From: a virus
Strand: one strand, 5' to 3'
IMG/VR virus record: IMGVR_UViG_3300042327_001260
Span: 62,001-126,000 of that record
Length of the DNA stretch: 64,000 nt
A program made the position numbers and the translations under genes. The notes beneath the pieces are model-generated. The model was not told the DNA's origin. It did not search any database and was given only the letters and a program-made list of their open reading frames with translations. Position 1 is the stretch's first letter; each line of letters starts with the position of its first letter. Below, piece after piece: positions 1-64,000 of this stretch.

Positions 1-1
1 C

Positions 2-397
2 GGTTCATTTATAAATGAACAAAAAGAAAGTAATTCTGATTATGTAGAAATGGTATCATTACTACTTCATTCAAGAACGCAAGCACACACATTACATTTA
101 CAAACAGAATCATACCCTGAACACATGGCATTAAATGGGTACTATGATGGTATTGGAGATATCATTGACGGATTAGTTGAATCTTATCAAGGTAAGTACG
201 GAATATTAAAGGGATATAAATCTTATGATATTGTTGGGTATAAATCCACTGAATCAACTATAAAGTATTTAAAGGATTTATGTGGTAAAGTTGAGAAATT
301 AAGAGATTGTTGTAAAGACTCTTATATCCAAAATCAAATAGATATGGTTTGTGAATTAATAAATTCTACATTATATAAATTACGTTTTTTAAAGTAA
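2..397 (+). CDS. Ferritin-like / DUF5856-like phage protein, 5' partial
   Basis: The reading frame is open to the left edge, so the gene starts outside the window; the first internal ATG is at 50. The visible part is helical and contains HSRTQAHTLHLQT, PEHMALNGYYDG and VESYQGKYG. These resemble a small helical-bundle family found in many phages (DUF5856, distantly Dps/ferritin-like). I recognise the pattern from memory only; metal-binding function is not demonstrated. It ends 50 nt before the next gene, which has its own promoter motif. Confidence 0.6.
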   Translation, partial: GSFINEQKESNSDYVEMVSLLLHSRTQAHTLHLQTESYPEHMALNGYYDGIGDIIDGLVESYQGKYGILKGYKSYDIVGYKSTESTIKYLKDLCGKVEKLRDCCKDSYIQNQIDMVCELINSTLYKLRFLK

Positions 398-400
398 GAT

Positions 401-408
401 ATATTTAT
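401..408 (+). promoter_or_regulatory. Late-type promoter motif ATATTTAT
   Basis: ATATTTAT inside a longer ATATATTTATAT context, 39 nt upstream of the 448 start codon. It is one of about two dozen copies that sit just upstream of transcription-unit starts in this window and are oriented with the gene. Confidence 0.55.
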
Positions 409-447
409 ATACAAAAAGACAAATAAATACAATTAAAAAAAATAAAA

Positions 448-936
448 ATGGCAATTAGAAAAGTTATATTAACAGAAGCTGAACTTACAAGACTAATCAA
501 AAATATTGTAATGGAAACCAAAGCTGAAATGGAAGAAGGTTGGTTAGAAGACAAACTTGGTAGAGTAGGGAAAGGTATTGAAAATATTGGAAAAGGTACT
601 AAAAGATTTGCAACAGGGCATGGTTCAAAACAAGAAAGACAGGAAACTATGGATCAATTCTTTTCTGATTTAGATGAAGTAGGTGCAATGGTTGAGGAAA
701 ATCCTGATGACTATTATGGTGGTAATAATTGGGAAAGAATGAGAGCGTCATTAGAAAGACAAGCAGAAGAAAATAACTATAAAGGTGAATTGGTTGTTAT
801 GTATAAAACACCTCCTCATGTTATTAGATATGAAAAAGGTTATACAGGATTAGAGCATATGGGTGCAGGTGCAACCGCAGGTATAACAGCTGGACACACA
901 TTTGGTGGTGGTAGAAGAGGATCTTCTTTAGGATAA
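448..936 (+). CDS. Leader-bearing putative internal head protein
   Basis: A 162-aa protein of unknown function. Its first 23 residues are basic and amphipathic, with L8-T-E10 and V21-M-E23, and fit the leader family seen throughout this window. T4-type prohead proteases cleave after L/I-x-E, so I infer targeting into the prohead and trimming. The mature part is charged and ends in a Gly-rich tail (GAGATAGITAGHTFGGGRRG). There is no Shine-Dalgarno; the start follows an A-rich stretch, as usual in Bacteroidota. It is a single-gene unit between a late-type promoter and a hairpin terminator. Confidence 0.7.
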   Translation: MAIRKVILTEAELTRLIKNIVMETKAEMEEGWLEDKLGRVGKGIENIGKGTKRFATGHGSKQERQETMDQFFSDLDEVGAMVEENPDDYYGGNNWERMRASLERQAEENNYKGELVVMYKTPPHVIRYEKGYTGLEHMGAGATAGITAGHTFGGGRRGSSLG

Positions 937-956
937 TACTTAAAAAAATGAATAGT

Positions 957-990
957 AAAACCGTAGAGAAATCTACGGTTTTTTATTTTT
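957..990. terminator. Bidirectional rho-independent terminator
   Basis: Stem CCGTAGA/TCTACGG with loop GAAA, extended by AAAA/TTTT and followed by a T-run on the + strand. It lies between two convergent genes and can serve both. Confidence 0.85.
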
Positions 991-1390
991 GTAGAATTTT
1001 GTAATCAACCTCGTTAAGTGAGTCGATACCCATATCATTAATTTTATCTAAAATGGTGTCTTTATCTAAATTAGTCTCTAAAAAACTAACCAACGTTTCT
1101 TTAAACTCACCACCATTAAAAATAGGATTTAAATTTTTTTGATATAAAAAAGAATCTGTTAGATTTTTGTAAGAAAGCAAAACATCGTATTTCTTGAAAA
1201 GATTATATATTTCTTTATGCTTTTCAATATCTAAAAAAACATATAACATATCTTTACCGATACCATTGTCACAATATGCAATATTTTTCAAATCTGACTC
1301 TGAAAAAATATTCATTAAAAAATTGAATATTTTTCTTTTCATAAAATTAGAATTTGGTTCGTCGATAATAAAAAGCCCTACCTGTGTCAT
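983..1390 (-). CDS. Hypothetical protein, 135 aa
   Basis: Not recognised. It begins MTQVGLFIIDEPN and is soluble, rich in Asn, Lys and Asp. Upstream on its own strand is an exact TATATTTG, the Bacteroidota -7 element, so transcription by unmodified host RNA polymerase is likely. It converges on the preceding + gene at a shared terminator. No leader motif is seen. Confidence 0.6.
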   Translation of the reverse strand: MTQVGLFIIDEPNSNFMKRKIFNFLMNIFSESDLKNIAYCDNGIGKDMLYVFLDIEKHKEIYNLFKKYDVLLSYKNLTDSFLYQKNLNPIFNGGEFKETLVSFLETNLDKDTILDKINDMGIDSLNEVDYKILQK

Positions 1391-1416
1391 AATTTGTTTA
1401 TTTATACAAATATAAT

Positions 1417-1424
1417 ACTTTTTA
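1417..1424 (-). promoter_or_regulatory. Host-type -7 element TATATTTG
   Basis: On the - strand this reads TATATTTG, matching TAnnTTTG, 26 nt upstream of the 1390 start. The -33 position holds only TTTT, so the match is partial. Confidence 0.45.
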
Positions 1425-1439
1425 ATTAAATAAAAAAAA

Positions 1440-3263
1440 TTAAGATAAGTTTGTTTTATATTTTTTGAAAAACTCTAAAGGTATTTTTTCGTGTGATAAA
1501 TTGGTGTGAGTTAAAACTTTATTTTTTTCTAAACTTTCTAACCTTTTTTGTATTTTTGGATAATCATCCCAATTATTATAATTAGAAAGTGACTTAACTT
1601 GAGAAGGTAAACCACCATCTTTATATTTTTGGAACACCGTTTCAGATGTTGAAGGATCAATTAATCCCATGAAAACATAATCAGAGCTGCTTGATATAAT
1701 CTCATCCCAAACGTCAGTACCCCCGGCAGAAAAACCAACAATTTTATTTATTTTATTATTTTTTTTAACATTTGATAATTCCGTTGATGTGTAGTCTAAG
1801 AAAACCGCCTTGTCTACAGGTAATCCAGCATCCACCCATTGTGATTTCATCCATTCAGATGTTGCGTAACTCATACCACCAAAAACAACTGTTTTTCCAT
1901 TAGACGATGTATTATTTTCATTATTTAAGTCGTCATCTTCCTCTTCAGATTCTGCACCAACATAAAATAAATGCCAAGGTTCCTTCTTCCTAAGAGTACC
2001 GTCGGTTTTATATGTTACCTCAAATCCATAACTATTAGCATTATTTGCAACCCATTTTTTAACATCACTATTTGTATCCCACCAAGACGGATCAGTACTA
2101 AATATATCAAAGGCTTTACCTGTATGGTGTTGGCTAAATCCAGGTATAGTATTATAACTCTGAACATCGTCTATTGTTCTACCCCCTTTAACTTTAGTAC
2201 CAAAGTTTACTACTTGATCATCATAACTTCTATAATCTGAAATAATGTCGGTAGTAACTTTTGTAAATTGTTTTTTACAATCTTTAATTAACTTTTTTAT
2301 TTGTTTCTTCGCTTCACTGTCAACACCACCAGCATCTTCGGTTGTATCACCCTCTTGATCCATTTCTTTTTTAAGATGGTAATCGGTAATGTTTACCCCC
2401 CAATTTGTTTTTAATTTATCAACTGCCTTTTTAACGTCAGAAGGTAAATTATCATAAATTGATCCTGTTTTATTTCCATTATCAATTTTTATTTCATCAT
2501 TAATTGAATTCCTAATTTTAAATACGTCAGATTCGAAATTATCTTTTTTCCCGTTTTGGACAAAAACAAAATATTTATCTTCCATACCTGAAGGATCTTC
2601 ATCACAAACAGTTACACTTTTAGTCGAACCTTTAACCGATTCGTGGGTTTCCGTTCTACATTTTTGTGTTGTCGGGTAGTATTCCCAGTGTAAGTGGGGT
2701 CCTGTACCAACACCCTTATTTCCCACAGTGGCAACAATATCTCCTGGTAATACAGTCTCACCGTTTTCAAAGTACACACTATCACAGTGACAGTATTTAG
2801 TTATACTATTATCGTAGTGTTTTATTTTAAAACAAACGGGACCCTTATCTTGTATCACCCCTTTCTTTAATATTGCAATAGGTACTCCTGTACTATTTGC
2901 ATAATCTCTACCGGCATGCCAATGCCAATCACAGTATCTAACCTTTTTACCACAGAGACTCCAAATCGGTCCCCTCCAACCGTAAGTTTTACCTCTTTTG
3001 ACTGACCCAGAATAATAATTACTTGTATTTAATTTATTTATGTTTATTAAATTAGTTGAACTATAGTCATCCACATCACTATTTGATAAAACCTCATTTT
3101 CAGGATTTTTATAATCTCTATCAAAAGGTTTATTTGTGGTAAAATCAAAACCACGAGTATCACCGACTTTTTTACCCCCAGATGTTTCCCAATCTTTAAA
3201 GTAATGTCCGTAACCTTGTTCGGCAATTTCTTCCTTTAATATGTTAAGTAATTTTAAATACAT
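1440..3263 (-). CDS. Three-domain peptidoglycan hydrolase: M23 + M15 + serine-hydrolase-like
   Basis: This 607-aa protein would cut peptidoglycan peptides. Residues about 90-200 form an M23/LytM domain with H116/D120 (HAGRD) and H190-L-H192. Residues about 320-435 form an M15/VanY-like D,D-carboxypeptidase domain with S377-Q-H379-H-T-G-K-A-F-D386 and E428-P-W-H431. After an acidic linker, residues 457-607 contain G510-F-S512-A-G, the nucleophile elbow of alpha/beta hydrolases. The N-terminus MYLKLLNILKEEIAE has L9-K-E11 and I13-A-E15 and fits the leader family, so the enzyme may be packaged in the virion. It could instead be the lysis endolysin. A late-type motif lies 4 nt before the ATG. Confidence 0.85.
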   Translation of the reverse strand: MYLKLLNILKEEIAEQGYGHYFKDWETSGGKKVGDTRGFDFTTNKPFDRDYKNPENEVLSNSDVDDYSSTNLININKLNTSNYYSGSVKRGKTYGWRGPIWSLCGKKVRYCDWHWHAGRDYANSTGVPIAILKKGVIQDKGPVCFKIKHYDNSITKYCHCDSVYFENGETVLPGDIVATVGNKGVGTGPHLHWEYYPTTQKCRTETHESVKGSTKSVTVCDEDPSGMEDKYFVFVQNGKKDNFESDVFKIRNSINDEIKIDNGNKTGSIYDNLPSDVKKAVDKLKTNWGVNITDYHLKKEMDQEGDTTEDAGGVDSEAKKQIKKLIKDCKKQFTKVTTDIISDYRSYDDQVVNFGTKVKGGRTIDDVQSYNTIPGFSQHHTGKAFDIFSTDPSWWDTNSDVKKWVANNANSYGFEVTYKTDGTLRKKEPWHLFYVGAESEEEDDDLNNENNTSSNGKTVVFGGMSYATSEWMKSQWVDAGLPVDKAVFLDYTSTELSNVKKNNKINKIVGFSAGGTDVWDEIISSSSDYVFMGLIDPSTSETVFQKYKDGGLPSQVKSLSNYNNWDDYPKIQKRLESLEKNKVLTHTNLSHEKIPLEFFKKYKTNLS

Positions 3264-3267
3264 ATAC

Positions 3268-3275
3268 TATAAATA
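3268..3275 (-). promoter_or_regulatory. Late-type promoter motif on - strand
   Basis: Reads TATTTATA on the coding strand, 4 nt before the start codon at 3263. The spacing predicts a leaderless transcript. Confidence 0.55.
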
Positions 3276-3347
3276 CCTTAAATGTTAATTAATATATAAC
3301 ATATGAAAACTTACAAGTAAAACTAATTACTAAATGAATAAAAATTA

Positions 3348-3355
3348 ATATTTAT
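3348..3355 (+). promoter_or_regulatory. Late-type promoter motif ATATTTAT
   Basis: Five nucleotides (TACAT) separate the motif from the ATG at 3361. Confidence 0.55.
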
Positions 3356-3360
3356 TACAT

Positions 3361-5562
3361 ATGAAACTAATAAAATATCTTATGATGTTTATAACCTTTT
3401 ATGGTTATTCACAATACTGCCCTTATTTGGGTCCGAATCAAATATTACCTTGTGGTGTAAACTCAACAACACTTACTGCAGATTTAAGTCAATGCGGTGT
3501 AGGACAAAACCCAAATGCAACAACCAATTACCAAAACACACAAATACCATATGTTGCGCAAACAAATACAGGAACGTCTTTAATTATGTCCGATGACTCA
3601 CAACAAGGACCTTTCAATATAGGATTTACTTTTTGTTTTTATGGAAACACATACAATCAGTTTTATGTCGGTAGTAATGGTTGGGTATCATTTTCCCCTA
3701 ACCAACCTGTAACGTATACATCTGCTAGTATTCCTTCAGCAGCAAATCCCGTTAATTCAATTATGGGTGCATGGCAAGATTGGCATCCAGGTTTAGGTGG
3801 ACAAATTAGGTATCAAGTACAAGGAACCGCACCTTGCCGTAAATTAGTTGTTAGTTGGGTAAATGTCCCTTTTTATTCATGTACATCAATAAATGGTACA
3901 TTTCATATAGTCCTTTATGAATCAACAAATGTTATTGAGGTTCATATTCAAAATAAACAATTTTGTGCTTGGGCAAATGGAACCGCAGTTCAAGGTATTC
4001 AAAACATTAATGGAACACAAGCAGTGACAACGCCAGGTAGAAACTCATCACAATGGACGGCACAAAATGATGGACGTAGATGGACACCATCAGGACCAAC
4101 AGTAACCCCAACATTGACTTGGTATCAAGTCGGTAATCCAAATCCTATTGGTACAGGTCCGACAATAACTGTTACTCCACCACAACAGGGGGCTAATTAT
4201 ACTTGCCAATTTGTTTACCCTTCTTGTAATGCGGGGTGGGCAACATGTAACAATAATGGTGGGTTGGGTCCTGATACTGTTTTTGTACAACCAGGACCAC
4301 CAAATTTACCACAACCTATTATTAATTTTACAAACCCAACATGTAATTCATATTGTGATGGTACCATAGATGTAATACCACAAGGAGGTAACGGTGTTCA
4401 AACTATATCTTGGATCGGTTCACAACCACCACAGTTTAATCAAACATCACTTTGTTCAGGTAATTATTCTTTTACAATAACTGATGCTGCTGGATGTACA
4501 GTATCTTCTAATGTTACGTTAGTTAATCCACCACAAATTTTTATAACACCGATTAGTGGTGAGGATACTATTTGTTACCTTTCTAATTTAGAAACATACA
4601 CTGTACCTACTATGGGTAACGGATTTATTTATACATGGATGTCAAATTCAAATATAACAGGTGGACAGGGAACTGAAACCATATCAACCGATTGGTCTCA
4701 ATTACCTTCAGGGTTTTATCAAAATTCTGTAAGTGTTTACACAACAAATCAAAATGGTTGTTATAGTGATACGTCATATTTTAATACATTTATTTTAAAT
4801 ATAAACCCAACAATAACCCCAATCGGACCTTTTTGTTCTTATGATGGTTGTGTTAGTTTAAATGCATCACCATTAGGTGGGGTTTTTAGTGGAGATAACG
4901 TTTTAAATAATCAGTTTTGTCCTTCACCGAATAATATATTAAATAATGTGACTTACACCTACAACCAATCAAACTGTATTTTTGACACTACAATTAACGT
5001 TACAGTAAACCCACAGCCAATCATTTTACCAATAACTCCGTCAGATGAATTTTTTGAACTTTGTGAAGGGGATTCTTTACCTAAAGTTTACACCACAAGT
5101 TCTAATTTATCAGGATTATTTGATTGGATAATAAACAATGATACCATTGAGGGTAACCCAATATCATATACTTGGTTACAGGAGGGGTTATATACTATAA
5201 CGGTAACACAAACATCGGACTATGGTTGTATATCACAACCACAACAAACCACGATTAGTATTGATAAGTGTCCCGAAGAATTAATCTTTATACCTAATAC
5301 TTTTACACCTGATGGTGATGAAAATAACAATGAATGGTATCCTGTTTTCACTTCAGGTTATGATCCATATAGATTTGAACTATTAATTTTTAATAGATGG
5401 GGTAATACAATATGGGAAAGTTATAACCCATCAGCAAAATGGGATGGTACATATGACGGTAAAAAATGTCAAGACGGTGTTTATTTTTGGACAATAACTT
5501 ACGGAGTTGAGGGTACTGACGAAAGAAAAGTAATACACGGACATTTAACAATTATTCGTTAG
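3361..5562 (+). CDS. Secreted surface protein with T9SS type B sorting domain
   Basis: A 733-aa protein with a signal peptide (about residues 1-17, ending GYSQ as in many Bacteroidota exports). It has a beta-rich N-terminal region with many Cys, Ig/PKD-like segments, and a C-terminal gliding-motility-associated domain. The last ~90 residues show PNTFTPDGDENN, FNRWGNTIWES, KWDGTYDGK and DGVYFWTITY, the hallmarks of type B (CHU_C-type) cargo of the type IX secretion system. I infer Sec export followed by T9SS delivery to the host surface or outside. The N-terminal fold (GFTFCFYGNTYNQFYVGSNG) recurs in the 45496 protein (IGFNFVYNGTTYTQFAVNTN). Its role may be superinfection exclusion, adhesion or virion decoration; none is proven. 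Confidence 0.88.
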   Translation: MKLIKYLMMFITFYGYSQYCPYLGPNQILPCGVNSTTLTADLSQCGVGQNPNATTNYQNTQIPYVAQTNTGTSLIMSDDSQQGPFNIGFTFCFYGNTYNQFYVGSNGWVSFSPNQPVTYTSASIPSAANPVNSIMGAWQDWHPGLGGQIRYQVQGTAPCRKLVVSWVNVPFYSCTSINGTFHIVLYESTNVIEVHIQNKQFCAWANGTAVQGIQNINGTQAVTTPGRNSSQWTAQNDGRRWTPSGPTVTPTLTWYQVGNPNPIGTGPTITVTPPQQGANYTCQFVYPSCNAGWATCNNNGGLGPDTVFVQPGPPNLPQPIINFTNPTCNSYCDGTIDVIPQGGNGVQTISWIGSQPPQFNQTSLCSGNYSFTITDAAGCTVSSNVTLVNPPQIFITPISGEDTICYLSNLETYTVPTMGNGFIYTWMSNSNITGGQGTETISTDWSQLPSGFYQNSVSVYTTNQNGCYSDTSYFNTFILNINPTITPIGPFCSYDGCVSLNASPLGGVFSGDNVLNNQFCPSPNNILNNVTYTYNQSNCIFDTTINVTVNPQPIILPITPSDEFFELCEGDSLPKVYTTSSNLSGLFDWIINNDTIEGNPISYTWLQEGLYTITVTQTSDYGCISQPQQTTISIDKCPEELIFIPNTFTPDGDENNNEWYPVFTSGYDPYRFELLIFNRWGNTIWESYNPSAKWDGTYDGKKCQDGVYFWTITYGVEGTDERKVIHGHLTIIR

Positions 5563-5734
5563 TTCCTAAAATCATACCTATTTCTAAAAGCTCCTTTATT
5601 GTTTTATTTAAAGGGGCTTTAATAAAATATGTCCCATCTTCCTGTCTAAAAAAACACCATCCACTTAACATGGAATGTAATTTTTCGTAGGTTTCTTTAT
5701 CTTTAACTTTATAAGTTTTTAATCCCACCACCAT
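5552..5734 (-). CDS. Small hypothetical protein, 60 aa
   Basis: Not recognised. It begins MVVGLKTYKVKDKETYEK. It overlaps the end of the upstream - strand gene by 16 nt and converges on the + strand T9SS gene with an 11-nt overlap, as in compact phage operons. Probably the last gene of the unit reading leftward from about 6.3-6.5 kb. Confidence 0.55.
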   Translation of the reverse strand: MVVGLKTYKVKDKETYEKLHSMLSGWCFFRQEDGTYFIKAPLNKTIKELLEIGMILGTNE

Positions 5735-6309
5735 CTCATTCTTTCTTTTAAAATTTTAAACAATAAATCATGTGCCTTTTTCTCATTATGTTTTGCAACA
5801 TAATAACATAAATCTCTTTTATCTAAACCTGATTTCTTTTTCAATACTTTACGAACACTTGATGGGTACTTTCTTAAATAAGCATCGTAATTCTCTGATA
5901 TAACATCTTCCTCCATTGAATAAAGTTCTCTACCTCCCTCCACAGGTTCAAATCTGAATTTAGTTTCAGAGTAATCAAGATACTCAGCCCCATAATATTC
6001 TTCTTTTACTCTTTCTATTAGGTTTAAAACAATAGTCATATCACGATTATCGCGATCAACTTGCATATGACGGTTTGCGTAGATAATTTCTTTTCTTTGA
6101 AATTCTATCTTTTTCTGAAGGATTGTAAATATGTACCAATCGTCCCAATCCTTATCTTTATATAAAGTGGGTATCCATCTTAGGATATTTTTTATACCTC
6201 CAAAAAAGTATCTTATTCTCCAATGTGTTTTTCGCCATAAGAATGGTAAAACTCCTTTTCTATTCCAAGCGGAGTCTTCAGGGATTGTCAGTTTTTTGTA
6301 ATTTTTCAT
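5719..6309 (-). CDS. Conserved phage hypothetical protein, 196 aa
   Basis: It begins MKNYKKLTIPEDSAWNRKG and is rich in Trp, Tyr and Arg (WDDWYIFTILQKKIE; ERMRWWWD at the end). Similar Trp-rich proteins occur in other tailed phages, but I know no function. An exact TATATTTG lies 19 nt upstream of the start, so early transcription by host polymerase is plausible. It overlaps both neighbours in a short leftward operon. Confidence 0.6.
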   Translation of the reverse strand: MKNYKKLTIPEDSAWNRKGVLPFLWRKTHWRIRYFFGGIKNILRWIPTLYKDKDWDDWYIFTILQKKIEFQRKEIIYANRHMQVDRDNRDMTIVLNLIERVKEEYYGAEYLDYSETKFRFEPVEGGRELYSMEEDVISENYDAYLRKYPSSVRKVLKKKSGLDKRDLCYYVAKHNEKKAHDLLFKILKERMRWWWD

Positions 6310-6493
6310 TTTCTTTTTCTTTGTATTGCAAATATAGTGAAAAAATTACTAATAAGTTAATAAAAACACATAAAAAAGATTCTAAAATCCAATGCCAATC
6401 AGTTTGTGTCATGGACACATGTGTCCCGAACCACATGAAAGAACCATATTTATTCATAAGTTCAACCAACAAATACTTCAAAAATTTTATCAT
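6278..6493 (-). CDS. Small single-pass membrane protein
   Basis: A 71-aa ORF with one strong hydrophobic segment (ILESFLCVFINLLVIFSLYLQ, about residues 36-56) and a charged Lys/Glu tail. It overlaps the downstream gene by 32 nt. The opposite-strand frame here has no phage-like composition. Function unknown. Met13 is an alternative start. Confidence 0.45.
   Translation of the reverse strand: MIKFLKYLLVELMNKYGSFMWFGTHVSMTQTDWHWILESFLCVFINLLVIFSLYLQYKEKENEKLQKTDNP
6329..6336 (-). promoter_or_regulatory. Host-type -7 element TATATTTG
   Basis: Exact TATATTTG on the - strand, 19 nt before the 6309 start and inside the upstream small ORF. No clear -33 TTTG is seen. Confidence 0.45.
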
Positions 6494-6517
6494 ACCATTA
6501 CTATTACGTTTATATTA

Positions 6518-6525
6518 ATATTTAT
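6518..6525 (+). promoter_or_regulatory. Late-type promoter motif ATATTTAT
   Basis: Four nucleotides (CTAT) separate the motif from the ATG at 6530. It supports that start over in-frame Mets further upstream. Confidence 0.55.
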
Positions 6526-6529
6526 CTAT

Positions 6530-6859
6530 ATGAGTGAAAAAAACTTTAATGAACCAAATCCAAAACTTAAAAAAAAAGATAGGATAATTGTGTGGTATGT
6601 TGCTGGAGAAGATATCCCAACACAATCAAAAGGTATTGTTATAGGGATTAATAACCTACCAAAACATAAACCAACAGATTGTGGATATGGTTATTGGGTT
6701 GAGTTTTATGATAAAGACACTAATGAATTCATAACAAAACTAACTCTAATACCTGAAGACGATATTTGGTTTTTTGATAAAGATTATTATGAAAATGAAA
6801 ATTTAAAAGAAAGTTTATTTTCAATAACTAAAAAAAACATAAACAAAATAAAATTATAA
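6530..6859 (+). CDS. Hypothetical protein, 109 aa
   Basis: It begins MSEKNFNEPNPKLKKKDRI. The frame is open further upstream, but the ATATTTAT motif just before this ATG and the poor composition of the upstream part favour 6530. It contains a beta-rich segment (KDRIIVWYVAG, YGYWVEFYDKD) that could be a small SH3-like barrel, which is a guess. First gene of a four-gene unit ending at 9285. Confidence 0.6.
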   Translation: MSEKNFNEPNPKLKKKDRIIVWYVAGEDIPTQSKGIVIGINNLPKHKPTDCGYGYWVEFYDKDTNEFITKLTLIPEDDIWFFDKDYYENENLKESLFSITKKNINKIKL

Positions 6860-6861
6860 TT

Positions 6862-7347
6862 ATGAAAGGATTTATAGGCTTAACACAGTCAGCTAAAGAA
6901 GACATATTAAAACAACACAGTGAAACATATAATGGTTACTCTGTTGGTAACGTACCATCTAACATGTACCCAATAACAACATTTAATGACGCAAGAGACA
7001 CTAATGGAATTACCGTAGATATGAATGGGAATGTAAAATCATACACAAACCATAAAATAAATGAAATTGCTGCTAAAAATTTACATTATGATGAAATTGA
7101 TTCTGCTTATGAGTTTGACTCCGATGGTCCACAACAAAGTATGGTACAACCTAATTTAGGTAAAAGACCTTATGATTTTGATTCAAAAGGACCTGTTGAT
7201 GTTTATGAAGATGATGAAGACTTTTTTGATGTTTATGATTCTGACTTTACTGATTCTGATGACATTAAAGATGATGACAAAATAAATGATATAACAGAAA
7301 GTGTTAATAAAAGTTTAGAAATGTTTAGAAAATTTAAAAATTACTAA
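6862..7347 (+). CDS. Acidic repeat protein with degenerate leader
   Basis: 161 aa. The N-terminus MKGFIGLTQSAKEDILKQHS follows the pattern of the leader family (compare the ITESEKENILKLH of the 18192 protein) but has Q where the others have LTE, so no clean L/I-x-E is present. The body contains a short duplicated acidic motif (YEFDSDGP and YDFDSKGPVDVYEDDED). Function unknown. It lies 2 nt after the previous gene. Confidence 0.6.
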   Translation: MKGFIGLTQSAKEDILKQHSETYNGYSVGNVPSNMYPITTFNDARDTNGITVDMNGNVKSYTNHKINEIAAKNLHYDEIDSAYEFDSDGPQQSMVQPNLGKRPYDFDSKGPVDVYEDDEDFFDVYDSDFTDSDDIKDDDKINDITESVNKSLEMFRKFKNY

Positions 7348-7348
7348 A

Positions 7349-7654
7349 ATGGAAGTAATAGACATATTATCTCATTATATAGATAAGACTCAAAATTTAA
7401 TAATTGTTGAGTTCAGAATGATGGGTGATGACGATGAGGTAGTTAGAGAAGATTTTATTGAATATTCTTATTTTGAAGAGTTTGGTTTTGATAAAAATAA
7501 AAACTTTGAAATATTTGAGTCTTTAATCGAGGAAGGTGATGAGTGGGAGGATGATGACGTTGATTATATTTCAGATGAATCATCACTAATTAATTTTTTA
7601 AACGAATATTATGTTGTTTATCCAAAAAAAATACCTAAACCAGAATTTAAATAA
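7349..7654 (+). CDS. Acidic hypothetical protein, 101 aa
   Basis: Not recognised. Highly acidic (GDEWEDDDVDYISDESS), starting 1 nt after the upstream stop. It starts MEVIDILSHYIDK without an L/I-x-E leader. Its place between leader-bearing genes suggests co-expression. Confidence 0.55.
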   Translation: MEVIDILSHYIDKTQNLIIVEFRMMGDDDEVVREDFIEYSYFEEFGFDKNKNFEIFESLIEEGDEWEDDDVDYISDESSLINFLNEYYVVYPKKIPKPEFK

Positions 7655-7656
7655 AA

Positions 7657-9285
7657 ATGGGAAATTTATTAAATGAAATAAGACAATTTAGAAGATTTGT
7701 TAACTTAAATGAGGAGTTTTCTCCAATAAAAAATGTAATGTTTGGTGACGAACTAATTTATTTTTTATACGATGATGATATAACCATTATTAAAGAACTT
7801 AGTGATAAGTTTTTAACTATGACAGATTTAATTACTCGGTTGAGCAGTATGGAACCTGATTTTAGTATTGATCACGTATTTTTTTCAATAGGTACAGATG
7901 ATAAGTTTAAAAACACTAATCAAATTTTTATTTTATCTAAAGAAATTAGAAGAGCATTTCCAAAATCAAGATTAAACGTAATTAGAGCAATTATCGATGA
8001 ATCTTATTTTTATTCGTATGAGGAAGATAAAGTTATTGATAATTTAGAATTAGAAATTGATAATTTTTATAATGTGTTTGATAAAGCCAATGTAAAAGTT
8101 ATTGGTACATATAATTCTGTTGATTACGGTGGTGGGATTTCTAGAGAAAAAATTAATAATATTAAAACAGAAATTGCAAAATCAATATTAGACGATGTTA
8201 CTGATATTGATATAAATTCACCAATAAATCAAAGTTTATCTTCAGAACCATTTATTAATGTTAATAATGATGTTATAGAAGGTGATGATGAAACTGACTT
8301 TGATACAATTTATGAATTTTTGGATAGATTTGAAAAGATTTATAAATCAGGAAATCAATATAATAGAAGAACCAACCAAACACATAAGTTAGATATCGAA
8401 CAAATTCAAATAGCTCTTAATTTTTTATTAGACGAAGAAATTGATATTAATGGTAAATATGATTTAGAAACTGAAGACTCTGTAATGTATTATCAGAGTT
8501 TAAAGGATTTACCGGAAACAGGAATTTGTGATAAAGAAACATTAGAAGAAATTTTTTACGATTTAAAAGTAAAAAGCTTCGATGAGGACGATCTTTCAAG
8601 GTATATCACTATTGATAGAGATATTATCCAAATGGAAAAAGAAATAAGAAAATTTACAGGAACTGTTGATAGTGTTTGGAAAGGGTTTACTGATAAAATC
8701 ATAGATAATTTTGAGGGAGGATATTGGAATAAAGATAGAACTAAACCTGATAGTGAGAAATGTTTAAATCATCCATATGACCCGATGTATGATAATTCAG
8801 GAGAAACTATGTTCGGTATTGATAGAAGAGCCGGTGATTGGGATAATGATTCTGCTGGTAGAGAATTTTTTGGTTTAATAGATGATGAAAAGGAAAGTGC
8901 GGGAAGTATGGTGGAATTCTGTAGTACTTGGGTTTATAACTATCGTGGTGGATCATTAAAAGAAGAATTAAAATTAAGAGCATCAGCACTAATGAAATCT
9001 TCATATGATAAAAATTCAAGATATTTTACTTCCGAGGCAAAAGAATTAGTTGAATCAGATAAGAGGTTACTTTTTCATTTTGCTTACGCTTGTTGGAACG
9101 GTTCCGGATTTTTCCAAGATTTTGCAACAGATATTAATAATGCTGTAAGAGATGGTAAAATTGGTGATGAACTTGTTGACGTTGCTGTTGAATCAAGAAA
9201 CAATCGTTTTAGTGGTACTGATTGGGCAGACGGTAACGCAAAGGTAGTTGATATAATCAAAAACGACGCAAGTTTACAGTCTTAA
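7657..9285 (+). CDS. Leader-bearing muramidase with peptidoglycan-binding domain
   Basis: A 542-aa cell-wall enzyme. The leader MGNLLNEIRQFRRFVNLNE carries L5-N-E7 and L17-N-E19. Residues about 25-180 weakly resemble an SGNH hydrolase (FGDELIYFL, FFSIGTDDKF), but the expected GDS serine is Glu. Residues about 247-301 form a peptidoglycan-binding fold (IQIALNFLL, INGKYDLETEDSV, TGICDKETLEEIF). Residues about 338-540 resemble GH108-type muramidases, with E353 in FEGGY and a downstream GETMFGIDR. Inference: a wall-degrading enzyme packaged or attached in the virion for entry, or used at lysis. Confidence 0.75.
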   Translation: MGNLLNEIRQFRRFVNLNEEFSPIKNVMFGDELIYFLYDDDITIIKELSDKFLTMTDLITRLSSMEPDFSIDHVFFSIGTDDKFKNTNQIFILSKEIRRAFPKSRLNVIRAIIDESYFYSYEEDKVIDNLELEIDNFYNVFDKANVKVIGTYNSVDYGGGISREKINNIKTEIAKSILDDVTDIDINSPINQSLSSEPFINVNNDVIEGDDETDFDTIYEFLDRFEKIYKSGNQYNRRTNQTHKLDIEQIQIALNFLLDEEIDINGKYDLETEDSVMYYQSLKDLPETGICDKETLEEIFYDLKVKSFDEDDLSRYITIDRDIIQMEKEIRKFTGTVDSVWKGFTDKIIDNFEGGYWNKDRTKPDSEKCLNHPYDPMYDNSGETMFGIDRRAGDWDNDSAGREFFGLIDDEKESAGSMVEFCSTWVYNYRGGSLKEELKLRASALMKSSYDKNSRYFTSEAKELVESDKRLLFHFAYACWNGSGFFQDFATDINNAVRDGKIGDELVDVAVESRNNRFSGTDWADGNAKVVDIIKNDASLQS

Positions 9286-9310
9286 CACATTTATTTAATA
9301 CGTTTTTATT

Positions 9311-9318
9311 ATATTTAT
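9311..9318 (+). promoter_or_regulatory. Late-type promoter motif ATATTTAT
   Basis: Four nucleotides (TGGT) before the ATG at 9323. Confidence 0.5.
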
Positions 9319-9322
9319 TGGT

Positions 9323-9697
9323 ATGTGCTCATACCATGTAAATTTTAGTAATTTCATTGCGATAATATACCTTAAAAAAACCAATTTTTTAGGTATGAAG
9401 AACACTATTTCTATAGTTGTAACACCAACATTTAAAGTGGTAAAAATTGATACTATTTATAATACTAATATCCCTATAAAAAAAGGTGAAATTATTAATA
9501 TAGAAAAATTCTCAAAATGGGTGGTAGATAATAAATACGACATGCACTTTTCAACAAAAAATTCAAAATTTAAAAGAGATCTTTATTTCTATTTTGATGA
9601 TATTATTTTAAATAGTAATAACACAAAAAAAGGATTATTCAATAATATTATGTCATATTTAAAATCTTTATTTAGTTTTATAATATTTATAAAATAA
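9323..9697 (+). CDS. Hypothetical protein, up to 124 aa
   Basis: Not recognised. Two starts are possible: 9323, 4 nt after an ATATTTAT motif as in other leaderless-type units, or 9395 (MKNTISIVVTPTFKV), which gives a more protein-like N-terminus of 100 aa. It is Lys/Asn/Ile-rich with a hydrophobic C-terminus (SLFSFIIFIK). The stop codon overlaps the next start. Confidence 0.45.
   Translation: MCSYHVNFSNFIAIIYLKKTNFLGMKNTISIVVTPTFKVVKIDTIYNTNIPIKKGEIINIEKFSKWVVDNKYDMHFSTKNSKFKRDLYFYFDDIILNSNNTKKGLFNNIMSYLKSLFSFIIFIK
9683..9690 (+). promoter_or_regulatory. Late-type promoter motif ATATTTAT
   Basis: Inside the end of the previous ORF, 6 nt (AAAATA) before the ATG at 9697. Confidence 0.55.
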
Positions 9698-10092
9698 TGA
9701 ATTTATTAGAACAAGACATAAAAAGAATAAAACAATTGATGATTTTAGAGGATCAATTGGATACTGACATTAATTTGGCTAAAACAGGTAGTGACCAAGA
9801 TATAAAACAAAAAGGTCCGTCAACAGATGATGGTAATAACGATTCTGAAGATGGTATGAGTGAATCTGAGTTAGGAGAAGAAGAGGCGTCTACTGATACT
9901 ACTACAGATACAAAATCCGATACAGGAGCATCAATCACGCCATGGGAAAGTGGTAGAACTTTAGGACCAACATATAAAGGACCAAACGCCAAATGGGAAA
10001 GTGGTGTTGGTAAGGGTCCTGGTAATAAAACTGCTACGGAAAAATGGGCTTCAGGTAGAACCATGGGACCAACGGGGAAAAATTATAAGTAA
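9697..10092 (+). CDS. Leader-bearing repeat protein with W-S-G / G-P motifs
   Basis: 131 aa. The leader MNLLEQDIKRIKQLMILE has L3-L-E5 and I16-L-E18, followed by a low-complexity Asp/Ser/Thr linker. The C-terminal third holds three imperfect repeats of the form W-E/A-S-G-x-x-x-G-P (WESGRTLGPT, WESGVGKGPG, WASGRTMGPT). Function unknown; the layout suggests a disordered virion protein. Its last base overlaps the next start, so the two are translationally coupled. Confidence 0.65.
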   Translation: MNLLEQDIKRIKQLMILEDQLDTDINLAKTGSDQDIKQKGPSTDDGNNDSEDGMSESELGEEEASTDTTTDTKSDTGASITPWESGRTLGPTYKGPNAKWESGVGKGPGNKTATEKWASGRTMGPTGKNYK

Positions 10093-11138
10093 TGATAAAT
10101 AAAACTATATTATATGAAATAAATAATTATCGTAAATTAATGGGTTTATCTGCATTAGTGATTGAACAGGACGAACCAAAAGTTGAAGATAAAGAAGAAG
10201 AAAACATAAATATTGTTAATACTATTTTTGATGGTTCCGATTCTTCTGAAATTTTAGAACTATTAGAGGGGACTAATAAAACTTTGGGGGAGTTAATTAG
10301 TTCGGATTATTTAACGGAAAATGAATATAAAATTTTAATTAAAGTAGCTGAAATTAAAAACTTAAGTGCCTTTAATACAGTTATGGAAAACATTTATATT
10401 TCTGATGACTACAAAAAAGTGATAATAAATGAGTATAATTTAGAATTAAATTTGTTTGTTGAAGAAATGAAATCAAGGGAGGGTATTACTAAATATGAAT
10501 ACCCTTCTTGTGTAAAAGAATTTACATATTCTTTAATTAATTTTTTAAATGAAGATTTTAAAAATGTAGAAAATACAATTTTAGGTGAGTACGAAAGTAA
10601 AATAAAAAATCAATGGGTTGATTATGAAATGAATGAAATCGCAAATCAATATAACGAACATGCGATAGACGAAACCGACTATGTATTTTTATCTACAAAA
10701 CAACCAAATTATAGTGGTTGGAAATTTTATCTATATGCTGAAAATACAACAGATGTTATTGATCTACTTATTTTGGTGGGTGATTACCTTAAAAATAGTG
10801 GAGTAGTGTTTAAGGCGTCCACAAAAAAGAATTTTGATGGTGGAGTAAAAAAAGGTATAATCATATATCTTCCTTATGATATGGTTTTAAACAAAAAACA
10901 AAAAGAATTTATAGATTACATTAGTAATGAAATAACAAATTATACTAAAACCGGAACGATAGATGGCACAAAATCATATAATAGTAAAATATTTTATTCT
11001 TATGAGTTTAACAAAAAATTTGACAAGTTACCAAAAGGGGGTGTTAAATACGACGAACTAAGTAAATTTTATATACCTAATACGGGTGGTGATTATATGA
11101 AAAATATAAAACAATCAGATTTATTTGATACGGAATAA
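10092..11138 (+). CDS. Leader-bearing protein, faint HopA1/LanKC-like segment
   Basis: 348 aa. The leader shows L7-Y-E9 and V23-I-E25. The middle is acidic and helical. Residues about 205-305 (SGWKFYLYAEN, VFKASTKKNF, KKGIIIYLPYD) have the order of short motifs seen in HopA1-type effectors and LanKC N-terminal domains: a G-W-K strand, an F-K step and a G-[KI]-x-x-x-Y strand. That resemblance is from memory and weak. If right, this could be an injected effector. Confidence 0.55.
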   Translation: MINKTILYEINNYRKLMGLSALVIEQDEPKVEDKEEENINIVNTIFDGSDSSEILELLEGTNKTLGELISSDYLTENEYKILIKVAEIKNLSAFNTVMENIYISDDYKKVIINEYNLELNLFVEEMKSREGITKYEYPSCVKEFTYSLINFLNEDFKNVENTILGEYESKIKNQWVDYEMNEIANQYNEHAIDETDYVFLSTKQPNYSGWKFYLYAENTTDVIDLLILVGDYLKNSGVVFKASTKKNFDGGVKKGIIIYLPYDMVLNKKQKEFIDYISNEITNYTKTGTIDGTKSYNSKIFYSYEFNKKFDKLPKGGVKYDELSKFYIPNTGGDYMKNIKQSDLFDTE

Positions 11139-11158
11139 AAAAACATAAAAAAATAAAA

Positions 11159-13645
11159 ATGTTAAAGTTAATAAGTACTAAAAATATTTTATTAGAAGTT
11201 GATGGAAGAAAGTATTATATAACATCTGATAATCAATATGGTTATGTCGATGCCCCATATAGTATCCCCCCAGGATCAACCGAAATAACTGAAGATCAAT
11301 ATAACTCATGGTATGATCAAAATAAGTCTAAATTAAATTCACTATCAACCACTACCTATAGTTGGGAGGGTGATAACTTAAAGGGGGTTCAAGAAAGAAT
11401 GCCACCTGTAGAATATAATGGACAGGTAGTGTCTAAATTGGGTAGTATTAATCCAGAACAGTGGGGTCAGTATATGGGTGTTTTAGGTGATTATAATAAA
11501 CAAATGGAAGAACATACTGCTTGGTTAAAAAAATGGTTTAAAGATAATGCTCCTGGAGACGATTATTATAAAAATAATATGTTTTATTATAAGGGTTCTG
11601 ACGGGTTACCGGTTTATAACGAATCGGCAATGAAGAATCATATACCAGGTTTACACCCACAAGAATCTGCAGAATACCACGCAAAAAAAAATACAATATT
11701 AAGTAACCATAACTCAGCATTAACTACCCTAAAACAAAATCACGACTCGATAAATCAAAGATATAAATCTGATTTAGATAAAGTTGAGAAGGATTGGGGT
11801 CAACCTGAGACACCAACAAACTATGAAGATGTTTATAACACAGGTGCTGGTAAATATAATGCATATGATCCCGAAGGTGGTCTTGGAGCAACATTAAAAA
11901 GCCCAACAAGTGGAGGTGTAGCGACTGGGGACCCAAACATCGATAGTTGGATTAAATTTACAAAACCCACATATGAGAAAAAAAGGGAAGAGGTTTTAAA
12001 TAAAATGTCTGCAGAGTCTACTTCATATAAAAATAAGATTAAGGCTCAAGAATCAAAATATAATGATGAAGTAAAAAAATTAGATAAAGAATATTTACAC
12101 CCTGAGTTTAATGGTGGTATTGGTATAACGAAAGAAGAGTTAAAACTTTACAATAAATTAAGTGATGCTCAGAAAAAAAAATGGGACGAAATTAATAAAG
12201 ATATACGTAAGGCTGATAGTCTTGCTTGGGCGGAATATAATCGTGACGAACAAACCCCAGGATTAGCTGGACAACCCGGTTTTGATACAGGGAGCGAATC
12301 TTGGAAGTTAAGAGAATTAGTTATTTCTAAAGCAGAACAACCTATAACAAATTGGTCGGATGACCCTGAAATAAAAAAACAAACGGAGTTACAAAAAATA
12401 AAATTAAAAACAACAGACTTGATGATTAGTCAACTTTATCAAGAAGACCTTGATTTGCTTGCCGCGACTTTTGGTGCTAAAACAAGTAAACAAAAGTACG
12501 AAGAAGAAAAAGAAAACGCTTCTTGGTATGATGTAACGTATTGGGATGTTCATGATTGGTTAATGGTTGCTAGTGTTGCGTGTTTTTTAATTCCTGGATT
12601 ACAAGGAGTTGCTCTTGCAGGTAGGGGATTATCATTATTTGGGGCAGCAGATGCTGCCGCAACGGCGTTAAGTCTTGGACTTACTGACGCAGCATTACTC
12701 TCATCGGCAATTGATTTGTTAGACGCTGGTATATACGTAAGTGAGGATAATTGGAAGTCTGCGGGGTTATCTGTATTATTTGCGTTTGTACCTATTGCTG
12801 TAGATGCCGGTATTTTAAAGGGTGTTGGATCAAAAGGGGTAAAAATTATTACTGATTTTTTAAAGTCTGTACCTGATGCGTTTTTAAAGGCAAATGGACA
12901 AATGACTATGAGGGAACTTTATGAATACACAAAAGTAATTCTTGATGCTGAAGTTCAAAATGTAATAAAAAAGGTTTCTCAAAAATCAGCAGATATTATT
13001 GATTTAATGAATACTGCTTCTGGTAATATATTAAAAACTGCCTCTGAAAAAATAGGCGCATCAACAATTGCAAAATCAACCGCAACAGTGGTTAAAGTTT
13101 CGGCTAAAGGTATGGTAGGACTTCTAAAATTTGGAAGTAAATCGGGGTTAGTTTTGGCTGGGTATGGAGGAATGGCAATTGCATATGATTATGGTGTAGA
13201 AGTTTACCAAGAAAATATTGCAAAATCACCAAGAACTGTAATTGAGGAGGGCGGATTTCCTTGGGAATCCCTAAAAAGTGAGTTTGGTAGTGATGGTAGT
13301 GCAAATGATAATAATTTACTTAAACAAGCATTTCTTTTGGGTTGGAGGCCAGGAATGCCAATACCTACCGAATTTCAAACAACAACCTATAAAAAAAGGT
13401 TGGCTGAACAAAAAAAACAAAAAGAAGAGGAATTCACTAGTGAGGAAGCATTAGCCCTTATAAATGATTTTATTAATCAGAATCAACAAAAAATAAAAGA
13501 AGAAAAAGAAACTGAAATAACTGAAGAAATTAAAGATAAATTAGAAAATAACGATAAAAAGGTTGAGGAAATAAGAAATAGTATTTTGGATAAATGGACA
13601 AAAGTTCAAAATAAAGAAGGTAGTACATCTGAAACACAAAAATAA
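11159..13645 (+). CDS. Very large leader-bearing protein with hydrophobic core
   Basis: 828 aa. Leader MLKLISTKNILLE with L11-L-E13. Residues about 25-440 are hydrophilic and coiled-coil-like, with many Lys/Tyr/Glu. Residues about 465-560 are hydrophobic and Ala/Gly-rich (WLMVASVACFLIPGLQGVAL, DAALLSSAIDLLDAGI), suggesting membrane insertion. Residues 710-732 carry a GS-x-G-x-A-x-DN to AF-x-x-GWRPG motif shared with the 29398 protein. The C-terminus is a charged coiled coil. The size, leader and hydrophobic middle fit an ejected head protein that might help DNA cross the envelope; this is inference. Confidence 0.65.
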   Translation: MLKLISTKNILLEVDGRKYYITSDNQYGYVDAPYSIPPGSTEITEDQYNSWYDQNKSKLNSLSTTTYSWEGDNLKGVQERMPPVEYNGQVVSKLGSINPEQWGQYMGVLGDYNKQMEEHTAWLKKWFKDNAPGDDYYKNNMFYYKGSDGLPVYNESAMKNHIPGLHPQESAEYHAKKNTILSNHNSALTTLKQNHDSINQRYKSDLDKVEKDWGQPETPTNYEDVYNTGAGKYNAYDPEGGLGATLKSPTSGGVATGDPNIDSWIKFTKPTYEKKREEVLNKMSAESTSYKNKIKAQESKYNDEVKKLDKEYLHPEFNGGIGITKEELKLYNKLSDAQKKKWDEINKDIRKADSLAWAEYNRDEQTPGLAGQPGFDTGSESWKLRELVISKAEQPITNWSDDPEIKKQTELQKIKLKTTDLMISQLYQEDLDLLAATFGAKTSKQKYEEEKENASWYDVTYWDVHDWLMVASVACFLIPGLQGVALAGRGLSLFGAADAAATALSLGLTDAALLSSAIDLLDAGIYVSEDNWKSAGLSVLFAFVPIAVDAGILKGVGSKGVKIITDFLKSVPDAFLKANGQMTMRELYEYTKVILDAEVQNVIKKVSQKSADIIDLMNTASGNILKTASEKIGASTIAKSTATVVKVSAKGMVGLLKFGSKSGLVLAGYGGMAIAYDYGVEVYQENIAKSPRTVIEEGGFPWESLKSEFGSDGSANDNNLLKQAFLLGWRPGMPIPTEFQTTTYKKRLAEQKKQKEEEFTSEEALALINDFINQNQQKIKEEKETEITEEIKDKLENNDKKVEEIRNSILDKWTKVQNKEGSTSETQK

Positions 13646-13649
13646 AAAA

Positions 13650-14918
13650 ATGAAAAATAATTTATTACTAGAAGTAGAAAGAAATTTAACATTAATGGGG
13701 ATTTCAAAAAAAGTTAACCTTATTAATGAAGGTAGAGGTGAATTTTCTAATAGAATTTGGTCATTAATTTTAGGTGTTGGAGATAATACCCCGTCTGTAA
13801 TTAAAAAACGATCAAATAACATCTCAATCATTTTAAATAATACAGGATTAAATTTAAATACACTAAGAAAAAATGAAATAAAGTCAGGTATTGAAAAACT
13901 AATCTCCGCCAACACTAATATTGAGGAGGTGTTGATATACATGGAAAAAGAATTAACACCAAGTGTTGTTGAAAAGATTGAAAAAAAATTATCATCTCTT
14001 GGTTTACTAGATAATCAAATAATAAAATCACTTATAAGTGATTTATCCGATAAAAATTCAGATTTATCTAAAGGATTTATTTTAGATGTTAATCAAGAAT
14101 TAAATAAATTTATTAACGACGAAAGATTTGTTAATTTAAGTCCATCGAATAAAATTAAATCTTTAGATGATTTTAAACAAATATTGGCGTCGACATACAG
14201 TAGTTATTTTGGTGTTGGGACAACCCCTAAAAATGTTATTGATTTAGTTGATGGTGTATTTCAAAAAGAAGTGGATAACATAAACACTTCATCCGAAGCT
14301 AAAACAATTTTTGACAATAAAAAACAAAATATATTTTCTTCTGATCAATCGACATCATCTAATAATTCTATTTTTATGTTTAATGAAACAGGAACAAAAG
14401 GATATTATCAAGTACTTTCTTTTTCTAAATTTCCTGATGAGTTTTATGATTATGTTTCGTCTTTAGGTAAAGATTTAGAATCTGAAGTAATGGATTATTT
14501 AATTAACCGTACTTATATTGAAGCAAGCGGAGAATTTAATAGAGTACATTTTAGAGAAGGAATACACCCAAAATTACAAGGGATTGGTTTAGGTTATACC
14601 ATATATAGAGATTTTATTAATTTTTTAGGTTACGCATCCTCATCTGATAACGCAACAGTAGAATCAAAAAGAGTTTGGGAAAAACTATTTGACAGTTCAG
14701 ATTATTATGGTGTATACGGTACAGGGGATAATGTTTTAATCGTAAATAAAAATTGGGTAGGGGACATTGAATCGTTATTCAAATCTTTCATATCAAAAAA
14801 ATGTCAAGGTAATGATGTAAAAATAAATAATTCTTTTTTATCGGATTATCCTGAATTTAGTGTTTATTTAAGTAAAAACGTAAATGAATTGTATTATAAA
14901 TTAAAAAATAAAAATTAA
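13650..14918 (+). CDS. Leader-bearing protein with GNAT-like C-terminal domain
   Basis: 422 aa. The N-terminal ~220 residues are paralogous to those of the next gene; residues 5-37 are identical. The leader holds L6-L-E8 and I25-N-E27. The C-terminal part contains FREGIHPKLQGIGLGYTIYR followed by SSSDNATVESKRVWEKLF, which resembles the acetyl-CoA-binding loop and following helix of GNAT acetyltransferases. If packaged, it would be an acetyltransferase delivered with the DNA. The start lies 4 nt after the upstream stop. Confidence 0.65.
   Translation: MKNNLLLEVERNLTLMGISKKVNLINEGRGEFSNRIWSLILGVGDNTPSVIKKRSNNISIILNNTGLNLNTLRKNEIKSGIEKLISANTNIEEVLIYMEKELTPSVVEKIEKKLSSLGLLDNQIIKSLISDLSDKNSDLSKGFILDVNQELNKFINDERFVNLSPSNKIKSLDDFKQILASTYSSYFGVGTTPKNVIDLVDGVFQKEVDNINTSSEAKTIFDNKKQNIFSSDQSTSSNNSIFMFNETGTKGYYQVLSFSKFPDEFYDYVSSLGKDLESEVMDYLINRTYIEASGEFNRVHFREGIHPKLQGIGLGYTIYRDFINFLGYASSSDNATVESKRVWEKLFDSSDYYGVYGTGDNVLIVNKNWVGDIESLFKSFISKKCQGNDVKINNSFLSDYPEFSVYLSKNVNELYYKLKNKN
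13663..13760 (+). repeat. 98-nt perfect direct repeat, copy 1
   Basis: Identical at every base to 14958-15055. It encodes residues 5-37 of the 13650 protein, covering the leader and first mature residues. Outside it the two genes diverge sharply. Confidence 0.9.
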
Positions 14919-14932
14919 GACAATATTTATAA

Positions 14933-14940
14933 AAAAATAA
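14933..14940 (+). promoter_or_regulatory. Late-type promoter motif ATATTTAT
   Basis: In the 26-nt gap between the paralogous genes, 4 nt before an A-rich run and the ATG at 14945. Confidence 0.5.
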
Positions 14941-14944
14941 AAAA

Positions 14945-17900
14945 ATGAAAAAAAATCTATTACTAGAAGTAGAAAGAAATTTAACATTAATGGGGATTTC
15001 AAAAAAAGTTAACCTTATTAATGAAGGTAGAGGTGAATTTTCTAATAGAATTTGGGGATTAATACTACAAATTGATGACGCTACCGCAGCTGGAATACAA
15101 AAAAGGGCGACTAATCTTACCAAAATGTTAAACAATACAAATACGTCTATATTGGAATCTAGAAAGAGGGCATTAAAGGAGGAAATTGAAAGAATGATTA
15201 GAGAAGGGAAAACTGTCGATCAGGTTATTGAATATTTAGAAAGAGAATTAACTCCAGAAGTTATGTCAACACTTGAAAAGAAGATATCTTCTCTTCAATT
15301 AATTGATGATGCTGTTCGTAGATCTCTTTACGATGATTTAGTTGATACGAATTCTTTGTTAAGGGGTGAGGTTTTAGAAGATGCTGAACAAGAAATCGCT
15401 AATTTAGTGGATGATCCGAGATTCATCGATTTAGACTTCACAAATCAAATTAAAGCATTAAATGATTTTAAAACCCAACTTGCTGACATGTACAGTAAAT
15501 ATTTTGGTATTGAGTCTACTTCTAAAATATTAAACGACATAATAGAAGAACCAATAGAAAAGGCTAGAACCGAAGTAAGTACAACAGGTGTTAAAACGTT
15601 AGATAAACAAACGGAAGAGTCTATTGAATTACTTAAGAAAAGTGACAAATGGTTAGGAGACGTAGAAAAAGGTATTTCAGTACCAACAAGACTACAAAAA
15701 ATTGCAATGTTAAATGAGTTATTGGCTCAATTAAAAGATAATGCAGTAAAAAAATTAGGGATACTTTCAGATAATATAAAAATAAAAAATGGAATAGATG
15801 ATTTAATAGAAAAAGAAATTAAATTGATTGAATCGGAAGTTGCGGGGTTAAAAAGTACTTTAAAAACAGGATGGAAAAATTTCGCACCTAGATTAAGTGA
15901 TTTTGCAATGAGAGTTACAACATCATGGCAAAATAATTTAGATAAGGCAAAACAAGAAATTGATGACTTAGTTGTTGCTATGGGAAGTACTGATGATATT
16001 GGACCTGAACTAGCAAAAACTATCAGATCAAAATTCGCGGGACTTGTATCACATATGAAGGCTCCAGACATAAAAAAAGTATGGAGTGACTTGGAAAAAT
16101 TAATAAGAGAGGCGTATGGTGAGGTTGAGGGTTTATCAATAATAAACATGATAAAATCAGAAGGTGAAGAAAAGGATTGGATTGAATTTTTAGTAAAAGA
16201 GTCGGAACAAGGAGGTGATTCTCAGTTGACGGGGTATGTTGCAAGAATGGGACAAATGTGTGTTGGATGGTATGGATACATTTCATATCTTATTAGAGGA
16301 ATGAAAGATACGATGCCTGTTTGGAATAAAGTTTGGTGGAAACGTTTTACAAATTGGGGGTTAGTTGGTCACACAACAACCCTTAGAGAATTTATGGATT
16401 CTTTTATAAAGGCTCAATATGCTATACCATGGCTTAAATTAGGTAAAATTAAAGGGTATAACCCTCAATCATTAATGTTGAAATGGGTGCAACTTTGGTT
16501 TTATGCTAAAGTAGTACCTACAATAATATATTCAATTATATACGGAATGGTTGCGGGGGCAATGGCTAGAGTAGCACAACCATCACCAGAAGAAATTGCG
16601 GAAATGACTCCCGAAGAAAAAGAACTTTACGACGTATCAAAAAATGGGTTGAGTTTGATATGGTACACAATGAAGGAAGGGTTTTTAGAGAACTTTGATT
16701 TATTTATGTCTAGTAATGAAGATGTCAAAAAGGCAGTTGCGGAAGTTAAAAAAAATGGGGGGTTAATTAACACTGAATGGAAATGGTATCTTACAGAATT
16801 TTTTGATACTTTTATTCCTGTTGAACCTATGATATTAGAAATAATGGGGTGGGTAGATGCTGGATTAAAAACCCCATTTGAAAAAACTTGGTTAGAAAGA
16901 GCAAAGAATAAGGTATTAGAAAAAAAATCTGAGCTTGAAGAAGAGTTATCCCCAATTAAAGAAAAGTTTAAAAAACAATTGGATAATATTGATAAATCAC
17001 ACGAACAAAAAAAATTCGAGACAAACTATTCAAACTCACACCATGGATTAACACAGGAAGAGGTGGACATGTTAACAAAATGGACAAGTTCTAGAGATGC
17101 TGCCGATGGAAGTACTGAAGTATGGGTGGATGATAGGTATAGTGATGATAAATATTTTTTAACTGCAGGGACAAAAGAAAATGGTGGATCACCAAAATAT
17201 GCATATTGGAATGATAACGGAAAGTTGCGTTCATTAAAAGAATTGGCTCAAAAATTATCTCAAGAACCGGTAAAAGAATCAATAATAAAAAAAATTAGAA
17301 AAATAATAATGGAAGAAATGACAGGAAAAAAATTCGGAGACGATAATTTTAAACATTGGAAGGATACATTTACATTTAAGTCTGTTGATGAAAAAAATCC
17401 AGGACAATACAAAGAAGTAAAAATTAACATGGAAGATGTTATGGATAGAATTAACCACTTTAGAAAAAAATACGATGAGGACGATGCGTTTGTAAGAGCA
17501 GTAATTGATACACATGAAGATGTTGTAAAAGTTATGTTTACAAAAGATTTGGCTCACTTACAAGAAAACTTTAAACCAAAAGGTTTAGCGATAATTTTAC
17601 AACAAATTAGAGAATCAAGAGGTGAGATGGAAATATGGTCAGTATCTAGACCAGCAAATGGAAACTGGTTTTTAGTTAAAGGAGATTACACACCAAATCA
17701 GTTGGCAAATATGGACTTAGAAAAAAAAGAACCACAACCAAAAGAAAAGGAAGTTGACTCAAGAACAGAGGACGACTTAAAAAAAAAAGAAGAGTTAGCA
17801 CTACACAACTTAAAAAGCAACGAAAAAGAAGGGATTAACGACTTACCAAAACAAGTAAGAGATAAAGTTAATGAAAAACTTTCTAAAGGATGGACAACTG

Positions 17901-18199
17901 AGGAACCGTTTTTTGCCTTTGAAGAATTTTACGAGGTAAGTGAAATAAATTCAGTTTTTAACGATAAAATAAAAATTTATAAGTTAAATCCTTCTGAAGA
18001 ATTTTTTAAGGCTTTAGTTAAAGAATCTGCAAGTGTTAGAGTTAGTAGAGGTTTTTGTAAAACACTAAACCAAGTAAAAAATCAAACAGGTTTAGTTGAA
18101 AGACAACAAAAAGTATTAAATCATTTTATTCAAAAATGTGAAAATAAGTTTGGAAACGAGCCTATAAAAAAATATAGACAAGTTAGATTTAATGATTAA
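14945..18199 (+). CDS. Giant leader-bearing protein with internal leader-like element
   Basis: 1084 aa. The N-terminal ~220 residues are paralogous to the upstream gene. The middle is helical. Residues about 435-545 hold amphipathic and hydrophobic segments (GYISYLIRGMKD, VVPTIIYSIIYGMVAGAMA) that could insert into a membrane. At residues 778-791 an internal segment, ESIIKKIRKIIMEE, copies the basic amphipathic leader and ends in I-M-E, so the protease could release a C-terminal fragment of ~294 aa. The C-terminal part is charged. Function unknown; a virion ejection protein is the best guess. The end overlaps the next gene by 8 nt. Confidence 0.65.
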   Translation: MKKNLLLEVERNLTLMGISKKVNLINEGRGEFSNRIWGLILQIDDATAAGIQKRATNLTKMLNNTNTSILESRKRALKEEIERMIREGKTVDQVIEYLERELTPEVMSTLEKKISSLQLIDDAVRRSLYDDLVDTNSLLRGEVLEDAEQEIANLVDDPRFIDLDFTNQIKALNDFKTQLADMYSKYFGIESTSKILNDIIEEPIEKARTEVSTTGVKTLDKQTEESIELLKKSDKWLGDVEKGISVPTRLQKIAMLNELLAQLKDNAVKKLGILSDNIKIKNGIDDLIEKEIKLIESEVAGLKSTLKTGWKNFAPRLSDFAMRVTTSWQNNLDKAKQEIDDLVVAMGSTDDIGPELAKTIRSKFAGLVSHMKAPDIKKVWSDLEKLIREAYGEVEGLSIINMIKSEGEEKDWIEFLVKESEQGGDSQLTGYVARMGQMCVGWYGYISYLIRGMKDTMPVWNKVWWKRFTNWGLVGHTTTLREFMDSFIKAQYAIPWLKLGKIKGYNPQSLMLKWVQLWFYAKVVPTIIYSIIYGMVAGAMARVAQPSPEEIAEMTPEEKELYDVSKNGLSLIWYTMKEGFLENFDLFMSSNEDVKKAVAEVKKNGGLINTEWKWYLTEFFDTFIPVEPMILEIMGWVDAGLKTPFEKTWLERAKNKVLEKKSELEEELSPIKEKFKKQLDNIDKSHEQKKFETNYSNSHHGLTQEEVDMLTKWTSSRDAADGSTEVWVDDRYSDDKYFLTAGTKENGGSPKYAYWNDNGKLRSLKELAQKLSQEPVKESIIKKIRKIIMEEMTGKKFGDDNFKHWKDTFTFKSVDEKNPGQYKEVKINMEDVMDRINHFRKKYDEDDAFVRAVIDTHEDVVKVMFTKDLAHLQENFKPKGLAIILQQIRESRGEMEIWSVSRPANGNWFLVKGDYTPNQLANMDLEKKEPQPKEKEVDSRTEDDLKKKEELALHNLKSNEKEGINDLPKQVRDKVNEKLSKGWTTEEPFFAFEEFYEVSEINSVFNDKIKIYKLNPSEEFFKALVKESASVRVSRGFCKTLNQVKNQTGLVERQQKVLNHFIQKCENKFGNEPIKKYRQVRFND
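14958..15055 (+). repeat. 98-nt perfect direct repeat, copy 2
   Basis: Second copy of 13663-13760, inside the start of the 14945 gene. Identity includes all synonymous sites and ends abruptly after the AATTTGG codons. Confidence 0.9.
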
Positions 18200-20225
18200 A
18201 AAAGTTTACATAACTGAATCTGAAAAAGAAAATATATTAAAACTACACAAAAAGTTAAACGAAGAAACAGGTTTATCTATTGGTGGTAAAGTTTTGGATA
18301 TTATAACTAATGAACCTGTTTTTGATGCAACAGTTACTCTAACTTTGTCGAATGCAACCAAAGGTTTAGCAAAAACAAATGCTGATGGTAATTTTAAATT
18401 TGATGGTTTAAATTCAGGTGAATATGTTATTTCTGGATCGGCAAAAAATCAAGGTTATATCACTATAAGTAATAACATAAATTTAGAGGATAAAGATATT
18501 TTAGATGTTCAAATTTTATTATCCAAGAGTATTAAGGATTTACAAGAGGTAGGAGTTACTGTTAGTAAATTAACATTTTTAGATTTTATATTTGTAGATA
18601 GTGACGGTAAAGAAATACCAAACGTATCATATTCTTTATATGATAAAAAGAAACTTATAGGTACTTACACATCAGAAACGGGTAAAAGCACATTAATTTT
18701 TAATTCTTTTGATTACCAAGTTAAAAAAGGCGAATCAGTAACATATCCTGAAAGTAAAGAATACGGTTATTTTTATAGTCAAGGTAAAAGTTGTGAAGAA
18801 GAAAAAGAATTAATAATTGACATCAAATCGGATGGATATATTGGGGATAAACAAAAAATAAACTTTTGTTTAAATAATGGATCATACAGTACTTACATTA
18901 CAAAAGAAAATGGTAACGTTACTGTTAAACCAACTAATGGTGATAATGGAATACCAACAAAAACCTCAAATTCTTTAGAAAGTAATATATTTAAAATTGA
19001 ACTTTTAAAACCTCAAATATCTGCAAAATTATTAACTTTTGATACTGACGATGAAATTTTACCAAATGTTAAAATAGACATTTATAAAGATAAAGATCGT
19101 CAGGAACTTTTTCAATCATTAGAAACTAATCAAAGTGGGGAGTCGTATTTAAATATTACTACAGGTAATTTTGATTTATTTAACGACGATAATGATCCGG
19201 TTAAAAAAGTAAGACTGTTTTTTGATGTTAGAAAAGATGGGTATAAGACGTTATCAGGATACGGAACCATTAAATATGGAAAAGTTGATGAATACTCATG
19301 GAATCTACCACCAATTAAACAACCAAAAGTTAAACAACCAAAACAACCCAAAGAGATAACAATAGGGCAGTGTAGAAGATTCACAAGAAAATACCATAGA
19401 GGTTTGGTTTCATTAATTAAAAGAAAAAAAACAATTGATGAATTAGGTGGTAATGACGCTATAGAAGAAGCAAGAACACAAGTTCAATGGTGTTTTTTAA
19501 GATATAAAGATGACTACTCAAATAACATGAGAAAGCTGATAACTAAGTTAACAAATGTGCCACCTAAATTTGATATTTTCGAATTAAGGTTCACTCTTGA
19601 TCAACAAAGAGATATTTATAAGGAAAGTAAAGACATGGGAATATCACACACAATAAGAAAAGTAATTTCTGAACAATCAGAGAAAAAATCACTTTTATTA
19701 AAAGAATCACAAATAATTAAAAATAGACTATTATTTGTATATAATTCTTCAAATAGAAGAACATTAAAAAATAACTTGTTAGGTGAAAGTAACGAATTAG
19801 TTAATAGTGGGTACGATAGAAGATTAGTTAAGGAAAATTTTTTAGAAATAATGAATACCGTTAAGGATTCAGGGAAATTTTTAAGTGACGTAAAGGCACA
19901 ATTAGGACAAAAAATTGCAGATACAGTAAAAGATAAACAACAAGAACATGAAATGATACTAGGAGCCTTTAATGAATTGGATCCAGCAATAGTAGAAAGA
20001 GCGTTTAAAGAAAACAGAGTTGACGAGTTAAGTGAGATTATTGCTAAAAAAGCATTAGAGAACTATAAAACACAATTTGGTGAAGCGGGAATTTTTGGTT
20101 CAATGGTTGCAAGTGTAGACATTGAAAAATTTAAAACTGAGGTTGCAAAATTGATTCAAACATCAATAGATGCGGTTTCAAATGATTTGGACAGTAAAGT
20201 CCAAGATGCCGTTACAGAAGATTAA
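18192..20225 (+). CDS. Leader-bearing protein with carboxypeptidase-regulatory-like domain
   Basis: 677 aa. Leader MIKKVYITESEKENILKLHK, with I7-T-E9 and L22-N-E24. Residues about 28-110 match the CarboxypepD_reg / Ig-like beta-sandwich pattern (GGKVLDIITNEPVFDATV, TNADGNFKFDGLNSGEYV), and later segments look like further beta domains. A Pro/Lys/Gln linker (KQPKVKQPKQPK) leads into a helical C-terminal part. Residues 484-505 contain a second leader-like element with I492-S-E494 and L503-K-E505, so processing into two products is possible. Function unknown; structural or ejected protein. Confidence 0.65.
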   Translation: MIKKVYITESEKENILKLHKKLNEETGLSIGGKVLDIITNEPVFDATVTLTLSNATKGLAKTNADGNFKFDGLNSGEYVISGSAKNQGYITISNNINLEDKDILDVQILLSKSIKDLQEVGVTVSKLTFLDFIFVDSDGKEIPNVSYSLYDKKKLIGTYTSETGKSTLIFNSFDYQVKKGESVTYPESKEYGYFYSQGKSCEEEKELIIDIKSDGYIGDKQKINFCLNNGSYSTYITKENGNVTVKPTNGDNGIPTKTSNSLESNIFKIELLKPQISAKLLTFDTDDEILPNVKIDIYKDKDRQELFQSLETNQSGESYLNITTGNFDLFNDDNDPVKKVRLFFDVRKDGYKTLSGYGTIKYGKVDEYSWNLPPIKQPKVKQPKQPKEITIGQCRRFTRKYHRGLVSLIKRKKTIDELGGNDAIEEARTQVQWCFLRYKDDYSNNMRKLITKLTNVPPKFDIFELRFTLDQQRDIYKESKDMGISHTIRKVISEQSEKKSLLLKESQIIKNRLLFVYNSSNRRTLKNNLLGESNELVNSGYDRRLVKENFLEIMNTVKDSGKFLSDVKAQLGQKIADTVKDKQQEHEMILGAFNELDPAIVERAFKENRVDELSEIIAKKALENYKTQFGEAGIFGSMVASVDIEKFKTEVAKLIQTSIDAVSNDLDSKVQDAVTED

Positions 20226-20289
20226 TCTTAATGGCTTGAATTAGGAATCAAGAGGTAGTTCTCTTTATTCATAAACCTTAAAGAAAGGG

Positions 20290-20340
20290 AGGTGTTCTAA
20301 ATCTAAGAAAGGTGTTCGTAAGAACACCTTTTCTTTTTTA
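20290..20340 (+). terminator. Hairpin terminator with a competing upstream copy
   Basis: GGTGTTC-GTAA-GAACACC followed by TTTTCTTTTTT forms a terminator at 20311-20339. A second AGGTGTTCT at 20290-20298 can also pair with AGAACACCT at 20321-20329, so two mutually exclusive hairpins are possible. Confidence 0.75.
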
Positions 20341-20342
20341 GG

Positions 20343-20350
20343 ATATTTAT
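20343..20350 (+). promoter_or_regulatory. Late-type promoter motif ATATTTAT
   Basis: It overlaps the first in-frame ATG (20349), so the real start is probably the second ATG at 20355, 4 nt downstream, as at 47578. Confidence 0.5.
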
Positions 20351-20354
20351 GAAT

Positions 20355-20708
20355 ATGGAATTTTTTATTAGAAAAAAAGCAACATTACCAATATTAGAAG
20401 TCGACATTATAAAAGACGGTAGATTAGACTATAATCATAAATTGAATCTTAGTGCAGGTACAATTACTTTTTCTATGAGAGACGTTGATACAGGATTTTA
20501 TAAGGTGACGAATGGTACCTGTTATTATTCCACTGAAAACGAAAGTGTTTATTATCAGTTTACAAAAAGAAATACTTCAACCATAGGCAGATATGAAGGT
20601 GAGTTTAATATCACCACAAGCCAAGGGTTGGTTATATTACCTCTCAGAGATAGACTTTATATAAACGTTATAGACTCATTTGTGGATCCAGAATTTTGTT
20701 GTAGGTAA
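20355..20708 (+). CDS. Small Ig-like / BppU-N-like virion protein
   Basis: 117 aa from the chosen start MEFFIRKKATLPILEVD. The beta-rich pattern (LSAGTITFSMRDVDTG, YYQFTKRNTSTIGRYEGEFNIT) resembles the N-terminal domain of lactococcal baseplate protein BppU and similar small structural domains. Start 20355 was chosen because a promoter-like motif overlaps the ATG at 20349. The 3' end overlaps the convergent glycosylase-like gene by 41 nt. Confidence 0.6.
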   Translation: MEFFIRKKATLPILEVDIIKDGRLDYNHKLNLSAGTITFSMRDVDTGFYKVTNGTCYYSTENESVYYQFTKRNTSTIGRYEGEFNITTSQGLVILPLRDRLYINVIDSFVDPEFCCR

Positions 20709-21186
20709 CATTATTAAAGTAAATCCTTTCTTTGGTTCCTACAATTTGTTTATACCACTTATTTTTCTCGTCCATCCAAACATAAGGATCTTCAGGATTT
20801 TCATCCCAACCATGTTTCGAGTAATATTCATTATCTTTACGTAATAGATTTGCTCTGTGAGACGAATGGAACTCTTCGTTACCCAACCAATGTGGTAATA
20901 CAAATTCACCGTCAATTGTCTCGTATTCCATGTTATTTTTAAATCCACGCGATTTCCAAACATCAATACAATCATTGTAGTATTGTTTAAGTGCATTTAC
21001 ATAGTCTCTCCACATAACAGAACAAGGATGTGATGTCCACCCTTTATATGGTTGTCCGTTCTTTTTTGGTCTACCTGTGATGGCTGAAATAATTTGATAA
21101 GCCTCAACACGTTGCTTACCTAAACGTTTGTTGTCTAATGACTCTAATGATTTTCTAAAATCAGAATATGGAAGAAATGTTTGCAT
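20668..21186 (-). CDS. MSMEG_6728-like, pyrimidine-dimer-glycosylase-related protein
   Basis: 172 aa from MQTFLPYSDFRKSLESLD. The MQTFLPY start, LDNKRLGKQRVEAYQI, GWTSHPCSVMWRDY and the HWLGNEEFHSSHRANLLRKD motif match the MSMEG_6728 family, related to T4 endonuclease V-like pyrimidine dimer DNA glycosylases. The likely role is DNA repair or base processing. An upstream in-frame extension is hydrophobic junk; the host-type promoter -7 element 5 nt before this ATG supports the shorter start. Confidence 0.82.
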   Translation of the reverse strand: MQTFLPYSDFRKSLESLDNKRLGKQRVEAYQIISAITGRPKKNGQPYKGWTSHPCSVMWRDYVNALKQYYNDCIDVWKSRGFKNNMEYETIDGEFVLPHWLGNEEFHSSHRANLLRKDNEYYSKHGWDENPEDPYVWMDEKNKWYKQIVGTKERIYFNNVTYNKILDPQMSL

Positions 21187-21191
21187 ATATA

Positions 21192-21222
21192 CAAATTTAC
21201 ATATATTTATTAATATTACAAA
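21192..21222 (-). promoter_or_regulatory. Host-type promoter TTTG-N19-TAAATTTG
   Basis: On the - strand, TTTG (21222-21219), 19 nt, then TAAATTTG (21199-21192) match the Bacteroidota -33/-7 consensus. The -7 box is only 5 nt from the ATG, predicting a leaderless transcript. Confidence 0.6.
21203..21210 (+). promoter_or_regulatory. Late-type promoter motif ATATTTAT
   Basis: Within ATATATTTAT, 19 nt before the ATG at 21230. It overlaps the spacer of the divergent host-type promoter. Confidence 0.5.
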
Positions 21223-21229
21223 ATTTTTT

Positions 21230-22522
21230 ATGAAGATTATTTTAACAGAAAACCAAATAAAACAACTACAGTTAGAAATTAATAGAAAAAAAACTAATGA
21301 TAAAATAATTGAAGAAATTAAGTTTATCAAAAAAGTTCTTTTTTCTTATACTAATACGTCCACACAATCAGAAAAGGATAAATTAAAATTTGTTGAAAAA
21401 TATATAAATGAGATAAATTCTAAATTAGGAATTCATAATAATCTTTTTGAGGTTAAAAAAAATAACATTTACATTAACGAGAATACCGTAAAAAGTAAAA
21501 TTAAAAACTCGTTTAATTTAATTGAGAGCAGAATTAATAACCTTGGTTTAATTAAAGAGGCGGGAGAAGTTGTAAATCCTATACAACAAGTTGATTTTGG
21601 AACCCAAACTCCTGAAACCGTAAAATCAGATACAGAAATTGCTTCTGATAATGATGTTGCGGAATTTTGGGCGAAATGTGGAATATCCGAACCTAAAGCT
21701 GAAGATTCAATTGAATTTAAAGACAAGCAAATTGGTAAATGTTTTAATAAAATAATAAAAGATGATCCAAGTTACCAAAACGCATTTCAAAAAGGGTGGA
21801 GTAACTTAAAAGATTCAGGATTATTAATGAGTGGTGCAACAATTGCTGCTAAATATTTTGGGTTTAAATTAAAAGAAAAAAAAGAAGAGAAAGAAGGCAC
21901 AAAACCAGCAGAAGGGAATAAATTTTTAAATTGGATAAAAAGTTTTAAATGGTCAGCATTTTTTGAAGGGTTAAGAAATGTTTTACAAAGTTCAGGAGGA
22001 CAATTAATTCAAAAGTTTCTTTCATCAACAGGTATAGGGGCGATTGGGGTTACCGCAGCATGGGGAATTGTTACTCTTTATGATATTTGGAATTTGATAA
22101 AAGGTACAGGTAATTGGTTTAATTTAATTATTGATATTGTATCAATTGCTAGTGGTGGTTGGATTGGTAATAAGTTATCTACATTAAAAAACATGGTTGC
22201 AAATAACATAGACGATGTTGTAAAAACAATATCAAAAAATAAAAATGTAAGGGCGATTATAAAACCTGTGTTAAAACAAATTTCTAATTTAGATAGTTGG
22301 TTAAAAAGTACTATGGAATGGGCTAAAAAGAAATTAAATGCCGATTGGTTAGGTGAAGCGGGAAGTAGTGTAAGTACCGTTACCACTGACTTATCTTCAA
22401 AATTAGAGACTGAAATTGCAAAGGCTGAAAGTGAAGAAAAAACCGGAGGTGAGGAAATACCTCCACCACCTACAAATACAAGTAATGAGGAAATACCTCC
22501 ACCACCCACGAGTAATGGGTAA
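21230..22522 (+). CDS. Leader-bearing membrane-type protein with polyproline tail
   Basis: 430 aa. Start MKIILTENQIKQLQLEI contains L5-T-E7; the frame is open upstream, but this ATG follows a late-type motif and begins the leader. A charged helical region is followed by hydrophobic segments (IGAIGVTAAWGIVTLYDIWN, FNLIIDIVSIASGGWIG; about residues 265-310). The C-terminus ends in two EEIPPPPT repeats. A ligand for the GYF-like domain of the next gene is plausible. A partial AFQKGW motif resembles the GWRPG motif of other leader proteins. Confidence 0.65.
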   Translation: MKIILTENQIKQLQLEINRKKTNDKIIEEIKFIKKVLFSYTNTSTQSEKDKLKFVEKYINEINSKLGIHNNLFEVKKNNIYINENTVKSKIKNSFNLIESRINNLGLIKEAGEVVNPIQQVDFGTQTPETVKSDTEIASDNDVAEFWAKCGISEPKAEDSIEFKDKQIGKCFNKIIKDDPSYQNAFQKGWSNLKDSGLLMSGATIAAKYFGFKLKEKKEEKEGTKPAEGNKFLNWIKSFKWSAFFEGLRNVLQSSGGQLIQKFLSSTGIGAIGVTAAWGIVTLYDIWNLIKGTGNWFNLIIDIVSIASGGWIGNKLSTLKNMVANNIDDVVKTISKNKNVRAIIKPVLKQISNLDSWLKSTMEWAKKKLNADWLGEAGSSVSTVTTDLSSKLETEIAKAESEEKTGGEEIPPPPTNTSNEEIPPPPTSNG

Positions 22523-22539
22523 CTTTTTTAATAAACGAT

Positions 22540-22547
22540 ATATTTAT
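22540..22547 (+). promoter_or_regulatory. Late-type promoter motif ATATTTAT
   Basis: In ATATATTTATAAT, 14 nt before the ATG at 22562. Confidence 0.55.
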
Positions 22548-22561
22548 AATAAAAAACTAAA

Positions 22562-23383
22562 ATGAGAAAAAATAATTTATATTTAGAAAAATTAATTAGG
22601 AGAGCAATAATGGAACAAGATGAAATTCCTGCTCCACCCGCAGGTGCAACAGGAGACGATGTTCCACCACCACCAACACAATCCACTGTAACATATAATA
22701 TTATAGGTGCAGATGGTAAAACCGACCCAACAAAGTATACTGCGGATCAATTAAAAGGTAAAAATTTAACGGCAGACTCGTATGTTTATAACAAAACATT
22801 AGGGGCATGGAAACAATTAAAAGATGTTCCTGAATTAAATAATGTGATAGCAGCTAGTGGTGGGTCAACACCAACAAATAAAGGTAATGAAAGTGTTAGT
22901 GATAACGCAACTATGGATCAACCAATTGAGGGGGCCCAAAAATCTTTTATGGAGTATTGTCCAAACGCAAAAAGACTTAGAGACACCACTCTAAACGCAT
23001 ATAATAAACAAATGGAGGGTGAATTAGGTAGTGTTGCCGATGTTGAGGAGGTAAATACGATATATGATAAATATACGGGTTACCAAGGACAATTTGATAA
23101 AGATAAATTTTTAAAACCTTGTATGGATGAACTTAAAGTTACCCTTAAAGGTCAACCTGAGTTAATACAAAAATTCCAATCGGCATTTGGTAAATGGATG
23201 GCTAAAGATGGTAAAGAATTAGCCAAAAAGGCATTAAGTGCGGGTGGTAACGTTTTATTAAATTTAGCAAATAAGGCTCTACAGGCTAAAGGTTTGGGTT
23301 CATTAACCGAACACAGAATTAGAAAAAACACAAAAAGTCATTTAATTGAAATTTATAATTTAAAAAATAGAAGAAGATACTAA
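22562..23383 (+). CDS. Leader-bearing protein with GYF_2-like domain
   Basis: 273 aa. The leader ends in A-I16-M-E18. Residues 21-41 contain two short proline motifs (EIPAPPAG, DDVPPPPTQ). Residues about 43-100 match the GYF_2/DUF4339 pattern (TYNIIGADGKTDPTKY, TADSYVYNKTLGAWKQLKDVPEL). GYF domains bind proline-rich peptides, and the preceding gene ends in two PPPP motifs. The C-terminal part is helical and basic. Followed by a strong terminator. I infer a virion assembly or packaging partner. Confidence 0.68.
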   Translation: MRKNNLYLEKLIRRAIMEQDEIPAPPAGATGDDVPPPPTQSTVTYNIIGADGKTDPTKYTADQLKGKNLTADSYVYNKTLGAWKQLKDVPELNNVIAASGGSTPTNKGNESVSDNATMDQPIEGAQKSFMEYCPNAKRLRDTTLNAYNKQMEGELGSVADVEEVNTIYDKYTGYQGQFDKDKFLKPCMDELKVTLKGQPELIQKFQSAFGKWMAKDGKELAKKALSAGGNVLLNLANKALQAKGLGSLTEHRIRKNTKSHLIEIYNLKNRRRY

Positions 23384-23390
23384 AAATTTA

Positions 23391-23417
23391 AAACCCACTT
23401 AAAAGAGTGGGTTTTTT
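23391..23417 (+). terminator. Rho-independent terminator
   Basis: AACCCACT-loop-AGTGGGTT followed by TTTTTT, 8 nt after the 22562 gene. Confidence 0.88.
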
Positions 23418-23477
23418 ATTTACATAAATAAAAAAAATAGATATATATTATAAAAATAAACTTTAACCTATAAAAAA

Positions 23478-23642
23478 ATGAAAAAATTATTTATTCTTTC
23501 TTTATCATTTTTTATGACAATCTCTCTTTTGACGGCTTGTGGTGAAAAAGGAACAGGAAACGCAACTGAAGAAGTAACAAAAGAATGTTGCGACTCAACA
23601 AAGAATTGTACAACAAACGTGGCAGATACTTTAACTAAGTAA
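23478..23642 (+). CDS. Small cysteine-rich lipoprotein, 54 aa
   Basis: A short gene between two nearly identical terminators. It begins MKKLFILSLSFFMTISLLTAC: a basic start, a hydrophobic core and the lipobox L-T-A-C21, so it would be lipidated at C21 and placed in an envelope membrane. The mature 34 residues are Thr/Lys/Glu-rich with a C-C pair and another Cys (ECCDST, NCTT). There is no Shine-Dalgarno. Candidate roles are superinfection exclusion or lysis control, as for small phage lipoproteins elsewhere; nothing in the sequence decides. Confidence 0.8.
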   Translation: MKKLFILSLSFFMTISLLTACGEKGTGNATEEVTKECCDSTKNCTTNVADTLTK

Positions 23643-23663
23643 TTTGAACGTGTCCTAAAAAAG

Positions 23664-23692
23664 AAAACCCACTTCAAAAGAGTGGGTTTTTT
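23664..23692 (+). terminator. Rho-independent terminator
   Basis: AAAACCCACT-loop-AGTGGGTTTT followed by TT. Nearly the same sequence as the terminator at 23391. It also sits just beyond the 3' CCA end of the tmRNA. Confidence 0.88.
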
Positions 23693-23695
23693 AAT

Positions 23696-24104
23696 TGGTG
23701 GACCTAGAGGGCTCCGACTCCCTCGTCCGGCTCATCTTGTTTAAAAGACGACTACATGTTTAGGTTGGAGTTTTCTAACCCCCCAAAATATTTGATTTTT
23801 AACTTGATCGAAAACAAGGTTAGTTTGTTCTTCACTATCGTAAACCAACAACCAATAGACGACTCGATTTTGGGTTCAGTCGTATTCCACCTTAGTCACT
23901 TCTGTTCCTGAGCGTATGTGAACCGGCTCGCGTATCCGTAAACTTCTTAAGCTACAGTTACTTCTTGAGTTGAGATTAGACCCAAAGTCTCAAGGTTGTT
24001 TAGCACATTGCCATTTGTAGTGTGAATCAGTTTTTAACGAGATTAATTCAGTCCCGACATGCTTCTTTTATTCAACCAATGCCCGTCAAATCCAATATAG
24101 GCCC
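23696..24104 (-). ncRNA. ssrA: Transfer-messenger RNA (tmRNA)
   Basis: Read on the - strand, the 5' end GGGCCTATATTGGATTTGACGG matches the conserved tmRNA start. The 3' end has ACATGTAG, a T-stem (GAGGG/CCCTC) and TAGGTCC-ACCA with CCA encoded. The ends pair over 7 bp (GGGCCTA/TAGGTCC) with a G3-U70 wobble and A73, the determinants for alanyl-tRNA synthetase. The length is ~409 nt. No ALAA-type tag is present in any frame. The best tag frame resumes at GGC (G-N-V-L...) and runs 21 codons to GCT-TAA, ending QEVTVA. The T-loop (AGTCGGAG, 8 nt) lacks the usual TTCGA. It would rescue stalled ribosomes and tag their products. Confidence 0.9.
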
Positions 24105-24137
24105 CTATATCGTAATTTTATTTTCAAAGAACTTATA

Positions 24138-24168
24138 CAAAGATAATACATTTGTTTTGATTATCCAA
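24138..24168 (-). promoter_or_regulatory. Host-type promoter for tmRNA: TTGG-N19-TATCTTTG
   Basis: On the - strand, TTGG, 19 nt, then TATCTTTG match the Bacteroidota -33/-7 consensus. The mature tmRNA 5' end is ~33 nt downstream, leaving a short precursor. Confidence 0.65.
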
Positions 24169-24169
24169 T

Positions 24170-24177
24170 ATATTTAT
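24170..24177 (+). promoter_or_regulatory. Late-type promoter motif ATATTTAT
   Basis: Four nucleotides (AAAT) before the ATG at 24182; divergent from the tmRNA promoter. Confidence 0.55.
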
Positions 24178-24181
24178 AAAT

Positions 24182-25318
24182 ATGTTAAGAAAAAAATTTA
24201 TTTTTGAAAATGATGAAAATGACGATGAAAACGAAAAATCGGATTTTCAAAAAATATTAGATTTAAATAAAAAAAGAGTTCATTACTCTGACGTTTATTT
24301 TGAAACATCGGAAGGTGAAGATTTTTCAGATTATATTGAAACATCCCAAGACGGTTTAATTTTTACTTTTGATGGTGTAGGTGATTATTTAAAGTTTTTT
24401 TTTCCTGATGAATATGGGGATGATAATAGTGATGGTGGATATGATAGAAGTAACTATGAATGGATGTATAGTGGTCGTTGGAATTGGTACGATGAGTTCT
24501 ATGATAGAACATCTGATGATTGGGGTGAGGGGTATATTGTTGATGCATTTAAATCTGAACATATTGAAATCCTTGAAAAAATGGCAACTATCGCGTCTCC
24601 AAGTATTTTAAAATACATAGAAAAAAGTAAAAAGGGTTGGAGTATAACAGAAAATAAACCTGTCGTTGATTTTTTATCATCAATTGGTTTAGAAGATACC
24701 TTAATAGACATATTCATTGATGCACAGGTGGCTGCGGTAGAAAATGAGGTGGTTAAAGGAATTGAAAGTACCTATTGTAATTGTTTAACTGATGTTGGAA
24801 TTGAAAGATATTCAAATAAGTATTGTTTTTGGAAATACGAACTAGATTGGGGTTCAGCAATTTTACTTTTTGTACGTTTTGGAACTGAAAATGATAGACT
24901 TTTAGATTTATTATTTGAGGCAATTAAAAAAACAAGCGTTTCGCACCTTCCTGAATATTATGAAATGCAACATTACTTTTGGAATAGGGACGAATTTGAT
25001 TCGGTATGGATACCAAAAATTAAAAAAGTTTTAGAAGATAAATTAGAAGAGTTAGAAGAAAATATAGATAATAAAGAATATTATGAGGTTTTAGATAAAG
25101 TCATTTCTATTGGTGGAATACAAGATTGGATTAGTACTAAAGATAAAAAACACGAAATTTATATTAGAGGAATTGATCCAGAAACATTAAAAATAACCTA
25201 TAATATTAGAGAAAAAAATAAATGGGGTGGTTCTAATAAAGAGGGTATTACCGACATAGATTCTATTTTGAATATATTAAACGTTGGCTCCCTCTTCGAT
25301 AGAATGGATTATAGATAA
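24182..25318 (+). CDS. Acidic protein with minimal leader, 378 aa
   Basis: MLRKKFIFE gives I7-F-E9, the shortest leader candidate here, followed at once by a very acidic stretch (NDENDDENEKSD). Aromatic and acidic segments dominate the first 120 residues (YDRSNYEWMYSGRWNWYDEF). No known domain recognised. The late-type motif 4 nt before the ATG predicts a leaderless transcript. It is convergent with the M20 peptidase gene, whose stop follows directly. Confidence 0.6.
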   Translation: MLRKKFIFENDENDDENEKSDFQKILDLNKKRVHYSDVYFETSEGEDFSDYIETSQDGLIFTFDGVGDYLKFFFPDEYGDDNSDGGYDRSNYEWMYSGRWNWYDEFYDRTSDDWGEGYIVDAFKSEHIEILEKMATIASPSILKYIEKSKKGWSITENKPVVDFLSSIGLEDTLIDIFIDAQVAAVENEVVKGIESTYCNCLTDVGIERYSNKYCFWKYELDWGSAILLFVRFGTENDRLLDLLFEAIKKTSVSHLPEYYEMQHYFWNRDEFDSVWIPKIKKVLEDKLEELEENIDNKEYYEVLDKVISIGGIQDWISTKDKKHEIYIRGIDPETLKITYNIREKNKWGGSNKEGITDIDSILNILNVGSLFDRMDYR

Positions 25319-26368
25319 TTAATTAGATAATAGTCTTTCTCTAATAATTTCATATAGAGCAGGTAAATCATCGTCTGACACAAAAAAAGGATTACCGTCA
25401 AAACCGTCAATTAAGTATAAACCATCTTTATCTTCAATAACATCGATAGTTTCAAGATTGTGAATTGTTTCGGTTTCTTCATCCTCATAGTCATCATCAT
25501 ATTGTAAAAGTGAGTTCATTACCGTTTGAGGTGTGTAAACAATTGGTTTATAAACGTATTCGTATTTTTTATACCCAAGTTCTTTAACCATGTTTTTTCC
25601 GGCATCAATTGCACATTTAACATCATCAATAGATACAAACTCTTGGTTTGAGTGCATATTGTAATATCCACAAGACATGTTAATACAAGAAACGTCAGCC
25701 TTTTTCTTTAACTGTGATACGTCAGTGTATGGGTGAGATTGAACCAACATTTCATTACCAAAAGAATTTTCAATTGCTGACAATGATTTTGTAAAGAATT
25801 CACTTTCACGATCAAACAAACGAACTCCCGAGCAAATCTCGGATATTAAATGATTGCCAGGGGCATCGTATTGAGTAATATAACCAACATCTTTTAAAAA
25901 ATCTTCATCACATTTTGATGATCCGTGACAACCCGTTTCTTCACTAACAAACAAACCAATTTTTACTTTATCTAATTGTTTTAAAAGTTCTAAACAAATA
26001 AAAATGCCACATTTGTCATCTCCACCTATACCTGTTGGGTTGCCGTCTTCAGTATATGCCTTTAGACATGAAACCTCATCTGTACCAAATGATTTACCAA
26101 AGGTGTTTGGTCTAACAAGACTTTCTTCTTTTACAACAATTTTATCTACTTTTTGGTGAACGGTATCTGTGTGGGCTATAAACATTGGGTAGAACTCCCC
26201 TTCTGAGAGTTCACCCTTTGTTGCGTAGACATTCATCATATTGTCTCGATAGAAAGACACGCCTGGAATGTTTTCAAGTTCATGGCAAAGATATTCAACC
26301 ATATCCTCTTCTTGATATGTTTTTGATGGTACTGATAATAATTCCTTAAATTTTTCTAAATTGTACAT
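25319..26368 (-). CDS. M20 family metallopeptidase (PepT/PepV-like)
   Basis: 349 aa from MYNLEKFKELLSVPSKTYQE. Zinc-site motifs are in place: A-H66-T-D68-T, G-G-D117-D-K, and S-E143-E144-T-G-C-H, with later Asp and His candidates (DAPGN, NMHSNQE). This is the dinuclear-zinc aminopeptidase/dipeptidase layout; cytoplasmic peptide hydrolysis is likely. The 16 upstream in-frame residues are poor, and a host-type promoter supports the chosen ATG. M20 enzymes are uncommon in phages; this may be a captured host gene that recycles amino acids from degraded peptides. Confidence 0.85.
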   Translation of the reverse strand: MYNLEKFKELLSVPSKTYQEEDMVEYLCHELENIPGVSFYRDNMMNVYATKGELSEGEFYPMFIAHTDTVHQKVDKIVVKEESLVRPNTFGKSFGTDEVSCLKAYTEDGNPTGIGGDDKCGIFICLELLKQLDKVKIGLFVSEETGCHGSSKCDEDFLKDVGYITQYDAPGNHLISEICSGVRLFDRESEFFTKSLSAIENSFGNEMLVQSHPYTDVSQLKKKADVSCINMSCGYYNMHSNQEFVSIDDVKCAIDAGKNMVKELGYKKYEYVYKPIVYTPQTVMNSLLQYDDDYEDEETETIHNLETIDVIEDKDGLYLIDGFDGNPFFVSDDDLPALYEIIRERLLSN

Positions 26369-26385
26369 CTTTTTTATCTTTTTTA

Positions 26386-26417
26386 CAAATATAACATATT
26401 TATATTTAAAATACAAA
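26386..26417 (-). promoter_or_regulatory. Host-type promoter TTTG-N20-TATATTTG
   Basis: On the - strand, TTTG (26417-26414), 20 nt, then TATATTTG (26393-26386), 17 nt before the peptidase start. Confidence 0.65.
26396..26403 (+). promoter_or_regulatory. Late-type promoter motif ATATTTAT
   Basis: 18 nt before the ATG at 26422 and inside the divergent host-type promoter, so early and late use could exclude each other. Confidence 0.5.
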
Positions 26418-26421
26418 TATT

Positions 26422-27078
26422 ATGAAAAGAATTATAAGATTAACAGAATCTGATTTAACAAGAATTGTTAGAAGAGTTCTAAGAGAAAGTGAGGATTCGG
26501 CAATGGCTATCGGAGATGATCCGAAAGAGTTTCACAGACATAGTGATGGAGGAAATCCAGGAATTGAGAAATTTTTAATGAATCCCCTTGATGAGGCAAT
26601 CGCCGATGAATTAGAACAACAACTTGAAAATGACCCGTACGCTAAAAATACAAAAAGTAATTTAGGTAAGGGTACAGGTAAAATGATGATTGAATTTAAT
26701 TATAAAATGATGAGTCCTGTTGAATTTATTGATCAAGTTCAAGAAGACGCAAAAGAAGGTATTTGTCACACAATAACATCTTATGAGTATAATAATAGAC
26801 TTTTAAAAAGTACCCTTATTAAAGTAAGAACAAACGAAGGACAATGTGCTAAAGCCGGATCATCTACAAAACCTAAAAAAACCACTAAGGCTTGTAAACA
26901 TTCTACAAAACAAGTTGTATTGGATAATGTGAAAGGATTCCAAAGATGGTGTATTAGTTCAGGTAACTACTACGCAGAATATACTGATGGATCAACTTCT
27001 AAATGTTCAAAAGTTGACGGTATAATAGGTTGTTGTACCGCCACATGTTACGCAAAAACAAGAAATAAAGATTACTAA
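26422..27078 (+). CDS. Leader-bearing cysteine-rich protein
   Basis: 218 aa. This is the archetype of the leader family: MKRIIRLTESDLTRIVRR with L7-T-E9 and then V-L20-R-E22. The middle is soluble. The C-terminal ~80 residues carry nine Cys, including CAKAGS, TKACKHST, RWCISS, SKCSKV and GCCTATC, with Tyr and Lys, suggesting disulfides or metal binding once ejected or secreted. No known family recognised. It is a single-gene unit with its own late-type motif and a strong terminator. Confidence 0.7.
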   Translation: MKRIIRLTESDLTRIVRRVLRESEDSAMAIGDDPKEFHRHSDGGNPGIEKFLMNPLDEAIADELEQQLENDPYAKNTKSNLGKGTGKMMIEFNYKMMSPVEFIDQVQEDAKEGICHTITSYEYNNRLLKSTLIKVRTNEGQCAKAGSSTKPKKTTKACKHSTKQVVLDNVKGFQRWCISSGNYYAEYTDGSTSKCSKVDGIIGCCTATCYAKTRNKDY

Positions 27079-27090
27079 AATATTTAAAAC

Positions 27091-27120
27091 AAAATCCCCA
27101 TTTAAAAGTGGGGATTTTTT
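27091..27120. terminator. Bidirectional rho-independent terminator
   Basis: AATCCCCA-TTTAAAAG-TGGGGATT followed by TTTT on the + strand. It lies between the convergent 26422 and clpC-like genes. Confidence 0.88.
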
Positions 27121-29159
27121 TATGCTTTTAATTTTCTTTTTGTTGGTTTTTTAATCTTAACCTCGGTTTTTTTATCTTTTTCATTATAAGACAATAAAAA
27201 CTTAGAACCTTTTTCAGGATTATCCGATATAATCTTATCAGTTACAGCATCATCAACCCATTTTTGAATTGTTCTTTTTAGAATTCTAGCCCCGAACCTT
27301 GTATCTGTACCAACACCAATTATATGTTTTTTAAGTGTTTCATCAACTTCTAATTCAAAATCAATAGATTCTATTCTTTTGTAAACTTTAACAAGTTCTA
27401 ATTCAACAATTTTCATTAAATCGTCCTCATTTAAATCTTTAAAATAAATAATTTCATCAAATCTATTAATAAACTCAGGTGCAAATTTTTTGAATAACTC
27501 CTTTTCCAACACGGATTTAATTTCTTCGTCCTTTTGTTCTTGTTTTGAGTTTGTTGAAAACCCTACGCCCGTACCATATTGTTGTACTACTCTTGTACCT
27601 ACGTTTGATGTCATCAAAATAATACAATTTTTGAAGTTAATTTTTCTACCATGTCCATCAGTTAAAAATCCTTCATCTAACATTTGTAAAAATACGTTAA
27701 ATATTTCGGGGTGAGCCTTTTCAATCTCGTCTAACAAAATTACAGAATACGGTTTGTTTTTAATTTTATTTAAAAACGGGGAACCATCCTCATATCCAAC
27801 ATAACCTGGAGAAGTTCCCGTTAGTTTTGATGTTGCGATTTTATCTGAAAACTCACTCATATCTAATCTTATAAGTGCATCTTCGGTATTAAACATATGT
27901 TTAGCTAACTGTTTTGCTAATTCTGTCTTACCAACACCTGAATTACCAATTAATAAACCACTAAAGATTGGTTTTTTTGGATCATTCAAACCTACTTTAT
28001 TTCTTTGTATTGCTCTTGATATTTTACTTATTGCATCATTTTGTCCAACAACTTTATTACTAAGAGTTTTTTTTAAGGTTTTTAATTGTTCCGTTTCGTC
28101 GTTTGTTATTTTATTGATTGGTATTTTTGTCATTAAAGATACGACATCGTAGACAACCTCCTCAGTAACCTCTCTTTTATATAAGTTTCTATTTTTTTCA
28201 AATTCGTCCTTTTCTCTTTGTAAATCAGACAAAACTTTACGTTCCTTATCTCTAAGATTTGCAGCCTCTTCATATTTTTGGCTGTTAATTACCTTAACCT
28301 TTTCTTTTTTAATATCTTCCGCCTGCCTTTTTAAGTTCTCAATAATTTCAGGTAATTTAATTTCAACTTGTGATCTAGCACCAACCTCATCAATAATATC
28401 AAACGCCTTATCAGGAAATTCTCTATCTGTGATATATCTATCGGCTAATTCAACACATAGTTTTAAAATATCATCACTATATTTTACTTTATGGTGATTC
28501 TCATATCTTTCTTTTGAGTTTTGAAGTATCTCTAACGTCTCTTCTTTTGTTGAAGGGTCAACCATAACTTTTTGGAATCTTCTTTCAAGGGCTCCGTCCT
28601 TCTCGATGTTTTTTCTATATTCTTCTAATGTAGTTGCTCCAATACATTGTAATTCACCACGAGAAAGTGCGGGTTTAAATATGTTAGATGCATCCATAGA
28701 ACCTGAAGAGTTTCCTGCACCAATCATTGTATGTATTTCATCAATGAAAATAATAATATCAGGGTTCGCATAAAGTTCTTCAATAATAACTTTCATACGT
28801 TCTTCAAACTGTCCTCTATATTTTGTTCCTGCAACAATAGAAGTCATATCTAAAGAAACAATCCTTTTTCCTGATAAATTTTGCGGACAGTCCCCTTCAA
28901 AAATCTTTTTAGCTAACCCCTCAACAATCGCAGTTTTACCACAACCAGGTTCACCAAGAATTATAGGGTTATTTTTTTTCCTTCTTGATAGAATCTGAGC
29001 AATCCGATTAATTTCATTCTCTCTTCCAACAACAGGATCTAATTTACCTTCTTCTGCTAATTTGATTAAATCCCTTGAAAAATTATCAAGTACTGGGGTT
29101 TTTGTTGATCCGTCTTGGGATTTCTTCGGTTTTTCGTTACCGTCTACTGACTCTATCAT
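27120..29159 (-). CDS. ClpC-like AAA+ unfoldase lacking the N-domain
   Basis: A 679-aa Hsp100 ATPase. D1 has GEPGCGKT (69-76) and IIIFIDE (135-141). A UVR-like ClpC middle segment (QKYEEAANLRDKE) lies at about 294-306. D2 has GNSGVGKT (405-412) and VILLDEIEKAHP. The loop VGF (532-534) in D2 aligns with the ClpP-docking tripeptide of ClpC, so pairing with host ClpP is likely. Cellular ClpC has ~150 more N-terminal residues forming the adaptor-binding domain; here the sequence starts with a short charged tail just before D1. Substrate choice is therefore probably changed. It may degrade host proteins or tmRNA-tagged products. Confidence 0.9.
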   Translation of the reverse strand: MIESVDGNEKPKKSQDGSTKTPVLDNFSRDLIKLAEEGKLDPVVGRENEINRIAQILSRRKKNNPIILGEPGCGKTAIVEGLAKKIFEGDCPQNLSGKRIVSLDMTSIVAGTKYRGQFEERMKVIIEELYANPDIIIFIDEIHTMIGAGNSSGSMDASNIFKPALSRGELQCIGATTLEEYRKNIEKDGALERRFQKVMVDPSTKEETLEILQNSKERYENHHKVKYSDDILKLCVELADRYITDREFPDKAFDIIDEVGARSQVEIKLPEIIENLKRQAEDIKKEKVKVINSQKYEEAANLRDKERKVLSDLQREKDEFEKNRNLYKREVTEEVVYDVVSLMTKIPINKITNDETEQLKTLKKTLSNKVVGQNDAISKISRAIQRNKVGLNDPKKPIFSGLLIGNSGVGKTELAKQLAKHMFNTEDALIRLDMSEFSDKIATSKLTGTSPGYVGYEDGSPFLNKIKNKPYSVILLDEIEKAHPEIFNVFLQMLDEGFLTDGHGRKINFKNCIILMTSNVGTRVVQQYGTGVGFSTNSKQEQKDEEIKSVLEKELFKKFAPEFINRFDEIIYFKDLNEDDLMKIVELELVKVYKRIESIDFELEVDETLKKHIIGVGTDTRFGARILKRTIQKWVDDAVTDKIISDNPEKGSKFLLSYNEKDKKTEVKIKKPTKRKLKA

Positions 29160-29180
29160 AGTTATTTATTTTTTAAATAT

Positions 29181-29188
29181 TAAACATA
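29181..29188 (-). promoter_or_regulatory. Candidate host-like -7 element TATGTTTA
   Basis: Reads TATGTTTA on the - strand, 21 nt before the clpC-like start, with a TTG 18 nt further upstream. It differs from TAnnTTTG at the last base. Confidence 0.35.
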
Positions 29189-29226
29189 ACCTAAATAATA
29201 ATCAATCAATTATTTTAATTTGTATA

Positions 29227-29256
29227 TTTGTCAGTAAATATGACATTTTGTCAGTA
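29227..29256. repeat. Possible operator: repeated TTTGTCAGTA and TGTCA/TGACA dyad
   Basis: TTTGTCAGTA occurs at 29227-29236 and again at 29247-29256, exactly 20 nt apart. The dyad TGTCA-N7-TGACA spans 29229-29245. It lies in the 238-nt gap between the divergent clpC-like gene and the 29398 gene, which otherwise holds only promoter motifs. Confidence 0.4.
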
Positions 29257-29374
29257 TTTTAATTTTGTTATTTATTTAGTAAAAAATTATACCAAAATAA
29301 AACAATTAAAATAAAAATATCACATTGGTGATGGTATTAATCTGCTTTAAAAGTGGACTTTTCGTTTTATTTAC

Positions 29375-29382
29375 ATATTTAT
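29375..29382 (+). promoter_or_regulatory. Late-type promoter motif ATATTTAT
   Basis: 15 nt before the ATG at 29398. Confidence 0.5.
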
Positions 29383-29397
29383 TTTAAAAAAAACATT

Positions 29398-30984
29398 ATG
29401 AGAAATAACTTTATTTTAACTGAAGACGAAAAAAGAAGAATATTAGGTTTATATGAAACCCCTTCATCAAGAACAATTACAGAACAATACACGGGTAAAC
29501 CAGGTGCGGGATATGCGTCAGTTGCTATTTGTAAACAAAATGTTCCTATGAATGTTGTTATGAATGCGGGTTTGAATTGGAAAACAGTAAGAGCCGCTTG
29601 GGGTTCAACAGGAACCGCACAAGATAATATGGCGCTTAGAAACGCGTTCTGTGATGGTTGGAGACCTGGCGATGCGAAACCAGGAGCTGCAGGTGGAGGT
29701 GTCGCGGGAGCAGGTGCCACAGGAGCCGCAGGTGCAGGTGGGGGTGCTACAGGTGTTGTTGCTCCCGATGGAGTTGCTCAATCGGCGGTTAGTCCTGATT
29801 GTATTAATTTGACAGTTTCAGGAAGTTTTCCTGCAAATGTTTCATCTGATCCAAAACATATTACAAATTTCCTCAATAAGTTTATGGCACAGATAAATGC
29901 AAATCCACTATTACAATCGTCTTATAAGGCGGGTACTCTATATGTGGGAGGTATTAAATTAACAGGAGGGGCGAGTAACACATATGGTGGTCCTGTTGCC
30001 CCTGAAGTTGATAATAACTATAACCCGACAAGTCCGTCACCAAACGTAAGATACACAGGGAACGCGACTAAAAATAAGGCATTAGCAGTTCAAAGAGCTA
30101 ATGGTTTATATGCTGAGTTACAAAAACAATTACCGGCAATGAGAATTAATTTCGGACCAAGTGTTCAACCAACGGTATCATCTATGATTGTGGATACAGG
30201 TGGTCGTCCCGATTCATCAAAAACCGCAGCGTATCCAAATCCTGGACAAATTGTAAAATGTGAAATCGATTTATGTGGTGTAAATGCCGGATCATCAACA
30301 GGAGCTACTCCAACAACCGCAACAACAGTTACTGATACAGGTTCAACTCCAACAACAGCAACAACAGTTACTGATACAGGTTCAACACCAACAAACTTAA
30401 CTCAAATACAAGTTGAGATTCTTGATTGTTTTAAAGATGCTAAAATACAAGTTAACTACACGGGTACCGGACATAAATGTAATTTTGCGGTTTATGAAAT
30501 ATTTGTTAATGGTGTAAAATTAAAAAGAACCACAGGACAAGATTATGCTAGTTTAAATAATAAGGGCGATTTTGATAACGCTGAGAAAAAAGGTGAACAT
30601 AGATTTAACACTTTTATTATTGATAAAATTACAGCAACGTCTTTTGTTAATAAGGAAAGTTTATACGCATATAAAGGAAATTTACAAATAGATGCCGTTT
30701 GTGTATTAAAAAATCCTAAAAATGCTGCAGGATGGAATGGTGGTGGAGGTTGTCACGATGGTGTTGGTGAGGTAATTTGTGATGTTAATGGTCAAGAATA
30801 CTCAGAAACCGCAACGACTCCTGATAAGTATGGTGAGTCTTTAACGTTAGCCAATTTCCCGGCATGTAAAGCACAGTATGAAAAATTAATGCAATCTGGA
30901 GGTTTAAATAGTTTAGGAAGTGGTACTACCGCAGCACCACAACAACCAAAACAAAAAAGAGGATTATTCGGAAGAAGACAATAA
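29398..30984 (+). CDS. Leader-bearing Gly/Thr-rich protein with GWRPG motif
   Basis: 528 aa from MRNNFILTEDEKRRILGLYE, chosen because the leader starts here; it has L7-T-E9, L18-Y-E20 and I27-T-E29. Residues 61-91 (W-K-T-V-R then GSTGTAQDN then AFCDGWRPG) match a segment of the 11159 protein. A Gly/Ala-rich linker follows. The segment around KNKALAVQRANGLYAELQKQLP faintly recalls OmpA-like domains. A 13-residue Thr-rich unit is repeated in tandem near residues 303-332. The C-terminal part is beta-rich with Cys. Unknown function; probably packaged. Confidence 0.65.
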   Translation: MRNNFILTEDEKRRILGLYETPSSRTITEQYTGKPGAGYASVAICKQNVPMNVVMNAGLNWKTVRAAWGSTGTAQDNMALRNAFCDGWRPGDAKPGAAGGGVAGAGATGAAGAGGGATGVVAPDGVAQSAVSPDCINLTVSGSFPANVSSDPKHITNFLNKFMAQINANPLLQSSYKAGTLYVGGIKLTGGASNTYGGPVAPEVDNNYNPTSPSPNVRYTGNATKNKALAVQRANGLYAELQKQLPAMRINFGPSVQPTVSSMIVDTGGRPDSSKTAAYPNPGQIVKCEIDLCGVNAGSSTGATPTTATTVTDTGSTPTTATTVTDTGSTPTNLTQIQVEILDCFKDAKIQVNYTGTGHKCNFAVYEIFVNGVKLKRTTGQDYASLNNKGDFDNAEKKGEHRFNTFIIDKITATSFVNKESLYAYKGNLQIDAVCVLKNPKNAAGWNGGGGCHDGVGEVICDVNGQEYSETATTPDKYGESLTLANFPACKAQYEKLMQSGGLNSLGSGTTAAPQQPKQKRGLFGRRQ

Positions 30985-31003
30985 AATTTTATAACTAAAT
31001 AGA

Positions 31004-31033
31004 AAAAAAGGGGGGTTATTAATCCCCCTTTTT
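31004..31033. terminator. Bidirectional rho-independent terminator
   Basis: AAAAAGGGGG-loop-CCCCCTTTTT between convergent genes; T-runs are available on both strands. Confidence 0.88.
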
Positions 31034-31622
31034 AATTATACATCATTTTGATAATATCTTTATCTAATTCAGAATAATTTTGAGTCTCAGTCCACCCTTG
31101 ATAAAAAATACTATCAACGTAACTAAAAGAGTCATTTCCAAAACCTAAACATTGTGTTAATTCTTCTCTCAAAACATGTTTTCTTTGAGTGTTATTCCAA
31201 CTTCTTTCGACATCAACAAAAGCCAATGACATATCAATTTCACCGTATTTAGGAAAGATAAAAAATAACCCCCAAGAATCCTCAATAAAACTTTTACTCA
31301 TCGGATTAACTTTTACATAATCGTCAGGGCCTCCGAAATAAAGTCTAACATTTGCTTTAGTAATATCGTCAGTTAAGTAAAACTCAATTGGGTCTATTAA
31401 ATCGTTTAATTCTTTTAAAATTTTAATAGTCTCATCCTTTAATTCTTGATTGCAGTTACCTTGGATTATAACATACACATCTTTTTTAAATTTTAATATT
31501 TCTTTATGTGAACTATATTCAGTACCCATAGTAATCTCATTAAAATAAGAAACTACAGTGGTGTCCTGAGATAACCCTAAAAATCCTACTAATAAAAATA
31601 AAAGTGTTATTACTTGTTTCAT
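31032..31622 (-). CDS. Secreted DUF2927-like putative protease
   Basis: 196 aa with a signal peptide (MKQVITLLFLLVGFLGLSQ, cleaved after the SQ). The C-terminal half contains HVLREELTQCLGFGNDSFSYVDSIFYQ in parts, which matches DUF2927: a REELTQ helix in place of HExxH-type zinc helices, followed by N-D-S and Y-x-D-S. The family is predicted to be metallopeptidase-like, without proof. Sec export to the periplasm or beyond is likely. It looks like a captured bacterial gene and has a host-type promoter. Confidence 0.72.
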   Translation of the reverse strand: MKQVITLLFLLVGFLGLSQDTTVVSYFNEITMGTEYSSHKEILKFKKDVYVIIQGNCNQELKDETIKILKELNDLIDPIEFYLTDDITKANVRLYFGGPDDYVKVNPMSKSFIEDSWGLFFIFPKYGEIDMSLAFVDVERSWNNTQRKHVLREELTQCLGFGNDSFSYVDSIFYQGWTETQNYSELDKDIIKMMYN

Positions 31623-31639
31623 GGTTTTTAATTATACAA

Positions 31640-31670
31640 CAAATATAATACATTTATTTTAAACTGCAAA
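31640..31670 (-). promoter_or_regulatory. Host-type promoter TTTG-N19-TATATTTG
   Basis: On the - strand, TTTG (31670-31667), 19 nt, then TATATTTG (31647-31640), 17 nt before the DUF2927 gene. Confidence 0.68.
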
Positions 31671-31678
31671 ATATTTAT
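31671..31678 (+). promoter_or_regulatory. Late-type promoter motif ATATTTAT
   Basis: Four nucleotides (TTAT) before the ATG at 31683, back to back with the divergent host-type promoter. Confidence 0.55.
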
Positions 31679-31682
31679 TTAT

Positions 31683-31976
31683 ATGAGTGCATGGAAAGGA
31701 TTTATAGATGAGTTAAATTTAACAGAAAAATTAGAAGAAATATATTTCAGAATTAGGTTGGTTATTCAAAAAGAAGGGTGGTCAGATAAAGATTTAGAAC
31801 GACCACCATACTACCCAAATGAATTAATGAGTTTGCATCATAAATTTATGAATGAAAGAGATAAGTTACTTAAAACTATGGGTGATTATGGGTTTGATGT
31901 TGACTTAGACGAGTTGGTAAATTACCTTCAAGTTAAATTAAAAAAGATAGACGAAATAACTCCTTTAAAAAACTAA
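31683..31976 (+). CDS. Hypothetical protein, 97 aa
   Basis: Not recognised. A helical, charged protein beginning MSAWKGFIDELNLTEKLEE, with a PPYYPNE loop. It starts the rightward morphogenesis region, 2 nt before the KTSC gene. No clear L/I-x-E leader within the first residues. Confidence 0.6.
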   Translation: MSAWKGFIDELNLTEKLEEIYFRIRLVIQKEGWSDKDLERPPYYPNELMSLHHKFMNERDKLLKTMGDYGFDVDLDELVNYLQVKLKKIDEITPLKN

Positions 31977-31978
31977 TC

Positions 31979-32221
31979 ATGGCAATTAAAAAAACTGAAA
32001 TTATAGGAACAAAAATTATTTGTGAGATTGAATCAAGTAATTTAGTAAAAACAGAATATGACACAGTCACTAAAAAAATGATAGCCGAATTTAAAAATGG
32101 CGTAAGATATGAGTATGATGATGTCCCTCATAACACTTATGTTAAATTTAGAATGTCGGATTCACAAGGTAAGTATTTTAATTCAGATATATCTAAAAAA
32201 TTTAAGTATACAAAACTATAA
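31979..32221 (+). CDS. KTSC-domain protein
   Basis: 80 aa matching the KTSC domain: SSNLVKTEYDTVTKKMIAEF, NGVRYEYDDVP and GKYFNSDI are in the expected order. The domain is found alone or next to RNA- or lysyl-tRNA-synthetase-linked modules in bacteria and phages; its biochemical role is unsettled. Lies directly behind the 31683 gene. Confidence 0.82.
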   Translation: MAIKKTEIIGTKIICEIESSNLVKTEYDTVTKKMIAEFKNGVRYEYDDVPHNTYVKFRMSDSQGKYFNSDISKKFKYTKL

Positions 32222-32234
32222 TCATTTTTCTAAC

Positions 32235-32241
32235 TATTTAT
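32235..32241 (+). promoter_or_regulatory. Late-type promoter motif variant CTATTTATAA
   Basis: TATTTAT 7 nt before the ATG at 32249; the first base of the common motif is C. Confidence 0.4.
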
Positions 32242-32248
32242 AAGTTAT

Positions 32249-33022
32249 ATGTCAAAAGATAAAAAAATTATAAATAGTTTTTATTTACAGGATGAATTAA
32301 ATCCTGACGTTTGGATTTTACCAAATGAAAAATTCATGGGTGATCCTGAAGGACAAAAACCAAAATTAAAACCTGAAATCAGAGAAAGACTTTTAAAGGC
32401 TTCAAAAATATTTATAGAATATTTGGATGTTGATTTTTTTGTACAAGATATCATATTAATTGGTTCTTTGGTTGGTTATAATTGGAGTGAATTTTCAGAT
32501 TTTGATTTACATGTTGTATATGACCCTAAAGACTTTGGTGATGAGAGTGAATTATACAGTGAATTGTTTTATCTAAAAAAAACAATTTTCAATGCTGCTC
32601 ATGATATTAGAATAAAAGGGTTTGAAGTTGAGTTATTTGCACAAGATGTTAACGAAAAAGAATCAAGTGTGGGTAGGTATTCTGTTTTAAATGATGAGTG
32701 GGTTAGAATTCCAGAAAAAGAAAATTTCTCAATAGACGAAAAAACATTAAAAGACAAGGCAAAACAATGGATGGATATTATCGATGGTGTTTTAGAAAAC
32801 GCTGAGGATGAGGATCTTGAGGATGCAATAGAACTTGTTAAAAAATATAAAGATAAATTACGTAAATATAGAACTTGTGGTTTAAAAAAAGAAGGTGAAT
32901 TTTCTTATGAAAATTTAGTGTTTAAATTTTTAAGACGTAACGGATATATATCTAAATTAGAAGATTTTAAAAATAAAATTACAGATAAAAAACTGTCGTT
33001 AGAACAAGAAAATTTTGAATAA
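32249..33022 (+). CDS. Nucleotidyltransferase-fold protein
   Basis: 257 aa. The motif IILIGSLVGYNWSEFSDFDLH gives the GS...D-x-D signature of MNT/polymerase-beta-type nucleotidyltransferases, with a third acidic strand in VELFAQD. Such proteins are common just upstream of terminase in marine T4-like phages; the substrate is unknown. The C-terminal half is helical and Lys-rich. Confidence 0.75.
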   Translation: MSKDKKIINSFYLQDELNPDVWILPNEKFMGDPEGQKPKLKPEIRERLLKASKIFIEYLDVDFFVQDIILIGSLVGYNWSEFSDFDLHVVYDPKDFGDESELYSELFYLKKTIFNAAHDIRIKGFEVELFAQDVNEKESSVGRYSVLNDEWVRIPEKENFSIDEKTLKDKAKQWMDIIDGVLENAEDEDLEDAIELVKKYKDKLRKYRTCGLKKEGEFSYENLVFKFLRRNGYISKLEDFKNKITDKKLSLEQENFE

Positions 33023-33045
33023 AAGATAAATTACAAAATAACAAT

Positions 33046-33053
33046 ATATTTAT
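33046..33053 (+). promoter_or_regulatory. Late-type promoter motif ATATTTAT
   Basis: In ATATATTTATATAA, 54 nt before the ATG at 33108, the longest spacing in the set. It would start the terminase-portal unit. Confidence 0.5.
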
Positions 33054-33107
33054 ATAATAAAAAATTATACTAATGTAATTTAGTATTAACTTTAAACAAA
33101 TTAAAAA

Positions 33108-34517
33108 ATGGCAGATTTAAAACCTTTAGGGAGTGAGAAATTACAAGGAATGGATAAAATAAGAAGAATTCTTGAAATTTCTAGATATAAAGAGACTACC
33201 CCAAGAAACGAAAATATAAATGAAAGTGATGGTAGTACTGAATATAGTACTAAATTATCTGATGGTTTTTACTATGGTATAGTAAGAGAAAATAGAGGAT
33301 ATATTTTAATGCACGGTGTAAAACCTGATGAATTAACTTATATGGATGAGTTGTTAGAGAGAAAACACTACCCATCATATTCACAAGCACTTAAAAGACT
33401 TAATATTATTGCTTCGGAAGTCAATAGAAATACAGGGTATTCGTATGGTACCCCTTTGATTGGTGAACAATCAGAGCCAAAAAAAAAATTCATTTTAAAA
33501 ACACCTAAACCTAATGTTGGTGGGGATTCACCTGCGCCGCCCGCAGATTTAGGGGCACCAATGCCACCACCACCTGCACCGCCCGCAGATTTAGGGGCAC
33601 CAATGCCACCACCACCTGCACCGCCCGCAGATTTAGGGGCACCAATGCCACCAATGGGTGGAGAAGAAGGAATGCCACCAATACCACCAATGGGTGGAGA
33701 AGAAGGAATGCCACCTGCAGATTTAGGGGCACCAATGCCACCAATGGGTGGAGAAGAAGGAATGCCACCTGCAGATTTAGGAATGCCACCAATGGGTGGA
33801 GGAGAAGGATTACCTCCAGCGGATTTAGGAGTACCTATGGGTGGAGAAGAAGGAATGACACCAATGGGTGGAGAAGAAGGTGATGAAGGTGGTCCTGTAG
33901 GATTAAAAACTATCCAAAAATTAACAGGTAGACTAAGTCAAAAAATAAGATCATTTGATAAGGATAAAGGTATGGATTCTCAAGACATAAAATATGTTGT
34001 TAATTCTATTTTATCAGCTATAGATTTATCAAAATTAGATGAAGACGATAAAGAAGATATTTTAGATAAATTTGATTCTTTTGAGGATTACGGAATGGGT
34101 GAAGAAGGTGATTTAGATTTAGGTGGCGAAGATGAATTTGGTATGGGTTCCGATCTAATGTCAGGTGAACCTGAAGGTTTAGGTGGTGAAGAATTACCTG
34201 CACCATCACCTGAAGAAACATTTGCAGAATCAAGAGTCGAGAAAGTTTTAACCAAATATTTTAAAATTAATGAAAATGAGAAACCAATCTTAGAAGAAAA
34301 AAGAAAAAGAGATTTTATAAATGAAAAAATAAAAAGAACAAAGGTAAGTAAAGAAATAGAAAATCTTTCTGAGACATCAAAACAAGAAATGGTTGCTAAA
34401 AAACTATTCTCTGAAAATACAAATATAAAATTTGTTGGTAAAACAAATAAAGAGAATTTAGTTTTTTCATTAAAAGGTAAACAAATAAAAGTAACACCAA
34501 ACGGTAGAATTTTATGA
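33108..34517 (+). CDS. Proline-rich repeat protein upstream of terminase
   Basis: 469 aa. Residues 15-23 (MDKIRRILE) form a leader-like helix ending I21-L-E23. Residues about 145-265 are low-complexity repeats of APPADLGAPMPPPP and MGGEEGMPP. An acidic helical part follows (DEDDKEDILDKFDSFED), then a basic C-terminus with several L/I-x-E sites (ILEE, FINE). It may be an internal scaffold or head component, and a ligand for the GYF-like domain of the 22562 protein. Stop and next start overlap (ATGA). Confidence 0.6.
   Translation: MADLKPLGSEKLQGMDKIRRILEISRYKETTPRNENINESDGSTEYSTKLSDGFYYGIVRENRGYILMHGVKPDELTYMDELLERKHYPSYSQALKRLNIIASEVNRNTGYSYGTPLIGEQSEPKKKFILKTPKPNVGGDSPAPPADLGAPMPPPPAPPADLGAPMPPPPAPPADLGAPMPPMGGEEGMPPIPPMGGEEGMPPADLGAPMPPMGGEEGMPPADLGMPPMGGGEGLPPADLGVPMGGEEGMTPMGGEEGDEGGPVGLKTIQKLTGRLSQKIRSFDKDKGMDSQDIKYVVNSILSAIDLSKLDEDDKEDILDKFDSFEDYGMGEEGDLDLGGEDEFGMGSDLMSGEPEGLGGEELPAPSPEETFAESRVEKVLTKYFKINENEKPILEEKRKRDFINEKIKRTKVSKEIENLSETSKQEMVAKKLFSENTNIKFVGKTNKENLVFSLKGKQIKVTPNGRIL
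33520..33880 (+). repeat. Coding tandem repeats, proline/glycine rich
   Basis: Units encoding PPADLGAPMPPPPA (three near-perfect ~45-nt copies at 33534-33660), then units encoding MGGEEGMPP. Almost base-perfect repetition suggests recent expansion by slippage or recombination. Confidence 0.85.
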
Positions 34518-34933
34518 ATTTAGTTTATGTAAATGAATTAGGTCCAAACTACAAGGGTGATAATTTATATGAATTTATTTTTTCTGACGTTGACGATGTT
34601 TGGGGTGAAGATTGGGATGCTGAGCCGGCTGCCGGTAAACCTTTTCCTCCTGACGTAAACTATATAAAAAAAGTTGGTGTTTTAAAAAATTCAGAAATTA
34701 ATTTAAACTTAATACAAAATTCTGATTTTTTTGGTGTTTATGATGCGATAGATGGTGTGATATCATTGGCTTGGGAAAGATCAGATAGTGATGAAATTTT
34801 AATAAATAAAAGAAAACGATTGGTTTTTCAATACGGAGAATCTGTCGAAAGTGTTGAAAATAAATTATACGAGAGAGATATCGTATTAAAATGGGAAAAA
34901 AATTTAGTTAGTGATGAAGCATATGAATCCTAA
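34514..34933 (+). CDS. Conserved phage hypothetical protein, 139 aa
   Basis: It begins MNLVYVNELGPNYKGDNLYEFIFSD in part and includes DVDDVWGEDWDAEPAAGK. Proteins with this acidic Trp-rich motif occur near terminase in other T4-like marine phages in my recollection; function unknown. It overlaps the previous gene by 4 nt and the next by ~11 nt. Confidence 0.6.
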   Translation: MNLVYVNELGPNYKGDNLYEFIFSDVDDVWGEDWDAEPAAGKPFPPDVNYIKKVGVLKNSEINLNLIQNSDFFGVYDAIDGVISLAWERSDSDEILINKRKRLVFQYGESVESVENKLYERDIVLKWEKNLVSDEAYES

Positions 34934-35510
34934 AATGGCTTTCCTTCTAAAAGAAGGGGTTTCTATTAATACTCTTGAGAAAATGAATTATTCTCAGATT
35001 GGTTTATTATATGAAAAAATAAAAAAATCTAAAATGGAGCCCAAGGAGGCTATAACAAAAACAACCACATCAACCACATATAGTCAAGATGAGGTTAAAG
35101 GTAAAACCTTTACTAAAGATGAGGATTTGAATGTTACTCTTAATCAAGACGGTACTGTTACAACAACAAAAGAAGGTGAAGTTACCGAAAAAGCAGTCTC
35201 TAAAAAACAAAGAGGATTAATGGGTGCCGCCTATTCTGTAGAAAAAGGAGATAAAAAACTAAAAGACATACCAAAAAGTTATAGAGAAAAAGTAAAAAAT
35301 GTTGTTAATTCTATGACAAAAAAACAAGTTGGTGATTTTGCTAAAACATCGGACGACGAATTAAAAAATAAGAAAAAAACAACTGAAAAAGTTAATAAGG
35401 AAGATATTAAAAAACTTGAAGAAAGCATAATAAAATTAATTGATAGTCACATTCACCCAAACATTACTAAATTTGAATTATTGAATACAATTAAAAAATA
35501 TAAAAGATAA
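34923..35510 (+). CDS. Leader-bearing DUF3008-like protein
   Basis: 195 aa from MNPKMAFLLKEG. GTG at 34911 and ATG at 34914 are alternative starts, but this ATG gives a compact leader with L9-K-E11, about the length of T4 internal-protein leaders. Residues about 100-155 match DUF3008 (SKKQRGLMGAAYSVEKG, MTKKQVGDFAKTSDDEL), a small domain common in phages. Between two ends of Lys-rich helix. Function unknown. Confidence 0.65.
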   Translation: MNPKMAFLLKEGVSINTLEKMNYSQIGLLYEKIKKSKMEPKEAITKTTTSTTYSQDEVKGKTFTKDEDLNVTLNQDGTVTTTKEGEVTEKAVSKKQRGLMGAAYSVEKGDKKLKDIPKSYREKVKNVVNSMTKKQVGDFAKTSDDELKNKKKTTEKVNKEDIKKLEESIIKLIDSHIHPNITKFELLNTIKKYKR

Positions 35511-35513
35511 TGA

Positions 35514-37292
35514 ATGTCTTTATCAAAAGAACAAATATTATTAGAATATGCTAAATGCGTAAAAGACACACCATACGCATTAAAAACCTATCTACAAACA
35601 TACGATAATACACAATCTAAATACGTACCATTAGAACTTTTTAATGATCAAGTAACCTTGGTTAATGATTACGATTCTTCGGAAGAAAATATCGCGTTAA
35701 AATACAGACAGGCTGGCGTATCAACCGTAACCTCTGCATGGGCATCAAAAAGATTGGTTTTTGCCCGTAAAGAGAAACCAGAAAAGATTCTTATCATTGC
35801 AAATAAAATGGATACTGCCGTTGAAATGGCGAATAAGGTTCGTGCTTTTGTTGAACAATGGCCTAAATGGTTAGGTGTTACATTTTCTGCCGAAAAAAAT
35901 TCACAAAGACATTTTAAATTAACAAACGGTTGTGAAGTAAAAGCGGTGGCAACATCAAAGGATGCCTTAAGGGGATATACACCAACAATATTAATTTTTG
36001 ATGAGGCGGCGTATATTAACGCAGATGAAGACTTTTGGTCTGCTTGTATGGCTTCCCTTTCAACAGGAGGTAAAGTGATTGTAATCTCAACACCAAACGG
36101 TTTTGATCCGATTTATTATTCAATTTATAGTCAAGCAGTTAAAGGTATGAATGACTTTAAAATTACAGAAATGTATTGGTTTAGGGATCCAAGGTATTCT
36201 AAAGATTTAAAACTAATTAAATGTAATGATATTGTTCATTACATGCTTAATAGGGCGGATTATAAAGACAATGAAATAACCCTTGATTATTCAGATATTA
36301 AAGTAAGTGATAGGGATTTTCAAGAGATAAAGAAAAAAGTAGAACAGGAAGGTTATAAGGCGTATAGTTCATGGTTTGAAGCTATGGCTAAAAAGTTAAA
36401 GTTTGATAAAAGAAAGATATCACAAGAACTTGAATGTAATTTTTTAGGATCAGGGGATAATGTTATTCCTGCAGAAACAATGAAAAAAATTAAAGAAAAT
36501 TATATTAGAGAACCTGAGAATAAATTTATGGGTGGGGCTCTTTGGCAATGGAAAGAACCAATTGCCGGACATCGTTATATTATGGGTGTCGATGTTTCAA
36601 GAGGGGATAGTGAAGATTTTAGTACTATAATTATAATCGATTTTGATGATAGAGAACAGGTTTTGGAATATATTGGAAAAGTTCCTCCTGATATTTTAGC
36701 AGAAATAGCATTTAAATGGGCAACAATGTATAATTCATTTATTGTTGTCGATATTACCGGAGGTATGGGTGTATCTACCTCAAGAAAATTACAAGAATTA
36801 GGTTATAAGAATTTATATATTGATGGTATAAACCCTGCAGATAAATGGAAATGGGATCCCAAATCACAAGAAAAGATACCGGGAATTAACTTTAACGCTA
36901 AAAGGGTTTTAATAGTTCAAGCCTTTGAGGAGGCATTAAGGTTTGACTTTGCGTTAAGGTCACAAAGACTTTTTAACGAATTAAACACCTTTGTTTATAT
37001 AAACGGAAGACCTGATCACCAAAAAGGACAACATGATGACTTAATAATGTCATTGGCTATGGCTATATATGTTGGTGAAACGTCATTTGCACAATTAGAA
37101 AAATCTACACAACAAGCAAAGGCGATGATTGATTCTTGGACAACAGAAACTAACACATTTAAAGAATCTTCACAGAATTTTAATCCCGGATTACCCGTTG
37201 ACCCAAACAATAATTTTGGGTACGGAAGGAATCAAGCAACTAAAAGTGATTATGAAAACTATTTATGGTTATTCGGTGGTAAAAGGGTTTAA
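35514..37292 (+). CDS. Terminase large subunit (T4 gp17-like)
   Basis: A 592-aa DNA-packaging motor. The N-terminal ATPase has the arginine-containing Walker A variant KYRQAGVST (63-71) and Walker B LIFDEAAY with D163-E164. The C-terminal RNase H-like nuclease has D360 in MGVDVSRGD, a second acidic strand (VVDITGGMG) and the final HDDLIMSLA. It acts at the portal vertex. It starts 3 nt after the upstream stop; portal and protease follow, as in T4-type head modules. Confidence 0.95.
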   Translation: MSLSKEQILLEYAKCVKDTPYALKTYLQTYDNTQSKYVPLELFNDQVTLVNDYDSSEENIALKYRQAGVSTVTSAWASKRLVFARKEKPEKILIIANKMDTAVEMANKVRAFVEQWPKWLGVTFSAEKNSQRHFKLTNGCEVKAVATSKDALRGYTPTILIFDEAAYINADEDFWSACMASLSTGGKVIVISTPNGFDPIYYSIYSQAVKGMNDFKITEMYWFRDPRYSKDLKLIKCNDIVHYMLNRADYKDNEITLDYSDIKVSDRDFQEIKKKVEQEGYKAYSSWFEAMAKKLKFDKRKISQELECNFLGSGDNVIPAETMKKIKENYIREPENKFMGGALWQWKEPIAGHRYIMGVDVSRGDSEDFSTIIIIDFDDREQVLEYIGKVPPDILAEIAFKWATMYNSFIVVDITGGMGVSTSRKLQELGYKNLYIDGINPADKWKWDPKSQEKIPGINFNAKRVLIVQAFEEALRFDFALRSQRLFNELNTFVYINGRPDHQKGQHDDLIMSLAMAIYVGETSFAQLEKSTQQAKAMIDSWTTETNTFKESSQNFNPGLPVDPNNNFGYGRNQATKSDYENYLWLFGGKRV

Positions 37293-37331
37293 TTTAAATT
37301 AAACGATACTACTTTTTAAAAAATATGTAAT

Positions 37332-39137
37332 ATGGCACAAGAAAAATATACTGTTTGGCAAAGATTAAGTAAGGCTTTTGGACCTAATTCAACTATGGAT
37401 CAACAATCCCCTGTATTTAAATTTGACAAAAAAGAGTTATTAAAAACAACAGATAAGGGTGAGTTTGAAAAAGAAAAACTACAAGCTCAACAAACAATGT
37501 ACATTGGTAAACAATGGCAGAAAGTGGAAAGTAATTTATACCAACAAGCGGTATATTATGAACCAACAAGAATGGCTTCATATTACGATTACGAGTCCAT
37601 GGAGTATACTCCAGAAATTTCTGCAGCATTAGACATATATGCAGAAGAATCAACCACCCCCGATCAAGACGGACATATATTAAAAGTTTATTCAGAATCA
37701 AAAAGAATAAAATCTGTACTAACAGATTTATTTATTAACAAAATGGACATTAATACAAACTTACCTATGTGGACTAGAAACACCTGTAAGTTTGGGGATA
37801 ATTTTATATACCTAAAGTTGGATCCTGAAAAGGGAATTGTTGGGTGTCAACAGTTACCTAACATTCAAATTGAAAGGTTAGAAAAAGGTATGAGATTTCA
37901 GCCTGACAAATATTCTCAAGAAATGGAAAACGATGCCTTGAAGTTTGTTTGGAAAGAAAAAAATATGGAGTTCAATACTTGGGAGGTTGGTCACTTCAGA
38001 ATACTTGGAGATGATAGAAAACTACCATACGGAACATCGATGTTAGAAAAAGCAAGACGTATTTGGAAACAGTTATTACTTTCTGAAGATGCCATGTTGA
38101 TATACCGTGTTTCAAGAGCACCTGAAAGAAGAGTATTCAAGGTTTTTGTTGGTAACATGGACGATAAGGACGTTGATGCATATGTACAAAGAGTTGCCAA
38201 TAAATTTAAAAGAGATCAAATCGCCGATCCTAAAACGGGTAATGTCGATATGAGATATAATCAATTGGCGGTTGATCAGGACTTTTTTATACCTGTAAGA
38301 GACGCATCAGCAACAAACCCAATAGAAACCTTACCAGGAGGGACAAACCTAGCTGAAATTGCGGATATTGAATATATTCAAAAGAAACTTGTGACTGCAC
38401 TTAGAATACCTAAAGCTTATTTAGGATTTGAGGAGGCTGTTGGTGACGGTAAAAATTTATCACTACTTGACATTAGATTTGCAAGAACCATAAATAGAAT
38501 ACAAAAATCAATGATTGCCGAATTAAATAAAATCGCAATCATTCATTTATTTTTATTAGGGTTTGAAGATGAACTGACTAATTTTACTTTAAGTTTACAT
38601 AACCCATCAAAACAGGCAGATTTATTATCTATTGAATTGTGGAAAGAAAAAATAACATTATTTAAAGATGCCGTGGCACCAATACAAGATTCTGTAGCAC
38701 CTGTATCGGCATCTTGGGCTAAAAAACATATATTAGGTTTCTCAGACGAAGAAATTAGGCTTGATTTACAACAACAAAGAATTGAAAGGGCAGTTTCTGC
38801 GGAACTTGGTAAAACTGCTGAGGTTATTACTAAAACAGGTGTCTTCGACAATATTGATAATCTTTATGGTAAAAAAGAGGGGGATAAAGGTGCTGATGCC
38901 GGAGGAGCTGGTGATTCGGATTCTGGAGGTTCTACACCACCACCGGCAGGAGGGGAAGATACCCCACCACCGGCAGGAGGAGCTGAACCACCAACAACGG
39001 AAAGATTGGTTAGAAGTGATTTAGATTTGTTAATAGAAGAAAACTTATTTAGCGGTAAAAACTATATGGATTTATCAAAAGGAAGAAATTCTTTAATTGA
39101 AATGGACGATAGATTGAGAAATTTAATAGACAAGTAA
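37332..39137 (+). CDS. Portal vertex protein (T4 gp20-like)
   Basis: 601 aa, about the size expected for the T4-type portal. Features include YYDYESMEYTPEISAALDIY, a GDNFIYLKLDPE strand and RISRAPERR-like text (YRVSRAPERRVFKVFVGN), the conserved portal core. The C-terminus has a Gly/Pro-rich linker (GGSTPPPAGGEDTPPPAGG) and a charged tail with L/I-x-E (LLIEENLF, LIEMDD). A dodecameric ring at the packaging vertex is expected. Position after terminase supports it. Confidence 0.92.
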   Translation: MAQEKYTVWQRLSKAFGPNSTMDQQSPVFKFDKKELLKTTDKGEFEKEKLQAQQTMYIGKQWQKVESNLYQQAVYYEPTRMASYYDYESMEYTPEISAALDIYAEESTTPDQDGHILKVYSESKRIKSVLTDLFINKMDINTNLPMWTRNTCKFGDNFIYLKLDPEKGIVGCQQLPNIQIERLEKGMRFQPDKYSQEMENDALKFVWKEKNMEFNTWEVGHFRILGDDRKLPYGTSMLEKARRIWKQLLLSEDAMLIYRVSRAPERRVFKVFVGNMDDKDVDAYVQRVANKFKRDQIADPKTGNVDMRYNQLAVDQDFFIPVRDASATNPIETLPGGTNLAEIADIEYIQKKLVTALRIPKAYLGFEEAVGDGKNLSLLDIRFARTINRIQKSMIAELNKIAIIHLFLLGFEDELTNFTLSLHNPSKQADLLSIELWKEKITLFKDAVAPIQDSVAPVSASWAKKHILGFSDEEIRLDLQQQRIERAVSAELGKTAEVITKTGVFDNIDNLYGKKEGDKGADAGGAGDSDSGGSTPPPAGGEDTPPPAGGAEPPTTERLVRSDLDLLIEENLFSGKNYMDLSKGRNSLIEMDDRLRNLIDK

Positions 39138-39144
39138 TATTTAT
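39137..39144 (+). promoter_or_regulatory. Late-type promoter motif ATATTTAT
   Basis: Starts at the portal stop codon; 8 nt before the ATG at 39153. Confidence 0.5.
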
Positions 39145-39152
39145 AATAAAAA

Positions 39153-39887
39153 ATGATTATGAATACATTTGGTAATATTAAAACAAATATAGAAAGGGTG
39201 GCTTCTGAATTGGCTAAAAAACCAGAATTTAAAAGATTTATTTTTGAATTTAATGGTTTGGTTCTAAAAAATAAAGATATAAGTGAGTTATATAGTATAT
39301 ATGACGATTTATCGTCTAATAAAGGAATTGCTCCTGATATTGTTAATGATTATGTTAATGAATCTATAGAATACTCTCAGATTCTTTTAGAAAGTCAGAG
39401 AAAAAATATTGTTCATTTAAATAATTGGATTTCTTCTTGGACTAAATCAAATAAAAATGATTATTCCGATATAGATAATGCGGTTTATAATAACAGTATA
39501 AGAAATTTAGAATCAGTTTTAGAATCTAAAAATAACATAAAGAAAACTTTAATAAGTGAAGAAAAAATTACTGTTAAAGAAAATATAAATCTACCTATAA
39601 GTTCGATGGTTAGTATTGCTAACAAGACTTTATCAAAACAAATTTCAAATTTATCAGAAGGAGATAAAAAAGAATTAGAATCAATATTAACAATGGATTA
39701 CGATACTATGAAAAAAGATTTTAATTCATTAAAAGAAGATGTTGTAAAAAAATTAAAAATCACTTTAAATGAATCTTCAGAATCAAGTGTTGGAGATTCA
39801 ATTAGCAAGACAATAGAAAAAATAATGGATGCAAAATGCAACTATTATGACTATTATAAACTTAAAAAATTAAATTTGGGACTATGA
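39153..39887 (+). CDS. Hypothetical helical head-region protein, 244 aa
   Basis: Not recognised. Predicted helical and Ser/Asn/Lys-rich, beginning MIMNTFGNIKTNIERVASEL; ATG at 39159 is an alternative start. Between portal and protease, where T4 has small prohead core genes (gp67/gp68), so a minor core component is possible, though no homology is visible. Stop overlaps the next start. Confidence 0.55.
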   Translation: MIMNTFGNIKTNIERVASELAKKPEFKRFIFEFNGLVLKNKDISELYSIYDDLSSNKGIAPDIVNDYVNESIEYSQILLESQRKNIVHLNNWISSWTKSNKNDYSDIDNAVYNNSIRNLESVLESKNNIKKTLISEEKITVKENINLPISSMVSIANKTLSKQISNLSEGDKKELESILTMDYDTMKKDFNSLKEDVVKKLKITLNESSESSVGDSISKTIEKIMDAKCNYYDYYKLKKLNLGL

Positions 39888-40156
39888 AAAAATTTTTTAA
39901 TGGTTTAGGTGGGTTGTTCAAGGATAGTAGTGGAAATGCGTCTTCAAAAAGATTCATAGGAATACTTTGTGGTGTTTCTCTTTGTATTACTTTGTATGTG
40001 AACAGTTATTCTCACGGTGATATCAAACCTTCAGACACACTTGTTAATGCGGTTGCAATGTTAGCTTTTGGGTGTTTAGGGTTAACCTCCACAGAAAAGA
40101 TTTTTGGAAAAAAATCAGAAGAAAAAAAAGAAGACAATAATCAAGAAAACATTTGA
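39884..40156 (+). CDS. Holin-like small membrane protein
   Basis: 90 aa. A short N-terminus with DSSGNASSKRFIG precedes two hydrophobic segments (about 28-43 and 57-73) and a charged Lys/Glu tail. The G-N-x-S-S-x-R start before TM1 and the charged tail match a family of small phage membrane proteins annotated as holins. It would form inner-membrane holes at lysis. Holin function is inferred. Confidence 0.6.
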   Translation: MKKFFNGLGGLFKDSSGNASSKRFIGILCGVSLCITLYVNSYSHGDIKPSDTLVNAVAMLAFGCLGLTSTEKIFGKKSEEKKEDNNQENI

Positions 40157-40329
40157 TTTTTTTGTTTGTGTTTTGCTTTTTGAATTTGAGCCCTTCGTAT
40201 AACGGAGGGTTTTTTGTATTCCTTCCTTTCTTGTAATTGTTGTATTTGTTTTGTTTTATAAATTTTAAATTTATAATTCTTTAATGCTTGCTCAATAGAC
40301 TTTTCATTTTTAACCGGTACTATAATCAT
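40141..40329 (-). CDS. rpsU: Phage-encoded ribosomal protein bS21
   Basis: 62 aa, close to the 64-65 aa of Bacteroidota bS21. MIIVPVKNEKSIEQALKNYK and YKKPSVIRRAQIQKAK match the family core: an I-P-V-K start, A-L-K-x-Y/F-K, and K-P-S-V-x-R. bS21 binds the 30S platform near the 16S 3' end. As I recall, in Flavobacterium it helps hide the anti-Shine-Dalgarno using a tyrosine near position 54; here position 54 is His. A strong AAAAGGA Shine-Dalgarno lies 7 nt before the ATG, unlike its neighbours. It is antisense inside the late head operon and carries a + strand terminator within its coding sequence. Expression late in infection is suggested by an ATATTTAT motif. Confidence 0.9.
   Translation of the reverse strand: MIIVPVKNEKSIEQALKNYKFKIYKTKQIQQLQERKEYKKPSVIRRAQIQKAKHKQKNQMFS
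40191..40215 (+). terminator. + strand terminator inside the antisense bS21 gene
   Basis: CCCTTCGT-ATA-ACGGAGGG (one T-G bulge pair) followed by TTTTTT on the + strand, 35 nt after the holin-like gene. On the - strand it encodes KPSVIRRA of bS21. Confidence 0.75.
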
Positions 40330-40336
40330 ATTTTTT

Positions 40337-40343
40337 TCCTTTT
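40337..40343 (-). promoter_or_regulatory. Shine-Dalgarno AAAAGGA of bS21
   Basis: On the - strand AAAAGGA lies 7 nt before the ATG at 40329. No other gene checked here has a comparable site. Confidence 0.75.
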
Positions 40344-40348
40344 ATGAT

Positions 40349-40356
40349 ATAAATAT
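40349..40356 (-). promoter_or_regulatory. Late-type promoter motif for bS21
   Basis: Reads ATATTTAT on the - strand, 19 nt before the bS21 ATG, leaving room for the Shine-Dalgarno in the transcript. Confidence 0.5.
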
Positions 40357-40435
40357 ACGTAATTTTTTCAAATTTTGACAACACAAAAAAGTTTTATTAT
40401 ATTTTTTAAAACAATAAACGTGCAACACATGAAAA

Positions 40436-40885
40436 ATGAAAAAAGGAAAAACATCAAAATTAAACATATTTGATGAAGCAAAATGTCACTATGGGACGGT
40501 AGACTCTAAAAATTTTAAATCAATTTATATAGTATTACAAACGTGGATCGAACCAATAGTTGATCACAGTAATTGGAATAAAATCACGGGGGAGTTAAAA
40601 AGACAAATTTTACACACATTATTAGAAGTGGCTGATACCACAACATTTGAAAGGAAATATATTGTTGATTTAGATTTAAGGACAAGTGGAATACAAAAAA
40701 ATAAAAAAAGTTTTTTAAATCTTGAAATAACTTTATTTGTTAATAATCAAAATCTTAATTTTAAATCTTTAATTTTAAGAGGAAAAATAAAAAAAATCTT
40801 AGAGTCAGTGTATATTGATGACTTAAAAAATTCAAAGTATTTTATATTAAGTAAAACGAAATTGAAAGAAACGGTAAGTATATAA
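40436..40885 (+). CDS. Hypothetical protein, 149 aa
   Basis: Not recognised. Begins MKKGKTSKLNIFDEAKCHYG; alternating strands and helices, basic. Divergent from bS21 with a 106-nt gap. A weak TTATATTTTTT stands where other units have ATATTTAT. Placed just before the prohead protease, so likely a late gene. Confidence 0.6.
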   Translation: MKKGKTSKLNIFDEAKCHYGTVDSKNFKSIYIVLQTWIEPIVDHSNWNKITGELKRQILHTLLEVADTTTFERKYIVDLDLRTSGIQKNKKSFLNLEITLFVNNQNLNFKSLILRGKIKKILESVYIDDLKNSKYFILSKTKLKETVSI

Positions 40886-40892
40886 TATTTAT
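40885..40892 (+). promoter_or_regulatory. Late-type promoter motif ATATTTAT
   Basis: 14 nt before the protease ATG at 40907. Confidence 0.55.
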
Positions 40893-40906
40893 CATTAAAA
40901 ACAATT

Positions 40907-41614
40907 ATGAAAATATTAGGACCTAAAGATACAGGAAAGGGTATTTTAGTTGAGTGGGATGCTGGAGTTATAAACCCTAATGATGCCAGAAATAATCAAG
41001 TTATTAAAGAATCTTACGGACAGTTAGATTATTCTAAACCATTTGTATTTTATGCAACATTACAAAAATACGGAGTACCAAATAGAAACGGAAGAATTTA
41101 TCCTGAAAAAATATTAAAAAGAGAAGCTGAAAAATATAAGGATATGATTAATAGAGGTATGTCAATATCCGAATTAAATCACCCTGAATCATCACTTATT
41201 GATTTAGATAGAGTTGCCCATTTAATTACAGACATTTGGTGGGAAGATAACGTACTAATGGGTAAAATAAAATTATTAACTACTCCGGGGTTTCATGAAA
41301 GAGGTATTGTATCATCTAAAGGAGATGTTGCGGCAAACATGATGAGACAAGGTGTTACTATGGGAGTATCTTCTCGTGGTGTTGGTTCACTTGTTAAAAA
41401 AGGAGAACAAAATGAAGTACAAGATGATTTTGAATTAATATGTTTTGATTTAGTGTCGTCACCATCGACACCTGGAGCATATCTTTATTTAAATCAAGAT
41501 GACAGACCTAAGTATGAAGAAAAACTTGAAGAACATCGAGTTGAAGTTTCTAACTCCGGTTTAGACAAATCTATTGACTTAATGAAAAGATTATCCGATT
41601 ATTTGGGTAAATAA
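40907..41614 (+). CDS. Prohead protease (T4 gp21-like)
   Basis: A 235-aa serine protease that matures the prohead. The expected triad is visible: H92 in ELNHPE, S155/S156 in GVSSRGVGS, and D181 in ICFDLVSSPSTPGAY. In T4, gp21 cuts scaffold, capsid and internal proteins after L/I-x-E. Here such sites occur in the capsid protein (I58-N-E60), many in the scaffold, and in the N-terminal leaders of about 18 other proteins. Order protease-scaffold-capsid is the same as in T4. It is probably active only inside the prohead. Confidence 0.93.
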   Translation: MKILGPKDTGKGILVEWDAGVINPNDARNNQVIKESYGQLDYSKPFVFYATLQKYGVPNRNGRIYPEKILKREAEKYKDMINRGMSISELNHPESSLIDLDRVAHLITDIWWEDNVLMGKIKLLTTPGFHERGIVSSKGDVAANMMRQGVTMGVSSRGVGSLVKKGEQNEVQDDFELICFDLVSSPSTPGAYLYLNQDDRPKYEEKLEEHRVEVSNSGLDKSIDLMKRLSDYLGK

Positions 41615-41626
41615 AAAATTTAAGAC

Positions 41627-41836
41627 ATGGATGAAAAATATTTTGTAGCTAGAGTAACTACCGACATGGTAGATGAAAACACAGGAAAAGTAAAAAAAAT
41701 TAAAGAAGAAAAATTAGTTAAGGGTTATTCACCGACGGACGTTGAGGCAAAAGTAACTAAAGCGTATGAAACTTATACTATGGATTGGAGAATCACAGCG
41801 ATAGTAGAAAGTAAAATTGATGAGGTTATAGAATAA
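41627..41836 (+). CDS. DUF4494-like small protein
   Basis: 69 aa: YFVARVTTDMVDENTGKVKKIKEEKLVKGYSPTDVEAKV in parts, with VTKAYETY and the final ITAIVESKIDEVI, matching DUF4494, a small family known mostly from Bacteroidota. Function unknown. It is another sign of the host group. Confidence 0.75.
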   Translation: MDEKYFVARVTTDMVDENTGKVKKIKEEKLVKGYSPTDVEAKVTKAYETYTMDWRITAIVESKIDEVIE

Positions 41837-41857
41837 TTTTAATTAAAATTTTAGTTT

Positions 41858-41892
41858 TAAAAGGGATGGTAATTTTTTACTGTCCCTTTTTT
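41858..41892 (+). terminator. Rho-independent terminator
   Basis: AAAGGGA...TCCCTTT with an inner GGTAA/TTACT pairing, followed by eight Ts, after the protease-DUF4494 unit. Confidence 0.85.
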
Positions 41893-41947
41893 TTACGCTT
41901 AAACATACGTAATAATGATATTTTTTTAACTTTTTTAAAACTATGAT

Positions 41948-41955
41948 ATATTTAT
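41948..41955 (+). promoter_or_regulatory. Late-type promoter motif ATATTTAT
   Basis: In GATATATTTATTGA, 36 nt before the ATG at 41992; drives scaffold and capsid. Confidence 0.55.
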
Positions 41956-41991
41956 TGAATAAATAAACGCACGGCGAATTGCATATTAATT

Positions 41992-43440
41992 ATGAGTATG
42001 GAAAAAAATAACTCAATAGTGGAGGAAGCCCTTCTACAAATGAAGGCGGTTGAGGACGCTATTAATGAAAACGCAAAAGGAATACTTGCTTCTACAATGA
42101 AGGAAGAAATCAGTGAATTAGTAAGGGAATCTTTAGGAGGTTCAAAAAAATCAAAAAAGTCTTTGTTCGAACAAGAAGAAGATGACGACGACGACATCGA
42201 TGACGATGACACAGTAGAAGACGACGACGTAGAAGACTTTGATGAAACTGAGTTCGATGCTGAAGTAGGAGTAATGCCTACAGACGTAGCGGATGATAAT
42301 CAAGACGCCATGGCTCCTTTGGATATGACTCAGGCACCTATCTCCGATGTAATTAAAGTATTTAAGGCGATGGGCGACGAGGATGGAATTATTGTTAAAA
42401 AAGATGAAGGTGGAAATATCCACTTGACAGACACTAGCAAAGATTCTGAATACCTTATTCGAATGGATGAAATGGAAAACAACGTTACACCAATGAGAAC
42501 ACAAACAAACGAAAGTGTTTTATATGAGTTACGTTTTGACGATAGTGAAAACCCTATGGGTGATAGTTTTGGATTCACATCTCATAAAGATGATGATTTT
42601 GAAGAATTGTCTTATGAGTTTGATGAAGCTGTTGAAGATCCTACAGATACTTCAGGAGAATCAGGACAACCATTTACTGCAGAAGGAGAATGGTTTGAAA
42701 TGGATGATCCAACAGACACATCATCAGAAACAGGGGCGGCATTCACTGCAGAAGGAAGACGTAACGAAGTTGTTTATGAACTTGAGATTGGCGAAAACTT
42801 TAAACCAAAAGGTAGAGTTGGAAAAATGAAATTCAAATATCCTTCAAAACTTAGAAAAGGAGTTACCGAAATGGGTGATTACGAAGAAGAAAATGAATGG
42901 ATGGAAATGGATGACATGGATGATGAAGGCAAAGCTGGAGAGACTAAAGAAGCAGCAAGAACACTTGGTAACGGAAGAAAATGGGGTAGAAAAGGTTTAC
43001 CAAAACCAAGAACCGCACCAAGACATTTAGAAGTTGAGTCTGTAACTAAAGAAGTTAATTTGTTAAGAGAGAAAAATGAGGAGTACAAAAAAGCTCTTGA
43101 TTTCTTCAGAAATAAGTTAAATGAAGTTGCGGTTTTCAATTCTAACTTGGCTTACTCAACAAGATTGTTCACAGAACATACAACGACAAAACAAGAAAAG
43201 ATAAATATTTTAAGAAGATTTGATAACGTTAACTCAATCAAAGAATCAAAAACTCTTTATCAAACAATTAAATCAGAATTAGGAACTGAATCAACAAATC
43301 CTGGAGTATTTACTGAATCTATCGAAAGAAAGGTTATCAAAACTCCACAAAATGGTTCAGCAGGTAATTTGATTGAAACTAAAACTTATGAGAATCCACA
43401 ATTTTTAAGAATGAAGGATTTGATGAATAAAATAAAATAA
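41992..43440 (+). CDS. Prohead core scaffold protein (T4 gp22-like role)
   Basis: 482 aa, extremely acidic (DDDDDIDDDD at about 62-71), helical at both ends, with repeated DPTDTSGES/GQPFTAEG and DPTDTSSET/GAAFTAEG units. Many L/I-x-E sites (ISE, LRE, LFTE, LETK region) fit cleavage to small peptides by the prohead protease. Located between protease and capsid as in T4. Sequence homology to gp22 is not visible; the role rests on context and composition. Confidence 0.8.
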   Translation: MSMEKNNSIVEEALLQMKAVEDAINENAKGILASTMKEEISELVRESLGGSKKSKKSLFEQEEDDDDDIDDDDTVEDDDVEDFDETEFDAEVGVMPTDVADDNQDAMAPLDMTQAPISDVIKVFKAMGDEDGIIVKKDEGGNIHLTDTSKDSEYLIRMDEMENNVTPMRTQTNESVLYELRFDDSENPMGDSFGFTSHKDDDFEELSYEFDEAVEDPTDTSGESGQPFTAEGEWFEMDDPTDTSSETGAAFTAEGRRNEVVYELEIGENFKPKGRVGKMKFKYPSKLRKGVTEMGDYEEENEWMEMDDMDDEGKAGETKEAARTLGNGRKWGRKGLPKPRTAPRHLEVESVTKEVNLLREKNEEYKKALDFFRNKLNEVAVFNSNLAYSTRLFTEHTTTKQEKINILRRFDNVNSIKESKTLYQTIKSELGTESTNPGVFTESIERKVIKTPQNGSAGNLIETKTYENPQFLRMKDLMNKIK

Positions 43441-43473
43441 ACAAAAAAATAAACTCAATTTAAAAATAAAAAA

Positions 43474-45348
43474 ATGGGAGCATTATTAGAATCAGGTCTT
43501 GTAGGTAACATCGGGTTGAAACACCTTAAAGTTATCAAAGAAGATACAATTAACAAATGGGATCGATTAGGATTCCTAGACGGTCTAAGAGGACACGTTA
43601 AAGAGAACATGGCACAATTATATGAAAACCAAGCATCTCACTTAATCAATGAAGCAGCATCTACTGATAGTTCAGGTTCTTTTGAAACTGTAGTATTTCC
43701 TATCGTAAGAAGAGTATTCTCTAAATTATTGGCTAATGACTTAGTTTCTGTACAAGCAATGAACTTACCTATCGGTAAATTGTTCTACTTTGTACCAAGA
43801 ATTCAAGGTTATGAAACAAGTACTGAACAAACCGCAGCTAATAATTATGATGGTTACGGAACTCATTATTCACCTGTTGGTGCACCTGGTAACACTACAG
43901 GGATTGGTGCAGGATATCCAGGTGGATCAGGTTCTTCATTCAAGAAAAATCTTTATGATTTATTCTACGAAGGAGCTGAAGGACAATTAGATCCTCCAGG
44001 AGTATTTGATTACTCTAAAGGTAAATGGACAGCAGTAACTCAAGATGCTACTGTACAAGTATGGAATGGTTCATCATTAACTGGAGCAACTAACCAATAC
44101 CCTACAGGTACAAACATAAGAAAGGCTATTATTAAACTTTGTGGTTGGACACCAATTGCAGGAAATGGTAAATTAGTTGGTCCTGATGGTTCTGAAGTTG
44201 ACTCTGAGACTTTTCTTTCTGACTTAAGAGTATTTTCTGCTCAACCTAAAGCAACATCTCCATTATCAGCATCAACACCATGTAGCGTTGCGTTTGACAG
44301 TAACAATAACCCTAATTCATTATTATTTAGAGTTGTTACTCAACAATACGGACAAGGTATTGTTGGACCTACTTCAACATTAACAGATGTACCTTATCCA
44401 TCGGAAGGTAATGGTGGTTCATACTACAATATTTGTTCTCAAAATGGATGTATCTTCTTAGAAGTTGATTTATCATGTCCGGCATGTGCCGATTGTGGAT
44501 CAACATCATTGGATGGTTACACAGGAACTACATTGACAGGTCCTTTAAGTGGTGACGCATTTACAGTAGTTTGGAGAAGATATGCAAACTTAGAATTCGA
44601 AGATCAAATTGGTGAGGTTTCTTTCGATTTAGAATCAGTAACTGTTTCTGTAACTGAAAGAAAACTAAGAGCACAATGGTCACCTGAATTGGCACAAGAC
44701 GTTTCAGCATTCCATAACATCGACGCTGAGGCTGAATTAACGGCATTATTGTCTGAGCAAGTGGCGGCTGAAATCGATAGAGAAATCTTGAGAGACCTTA
44801 GAAAAGGAGCAGCTTGGAATTTACGTTGGGATTACAACGGATGGAGAAGAGTACAAGGAGTTAATTCATATACTCAAAAAGATTGGAACCAAACATTAAT
44901 TACAGCAATCAACCAATTGTCAGCACAAATTCACAAATCTACTTTGAGAGGTGGTGCTAACTGGATCGTTGTATCTTCTGAGGTTTCTGCAATCTTTGAT
45001 GACTTAGAATACTTCCACGTATCTAACGCTTCACCTGAGCAAGATCAATACAACATGGGTATTGAAAGAGTTGGTACTCTTGCAGGACGTTACCAAGTGT
45101 ATAGAGATCCTTACTTCCCATCAAATCAAATTTTGATTGGACACAAAGGAACATCATTGTTAGACACAGGTTATGTTTACGCACCGTACGTACCTCTACA
45201 ATTAACACCTACAATGTATAACCCATTCAACTTTACACCTATCAAAGGTATAATGACAAGATACGCTAAGAAAATGGTTAACAACCGTTTCTACGGACGT
45301 ATCACAGTTGATGGAGTTAGAACATTTGACTTGAGAGAATTGAGATAA
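43474..45348 (+). CDS. Major capsid protein (T4 gp23-like)
   Basis: 624 aa. N-terminal segment AQLYENQASHLINE ends in I58-N-E60 followed by Ala, aligning with the gp23 maturation site after E65. Next comes FPIVRRVFSKLLANDLVSVQAM, the conserved gp23 start of the HK97 fold. Conserved late parts are EIDREILRDLRKG, GGANWIVVSSEV, GRYQVYRDPYF, and VYAPYVPLQLTP. About 230 residues in the middle look like an insertion with a Cys cluster (CSQNGCIF, SCPACADCG). Codons are more C/G-ending than in neighbours, as in highly expressed genes. Confidence 0.95.
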   Translation: MGALLESGLVGNIGLKHLKVIKEDTINKWDRLGFLDGLRGHVKENMAQLYENQASHLINEAASTDSSGSFETVVFPIVRRVFSKLLANDLVSVQAMNLPIGKLFYFVPRIQGYETSTEQTAANNYDGYGTHYSPVGAPGNTTGIGAGYPGGSGSSFKKNLYDLFYEGAEGQLDPPGVFDYSKGKWTAVTQDATVQVWNGSSLTGATNQYPTGTNIRKAIIKLCGWTPIAGNGKLVGPDGSEVDSETFLSDLRVFSAQPKATSPLSASTPCSVAFDSNNNPNSLLFRVVTQQYGQGIVGPTSTLTDVPYPSEGNGGSYYNICSQNGCIFLEVDLSCPACADCGSTSLDGYTGTTLTGPLSGDAFTVVWRRYANLEFEDQIGEVSFDLESVTVSVTERKLRAQWSPELAQDVSAFHNIDAEAELTALLSEQVAAEIDREILRDLRKGAAWNLRWDYNGWRRVQGVNSYTQKDWNQTLITAINQLSAQIHKSTLRGGANWIVVSSEVSAIFDDLEYFHVSNASPEQDQYNMGIERVGTLAGRYQVYRDPYFPSNQILIGHKGTSLLDTGYVYAPYVPLQLTPTMYNPFNFTPIKGIMTRYAKKMVNNRFYGRITVDGVRTFDLRELR

Positions 45349-45369
45349 TCAATTAAAATTGAATAAGAG

Positions 45370-45400
45370 AAAAGGAGACAAGAAATTGTCTCCTTTTTTG
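45370..45400 (+). terminator. Rho-independent terminator after capsid gene
   Basis: AAAGGAGACA-AGAAAT-TGTCTCCTTT followed by TTT, 22 nt after the capsid stop. Confidence 0.9.
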
Positions 45401-45471
45401 TTTTTGCTAATTCATAATAATAATATATTCAACCATTTTAATTAATGATTGATAATAAATAATTTCATAAG

Positions 45472-45478
45472 TATTTAT
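45472..45478 (+). promoter_or_regulatory. Late-type promoter motif GTATTTATTA
   Basis: TATTTAT 17 nt before the ATG at 45496. Confidence 0.4.
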
Positions 45479-45495
45479 TAATAAAATAATCACCT

Positions 45496-47565
45496 ATGAA
45501 AAATTCTCTATTTATTTTTTTCCTTATACTAACAAGTTTTTTTGTTAGATCACAAGTAAGTTCTTATACGTTTGGAACATCAACCGGAACTTATACACCG
45601 ATAGTTGGTGGTAGTAATTACGATAACTTTACAAGTTGGTCAAATACAAACTTTTTGGATGATAATAATTCAACCGCATTAGAATCTATAGGGTTTAACT
45701 TTGTTTATAATGGAACGACGTATACTCAATTTGCGGTTAATACTAATGGATTTATAACATTAGGAGCATTACCAACCAATAGTTATTTTCCACTATCAAC
45801 AGGAACGTCAAATAATGTTATATCGGCAATGGGTAATGACATAGTAGGTCGTGGGTCGTTATTGGCGAATAGAACTTCAGGTAGTGCGGTTATTACGATA
45901 ACTGGTGGTGATATATCTTTAATATCGGTAGGGGATAAAGTGAGTGGTACGGGTATTCCTGCAGGTGCCACAGTATTATCTAAAACCGCAACAACTGTCA
46001 CAATTTCTGCAAATGCAACAAGTGGGGGTACCGGATTTCATTTTAGATTTAGTAGGTCAACATTCGGTATCAGATTTCAAACAATAGGAACGTCTCCTAA
46101 TAGGACATTAGTTGTACAATGGACAGGTTGGCAAAGATACACCACAACAGGTGGATTTGGGGAGTTATATAACTTTCAGATAAGATTAAATGAGACGACT
46201 AACACAATTAATACTGTCTATAATATACAAGGACCAACAAGTGCTACCGCAAGGACGTTTGAGGTAGGTTTAAGAGGGTCCTCAAACACTGATTTTAATA
46301 ATAGAACAACCACAACAAATTGGGCATCAACAACCGCAGGTACTTTAAATAGCTCAAGTGTAACACTTTCAAGTACAGTTAAACCAACTTCAGGATTAAT
46401 ATATACGTGGACACCACCCGTTATTCCTGTTTGTTCAGGAACACCAAATCCAGGAAACACACTTTCTTCTTCATTAACAACATCACCAAACGGAACCGTA
46501 AACCTCTCACTGCAAAACACTACAACAGGTACGGGAGTAACTTATCAGTGGCAGAGTAGTCAAGATAATTCAACATGGACAAACTTTGGAGCGTCATCCT
46601 CTACCCAAACATCACCACCAATTACATCGCCTACTTGGTTTAGATCTACCGTTACTTGTTCAGGAAATAGCGGGATATCAACACCTATTCAAATAACATT
46701 ATCATATTGTACATATAACATAACTAATAATGACCCTACAGGTATTACTTCTGTAACGTTTGGTACAATATCAAATACAAGTATTGGTAATCCAGCCTAC
46801 AGTGATTTTACCACACAATCAACTGCCGTAGAACAAGGTGGGATTTATCAATTAAATGTTAAAGTAAACACAGACGGTAATTGGACAGTAAATACAAAAG
46901 TTTGGATAGATTGGAACCAAAATTACATATTTGAAGTAGGAGAAGAGTATTCTTTGGGTAGTGCATTAAACACTACTAATGGAATTACATCATTATCCCC
47001 TTTAAATATAACTGTACCAAACGGAGCGACTTTAGGAGACACTCGAATGAGAATAGTATCAGTTGAAGCCAGTGATCCAGCGCCACTATCGTGTGGTACA
47101 CAACTTTATGGTGAGGCTGAGGATTATAAACTATCAATAATACCACCAACAGGTCTTCCTGTAGAGTTAATATACTTTGACGGTTTCGGATATCAACATT
47201 ACAACTCTTTAAAGTGGTCAACTGCATCTGAATATAATTCGGATTACTTTTTACTTGAAAGAAGTGTGGATGGGGAACAATGGGATTATGTTGGGACTAC
47301 AAAAGCAACGGGAAATAGTACACAAGTGGTTAATTACTTATATGTGGATAATTTTAGATTTAATGGATTTGTTTATTACAAATTAAATCAGTTTGATTTT
47401 GATGGGAATTTTAAAACATACGGCCCAATATCAATTAATAACACATACACAAATAAAAAGGTAACGAAATATATTAACCTTATAGGCCAAGAAGTTAATT
47501 CAGATACAAAAGGATTTATATTTGAGGTGTATGAAGATGGTACTATGAAAAAGATTATTAGATGA
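45496..47565 (+). CDS. Secreted surface protein with GEVED domain and T9SS type A-like sorting end
   Basis: 689 aa with a signal peptide (MKNSLFIFFLILTSFFVRSQ). N-terminal beta region shares IGFNFVYNGTTYTQFAVNTNG with the 3361 protein. Ig-like segments follow. A GEVED domain is at about 475-550 (VWIDWNQNYIFEVGEEY, CGTQLYGEAEDYKL). The last ~135 residues, LPVELIYFDGF, LKWSTASEYNSDYFLLERS, YYKLNQFDFDG and INLIGQEV...KKIIR, are the pattern of T9SS type A cargo. Expected route: Sec, then T9SS, to the host surface. Directly downstream of the capsid gene and with its own late-type motif. The role is unknown. Confidence 0.88.
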   Translation: MKNSLFIFFLILTSFFVRSQVSSYTFGTSTGTYTPIVGGSNYDNFTSWSNTNFLDDNNSTALESIGFNFVYNGTTYTQFAVNTNGFITLGALPTNSYFPLSTGTSNNVISAMGNDIVGRGSLLANRTSGSAVITITGGDISLISVGDKVSGTGIPAGATVLSKTATTVTISANATSGGTGFHFRFSRSTFGIRFQTIGTSPNRTLVVQWTGWQRYTTTGGFGELYNFQIRLNETTNTINTVYNIQGPTSATARTFEVGLRGSSNTDFNNRTTTTNWASTTAGTLNSSSVTLSSTVKPTSGLIYTWTPPVIPVCSGTPNPGNTLSSSLTTSPNGTVNLSLQNTTTGTGVTYQWQSSQDNSTWTNFGASSSTQTSPPITSPTWFRSTVTCSGNSGISTPIQITLSYCTYNITNNDPTGITSVTFGTISNTSIGNPAYSDFTTQSTAVEQGGIYQLNVKVNTDGNWTVNTKVWIDWNQNYIFEVGEEYSLGSALNTTNGITSLSPLNITVPNGATLGDTRMRIVSVEASDPAPLSCGTQLYGEAEDYKLSIIPPTGLPVELIYFDGFGYQHYNSLKWSTASEYNSDYFLLERSVDGEQWDYVGTTKATGNSTQVVNYLYVDNFRFNGFVYYKLNQFDFDGNFKTYGPISINNTYTNKKVTKYINLIGQEVNSDTKGFIFEVYEDGTMKKIIR

Positions 47566-47572
47566 TATTTAT
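47565..47572 (+). promoter_or_regulatory. Late-type promoter motif ATATTTAT
   Basis: Overlaps the previous stop; 5 nt (AGAAT) before the ATG at 47578. Confidence 0.55.
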
Positions 47573-47577
47573 AGAAT

Positions 47578-48294
47578 ATGATAGATGAAATTATAAAAAG
47601 AATATTAAGAGAGGCTGATTCTACAAGTAGATATGCTGGTTATTATAATGGTCCTTTAAGTATGGGTGAAATAGAATGGGATAAACAATCACTAGCACCA
47701 TTTAATCAAAAAGTTTCAAAATTTTATAATCCAGAATTAGAGTATGATAGTTATGACGGAAGTTTAGAATCACATAAAAAAAATATAAAAAAATTAGAAT
47801 CAAAATCCCGTCAAATTTCTAGGTATAATAAAACACATAAAAAAGAAAACGATGAGGATGGAGGTGTTATAAATCAAACGCCAGGAAAAAATAAAAAAAT
47901 TGTACCCATAAAAGAGTGGGTTGAATTAGATAGTATTATACTAAATGAAGATTTAGCGGTTTGGTTTGGAACAAAAAAGAAACCAAAGGGTTCTAAACAA
48001 CCAAAAGGTCCGTGGGTAGATATTTGTAGAAAAGTTAACGGTAAACACCCCCCTTGTGGTAGAGCGGATGCTGATAGTAAATCATACCCTAAATGTAGAG
48101 CAGTAGGAGTCGCAGGTAAAATGTCAGATTCACAGAAAAAAGCGGCTTGCCAACAAAAAAGAAGAGCCGAGAAAAAAGACACTCAAACAGGTAAAGGACA
48201 AAAACCTGTTATGACTCATTATGAGACAAAAAAGAAAAGGACTCAAAAAGAGTCCTTAGAAATTGTTGTAAGAAATATCTTGAATAATTTTTAA
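47578..48294 (+). CDS. Leader-bearing protein with DUF5872-like C-terminal domain
   Basis: 238 aa. Leader MIDEIIKRILREADS with L10-R-E12. The C-terminal region (LAVWFGTKKKP, GPWVDICRKVNGKHPPCGR, YPKCRAVGVAGKMSDSQKKAA) matches a Cys/Lys-rich phage domain resembling DUF5872. It is very basic, so DNA contact inside the head is plausible. The final 15 residues (SLEIVVRNILNNF) again look leader-like. It converges on the - strand genes with a 4-nt overlap. Confidence 0.7.
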   Translation: MIDEIIKRILREADSTSRYAGYYNGPLSMGEIEWDKQSLAPFNQKVSKFYNPELEYDSYDGSLESHKKNIKKLESKSRQISRYNKTHKKENDEDGGVINQTPGKNKKIVPIKEWVELDSIILNEDLAVWFGTKKKPKGSKQPKGPWVDICRKVNGKHPPCGRADADSKSYPKCRAVGVAGKMSDSQKKAACQQKRRAEKKDTQTGKGQKPVMTHYETKKKRTQKESLEIVVRNILNNF

Positions 48295-48737
48295 CAATAC
48301 GCCCCTGAACAACGTTTTTTACCGTCAAGTCCTGGTTTTGTGCCTTTACAAACTTGGACTGCGTATCCATTTGCGTAGGCACTAGGGTAAACATCAAACT
48401 TAGATTTTGCTGCGGCTTTACCTCTCGCACATAATTTAGTGCCTGATTTTTTTCTACCTTCTTCAATCATATCGTCATCCTCTTCATCATGATTTCCTTC
48501 ACCATTCATTTCATTCATAATAAAATCAAATACTTGATCCATATTATTTTTTGCTTCTGCAATATGATCCTGAGCCCAATCATGTCCATGTTCTAAGATA
48601 GATTCAACCTCTTCTTTGTCCATATCTAATAACATGTCACATTGACGTTTCATTTGTTCTAAATTTGAAAAAAACATATATCTACTTGATTCATGTTCTT
48701 CTCTAATAACCTTTCTAATAATTCTATTTAAATTCAT
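48291..48737 (-). CDS. Leader-bearing protein with small Cys/Lys-rich C-terminal domain
   Basis: 148 aa from MNLNRIIRKVIREEHESS; upstream in-frame ATG at 48767 is less likely because the leader begins here. I11-R-E13 is the predicted cut. The middle is acidic. The C-terminus (KLCARGKAAAKSKFDVYPSAYANGYAVQVC in parts, then GKKRCSGAYC) matches a small domain common in phage proteins. It converges with the 47578 gene, whose product has the same architecture: leader, acidic part, basic Cys domain. Confidence 0.7.
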   Translation of the reverse strand: MNLNRIIRKVIREEHESSRYMFFSNLEQMKRQCDMLLDMDKEEVESILEHGHDWAQDHIAEAKNNMDQVFDFIMNEMNGEGNHDEEDDDMIEEGRKKSGTKLCARGKAAAKSKFDVYPSAYANGYAVQVCKGTKPGLDGKKRCSGAYC

Positions 48738-48741
48738 AATA

Positions 48742-48924
48742 TTATGAGTATAAACCGTTCGTTCCACCTAATTGGATCATGTTTAGTTGTGTTACCGTTC
48801 CACCTGTTAAATCGCTAAACACGGGGTGCGGTGGTATAATTTGGATAACTTGTGACCCAGTCGCTCCCGTACTACAAATTAATTCACAAACTATACTTTC
48901 TGTATTTGCACTTTTATCTGCCAT
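48742..48924 (-). CDS. Small hypothetical protein, 60 aa
   Basis: Begins MADKSANTESIVCELICSTG; Thr/Ile/Gly-rich with PPHPVFSDLTGGTVTQLN. Not recognised. Fits exactly between neighbours (11 and 4 nt gaps) in a leftward tail operon, so probably real; perhaps a small virion component. Confidence 0.5.
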   Translation of the reverse strand: MADKSANTESIVCELICSTGATGSQVIQIIPPHPVFSDLTGGTVTQLNMIQLGGTNGLYS

Positions 48925-48935
48925 AATTATATTTT

Positions 48936-50414
48936 TTATTTTTTATTTACTATTTGAAATTGTAACTCTCTTTTATAAGTATCTACGTTTCTGTCTGAAA
49001 CCACTTTAATGTCTACAAAATATTCATTAGGTATTTTGTCTTTTGTGTCAAACATAAAATAATATGCGTCAGGAGTTCTGTTTATCATAGTCCAATCTTG
49101 AACTTGTACTTCAGTGTTCGCACCTTCTCTAACATAAATTCTATAATACGCTTCAATATTTTCTAAAACATCTTTAGATGAATATGCCTTTTTTATTGTA
49201 ACGTTAACTTTTCTTAAGTCAGTGTTTAGTATTTTTTCGTTTTGTTTAATACCATTAAAACTAAATCCGTATATATTAGGACTATTGGTTAGAGTGCCTA
49301 TTTTATAGTTACCATTTTTCTTTAAAAGTACAAATTCATTTTCTGCATCATCAATAGGAACCCCATTAACGGACAATCCTTTCCATATATCATAATAAAG
49401 ACAAGGAATCGAACTACTTGTTAATCCATTAATATCTACTTTATAAACTCCTTTTGTGACCAAACATGTTGAAAGTCCTGTGTAAGGTAACACATAATTA
49501 CCATTAACATCAACAATATCTACAGTTGGGTTTGAGTCAAAACTAACCGCATTACCATTTTCATAAACATATAGATATAAACTATTATTGTTTCCGGCAT
49601 AAAACGCATTTCTATCGTCCAAGATTAAATCATCGTAAACGGTTTCTAAAAAAGGTTCATAAAATGTTTGAGTATGAGGAGAAAAGAATCCAACAGAATA
49701 GTTTTCAGACATACCTGATATGTTTTCCACTTGAGGATAAAATGCAATCCCCCAACCAGTAACGTTTGTTAATGTACCATCTAAAATTGCATTTATTTCG
49801 TTGGACATATTAAATTCTATATCCTCGTTACCAAACTCAAAGTGTTGTGTTGCAACTATCGTAAGTCCACTAAAATTAAGCCCTGTGGTTCCCGTCAATG
49901 AGTTAGTATTATCGTAGATTCCCGGATAACTCCAATCAGAAATTGTTGTTGTCTGAAACCAATTAACAGGCCTAGTCGAAAACGACCTATCGTTAAGGTT
50001 CGTTATATTAAAATCATAATAATCATAACCAACACCTGAATCCCAATTTTGCGGATTACCTGTTGATCCGGAAGTCTTTGGTATTCTAAACAAAACTAAA
50101 TCAAATGATGTTGCCCTTCTTCTACCTTGCGATGTCGTATCATTTAATAATTCCTTATCAAAAAATGATGTGTTAGTTATTCTAAGTGTGTGTTTAAAAT
50201 TTATACCACAATTTTTTGAGATAATTTTTTGGTTTATCTGACTTGTTAAACCACTTAAATCTATATTAAAAATATAGCGACTAAATCCTATGGGTGCAGA
50301 ACTATTGTTTGCTTTGCCATAAAATAACTCGATAATCGGATTTCTTCCGGTATTCGTATAAGAATTAAACATAAGGGTATCCGACTTATCAAAGTATGAT
50401 CTATATATTGACAT
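48936..50414 (-). CDS. Putative tail or baseplate structural protein, 492 aa
   Basis: Beta-rich, with Asn, Ser, Tyr and Gly throughout and no signal peptide. Begins MSIYRSYFDKSDTLMFNSYT and ends in Ig-like strands (YRIYVREGANTEVQVQDWTM). Composition and position next to the gp5-like gene suggest a structural protein of baseplate, fibre or tail. No domain recognised with certainty. The late-type motif lies 13 nt upstream. Confidence 0.6.
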   Translation of the reverse strand: MSIYRSYFDKSDTLMFNSYTNTGRNPIIELFYGKANNSSAPIGFSRYIFNIDLSGLTSQINQKIISKNCGINFKHTLRITNTSFFDKELLNDTTSQGRRRATSFDLVLFRIPKTSGSTGNPQNWDSGVGYDYYDFNITNLNDRSFSTRPVNWFQTTTISDWSYPGIYDNTNSLTGTTGLNFSGLTIVATQHFEFGNEDIEFNMSNEINAILDGTLTNVTGWGIAFYPQVENISGMSENYSVGFFSPHTQTFYEPFLETVYDDLILDDRNAFYAGNNNSLYLYVYENGNAVSFDSNPTVDIVDVNGNYVLPYTGLSTCLVTKGVYKVDINGLTSSSIPCLYYDIWKGLSVNGVPIDDAENEFVLLKKNGNYKIGTLTNSPNIYGFSFNGIKQNEKILNTDLRKVNVTIKKAYSSKDVLENIEAYYRIYVREGANTEVQVQDWTMINRTPDAYYFMFDTKDKIPNEYFVDIKVVSDRNVDTYKRELQFQIVNKK

Positions 50415-50427
50415 ATTAACTTTTTTA

Positions 50428-50435
50428 TATAAATA
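50428..50435 (-). promoter_or_regulatory. Late-type promoter motif on - strand
   Basis: Reads TATTTATA on the coding strand, 13 nt before the start at 50414. Confidence 0.5.
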
Positions 50436-50436
50436 C

Positions 50437-52008
50437 TTAGTTAATACGAATATTGCTATTTAAAACTTTTAGATACGCCTCTTGCATTTTTGCAAGTAAG
50501 TCGTCGGTACTTAATCCATCTAATGTTACTGCCGATGGTGGCATTAAAGGATATGGATGGACGTGAGTTAAACAAAATCTTACAATTAAATTTAATAATT
50601 CTAAAAGTTCCTCCCCTCTAACCATAGATGATGTTTTTGGTTCAATCTCATCAAAAACTAAAGGTTGATCAATTCCATAAACCGTGTTTGGTATGTCTAT
50701 CTTCCCTTTACCTGGTATTACTGAATCGTGGGATAATAAAAACAATTGATTTGCCCCCATCAACGCAACACTGTTATTTGTTAATTCTGAATTTGATGGT
50801 ACTGAAACATCTTTTACTATATTGTAAGGTAGTTCGGGAGTAAGCTTGGCATTTAAAACTAAACTATACCCTGGTGTTATATCTGTTGATGATATTTTTA
50901 CGAGGGTTTGTAAAAGTGCCATGTTTGCAGATGCAATCAAATCTCCTGTACTGATAAAATTTGTAACCAAATTTCTTAGTCTTTTTGATGGTCGATAATA
51001 AAAAGGAAACTGTTCGTTAAGTGACAAATTTGGGTTTAATAATGAAGTTTTAGGATCGGTAATAATACCTTTAAGTCTCTGATTAATTTGGTTTGATAAA
51101 TCAAGTAAATTTAATCCTACCGGAAAATTTACCATTCTAATTAATCTTACTCCGTCTGTCGAACCTGTTAAATCTAATTCACTGTTATAGTCAAAATTAG
51201 ATGTTAATGTTTTATATGCCTTTTCATCCGTTCTTAATGCGTAGATATATAGGTTGGCGGTAAATGCTGAGAATTGATTTTCAGGGTTAATAACATCATA
51301 CTCAATTAAATATTTAATCGGTTTTTCATTAGGAACTAATCTTGTTTTAGATGTTGGTTCTCCGTATGTTATTTTTGAATAATATTTAGATAGTTGTAAA
51401 TACGCCCTTGTGTCATCTGCTTGAGGTATTTCTCCTGTTTTAAATTGTTTGTGTTTTCCTGCCCTTAATAATAACTCGTCTTCTTTAAGAATAATGTCAG
51501 CACTATTTCTACCATTTAATGAAATGTCTATTGGTTCGGCAAACACACCTTTATTTGACTCATTTTTAAAAGTACCATTATTATTTTTTATTGGTGGTAT
51601 ATTTTTTGTTGAGTTAAGTGCTCCTGAATCTAAATTTGTTTTTGATGACGAATAGTTTTCATAGTTAATTGTTGCCGGTGACGAATACGTACCAATCATG
51701 TAAAACTTATTTTTAGTTGTTTTAATATTTGTGTTATAATAAAACAACATAACACTCTCGCCAGGTTTTGGTACTTGATTAACAAAGTACGGAAGTAGTG
51801 GTAAGTAAATGAATGGATCCAAATCAGACCAAGGACCATTTTTTTCAGGTGTTTTAGAATTCTCATCAAAACCAACATATGTCTTGTCGGCAGCAGCTAT
51901 GTTCTGAATGATAGGTTCAACCCTAACCCTACCAAGCATTAATGGATCCTCATTATCAATACAAACCCCAAAAAATATATTTTGACTATCTTGTAAATTA
52001 CCCGACAT
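50437..52008 (-). CDS. Baseplate hub / spike protein, gp5-like OB-fold
   Basis: 523 aa. The N-terminal region FFGVCIDNEDPLMLGRVRV followed by WSDLDPFIYLPLLPYF and PKPGESVMLFYYN is the signature of the gp5/VgrG-type OB-fold domain of contractile-tail hubs. No lysozyme insertion is visible. The C-terminal ~60 residues include LTHVHPYPLMPPSA, typical of spike-associated tails. It supports a contractile tail. It overlaps the upstream small gene by 11 nt. Confidence 0.78.
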   Translation of the reverse strand: MSGNLQDSQNIFFGVCIDNEDPLMLGRVRVEPIIQNIAAADKTYVGFDENSKTPEKNGPWSDLDPFIYLPLLPYFVNQVPKPGESVMLFYYNTNIKTTKNKFYMIGTYSSPATINYENYSSSKTNLDSGALNSTKNIPPIKNNNGTFKNESNKGVFAEPIDISLNGRNSADIILKEDELLLRAGKHKQFKTGEIPQADDTRAYLQLSKYYSKITYGEPTSKTRLVPNEKPIKYLIEYDVINPENQFSAFTANLYIYALRTDEKAYKTLTSNFDYNSELDLTGSTDGVRLIRMVNFPVGLNLLDLSNQINQRLKGIITDPKTSLLNPNLSLNEQFPFYYRPSKRLRNLVTNFISTGDLIASANMALLQTLVKISSTDITPGYSLVLNAKLTPELPYNIVKDVSVPSNSELTNNSVALMGANQLFLLSHDSVIPGKGKIDIPNTVYGIDQPLVFDEIEPKTSSMVRGEELLELLNLIVRFCLTHVHPYPLMPPSAVTLDGLSTDDLLAKMQEAYLKVLNSNIRIN

Positions 52009-52204
52009 TACTCATTCTTTTTTTATATTCATCAAAAACTTTATTATATGACTGTTCAGTCACATCTAAATGTTTTGTTAATTTTATTATTAAGTCCTTA
52101 GTCTTCTCAAAGTCAGTTTGTAAAAAATCCATAACTTTTATTAAATCACTATTTGAACTATTTTTATAATCACTTAAAATATTTAAAACTTCTTTTGGTT
52201 CCAT
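51998..52204 (-). CDS. Small helical tail-region protein, 68 aa
   Basis: From MEPKEVLNILSDYKNSSNSD; the frame is open upstream, but this ATG lies 1 nt after the stop of the upstream gene. Wholly helical, charged. Not recognised; possibly a small tail chaperone or assembly factor by position. Confidence 0.55.
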   Translation of the reverse strand: MEPKEVLNILSDYKNSSNSDLIKVMDFLQTDFEKTKDLIIKLTKHLDVTEQSYNKVFDEYKKRMSNVG

Positions 52205-52205
52205 A

Positions 52206-54185
52206 TTACATAAATTTTCCACGTCCTTTTGACGGTTTAGCAGCAATTGGGAATGGCCCTGCAAATCCTACCGGTGGTGGTACGTAAACCTCAACTTTTC
52301 CATTGGTAAATGTTTCTAAATTACTGCCTTTTATTTGTGCCATCATCGACATATTCATTAAATTTGGACCACCATCAGGAGCATCTCCTGTAGGTAAACC
52401 TAACCCTTGTAAATTTTCAATCACATTTGCAAACGCTCTTGTATCTGACACACCACCTAGTAATGAAGAACCTGCGAGGGCAAAAAGAGGTAATCCTAAA
52501 TTTAATTGTGATATACCTAAGTTAAGTAATTTTAAAATTTCGTCAATAACACTTTTACAATTACGATAATCAATAAGTGCTTGTCCTAACACAAGTAATG
52601 CATAAACAATTGATGAATACATCGCCAATTGTTTATTCTTCGCCTCCTTTACTATATCAGATAAAATCTTTTCAACAAGTTGTTTAATTTGTTTTTTTAC
52701 TATCTTAAATAATTCCTCAACAAAAATAGAAGTAACTCTTTGCATAAAATTTACAACAAACTTTTTAAATGTTTTCATAAATTTTTCTAAGTCATCAAAT
52801 AAATTATCTAACTGTGCAGAAAATTGACTACTAACCGCCTTTACCATAATTAAAAACCCTAACATTACTTTAGGTGATAATACAGTTTTAAAAACAATTT
52901 TAGGTAATTGGGTAATTAAACTAGTATCTAATGATGCCTTAAAGTTAATATCTAAACCTAACGACGGAACCAGCTCTTTCCATTTTGGGTCATTTGCTAA
53001 TTCTGCGATTGCCTGTTCAACTCTATCTATTTTTTTAGAACTAACGTTTTCAGTTATAACATCCTCAACAATTGATCTACTTGCTTGTACATTTACAGGT
53101 AATCTTAAATCTCCACAATCTTCAAACTGAACAACACCATTTATTGTGTTATTAATTTTTTCTTCAATAAATCTAAGTTCTTGATTTGATACTTCGAAAA
53201 AACTATCATCTATGAAATCTTGATCACTTAATTTGGCTGTACCCGCAACATCTATTTTTTTTGCGGGGTCGGTACATACCCCCATAATTCTTTTTAAAAT
53301 TAAATCGAATTTGGTTTGTTCCCTCATCTCATCGGTTGTTAAACCAATACTAAAATCAAAAGCGCCTGTCAATGCGTTCATTATTTCTGCGGTTAAAACA
53401 TCAAATTGTAATATATCGATACTTCCATAATAATCCCTTAAAAAATCAGAAACCGTTGTACGACTATTTAACTGTGGTTTTAAAGTTATTTTAAAGAAAT
53501 CACCAAAATTTGTAGGACCAATTGCAGGATAAAACTGAACGTACTCAATATCAAATAAATCTTGACCTGAAACACCTCTGTAATCCGAACCAAATTGTGT
53601 TTGATAAGATTGTCCTAAATTTTGTAATCTTTCATATAACGCCCTATTAACTGAATTTGGAATTGCACCGGGAGCAGTTGTTGAATTTTCATAATAAAAT
53701 TTTGCGTCTTTATCATCTGGCGAATATTTAAGTCTTTTGAATAAATCAACTTGACTGACTTTAATATAAAACGGTTGGTTTAACTTATCTTCATAGGATT
53801 GTTCCTCAGAACACCCGATAGTTGAAACCACTTCTTCTATTAATATTTCGTTTAGTCTACTTTTTGTTGCTTCTGCAGCTTCTAAAAAAAATCGACTAAT
53901 AGTGTTTAACGATTTATTTCCTGATTTTGGTAGTGATTGTTTAAATAAATCTAAAAGTTGTTCTAATTGGTTTTTAACTTCATTTTTTAATTGGTTTTTA
54001 ATGTCGTTAGTTCCACTCTTTAATTCATTTAATTGTTTTGTAACATCACTTTTTTTCTTGTCTAAAGATGTTTTTGCTTTTTGTTTTTTGGCGATAACAT
54101 CATTTTTTTTGTTTTCTAGCGTGGTTTGATATGCGCTGACTTTACTCTTTGCTTTTTCGTAATCATTATTTAAATCAAGTCCCAT
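52206..54185 (-). CDS. Large tail/baseplate protein, 659 aa
   Basis: Begins with a Lys-rich coiled coil (residues about 1-95, e.g. KKKSDVTKQLNELKSG). A mixed domain follows. Residues about 430-570 are strongly amphipathic and hydrophobic helices (MLGFLIMVKAVSSQFSAQLD, FKKFVVNFMQRVTSIF, YALLVLGQALIDY). The end is Gly/Pro-rich. Not recognised. In T4-like marine phages a protein of this kind sits beside gp5-like genes, so baseplate hub or tail-tube-related role is likely. Confidence 0.55.
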   Translation of the reverse strand: MGLDLNNDYEKAKSKVSAYQTTLENKKNDVIAKKQKAKTSLDKKKSDVTKQLNELKSGTNDIKNQLKNEVKNQLEQLLDLFKQSLPKSGNKSLNTISRFFLEAAEATKSRLNEILIEEVVSTIGCSEEQSYEDKLNQPFYIKVSQVDLFKRLKYSPDDKDAKFYYENSTTAPGAIPNSVNRALYERLQNLGQSYQTQFGSDYRGVSGQDLFDIEYVQFYPAIGPTNFGDFFKITLKPQLNSRTTVSDFLRDYYGSIDILQFDVLTAEIMNALTGAFDFSIGLTTDEMREQTKFDLILKRIMGVCTDPAKKIDVAGTAKLSDQDFIDDSFFEVSNQELRFIEEKINNTINGVVQFEDCGDLRLPVNVQASRSIVEDVITENVSSKKIDRVEQAIAELANDPKWKELVPSLGLDINFKASLDTSLITQLPKIVFKTVLSPKVMLGFLIMVKAVSSQFSAQLDNLFDDLEKFMKTFKKFVVNFMQRVTSIFVEELFKIVKKQIKQLVEKILSDIVKEAKNKQLAMYSSIVYALLVLGQALIDYRNCKSVIDEILKLLNLGISQLNLGLPLFALAGSSLLGGVSDTRAFANVIENLQGLGLPTGDAPDGGPNLMNMSMMAQIKGSNLETFTNGKVEVYVPPPVGFAGPFPIAAKPSKGRGKFM

Positions 54186-54550
54186 TACATTTTATATTTT
54201 GTATCGCCACCATCAACATCTTTGTTTATTAAAATCCTTAAAGTTTCGTCATCCATATCAGATAATGTAAAATTCTCTTCTTTAGATGAAGAAGATTTTT
54301 CCCATATTGTTGATTGTAGTTTTGAAAGAGTTAATTTTTTCTCTATTGTGTCGTTAATTATTTTTTGTTGTTCTTTAATTACTGGACCAATAAGTGTCAT
54401 ATCTTCAGGATCCTTTAGCATGGCTAACATCTTATTTTGAATCCTAATTGCCGTGGAGCGTTGTTCGACTAACTCGTTATAAATTTCCTGCATCAAACCT
54501 AATACCGAATCTTTATTAAGTGAGATTTCTTTTTTTCTAGTTCTATTCAT
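54185..54550 (-). CDS. Coiled-coil protein, 121 aa
   Basis: Mostly helical (LGLMQEIYNELVEQRSTAIR, IINDTIEKKLTLSKLQ), ending in an acidic tail. Not recognised. Start overlaps the downstream gene by 1 nt. A late-type motif 4 nt upstream makes it the first gene of the baseplate unit. Confidence 0.6.
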   Translation of the reverse strand: MNRTRKKEISLNKDSVLGLMQEIYNELVEQRSTAIRIQNKMLAMLKDPEDMTLIGPVIKEQQKIINDTIEKKLTLSKLQSTIWEKSSSSKEENFTLSDMDDETLRILINKDVDGGDTKYKM

Positions 54551-54554
54551 AACA

Positions 54555-54562
54555 ATAAATAT
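54555..54562 (-). promoter_or_regulatory. Late-type promoter motif on - strand
   Basis: Reads ATATTTAT on the coding strand, 4 nt before the start at 54550. Confidence 0.55.
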
Positions 54563-54566
54563 TTAA

Positions 54567-55316
54567 TTATTGATTATGTATTTTTTTTATAGTCTGTAAA
54601 TATAGTAATTTGTATTTCTTTAAAAACGTCCTAATCTCTTTTGTGTTCATATTAGTCATTTCCCTTAAGGATAAGAGTACGATATTTTTATTGAACTTAT
54701 TATTATCATTACCTATAAAAATGTTACCGTAATTATCAAACAACTCAATCAGTGCTTGTCCTAATTTAAATTCATTTTCAACTAAAGTGTTTTCATAAAC
54801 ATAAGCTCTTAAGTCAACTAAAAAAACATCAATTATTCTTTCGGCATCTATTTTTTCAAACTCTAAATAATAAACCATATCAGGACGATTTTCTAAAGTT
54901 GCCGATATATCCTCGTATGAAATTTTTCTGTTTGTTTCTTTTTGGTCTTTTAGAATTTGACCCATTAAATAATTTTTACATATTGTACCAAAATAAGAAT
55001 ACGCCTTTTTATTTTTTGCTGGCTTAAACTTATCCACTTTTGTCATTAAAAAAGAATGGGTATCATGGTGGACATCAATGTATTCCATGTCTTTTCTATA
55101 TAATTTATATCTTCGTATGATAGACTCAATCATTTTGTCTAACGGCATACGAAGATATTCATTATAAATTTTTTCTTTTTCTTCTTTTGTTTCTGCTAAG
55201 ATATAATCTCTAACAGCCTCTTCTTCACGGACATCAAAATAGTTATTACTTTTTTGTTTTTTTACCGTCTTATTCGTTTCATATGTATTCCCACTGCTTT
55301 CATCGGATAGAAACAT
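54567..55316 (-). CDS. Late-transcription sigma factor (T4 gp55-like)
   Basis: 249 aa. The segment FKPAKNKKAYSYFGTICKNY followed by GQILKDQKETNRK is the sigma region 2 core, as in T4 gp55-type late sigma factors (F-x-P-x...Y-F-x-x-I-x-K-N-x-x). Preceding helices RMPLDKMIESIIRRYKLYRK fit region 1.2/2.1, and the C-terminal helices (SLREMTNMNTKEIRTFLKKY) recall region 4-like helix-turn-helix. It would redirect host RNA polymerase, probably to the ATATTTAT motifs upstream of late genes here; that pairing is inference. Confidence 0.8.
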   Translation of the reverse strand: MFLSDESSGNTYETNKTVKKQKSNNYFDVREEEAVRDYILAETKEEKEKIYNEYLRMPLDKMIESIIRRYKLYRKDMEYIDVHHDTHSFLMTKVDKFKPAKNKKAYSYFGTICKNYLMGQILKDQKETNRKISYEDISATLENRPDMVYYLEFEKIDAERIIDVFLVDLRAYVYENTLVENEFKLGQALIELFDNYGNIFIGNDNNKFNKNIVLLSLREMTNMNTKEIRTFLKKYKLLYLQTIKKIHNQ

Positions 55317-55318
55317 TA

Positions 55319-56122
55319 TTACTGTTGTTCTGCTACATATTTTATATTTCTATCATTTGTGAAGAAATGTTCTTTTTTTGCTGAATCGATCCAAAAAGAT
55401 ACCTCATTATCTGAAATTTTTTCTTCACCATTTTTGTAATTCCAAAAAATAGATCCTTCTCTAAGGTTCATATGTTTGTAACCAATTCTTGGTACAGTCA
55501 TTATTTTTGTAGAATTATAAGTAAGTCTTAATAGTAGTTCATAAACAAAAGTAAGTTTCATTGATGCTTTAAATCCTCCATTATCTTTAAATGTTGATTT
55601 TTTAATAACCATCCCACTAGTTTGGAAGTTTTGGTATGAAAGTAAAACATCGTTAGTTAGATACCCGATTTCCGTATTTAAACTTGCTGCGAACGTGGCT
55701 TCATTTGTAAACCCTACGAACATACCTTTATCGTCAGTATCGACAACCAAAGGAAGGAATGCATCTACTTCAGGATAAGAATCGGCAAATCTTTTAACAT
55801 TTTTAAACCAAATACTTGAATACTCATCATCAAATTCTAACACACTAATCCATTCACTTTTGGCGTTTTCAACACCTAAATTAACTTGTGTACAAAAATC
55901 AAAATCACCATCATTTTGTACTATGTTTGTGGTTAGTCCACTAAAATCATAACTTGATAAAAAGTTTTTTAGAGAATCTTCACCTGAATGTACAATCACT
56001 AGTTCATTAACTGGTAAACTTTGTATTGATAAAGATTTTATTGCTCTGTCAAATAAATCATCGAAACCTCTATGTGCTGATGAGTTTATTGGTAATATTA
56101 CTGATACATTAAATTTTTCCAT
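55319..56122 (-). CDS. Family 2 glycosyltransferase
   Basis: 267 aa with a GT-A fold: FNVSVILPINSS at the start, VNELVIVHSGEDS, QVNLGVENAKSEWISVLEFDDE (an E-F-D-D in place of DxD) and a later LLLRLTYNS helix. It would transfer sugars from NDP-sugars. Substrate unknown. Followed by a second glycosyltransferase. Possible roles are modification of virion proteins, phage DNA, or host surface glycans. Confidence 0.8.
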   Translation of the reverse strand: MEKFNVSVILPINSSAHRGFDDLFDRAIKSLSIQSLPVNELVIVHSGEDSLKNFLSSYDFSGLTTNIVQNDGDFDFCTQVNLGVENAKSEWISVLEFDDEYSSIWFKNVKRFADSYPEVDAFLPLVVDTDDKGMFVGFTNEATFAASLNTEIGYLTNDVLLSYQNFQTSGMVIKKSTFKDNGGFKASMKLTFVYELLLRLTYNSTKIMTVPRIGYKHMNLREGSIFWNYKNGEEKISDNEVSFWIDSAKKEHFFTNDRNIKYVAEQQ

Positions 56123-56127
56123 TTTTT

Positions 56128-57192
56128 TTATTTTTCTTCAGATACTTTTATTTTTTCTAATTGTTCAGAAAACGAATTTGTTCTTTTTTCAAAATACTCA
56201 TTAAACAAACCTAATACTGATGTTTCAAACATGTCTTTTTGTGAATATTTCATACCTGTTTCATACATTTTATTATAAAGTTCATCAGAGATATTATCCT
56301 CTAACCAATTTTGTGTATAGTTAGCAATAATGTCAACAATCTCATTAAATTGGTATGTCCAAACACCATTCTCTTCGTTCATCCATTCAGGTTTTAAGTT
56401 AGGCACCTTACCAATTACCGGTGTCCCCGTTATCATACACTCTAAAGGATATGTTCCAAATGCCGACTCGTTATCAACCCAAACTGAAACGTATGAATCT
56501 TTCAAAAATTTAGAAAAATCTTCTTGTTTAATACCCCTCATATCTCTAAATGTTATCCATCTATATTGTGGGAACTTCAAATAAAAAGTTTTTATAATTT
56601 TGGCAGTATCTCTAGGTTCTCTTGTGTGAATAGAAATGATTGGCTTTGATGGTTTTTCTTTTCTTGTAAAATGTTCTGAAATATATGGTTCAACCATATC
56701 GATATTTACATTTTTCATAATTTCTGAAATGTATTTTTTTTGTGTCTCAGAAGTTGTAATACATTTAATAAAACCATACTGAGCCCAAGTAATCCCTGGA
56801 GGTAACGTTTCAAGTATTTGGTCGTATGCTTGACACAAAACAATTTTACCACACGGGAAATTTTTTAATTGCTCCATTACGTGTGCGTAGATTTCAGGTA
56901 TAATAATAAAATCTTCAGGTGAAATTGCCAAATTTTGATTTTCTATTGGTTGGTGAGGTAATTCCATGTATTTCTCCCCTAACCACTCAGCAACTCCACT
57001 ATATTCTTTCGTTTCGTGAATAATAATAGAGTTAAACCCATTATTTTTTAATGTTAATGCCATGTCATAAATGTATTTTATTCCGGCTTTTGGGTTACCT
57101 TTTGTGTCCTGTACTAAAAAATAAATTCTTGCGGATTTATTAATTAGGTTCTCTAATGACTTCTCAAGTTTTTGAATTTTTTCTAATTCCAT
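56128..57192 (-). CDS. GT-B glycosyltransferase (GT4-like)
   Basis: 354 aa. Starts with a helix then GNPKAGIKYIYDMALTLKNNGFNSIII, typical of the GT-B N-domain. The C-domain has IISIHTREPRDTAKII, and FGTYPLECMITGTPVIG, matching the GT4 nucleotide-binding E-x7-E region (with P-L-E-C-M-x-x-G-T-P-V). Cytoplasmic. Probably acts with the neighbouring GT2 enzyme. Confidence 0.82.
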   Translation of the reverse strand: MELEKIQKLEKSLENLINKSARIYFLVQDTKGNPKAGIKYIYDMALTLKNNGFNSIIIHETKEYSGVAEWLGEKYMELPHQPIENQNLAISPEDFIIIPEIYAHVMEQLKNFPCGKIVLCQAYDQILETLPPGITWAQYGFIKCITTSETQKKYISEIMKNVNIDMVEPYISEHFTRKEKPSKPIISIHTREPRDTAKIIKTFYLKFPQYRWITFRDMRGIKQEDFSKFLKDSYVSVWVDNESAFGTYPLECMITGTPVIGKVPNLKPEWMNEENGVWTYQFNEIVDIIANYTQNWLEDNISDELYNKMYETGMKYSQKDMFETSVLGLFNEYFEKRTNSFSEQLEKIKVSEEK

Positions 57193-57196
57193 TTTT

Positions 57197-57481
57197 TTAA
57201 AGTGTTTTTAATATATTGTTTATTAATAAAGTATTGAATGCGATTTTAAATGGTATTGTTAAATCTTTCGCTCCATGAATACCTAAAGTTTCATCTAACT
57301 CTTCTCTCTCAGTTAGTAATACCTCAATTAGACTTTTAAATGTGTCATATCTTGTAACACTAATTTGTTGGTCCGAGTTCTCAGTATCTCCAGTTATAGG
57401 TAGTACTGATTTTTCATAACTAACCTGTTTCTCTAGCTCATTAATGTCTAGGTAATAATTCTCTCCTAAAAATTTTAACAT
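57197..57481 (-). CDS. Hypothetical protein, 94 aa
   Basis: Begins MLKFLGENYYLDINELEKQV. Helical and acidic; not recognised. Overlaps the HAD-like gene by 7 nt and sits 4 nt before the glycosyltransferase, so co-transcribed. Confidence 0.55.
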   Translation of the reverse strand: MLKFLGENYYLDINELEKQVSYEKSVLPITGDTENSDQQISVTRYDTFKSLIEVLLTEREELDETLGIHGAKDLTIPFKIAFNTLLINNILKTL

Positions 57482-58125
57482 AATTTGTTTTTTTGTAAAA
57501 TTTCGTCAAACTCCTTCAATGAACTAATCTCATATTCACAATTGACATTTTTATTATAAGGTGTGTTATATTTAACGACAATCTTATTATTTGGTTTTTC
57601 TAATAATAAGGAAGGATTTGCCGTAAGTAAAATGTCTATTTCATCCCACATTGAATTAATTGTGGTATTTGAGTAAAATTTTATTTTTTCTACTAAACAT
57701 CCGAACTTTGAAAGAAAGAATAAAGATGCGGGTTTTGATTTACCCATTTCATCAGAAACTATTAACAATTCATTTTCATCTCTATATTTTAAATAAAATT
57801 CATTTAAGTCATTAAATGAAAAAGTTTCTGATGATCCTGCGTGACCAAAAATTTGCATTGCAAAATCTTCGTACATAAAAGAGTATAATTCATTTTCATC
57901 ATTAAATCTAAAATGATCCATTAAATTTAATGACGTTACATCACTTAAAATCCTGTATTCAAAATCTTCTTTAGGGATTAATTCCTCTGTATTACCCGAC
58001 ATATCCAGCTCGTAAGTTTTGTTACCGTCTTCTTTTTCATCAATCATATGTTTTTCATACAATTGAGTAAACTTCCCAATAGTGTCCCTTAAAACTCCGT
58101 TAATCTCAATCCCTATTCTCATCAT
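57475..58125 (-). CDS. HAD-superfamily-like protein with altered active site
   Basis: 216 aa. The N-terminal strand reads GIEINGVLRDT, matching the HAD motif I context DxDGVLRD but with Glu for the nucleophile Asp and Asn for the acid/base Asp. A later LLIVSDEMGKSKPASLFFL resembles motifs II/III, and DEIDILLTANP resembles motif IV. Catalysis of the normal HAD type seems impaired; a binding or regulatory role is possible. Overlaps phoH by 20 nt. Confidence 0.6.
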   Translation of the reverse strand: MMRIGIEINGVLRDTIGKFTQLYEKHMIDEKEDGNKTYELDMSGNTEELIPKEDFEYRILSDVTSLNLMDHFRFNDENELYSFMYEDFAMQIFGHAGSSETFSFNDLNEFYLKYRDENELLIVSDEMGKSKPASLFFLSKFGCLVEKIKFYSNTTINSMWDEIDILLTANPSLLLEKPNNKIVVKYNTPYNKNVNCEYEISSLKEFDEILQKNKLC

Positions 58126-58840
58126 ATTTTTTTAATATCTTACTTATCAGTGGATTTCTAACAACATCACCGTCACCAAATTCAAAAACACCGACATCAT
58201 GTATATTTTTAAATCTTTGTATTGCGTCGTAAAGTCCTGAATGTTTTTTATCTTTATACCTATCAGTTTGTTCGATATCTCCCGATATAAAAAATTTACT
58301 ATTGAACCCTATTCTTGTCAATAGTAATTTCATTTGATTTGGACTTGAATTTTGAGATTCTTCAAAAATTAAAATTGTATTGTCTATATTCATACCTCTC
58401 ATATATGCTAATGCAAAAACTTCTATAATTTCGGCATCTTTTAATTTTTCGCGAGCATCTTTACCTATAATTTTATTTAATAAGTAATAAGATGGAAAAA
58501 TATATGGATCTAATTTCTCTTCAAGATTACCAGGTAAAGATCCAAGTTTTTCTTCCGCTTCAACTGCTGGACGAACAATAACTAATTTTTCATATGAATT
58601 ATTAGTATCCATTAATAAGTCTACCGCAGCTTTCATTGCTATGTACGATTTACCTACACCTGCGGGTCCTGAACAAATAGTGATTTGATTATTTTTTAAA
58701 AGGTTATAATAATGTTCTTGATTTTCTGTTAAAAATTTATTTTTAACTTTTTTCTTTATGACGGAATTTATAAAATCTTTTTTTGAAAAAGGTTTAGACT
58801 CACTTTCTTCGTTTTGAGGTTGGGGTTTTCTTCTTGTCAT
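58106..58840 (-). CDS. phoH: PhoH-like ATPase
   Basis: 244 aa with Walker A GPAGVGKS (about 58-65) and the PhoH-specific VRPAVEAEEKLGSLPGNLEEK. Walker B reads TILIFEESQN, with Glu where most PhoH have Asp. ISGDIEQTDRYKDKKHSGL is also typical. PhoH is a widespread phage auxiliary protein, an RNA-helicase-like P-loop ATPase of unclear role in infection. Confidence 0.93.
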   Translation of the reverse strand: MTRRKPQPQNEESESKPFSKKDFINSVIKKKVKNKFLTENQEHYYNLLKNNQITICSGPAGVGKSYIAMKAAVDLLMDTNNSYEKLVIVRPAVEAEEKLGSLPGNLEEKLDPYIFPSYYLLNKIIGKDAREKLKDAEIIEVFALAYMRGMNIDNTILIFEESQNSSPNQMKLLLTRIGFNSKFFISGDIEQTDRYKDKKHSGLYDAIQRFKNIHDVGVFEFGDGDVVRNPLISKILKKYDENRD

Positions 58841-59868
58841 TTATTTAAAAATACTTGTTTATTAATCCATTCGTATGTTTTTTTCATACCTTCGATTAGT
58901 GGTTCAGAAACTGACCAACCAATTTTTGTTTCATAAAGCTTGTTGTCTGAATTTCTACCCCTCACACCAACAGGACATTTAAAACCGTACTTGAGTTGAA
59001 ATTCGTCTCCTTGTATATTTTTAATTTTAATATTCTTTTCTGAAATATCAATAGCCATTTGAGCCAATTGATTTATTGTTACCATTTCTTCAGAACCTAT
59101 GTTAACCGGGCCAACAAAATTACTATCCATTAATCTTAATACCGCTTCTATACATTCATCTATATAAAGAAAGGATCTTGTTTGTTTACCGTCACCCCAC
59201 ACTTCAATTTCTGTATCTGATTCAGCAACTTTTCTACACATCGCTGCAGGGACCTTCTCCTTACCACCATCCCAAGTTCCGTAAGGCCCAAAGATATTAT
59301 GGAACCTTGCAATTCTTACGTTTAGTCCGTAATTTCTTTTGAATGAGAGGTATAATCTTTCACTAAATAACTTTTCCCAACCGTATTCACTATCGGGATT
59401 CGCTGGGTATGCTGAAGATTCTTCACAGTTAGGATTTTCAGGATTAAGCTGATTATGTTCAGGGTACATACATGCGGATGAAGAATAAAATACTTTTTTT
59501 ACATTAAATTTTGTTGCATAATCAACAACATTTAAATTAATAAGTGCTGAATTGTGCATAACATTTGCATCATTCTCCCCTGTAAAAATATATCCAGCAC
59601 CACCCATATCTGCAGCTAACTGATATACCTCATCAAATGAGTTTTCAATATCATTTAACGATGTTTGGTTCGGTGCGAACATAACTCTTGAAACTAAGTT
59701 CTGATCTCTTAAATCACCTAATATAAATTCTGTACAATATTCTTCTTGTTTAAAATATTCATGTTGTTTAATATCAACAACCCTAACAAAGTTTCCTTCA
59801 TCATATAATCTTTTAGATAAATGTCCTCCTATGAATCCACCACCACCTAAAATTAATATTTTTTTCAT
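58837..59868 (-). CDS. GDP-mannose 3,5-epimerase-like SDR
   Basis: 343 aa. Rossmann start ILILGGGGFIGGHL. The catalytic region SSSACMYPE and Y-G-W-E-K (SEYGWEKL) gives S-Y-K. The strings ADMGGAGYIFTGENDANVMHNS and RFHNIFGPYGTWDGGKEKVPAAMCRK are characteristic of GDP-mannose 3',5'-epimerase, which makes GDP-L-galactose/gulose. It would supply an unusual sugar nucleotide to the glycosyltransferases here. A different NDP-sugar epimerase cannot be excluded. Confidence 0.85.
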   Translation of the reverse strand: MKKILILGGGGFIGGHLSKRLYDEGNFVRVVDIKQHEYFKQEEYCTEFILGDLRDQNLVSRVMFAPNQTSLNDIENSFDEVYQLAADMGGAGYIFTGENDANVMHNSALINLNVVDYATKFNVKKVFYSSSACMYPEHNQLNPENPNCEESSAYPANPDSEYGWEKLFSERLYLSFKRNYGLNVRIARFHNIFGPYGTWDGGKEKVPAAMCRKVAESDTEIEVWGDGKQTRSFLYIDECIEAVLRLMDSNFVGPVNIGSEEMVTINQLAQMAIDISEKNIKIKNIQGDEFQLKYGFKCPVGVRGRNSDNKLYETKIGWSVSEPLIEGMKKTYEWINKQVFLNK

Positions 59869-59872
59869 GTTA

Positions 59873-60439
59873 TTATTTTTTTACGTATTTAAACCAACAT
59901 CTATTAATAACCTTATCCGGTTTACCAAAAAATTCATCAACTGCTTTAATAACTCCAGGCCAAGATTCACAGTAGTCGTGACCGGACATAATACTGTCTG
60001 GTTTCATTTTATTAAACCAAGATTCTATATCTTTTTTAACCGATTCATAAGAATGTCCCGCATCGATGAATATCGCATCAACCGACGAGTCCTCAAACAA
60101 ATTAGATGCTGTTGCACTATCATAAATAAAATATTTAAAATTTTCTTTAATCGGTTCAGTGTTTTTTATAAATTGATCGAGTATATTTTTATCTTCTTTA
60201 AGGTAAGCATTTACTTCATTCAAATCTGATCCTGCAGTCACTCCTTCAAATGTGTCAACAGTAAAAAAATTTATTTTTTTATTATTGTTTAATAGTTCAA
60301 CAACCGCATAACAAGTACTTTTACCTTTCCATGCTCCAAGTTCAACAAAATTAGAACCATCATTGCAAAAGTTTAATAATTCTGAATATTCGTTTTCCAT
60401 ATTAAACCATCCATCTATTTTTTTATAAAAATGTTCCAT
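59873..60439 (-). CDS. Class I SAM-dependent methyltransferase (type 24-like)
   Basis: 188 aa. NFVELGAWKGKSTCYAV provides the SAM-binding motif I (E-x-G-x-x-x-G), and DAIFIDAGHSYESVKKDIESW with GHDYCESWPGV matches methyltransferase_24/CmcI-like sugar-modifying methyltransferases. Likely acts on a glycan or nucleotide sugar, given the operon. Confidence 0.75.
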   Translation of the reverse strand: MEHFYKKIDGWFNMENEYSELLNFCNDGSNFVELGAWKGKSTCYAVVELLNNNKKINFFTVDTFEGVTAGSDLNEVNAYLKEDKNILDQFIKNTEPIKENFKYFIYDSATASNLFEDSSVDAIFIDAGHSYESVKKDIESWFNKMKPDSIMSGHDYCESWPGVIKAVDEFFGKPDKVINRCWFKYVKK

Positions 60440-60440
60440 A

Positions 60441-61004
60441 TTATTTATTTTTTTTAAATACCATTATTGTGTTTTTAAACCACCAAGCATTTGAATGACT
60501 ATTACGTAGAGATGTACTATTGATTTCATCATAAATAAAATCTCTTTTTTCAAACTCCTTTATAATATAATCATTATTTCTACAATTTACGTGTCCGTGA
60601 CCTGGTTGTCCTTCTACCGCCCAACTCACAATAATTAAATTTTCAGAGTGATTACACAAGTTATTAATAAAAACGCTCTCGTATTCAGAAGGTATATGTT
60701 CCCCAACTTCAAAACTTAAAACACAATCAAATTTTTTATTTAATTCAAATGGAATTGATAAATCTAAAGTTTTAGCAATTCCATTAGTTAATTTTTCTGT
60801 GTTCGGATTTCCATCGTAAGCTTCGCATATAAACCCATTGTCTAATAATTTTGATACATAATCACCCATTCCACATCCAAAATCACAAAATGTTTTTACA
60901 TTATTTTCGATTGAAAATTCAATCACTTTATTTGATAATGAAGAATCAAAAATATGTCCTTCAGAATCAAAGGTTTCCCAATATCCTCTTTCGTTTATTT
61001 TCAT
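60441..61004 (-). CDS. Class I SAM-dependent methyltransferase
   Basis: 187 aa. Motif I is TFCDFGCGMGDYVSKL, followed by CEAYDGNPN, FDCVLSFEVGEHIP and LIIVSWAVEGQPGHGHVNCR. This is the order of the UbiE/small-molecule methyltransferase fold. Substrate unknown; context suggests glycan modification. Confidence 0.8.
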   Translation of the reverse strand: MKINERGYWETFDSEGHIFDSSLSNKVIEFSIENNVKTFCDFGCGMGDYVSKLLDNGFICEAYDGNPNTEKLTNGIAKTLDLSIPFELNKKFDCVLSFEVGEHIPSEYESVFINNLCNHSENLIIVSWAVEGQPGHGHVNCRNNDYIIKEFEKRDFIYDEINSTSLRNSHSNAWWFKNTIMVFKKNK

Positions 61005-61005
61005 T

Positions 61006-61710
61006 TTAATTTTTAACTTTTATTAAATTTTTTTTATTTTTTATGTAATCCTCAACTATTTCGTTTTCTTTTTTTAAATAATGAATTGCCCATCCAAATT
61101 TTAAATTTTCGTCTGATATTCTTTCCGCAAACATTTTATATCTATCAACAGTATAGTTAACTCCTAAATATTTGTAATGTAAAAGATTATAAATATTTTT
61201 AGAATATATTACACTTCCTATTGGAGATGCCGAATGACAACCCGGTTCATAATTTATATCAGTAATTTTTGACTTATTAAATAATAAAATTTTATCATAC
61301 ATAGTATCAGGAAACCCAAATGATAAATTATTTAAATTTAATTCATCATCTGTATTCATAATATGATAACCTTTAAATTTAAAAAGGGTAGTTCCGTTTT
61401 TATCCTCATTAATTAACTCTTCTTGGTTTATTTGAATTAATTCATCACAATCGCAAACAATAACCCAATCGGTATTTGAATTTTTCCAACAGTTATTTTT
61501 TATCTCTAAATATTTAGAATCAGACAAATTATTATTTGAGTCATAATAAAAAATTTCACACCCCAAATTTTTTGCAATATTTACAGTATTATCGGTAGAA
61601 TAATTATCATATATTTTAATAATACAATTTGGAAATAATTTTCTATAATGATTTACAAAAAATTCTATCATTAATTCTTCGTTATATGTTAAAGTATGAA
61701 TTGTTAACAT
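61006..61710 (-). CDS. Glycosyltransferase, GT2/GT92-like
   Basis: 234 aa. MLTIHTLTYNEELMIEFFVN, IKIYDNYSTDNTVNIA and WVIVCDCDELIQI give a GT-A fold with a D-x-D-E motif, as in GT2/GT92-type enzymes. Acceptor unknown. Overlaps the next gene at one base. Confidence 0.78.
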   Translation of the reverse strand: MLTIHTLTYNEELMIEFFVNHYRKLFPNCIIKIYDNYSTDNTVNIAKNLGCEIFYYDSNNNLSDSKYLEIKNNCWKNSNTDWVIVCDCDELIQINQEELINEDKNGTTLFKFKGYHIMNTDDELNLNNLSFGFPDTMYDKILLFNKSKITDINYEPGCHSASPIGSVIYSKNIYNLLHYKYLGVNYTVDRYKMFAERISDENLKFGWAIHYLKKENEIVEDYIKNKKNLIKVKN

Positions 61711-62294
61711 TACTTTTTTCTTTCTAATATAGTTAATCCATTATTATTTGTAAATCTTTCTTTTACTTTCCAAAGGTTCCCTTTTTCCGATTCTAAAAAA
61801 TCTAACACTGCTGTCCATAAACCTTGTTTGTTTTTTGATTCATTTATAATTAGAGGACTTGCGTGACTATATACATTTTCATCGACATCCCCAAAAGTTG
61901 TGGTGTCGTGTAAAATGATATATTTTGAACATTTGTCAGAATGAATATCCAACTCACAGATTAATTGATTATATGTGTGTAATGTATCTATAAATAATAA
62001 TTCCGTCTCTTCTATTTCTATAGTTAAAACATCCGATTGAATAAATTGATAATCTATGTTGTAATTTTTAGATAAATCAATTACCTCCTCAATTTTAGGA
62101 TGTCTAACAATATCGTAACTAATCATTTTTTTTGGGTTAGATAAAAGTAGTGGCCAAGTAGATGATACCCACCTAACACCCATTTCTGTTATGTGTTCAC
62201 ATTCATTAGCATATTTAAGTAATGTTGGTAGATGTTCATTTATATCTGAAGGTGTTGAACATTGTTTTTCGTATATTAAATTTATTTTTTCCAT
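61710..62294 (-). CDS. Methyltransferase-like protein (type 24 / cephalosporin-hydroxylase-like)
   Basis: 194 aa. HITEMGVRWVSSTWPLL takes the place of SAM motif I (E-x-G-x-x-x-x-S), followed by MISYDIVRHP, ELLFIDTLHTYNQL and YIILHDTTTFGD. The pattern matches the Rhamno/CmcI-like methyltransferase_24 group. SAM binding may be weakened by the missing glycines. Confidence 0.65.
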   Translation of the reverse strand: MEKINLIYEKQCSTPSDINEHLPTLLKYANECEHITEMGVRWVSSTWPLLLSNPKKMISYDIVRHPKIEEVIDLSKNYNIDYQFIQSDVLTIEIEETELLFIDTLHTYNQLICELDIHSDKCSKYIILHDTTTFGDVDENVYSHASPLIINESKNKQGLWTAVLDFLESEKGNLWKVKERFTNNNGLTILERKK

Positions 62295-62929
62295 TTTAAT
62301 TTTTTTTTGTGTATTAATATCATATTATTTATGTCGTTTATTCTATTATTAGTTTTAAGTCTATAGTGAAAAAATCCCTCATCAATTTCATTTGTATTAT
62401 AAGTTAAATCAAATCTATATGAATTTATTAAAGGAATATTATTAGAAGAAAGAAATTTTCCAAAACAAACGTCGTCAATCAAACTAAAATCTAATTTTTC
62501 TTTATTGTCTATTAATAAATGCACTAAGTCTTTAGATAGAACGAACCCGGATCCTGAGCAAAAAGGTATACCAAAATGATTCCCTAAAATTCCAGAATAA
62601 AAATTGTTTTTGGGTTTATTTTCTAAATGTAATTTTAATAGATTCTTATCAATATACGAACTTGAATTTGTTCTAAAAACAAAATCAAAATCCATATTAG
62701 AAATAAGTTTAAAGGCTTCTATAGATTTATTACCACAATTTATTAAACTCTCAGGGACATCTGTTAAAATATTATTACCGACTATTATATTTTCATTATT
62801 ATTACCAAAATAGTAATATGTTTCAACACCTTCAACGGGTAAACTATCCCACGTTTGTTTTTGTGTTTTATAAAATTCAGTATATATTCCTGAATCGTCA
62901 TATGAAAGAACTAAAATTAATATTCTCAT
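62282..62929 (-). CDS. Glycosyltransferase, GT31-like
   Basis: 215 aa. Start RILILVLSYDDSGIYTEFYK, then DFDFVFRTNSSSYID, FCSGSGFVLSKDLV and DDVCFGKFL. These match the GT31 (galactosyltransferase) order, with the D-x-D position replaced by R-T-N. Overlaps both neighbours by a few bases. Confidence 0.65.
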   Translation of the reverse strand: MRILILVLSYDDSGIYTEFYKTQKQTWDSLPVEGVETYYYFGNNNENIIVGNNILTDVPESLINCGNKSIEAFKLISNMDFDFVFRTNSSSYIDKNLLKLHLENKPKNNFYSGILGNHFGIPFCSGSGFVLSKDLVHLLIDNKEKLDFSLIDDVCFGKFLSSNNIPLINSYRFDLTYNTNEIDEGFFHYRLKTNNRINDINNMILIHKKKLKWKK

Positions 62930-63645
62930 ATTAAAAAATTTATTAATTTATCTATTTCATTTTTGTATTTTGAATATGGTCGTAAAGAGTGAGAATCTAC
63001 ATAATTTTGAGTTTTTAATTCGTTTTCATCATATGTCCAATAAACTCTATCTATTCTTTTTTTTGCTCTTCCATACTCCCAGCCACGATTTAATTTAGTA
63101 ATTATTGATTGATTTTCATATAAGTTAACCATTTTTCCAAAATATAACTCATCCGTATCCCAACCAAATCCCATATCATTTAATTTTATACAGTACTCCT
63201 CAAAAGTGTCTTCAAATTTCATAATGTCATTGAATACCTTTCCTTTTGCCGCATTGTAACATATTGGGTATCTAACAACTCCTTGGTATGCGTCAGAACT
63301 AAAAATAACTAAATTATCATTATTAATAGTTTCAATATCTTTAACAAAATAATTTTTACATAATGGTAACATATCAATATCTGATGTCAGACATACACTA
63401 TTTTGATAATATTTTGTGACATACATTCTGGCTATTTGTGACTGAAATCCCGTATTAATCCCATCAATTTTTTTAAAATTGTGAATAACGCAATCATCAT
63501 ATTCAATAACATCATTATTGTCGGATATCTTCACTAATAAGGGTTTAATACCGACTAAATTAAACCAAAGTTTTTTTACAGGTTCCCAAAATTCAGAGTA
63601 CATTTGGTTATTATCTGTACTAACAATTGCGTAATCTATTTTCAT
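62926..63645 (-). CDS. Glycosyltransferase-like protein with D-x-D
   Basis: 239 aa. KIDYAIVSTDNNQMYSEFWE, and SVCLTSDIDMLPLCKNYF contain a D-I-D metal-binding motif as in GT8/GT-A enzymes, and WDTDELYFGKMV follows. Substrate unknown. Confidence 0.68.
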   Translation of the reverse strand: MKIDYAIVSTDNNQMYSEFWEPVKKLWFNLVGIKPLLVKISDNNDVIEYDDCVIHNFKKIDGINTGFQSQIARMYVTKYYQNSVCLTSDIDMLPLCKNYFVKDIETINNDNLVIFSSDAYQGVVRYPICYNAAKGKVFNDIMKFEDTFEEYCIKLNDMGFGWDTDELYFGKMVNLYENQSIITKLNRGWEYGRAKKRIDRVYWTYDENELKTQNYVDSHSLRPYSKYKNEIDKLINFLI

Positions 63646-63999
63646 AATAATATTTTATAATCTTCTGTTACCGGAGTTTCGTTTATACTAATTCGTTCAC
63701 CAACAAATCTACCATTTTCTCTTTTAATAGGAAATGGTTTTTTTTCATAAAATTCATCGTGTGTACAACGATCGTTTAAAAATATTTGGTATATGGTTTT
63801 AGAAAAAACTTGATCGTGACCATATTCTAAAGTCCTGCCAAGATTAAATTTATTAACTAAATCTGTCATAGGTATCGTTTTAGCCTTTATTCCCCACATA
63901 CCCGCAAGAATTCCTGGTTCACTTATACCATAAGGTATTACATGAGCAGGGTGATCTCTCATAACGTGTAATGTCTTTTTGCTCTCAATCCAATCTTGT
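63642..63999 (-). CDS. Glycan-biosynthesis-associated protein, 5' partial
   Basis: The frame runs open to the right edge, so the start lies outside; the first internal ATG is at 63962. The visible part, HVMRDHPAHVIPYGIS and GILAGMWGIKAKTIP, is a motif I associate with glycosyltransferase-linked proteins of polysaccharide clusters. It fits the cluster. Ends with an overlap on the next gene. Confidence 0.6.
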   Translation of the reverse strand, partial: QDWIESKKTLHVMRDHPAHVIPYGISEPGILAGMWGIKAKTIPMTDLVNKFNLGRTLEYGHDQVFSKTIYQIFLNDRCTHDEFYEKKPFPIKRENGRFVGERISINETPVTEDYKILL

Positions 64000-64000
64000 A

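Follow-up and report, generated by a model that had tools for sequence, protein, structure and literature searches.

What is a gene for ribosomal protein bS21 doing between the terminase and capsid genes of a virus, and do a histidine at the place of a conserved tyrosine and a Shine-Dalgarno (SD)-like site ahead of the gene mean that the phage changes how host ribosomes select their start sites? The locus that raises these questions lies in a window of 64,000 nt (the whole stretch of DNA that was analysed, bases 62001-126000 of the 128-kb virus record IMGVR_UViG_3300042327_001260). A preliminary description of the window had recognized a 62-aa bS21 homologue, and this is borne out by the open reading frame together with its match to the PF01165 Ribosomal_S21 profile, which scores 39-40 bits against a cut-off of 27 and covers positions 2-54 of 55. 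Its placement of a His at the conserved Tyr54 also stands, since the phmmer alignment with the F. johnsoniae bS21 in 7JIL is gapless and puts His54 on Tyr54. The closest host bS21 proteins are about 50-56% identical and mostly from Flavobacteriaceae, which, together with a phage protein that bears a type IX secretion-signal domain, supports the premise of a Bacteroidota host.

The bS21 gene is reversed, with the terminase, portal, 244-aa (p244) and 90-aa (p90) genes on one side and the 149-aa, protease and major capsid genes on the other (Table 1). This context is common to about 100 related IMG/VR loci, which are not independent samples, as far as each contig extends, and the 149-aa gene adjoins bS21 in those loci that reach that far. 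No tRNAs were found in the 64,000-nt window, and no Rfam RNA family matched around the bS21 gene.

Table 1. Features of the bS21 locus in window coordinates; gene starts are longest-ATG predictions.
Feature	Position	Strand	Basis or remark
Terminase large subunit (TerL)	35514..37292	+	PHROG 2, E 4e-37
Portal protein	37332..39137	+	PHROG 213, E 2e-65
244-aa protein (p244), function not assigned	39153..39887	+	without PHROG match
90-aa convergent protein (p90), function not assigned	39884..40156	+	3' end overlaps bS21 by 16 nt
bS21 (rpsU-like) gene, 62 aa, His at F. johnsoniae Tyr54 position	40141..40329	-	PF01165 and 7JIL alignment
Intrinsic-terminator-like hairpin and T tract, antisense to bS21 codons 39-48	40187..40218	+	predicted end of the TerL-portal-p244-p90 transcript
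SD-like AAAGGA region (AAAAGGA) in bS21 leader	40336..40342	-	duplex with 16S tail, -6.2 kcal/mol
TATTTATA promoter-like octamer, sense	40348..40355	-	19-26 nt before bS21 ATG
149-aa protein, function not assigned, divergent from bS21	40436..40885	+	without family match
Head maturation protease	40907..41614	+	PHROG 207, E 5e-43
Major capsid protein	43474..45348	+	PHROG 138, E 2e-66

Phages of this kind have been described by Chen et al. 2022 (PMC9723584), whose bS21 phage clades a-e are myoviruses of freshwater Bacteroidetes, with bS21 on the reverse strand between the terminase/portal and protease/capsid genes and expressed late, together with the structural genes. In that work residue 54 is aromatic, "often Tyr54 but in a few cases His54", His54 being classed as aromatic and expected to keep stacking on A1534, and the authors propose that phage bS21 enters host ribosomes with the anti-SD still blocked. 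The locus studied here resembles these clades in its reversed bS21, its gene context, its Bacteroidota hosts and its aromatic residue 54 (the His that occurs in few of them), and judging from its sequence the window phage belongs, as an ordinary representative, to the bS21-carrying Bacteroidota myoviruses already known. It departs from the published account in an SD-like leader, a promoter-like motif and a candidate antisense terminator, which are absent from the main text of PMC9723584, where neither "promoter" nor "terminator" occurs and no SD analysis of phage genes is given; the promoter-like motif and the putative terminator of phage bS21 appear to be unreported.

With respect to residue 54, we observe only Tyr, Phe or His across about 100 phage loci, with His confined to the close relatives of the window (L002-L006) and Tyr or Phe in the other relatives. 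In the genes compared, Tyr is mostly TAC and His CAC, a single-base difference. Among hosts, His54 is present in 6 of the 80 closest genes and in 20 of 30 sampled genomes of the Weeksellaceae (the family of Kaistella), where it is the commonest residue. If His54 opened the anti-SD, genomes that carry it should stop avoiding SDs. In samples of 400 kb from each of five genomes (threshold -6 kcal/mol), the two His54 genomes had 5 SD genes versus 19 in the mock and 9 versus 18, similar to the three Tyr54 genomes (10 versus 32, 5 versus 12 and 10 versus 24). We thus rejected a connection of His54 with the use of SDs by hosts, as avoidance is kept in the two His54 genomes just as in the three with Tyr54. 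Furthermore, a strong SD ahead of rpsU, which in its extended form is typical of other Flavobacteriales, is missing in all 30 Weeksellaceae sampled (L184, L215-L243). Ten of these have Tyr54, so the loss is a trait of the family and not a consequence of the His, and the family probably lacks the kind of rpsU autoregulation seen in F. johnsoniae.

The bS21 leader reads ...TATTTATATCATAAAAGGAAAAAAAT-ATG, in which AAAGGA is able to pair with UCCUUU of the 16S tail. Duplexes were computed with the F. johnsoniae 16S tail, and the energies, obtained with ViennaRNA, are best compared only among themselves; on this scale the leader, at -6.2 kcal/mol, is the strongest among 61 window starts scored and the third of about 154 starts in the record, two other predicted starts reaching -6.4 kcal/mol. 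The AAAAGGA site of the preliminary description is present, and its remark that the other starts it checked lack such a site is thus almost correct. The GG of the site is found in 10 of 99 related loci, most of which have CC at the same spot. A value of -6.2 kcal/mol is reached by 7 of 49 distinct bS21 leaders and by none of 256 other distinct gene starts (genes above 100 aa, related loci), compared with 27 in a mock window further upstream. These phages avoid SDs like their hosts, with bS21 as a partial exception. On the portal and protease tree the GG state occurs both in the window clade and, apart from it, in L030 (the sister, L044, has CC), and L163 is a further case outside that tree. 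Two lineages or more have therefore gained or retained the SD independently of each other; given this recurrence and the excess over other gene starts, some role for the site may remain.

Host rpsU is autoregulated via an extended SD of -14 to -21 kcal/mol and 9-13 bp, and values below -13 are required for this regulation (McNutt et al. 2023, PMC9976891). By our method, rpsU leaders of the closest bacterial relatives with Tyr54 fall between -17 and -22 in 67 of 74 cases. The phage gene is like F. johnsoniae rpsU in that it has an SD although SDs are avoided in the rest of the genome, and unlike it in that the site comprises 6 bp, falls well short of -13 with its -6.2 kcal/mol and is absent in most relatives. 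In addition, the SD occurs together with Tyr54 in L012/L015, L027/L030 and L163, which uncouples it from His54. We read the weak AAAGGA as a lineage-specific feature that is probably no regulatory switch.

The preliminary description had gone further and proposed that the phage protein could alter start selection on host ribosomes and that the phage gene itself would be translated best with the anti-SD exposed; on this model His54 would weaken the anti-SD pocket. The increase of strong-SD reporters in F. johnsoniae with bS21 Y54A (PMC9976891) is in favour of this proposal, but His54 is native in Weeksellaceae and the two such genomes sampled still avoid SDs. The missing rpsU SD of His54 Weeksellaceae would fit as well, except that the Tyr54 members lack it too. 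A further point in favour is that bS21 has the strongest SD of the window while other phage gene starts have none; against the proposal, phage genes that avoid SDs would not be favoured by an unmasked anti-SD, and the bS21 site itself is weak, mostly absent from relatives and not linked to the residue. We consider the proposal distinctly unlikely, and neither a disarming of anti-SD hiding by His54 nor a gene tuned to an exposed anti-SD is supported; with the residue common in a host family in which the genomes sampled avoid SDs, and with phages that avoid them as well, a His54 "switch" can largely be set aside. A narrower version, which seems more improbable still, would make the SD, of moderate strength, a valve in some lineages, where ribosomes lacking host bS21 would prefer the gene and the phage protein would refill them, His54 slightly loosening the pocket. 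Degradation by a phage Clp-type protease would be one example of such a loss of host bS21; McNutt et al. (PMC9976891) speculate both on an exchange for phage bS21 and on a protease, encoded by bS21 phages, that would act on the host protein. The window has a match to a phage ATP-dependent protease family at 27120-29159 on the minus strand (PHROG 4871, E 7e-224).

Turning to transcription, TATTTATA starts 24-29 nt ahead of the bS21 ATG in 98 of 99 related loci. The window holds 23 copies on both strands, 11 of which are sense and at most 40 nt upstream of genes, against 0.38 expected. The octamer lies upstream of the 244-aa head-cluster gene and TATTTAT(C) upstream of the protease gene, and several minus-strand genes have TATATTTG in its place, which we take to resemble the Bacteroidota -7 element. 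Interpretation of the octamer as a T4-type late promoter, TATAAATA, facing away from bS21 was rejected, as the same octamer is mostly sense (TATTTATA) before other genes. We infer from this distribution that bS21 is transcribed from a phage promoter of the same class as those of the structural genes, and a shared promoter-like motif would explain its transcription with them despite the opposite orientation. If T4-like spacing is assumed, the bS21 leader would be about 13 nt long, and the mRNA would start at AAAGGA or close to it. At many window genes TATTTATA often ends 4-8 nt ahead of the ATG, and numerous phage transcripts may thus have little or no leader sequence.

A further feature lies within the bS21 gene. 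The plus strand at 40187-40213 reads TGAGCCCTTCGTATAACGGAGGGTTTT, followed by more T, and folds into an 11-bp hairpin of -14.6 kcal/mol, 31 nt downstream of the p90 stop codon. It has the features of an intrinsic terminator, namely a G+C-rich hairpin near a gene end with a T tract directly after it. Ninety of 100 loci share the 16-nt overlap of the two convergent genes. Among the window hairpins that have a T tract and reach -13 kcal/mol or stronger, this one is the sole case inside a gene, and the others are intergenic. The bS21 codons opposite to it encode KKPSVIRRAQ, and those in the stem are seldom used in the phage (as shares of the codons for their amino acids, CCC about 5%, TCC 3%, CGA 1% and AGG 12%); nevertheless CCC, TCC, CGA and AGG are present in 46, 43, 37 and 43 of 49 distinct genes, with variation at loop codon 43. 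None of 20,000 synonymous recodings reached -14.6 kcal/mol. Good hairpins are absent in 12 of 100 loci, having been lost in a few lineages, and a search of about 100 nt around the gene revealed no substitute terminator in these; a terminator for bS21's own transcript was likewise not found. These patterns suggest that the bS21 codons are constrained to encode a terminator of the TerL-portal-p244-p90 operon on the opposite strand, where transcription would end. In convergent gene pairs the terminator of one gene may sit in the 3' portion of its partner. The candidate described here is alike in this position, and differs in that it occupies the ribosomal-protein motif KKPSVxRRA and is kept with rare codons across a phage family. 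The promoter-like motif and this putative terminator, encoded within a conserved ribosomal-protein motif, are two testable additions to the known system. Because of the second, the strand of RNA reads that map to phage bS21 has to be known, as the 3' part may carry the transcript of the facing packaging operon.

The hairpin might instead act in the sense bS21 mRNA, being bound by bS21 or slowing translation at its rare codons, and the sense strand does fold, with -7.3 kcal/mol for the versions met most often, and contains CCCUCCG, a sequence similar to the core of the anti-SD. However, in 24 of 26 versions the antisense fold is more stable than the sense fold, whose strand has C-A mismatches where the antisense strand forms G-U pairs; for host genes the median is -4.8. 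The T tract follows the stem on the antisense strand only, and 88 of 100 loci have a hairpin of -7.5 kcal/mol or stronger shortly after the convergent gene's stop codon; a role in the sense mRNA is therefore unlikely. Starting from what the sequences hold, namely the identity and context of the gene, its conserved motif, the conserved antisense hairpin with its T tract and the avoidance of SDs, we consider it probable that this is a phage bS21 of the known kind, which replaces the host protein and preserves the hiding of the anti-SD, with an antisense terminator in addition. Late expression from a phage promoter of its own on the reverse strand is probable, and the protein would probably replace host bS21 in 30S subunits, where His54 would stand in for Tyr54 with the anti-SD kept hidden and SD-less initiation, used by the phage's own genes, would continue. 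Independently of this ribosomal role, codons 39-48 would also serve to terminate transcription of the packaging operon that faces the gene. That phage bS21 is a decoy, or an RNA-binding regulator acting elsewhere and not built into ribosomes, is very improbable: its N-terminal half is consistently unlike that of hosts (YKFKIYKTKQ versus YKRKFDKTGT) and the literature found does not demonstrate incorporation into Bacteroidota ribosomes, but the restriction of position 54 to Tyr, Phe or His, the kept KPSV...R...KA core and the entry of a Pelagibacter phage bS21 into E. coli ribosomes, as cited in PMC9723584, argue for a ribosomal protein.

We also observe signs of exchange at the locus. L012 and L015 are mosaic, with terminase, portal and protease 94-95% identical to those of the window, whereas identity falls to 67%, 50% and 82% for the 244-aa, 90-aa and bS21 proteins, and they combine a window-type bS21 leader with a Tyr54 gene and different 90-aa and 244-aa proteins. 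This pattern suggests recombination in the bS21 module, in which the 244-aa, 90-aa and bS21 genes seem to have been exchanged together and the window-type leader kept. A second, divergent bS21 gene is found in some Bacteroidota genomes (L347, L350/L351, L352). Elsewhere in the window, a second overlapping convergent pair (47578-48294, plus strand, facing 48291-48737, minus strand) has a terminator-like hairpin inside the facing gene (48236-48258, minus strand). At 3361-5562 on the plus strand, next to a VanY/M23 peptidase gene (1440-3263, minus strand), the phage encodes a 733-aa protein with a PKD-like domain and a C-terminal type IX secretion signal domain (CHU_C), apparently addressed to the host type IX secretion system.
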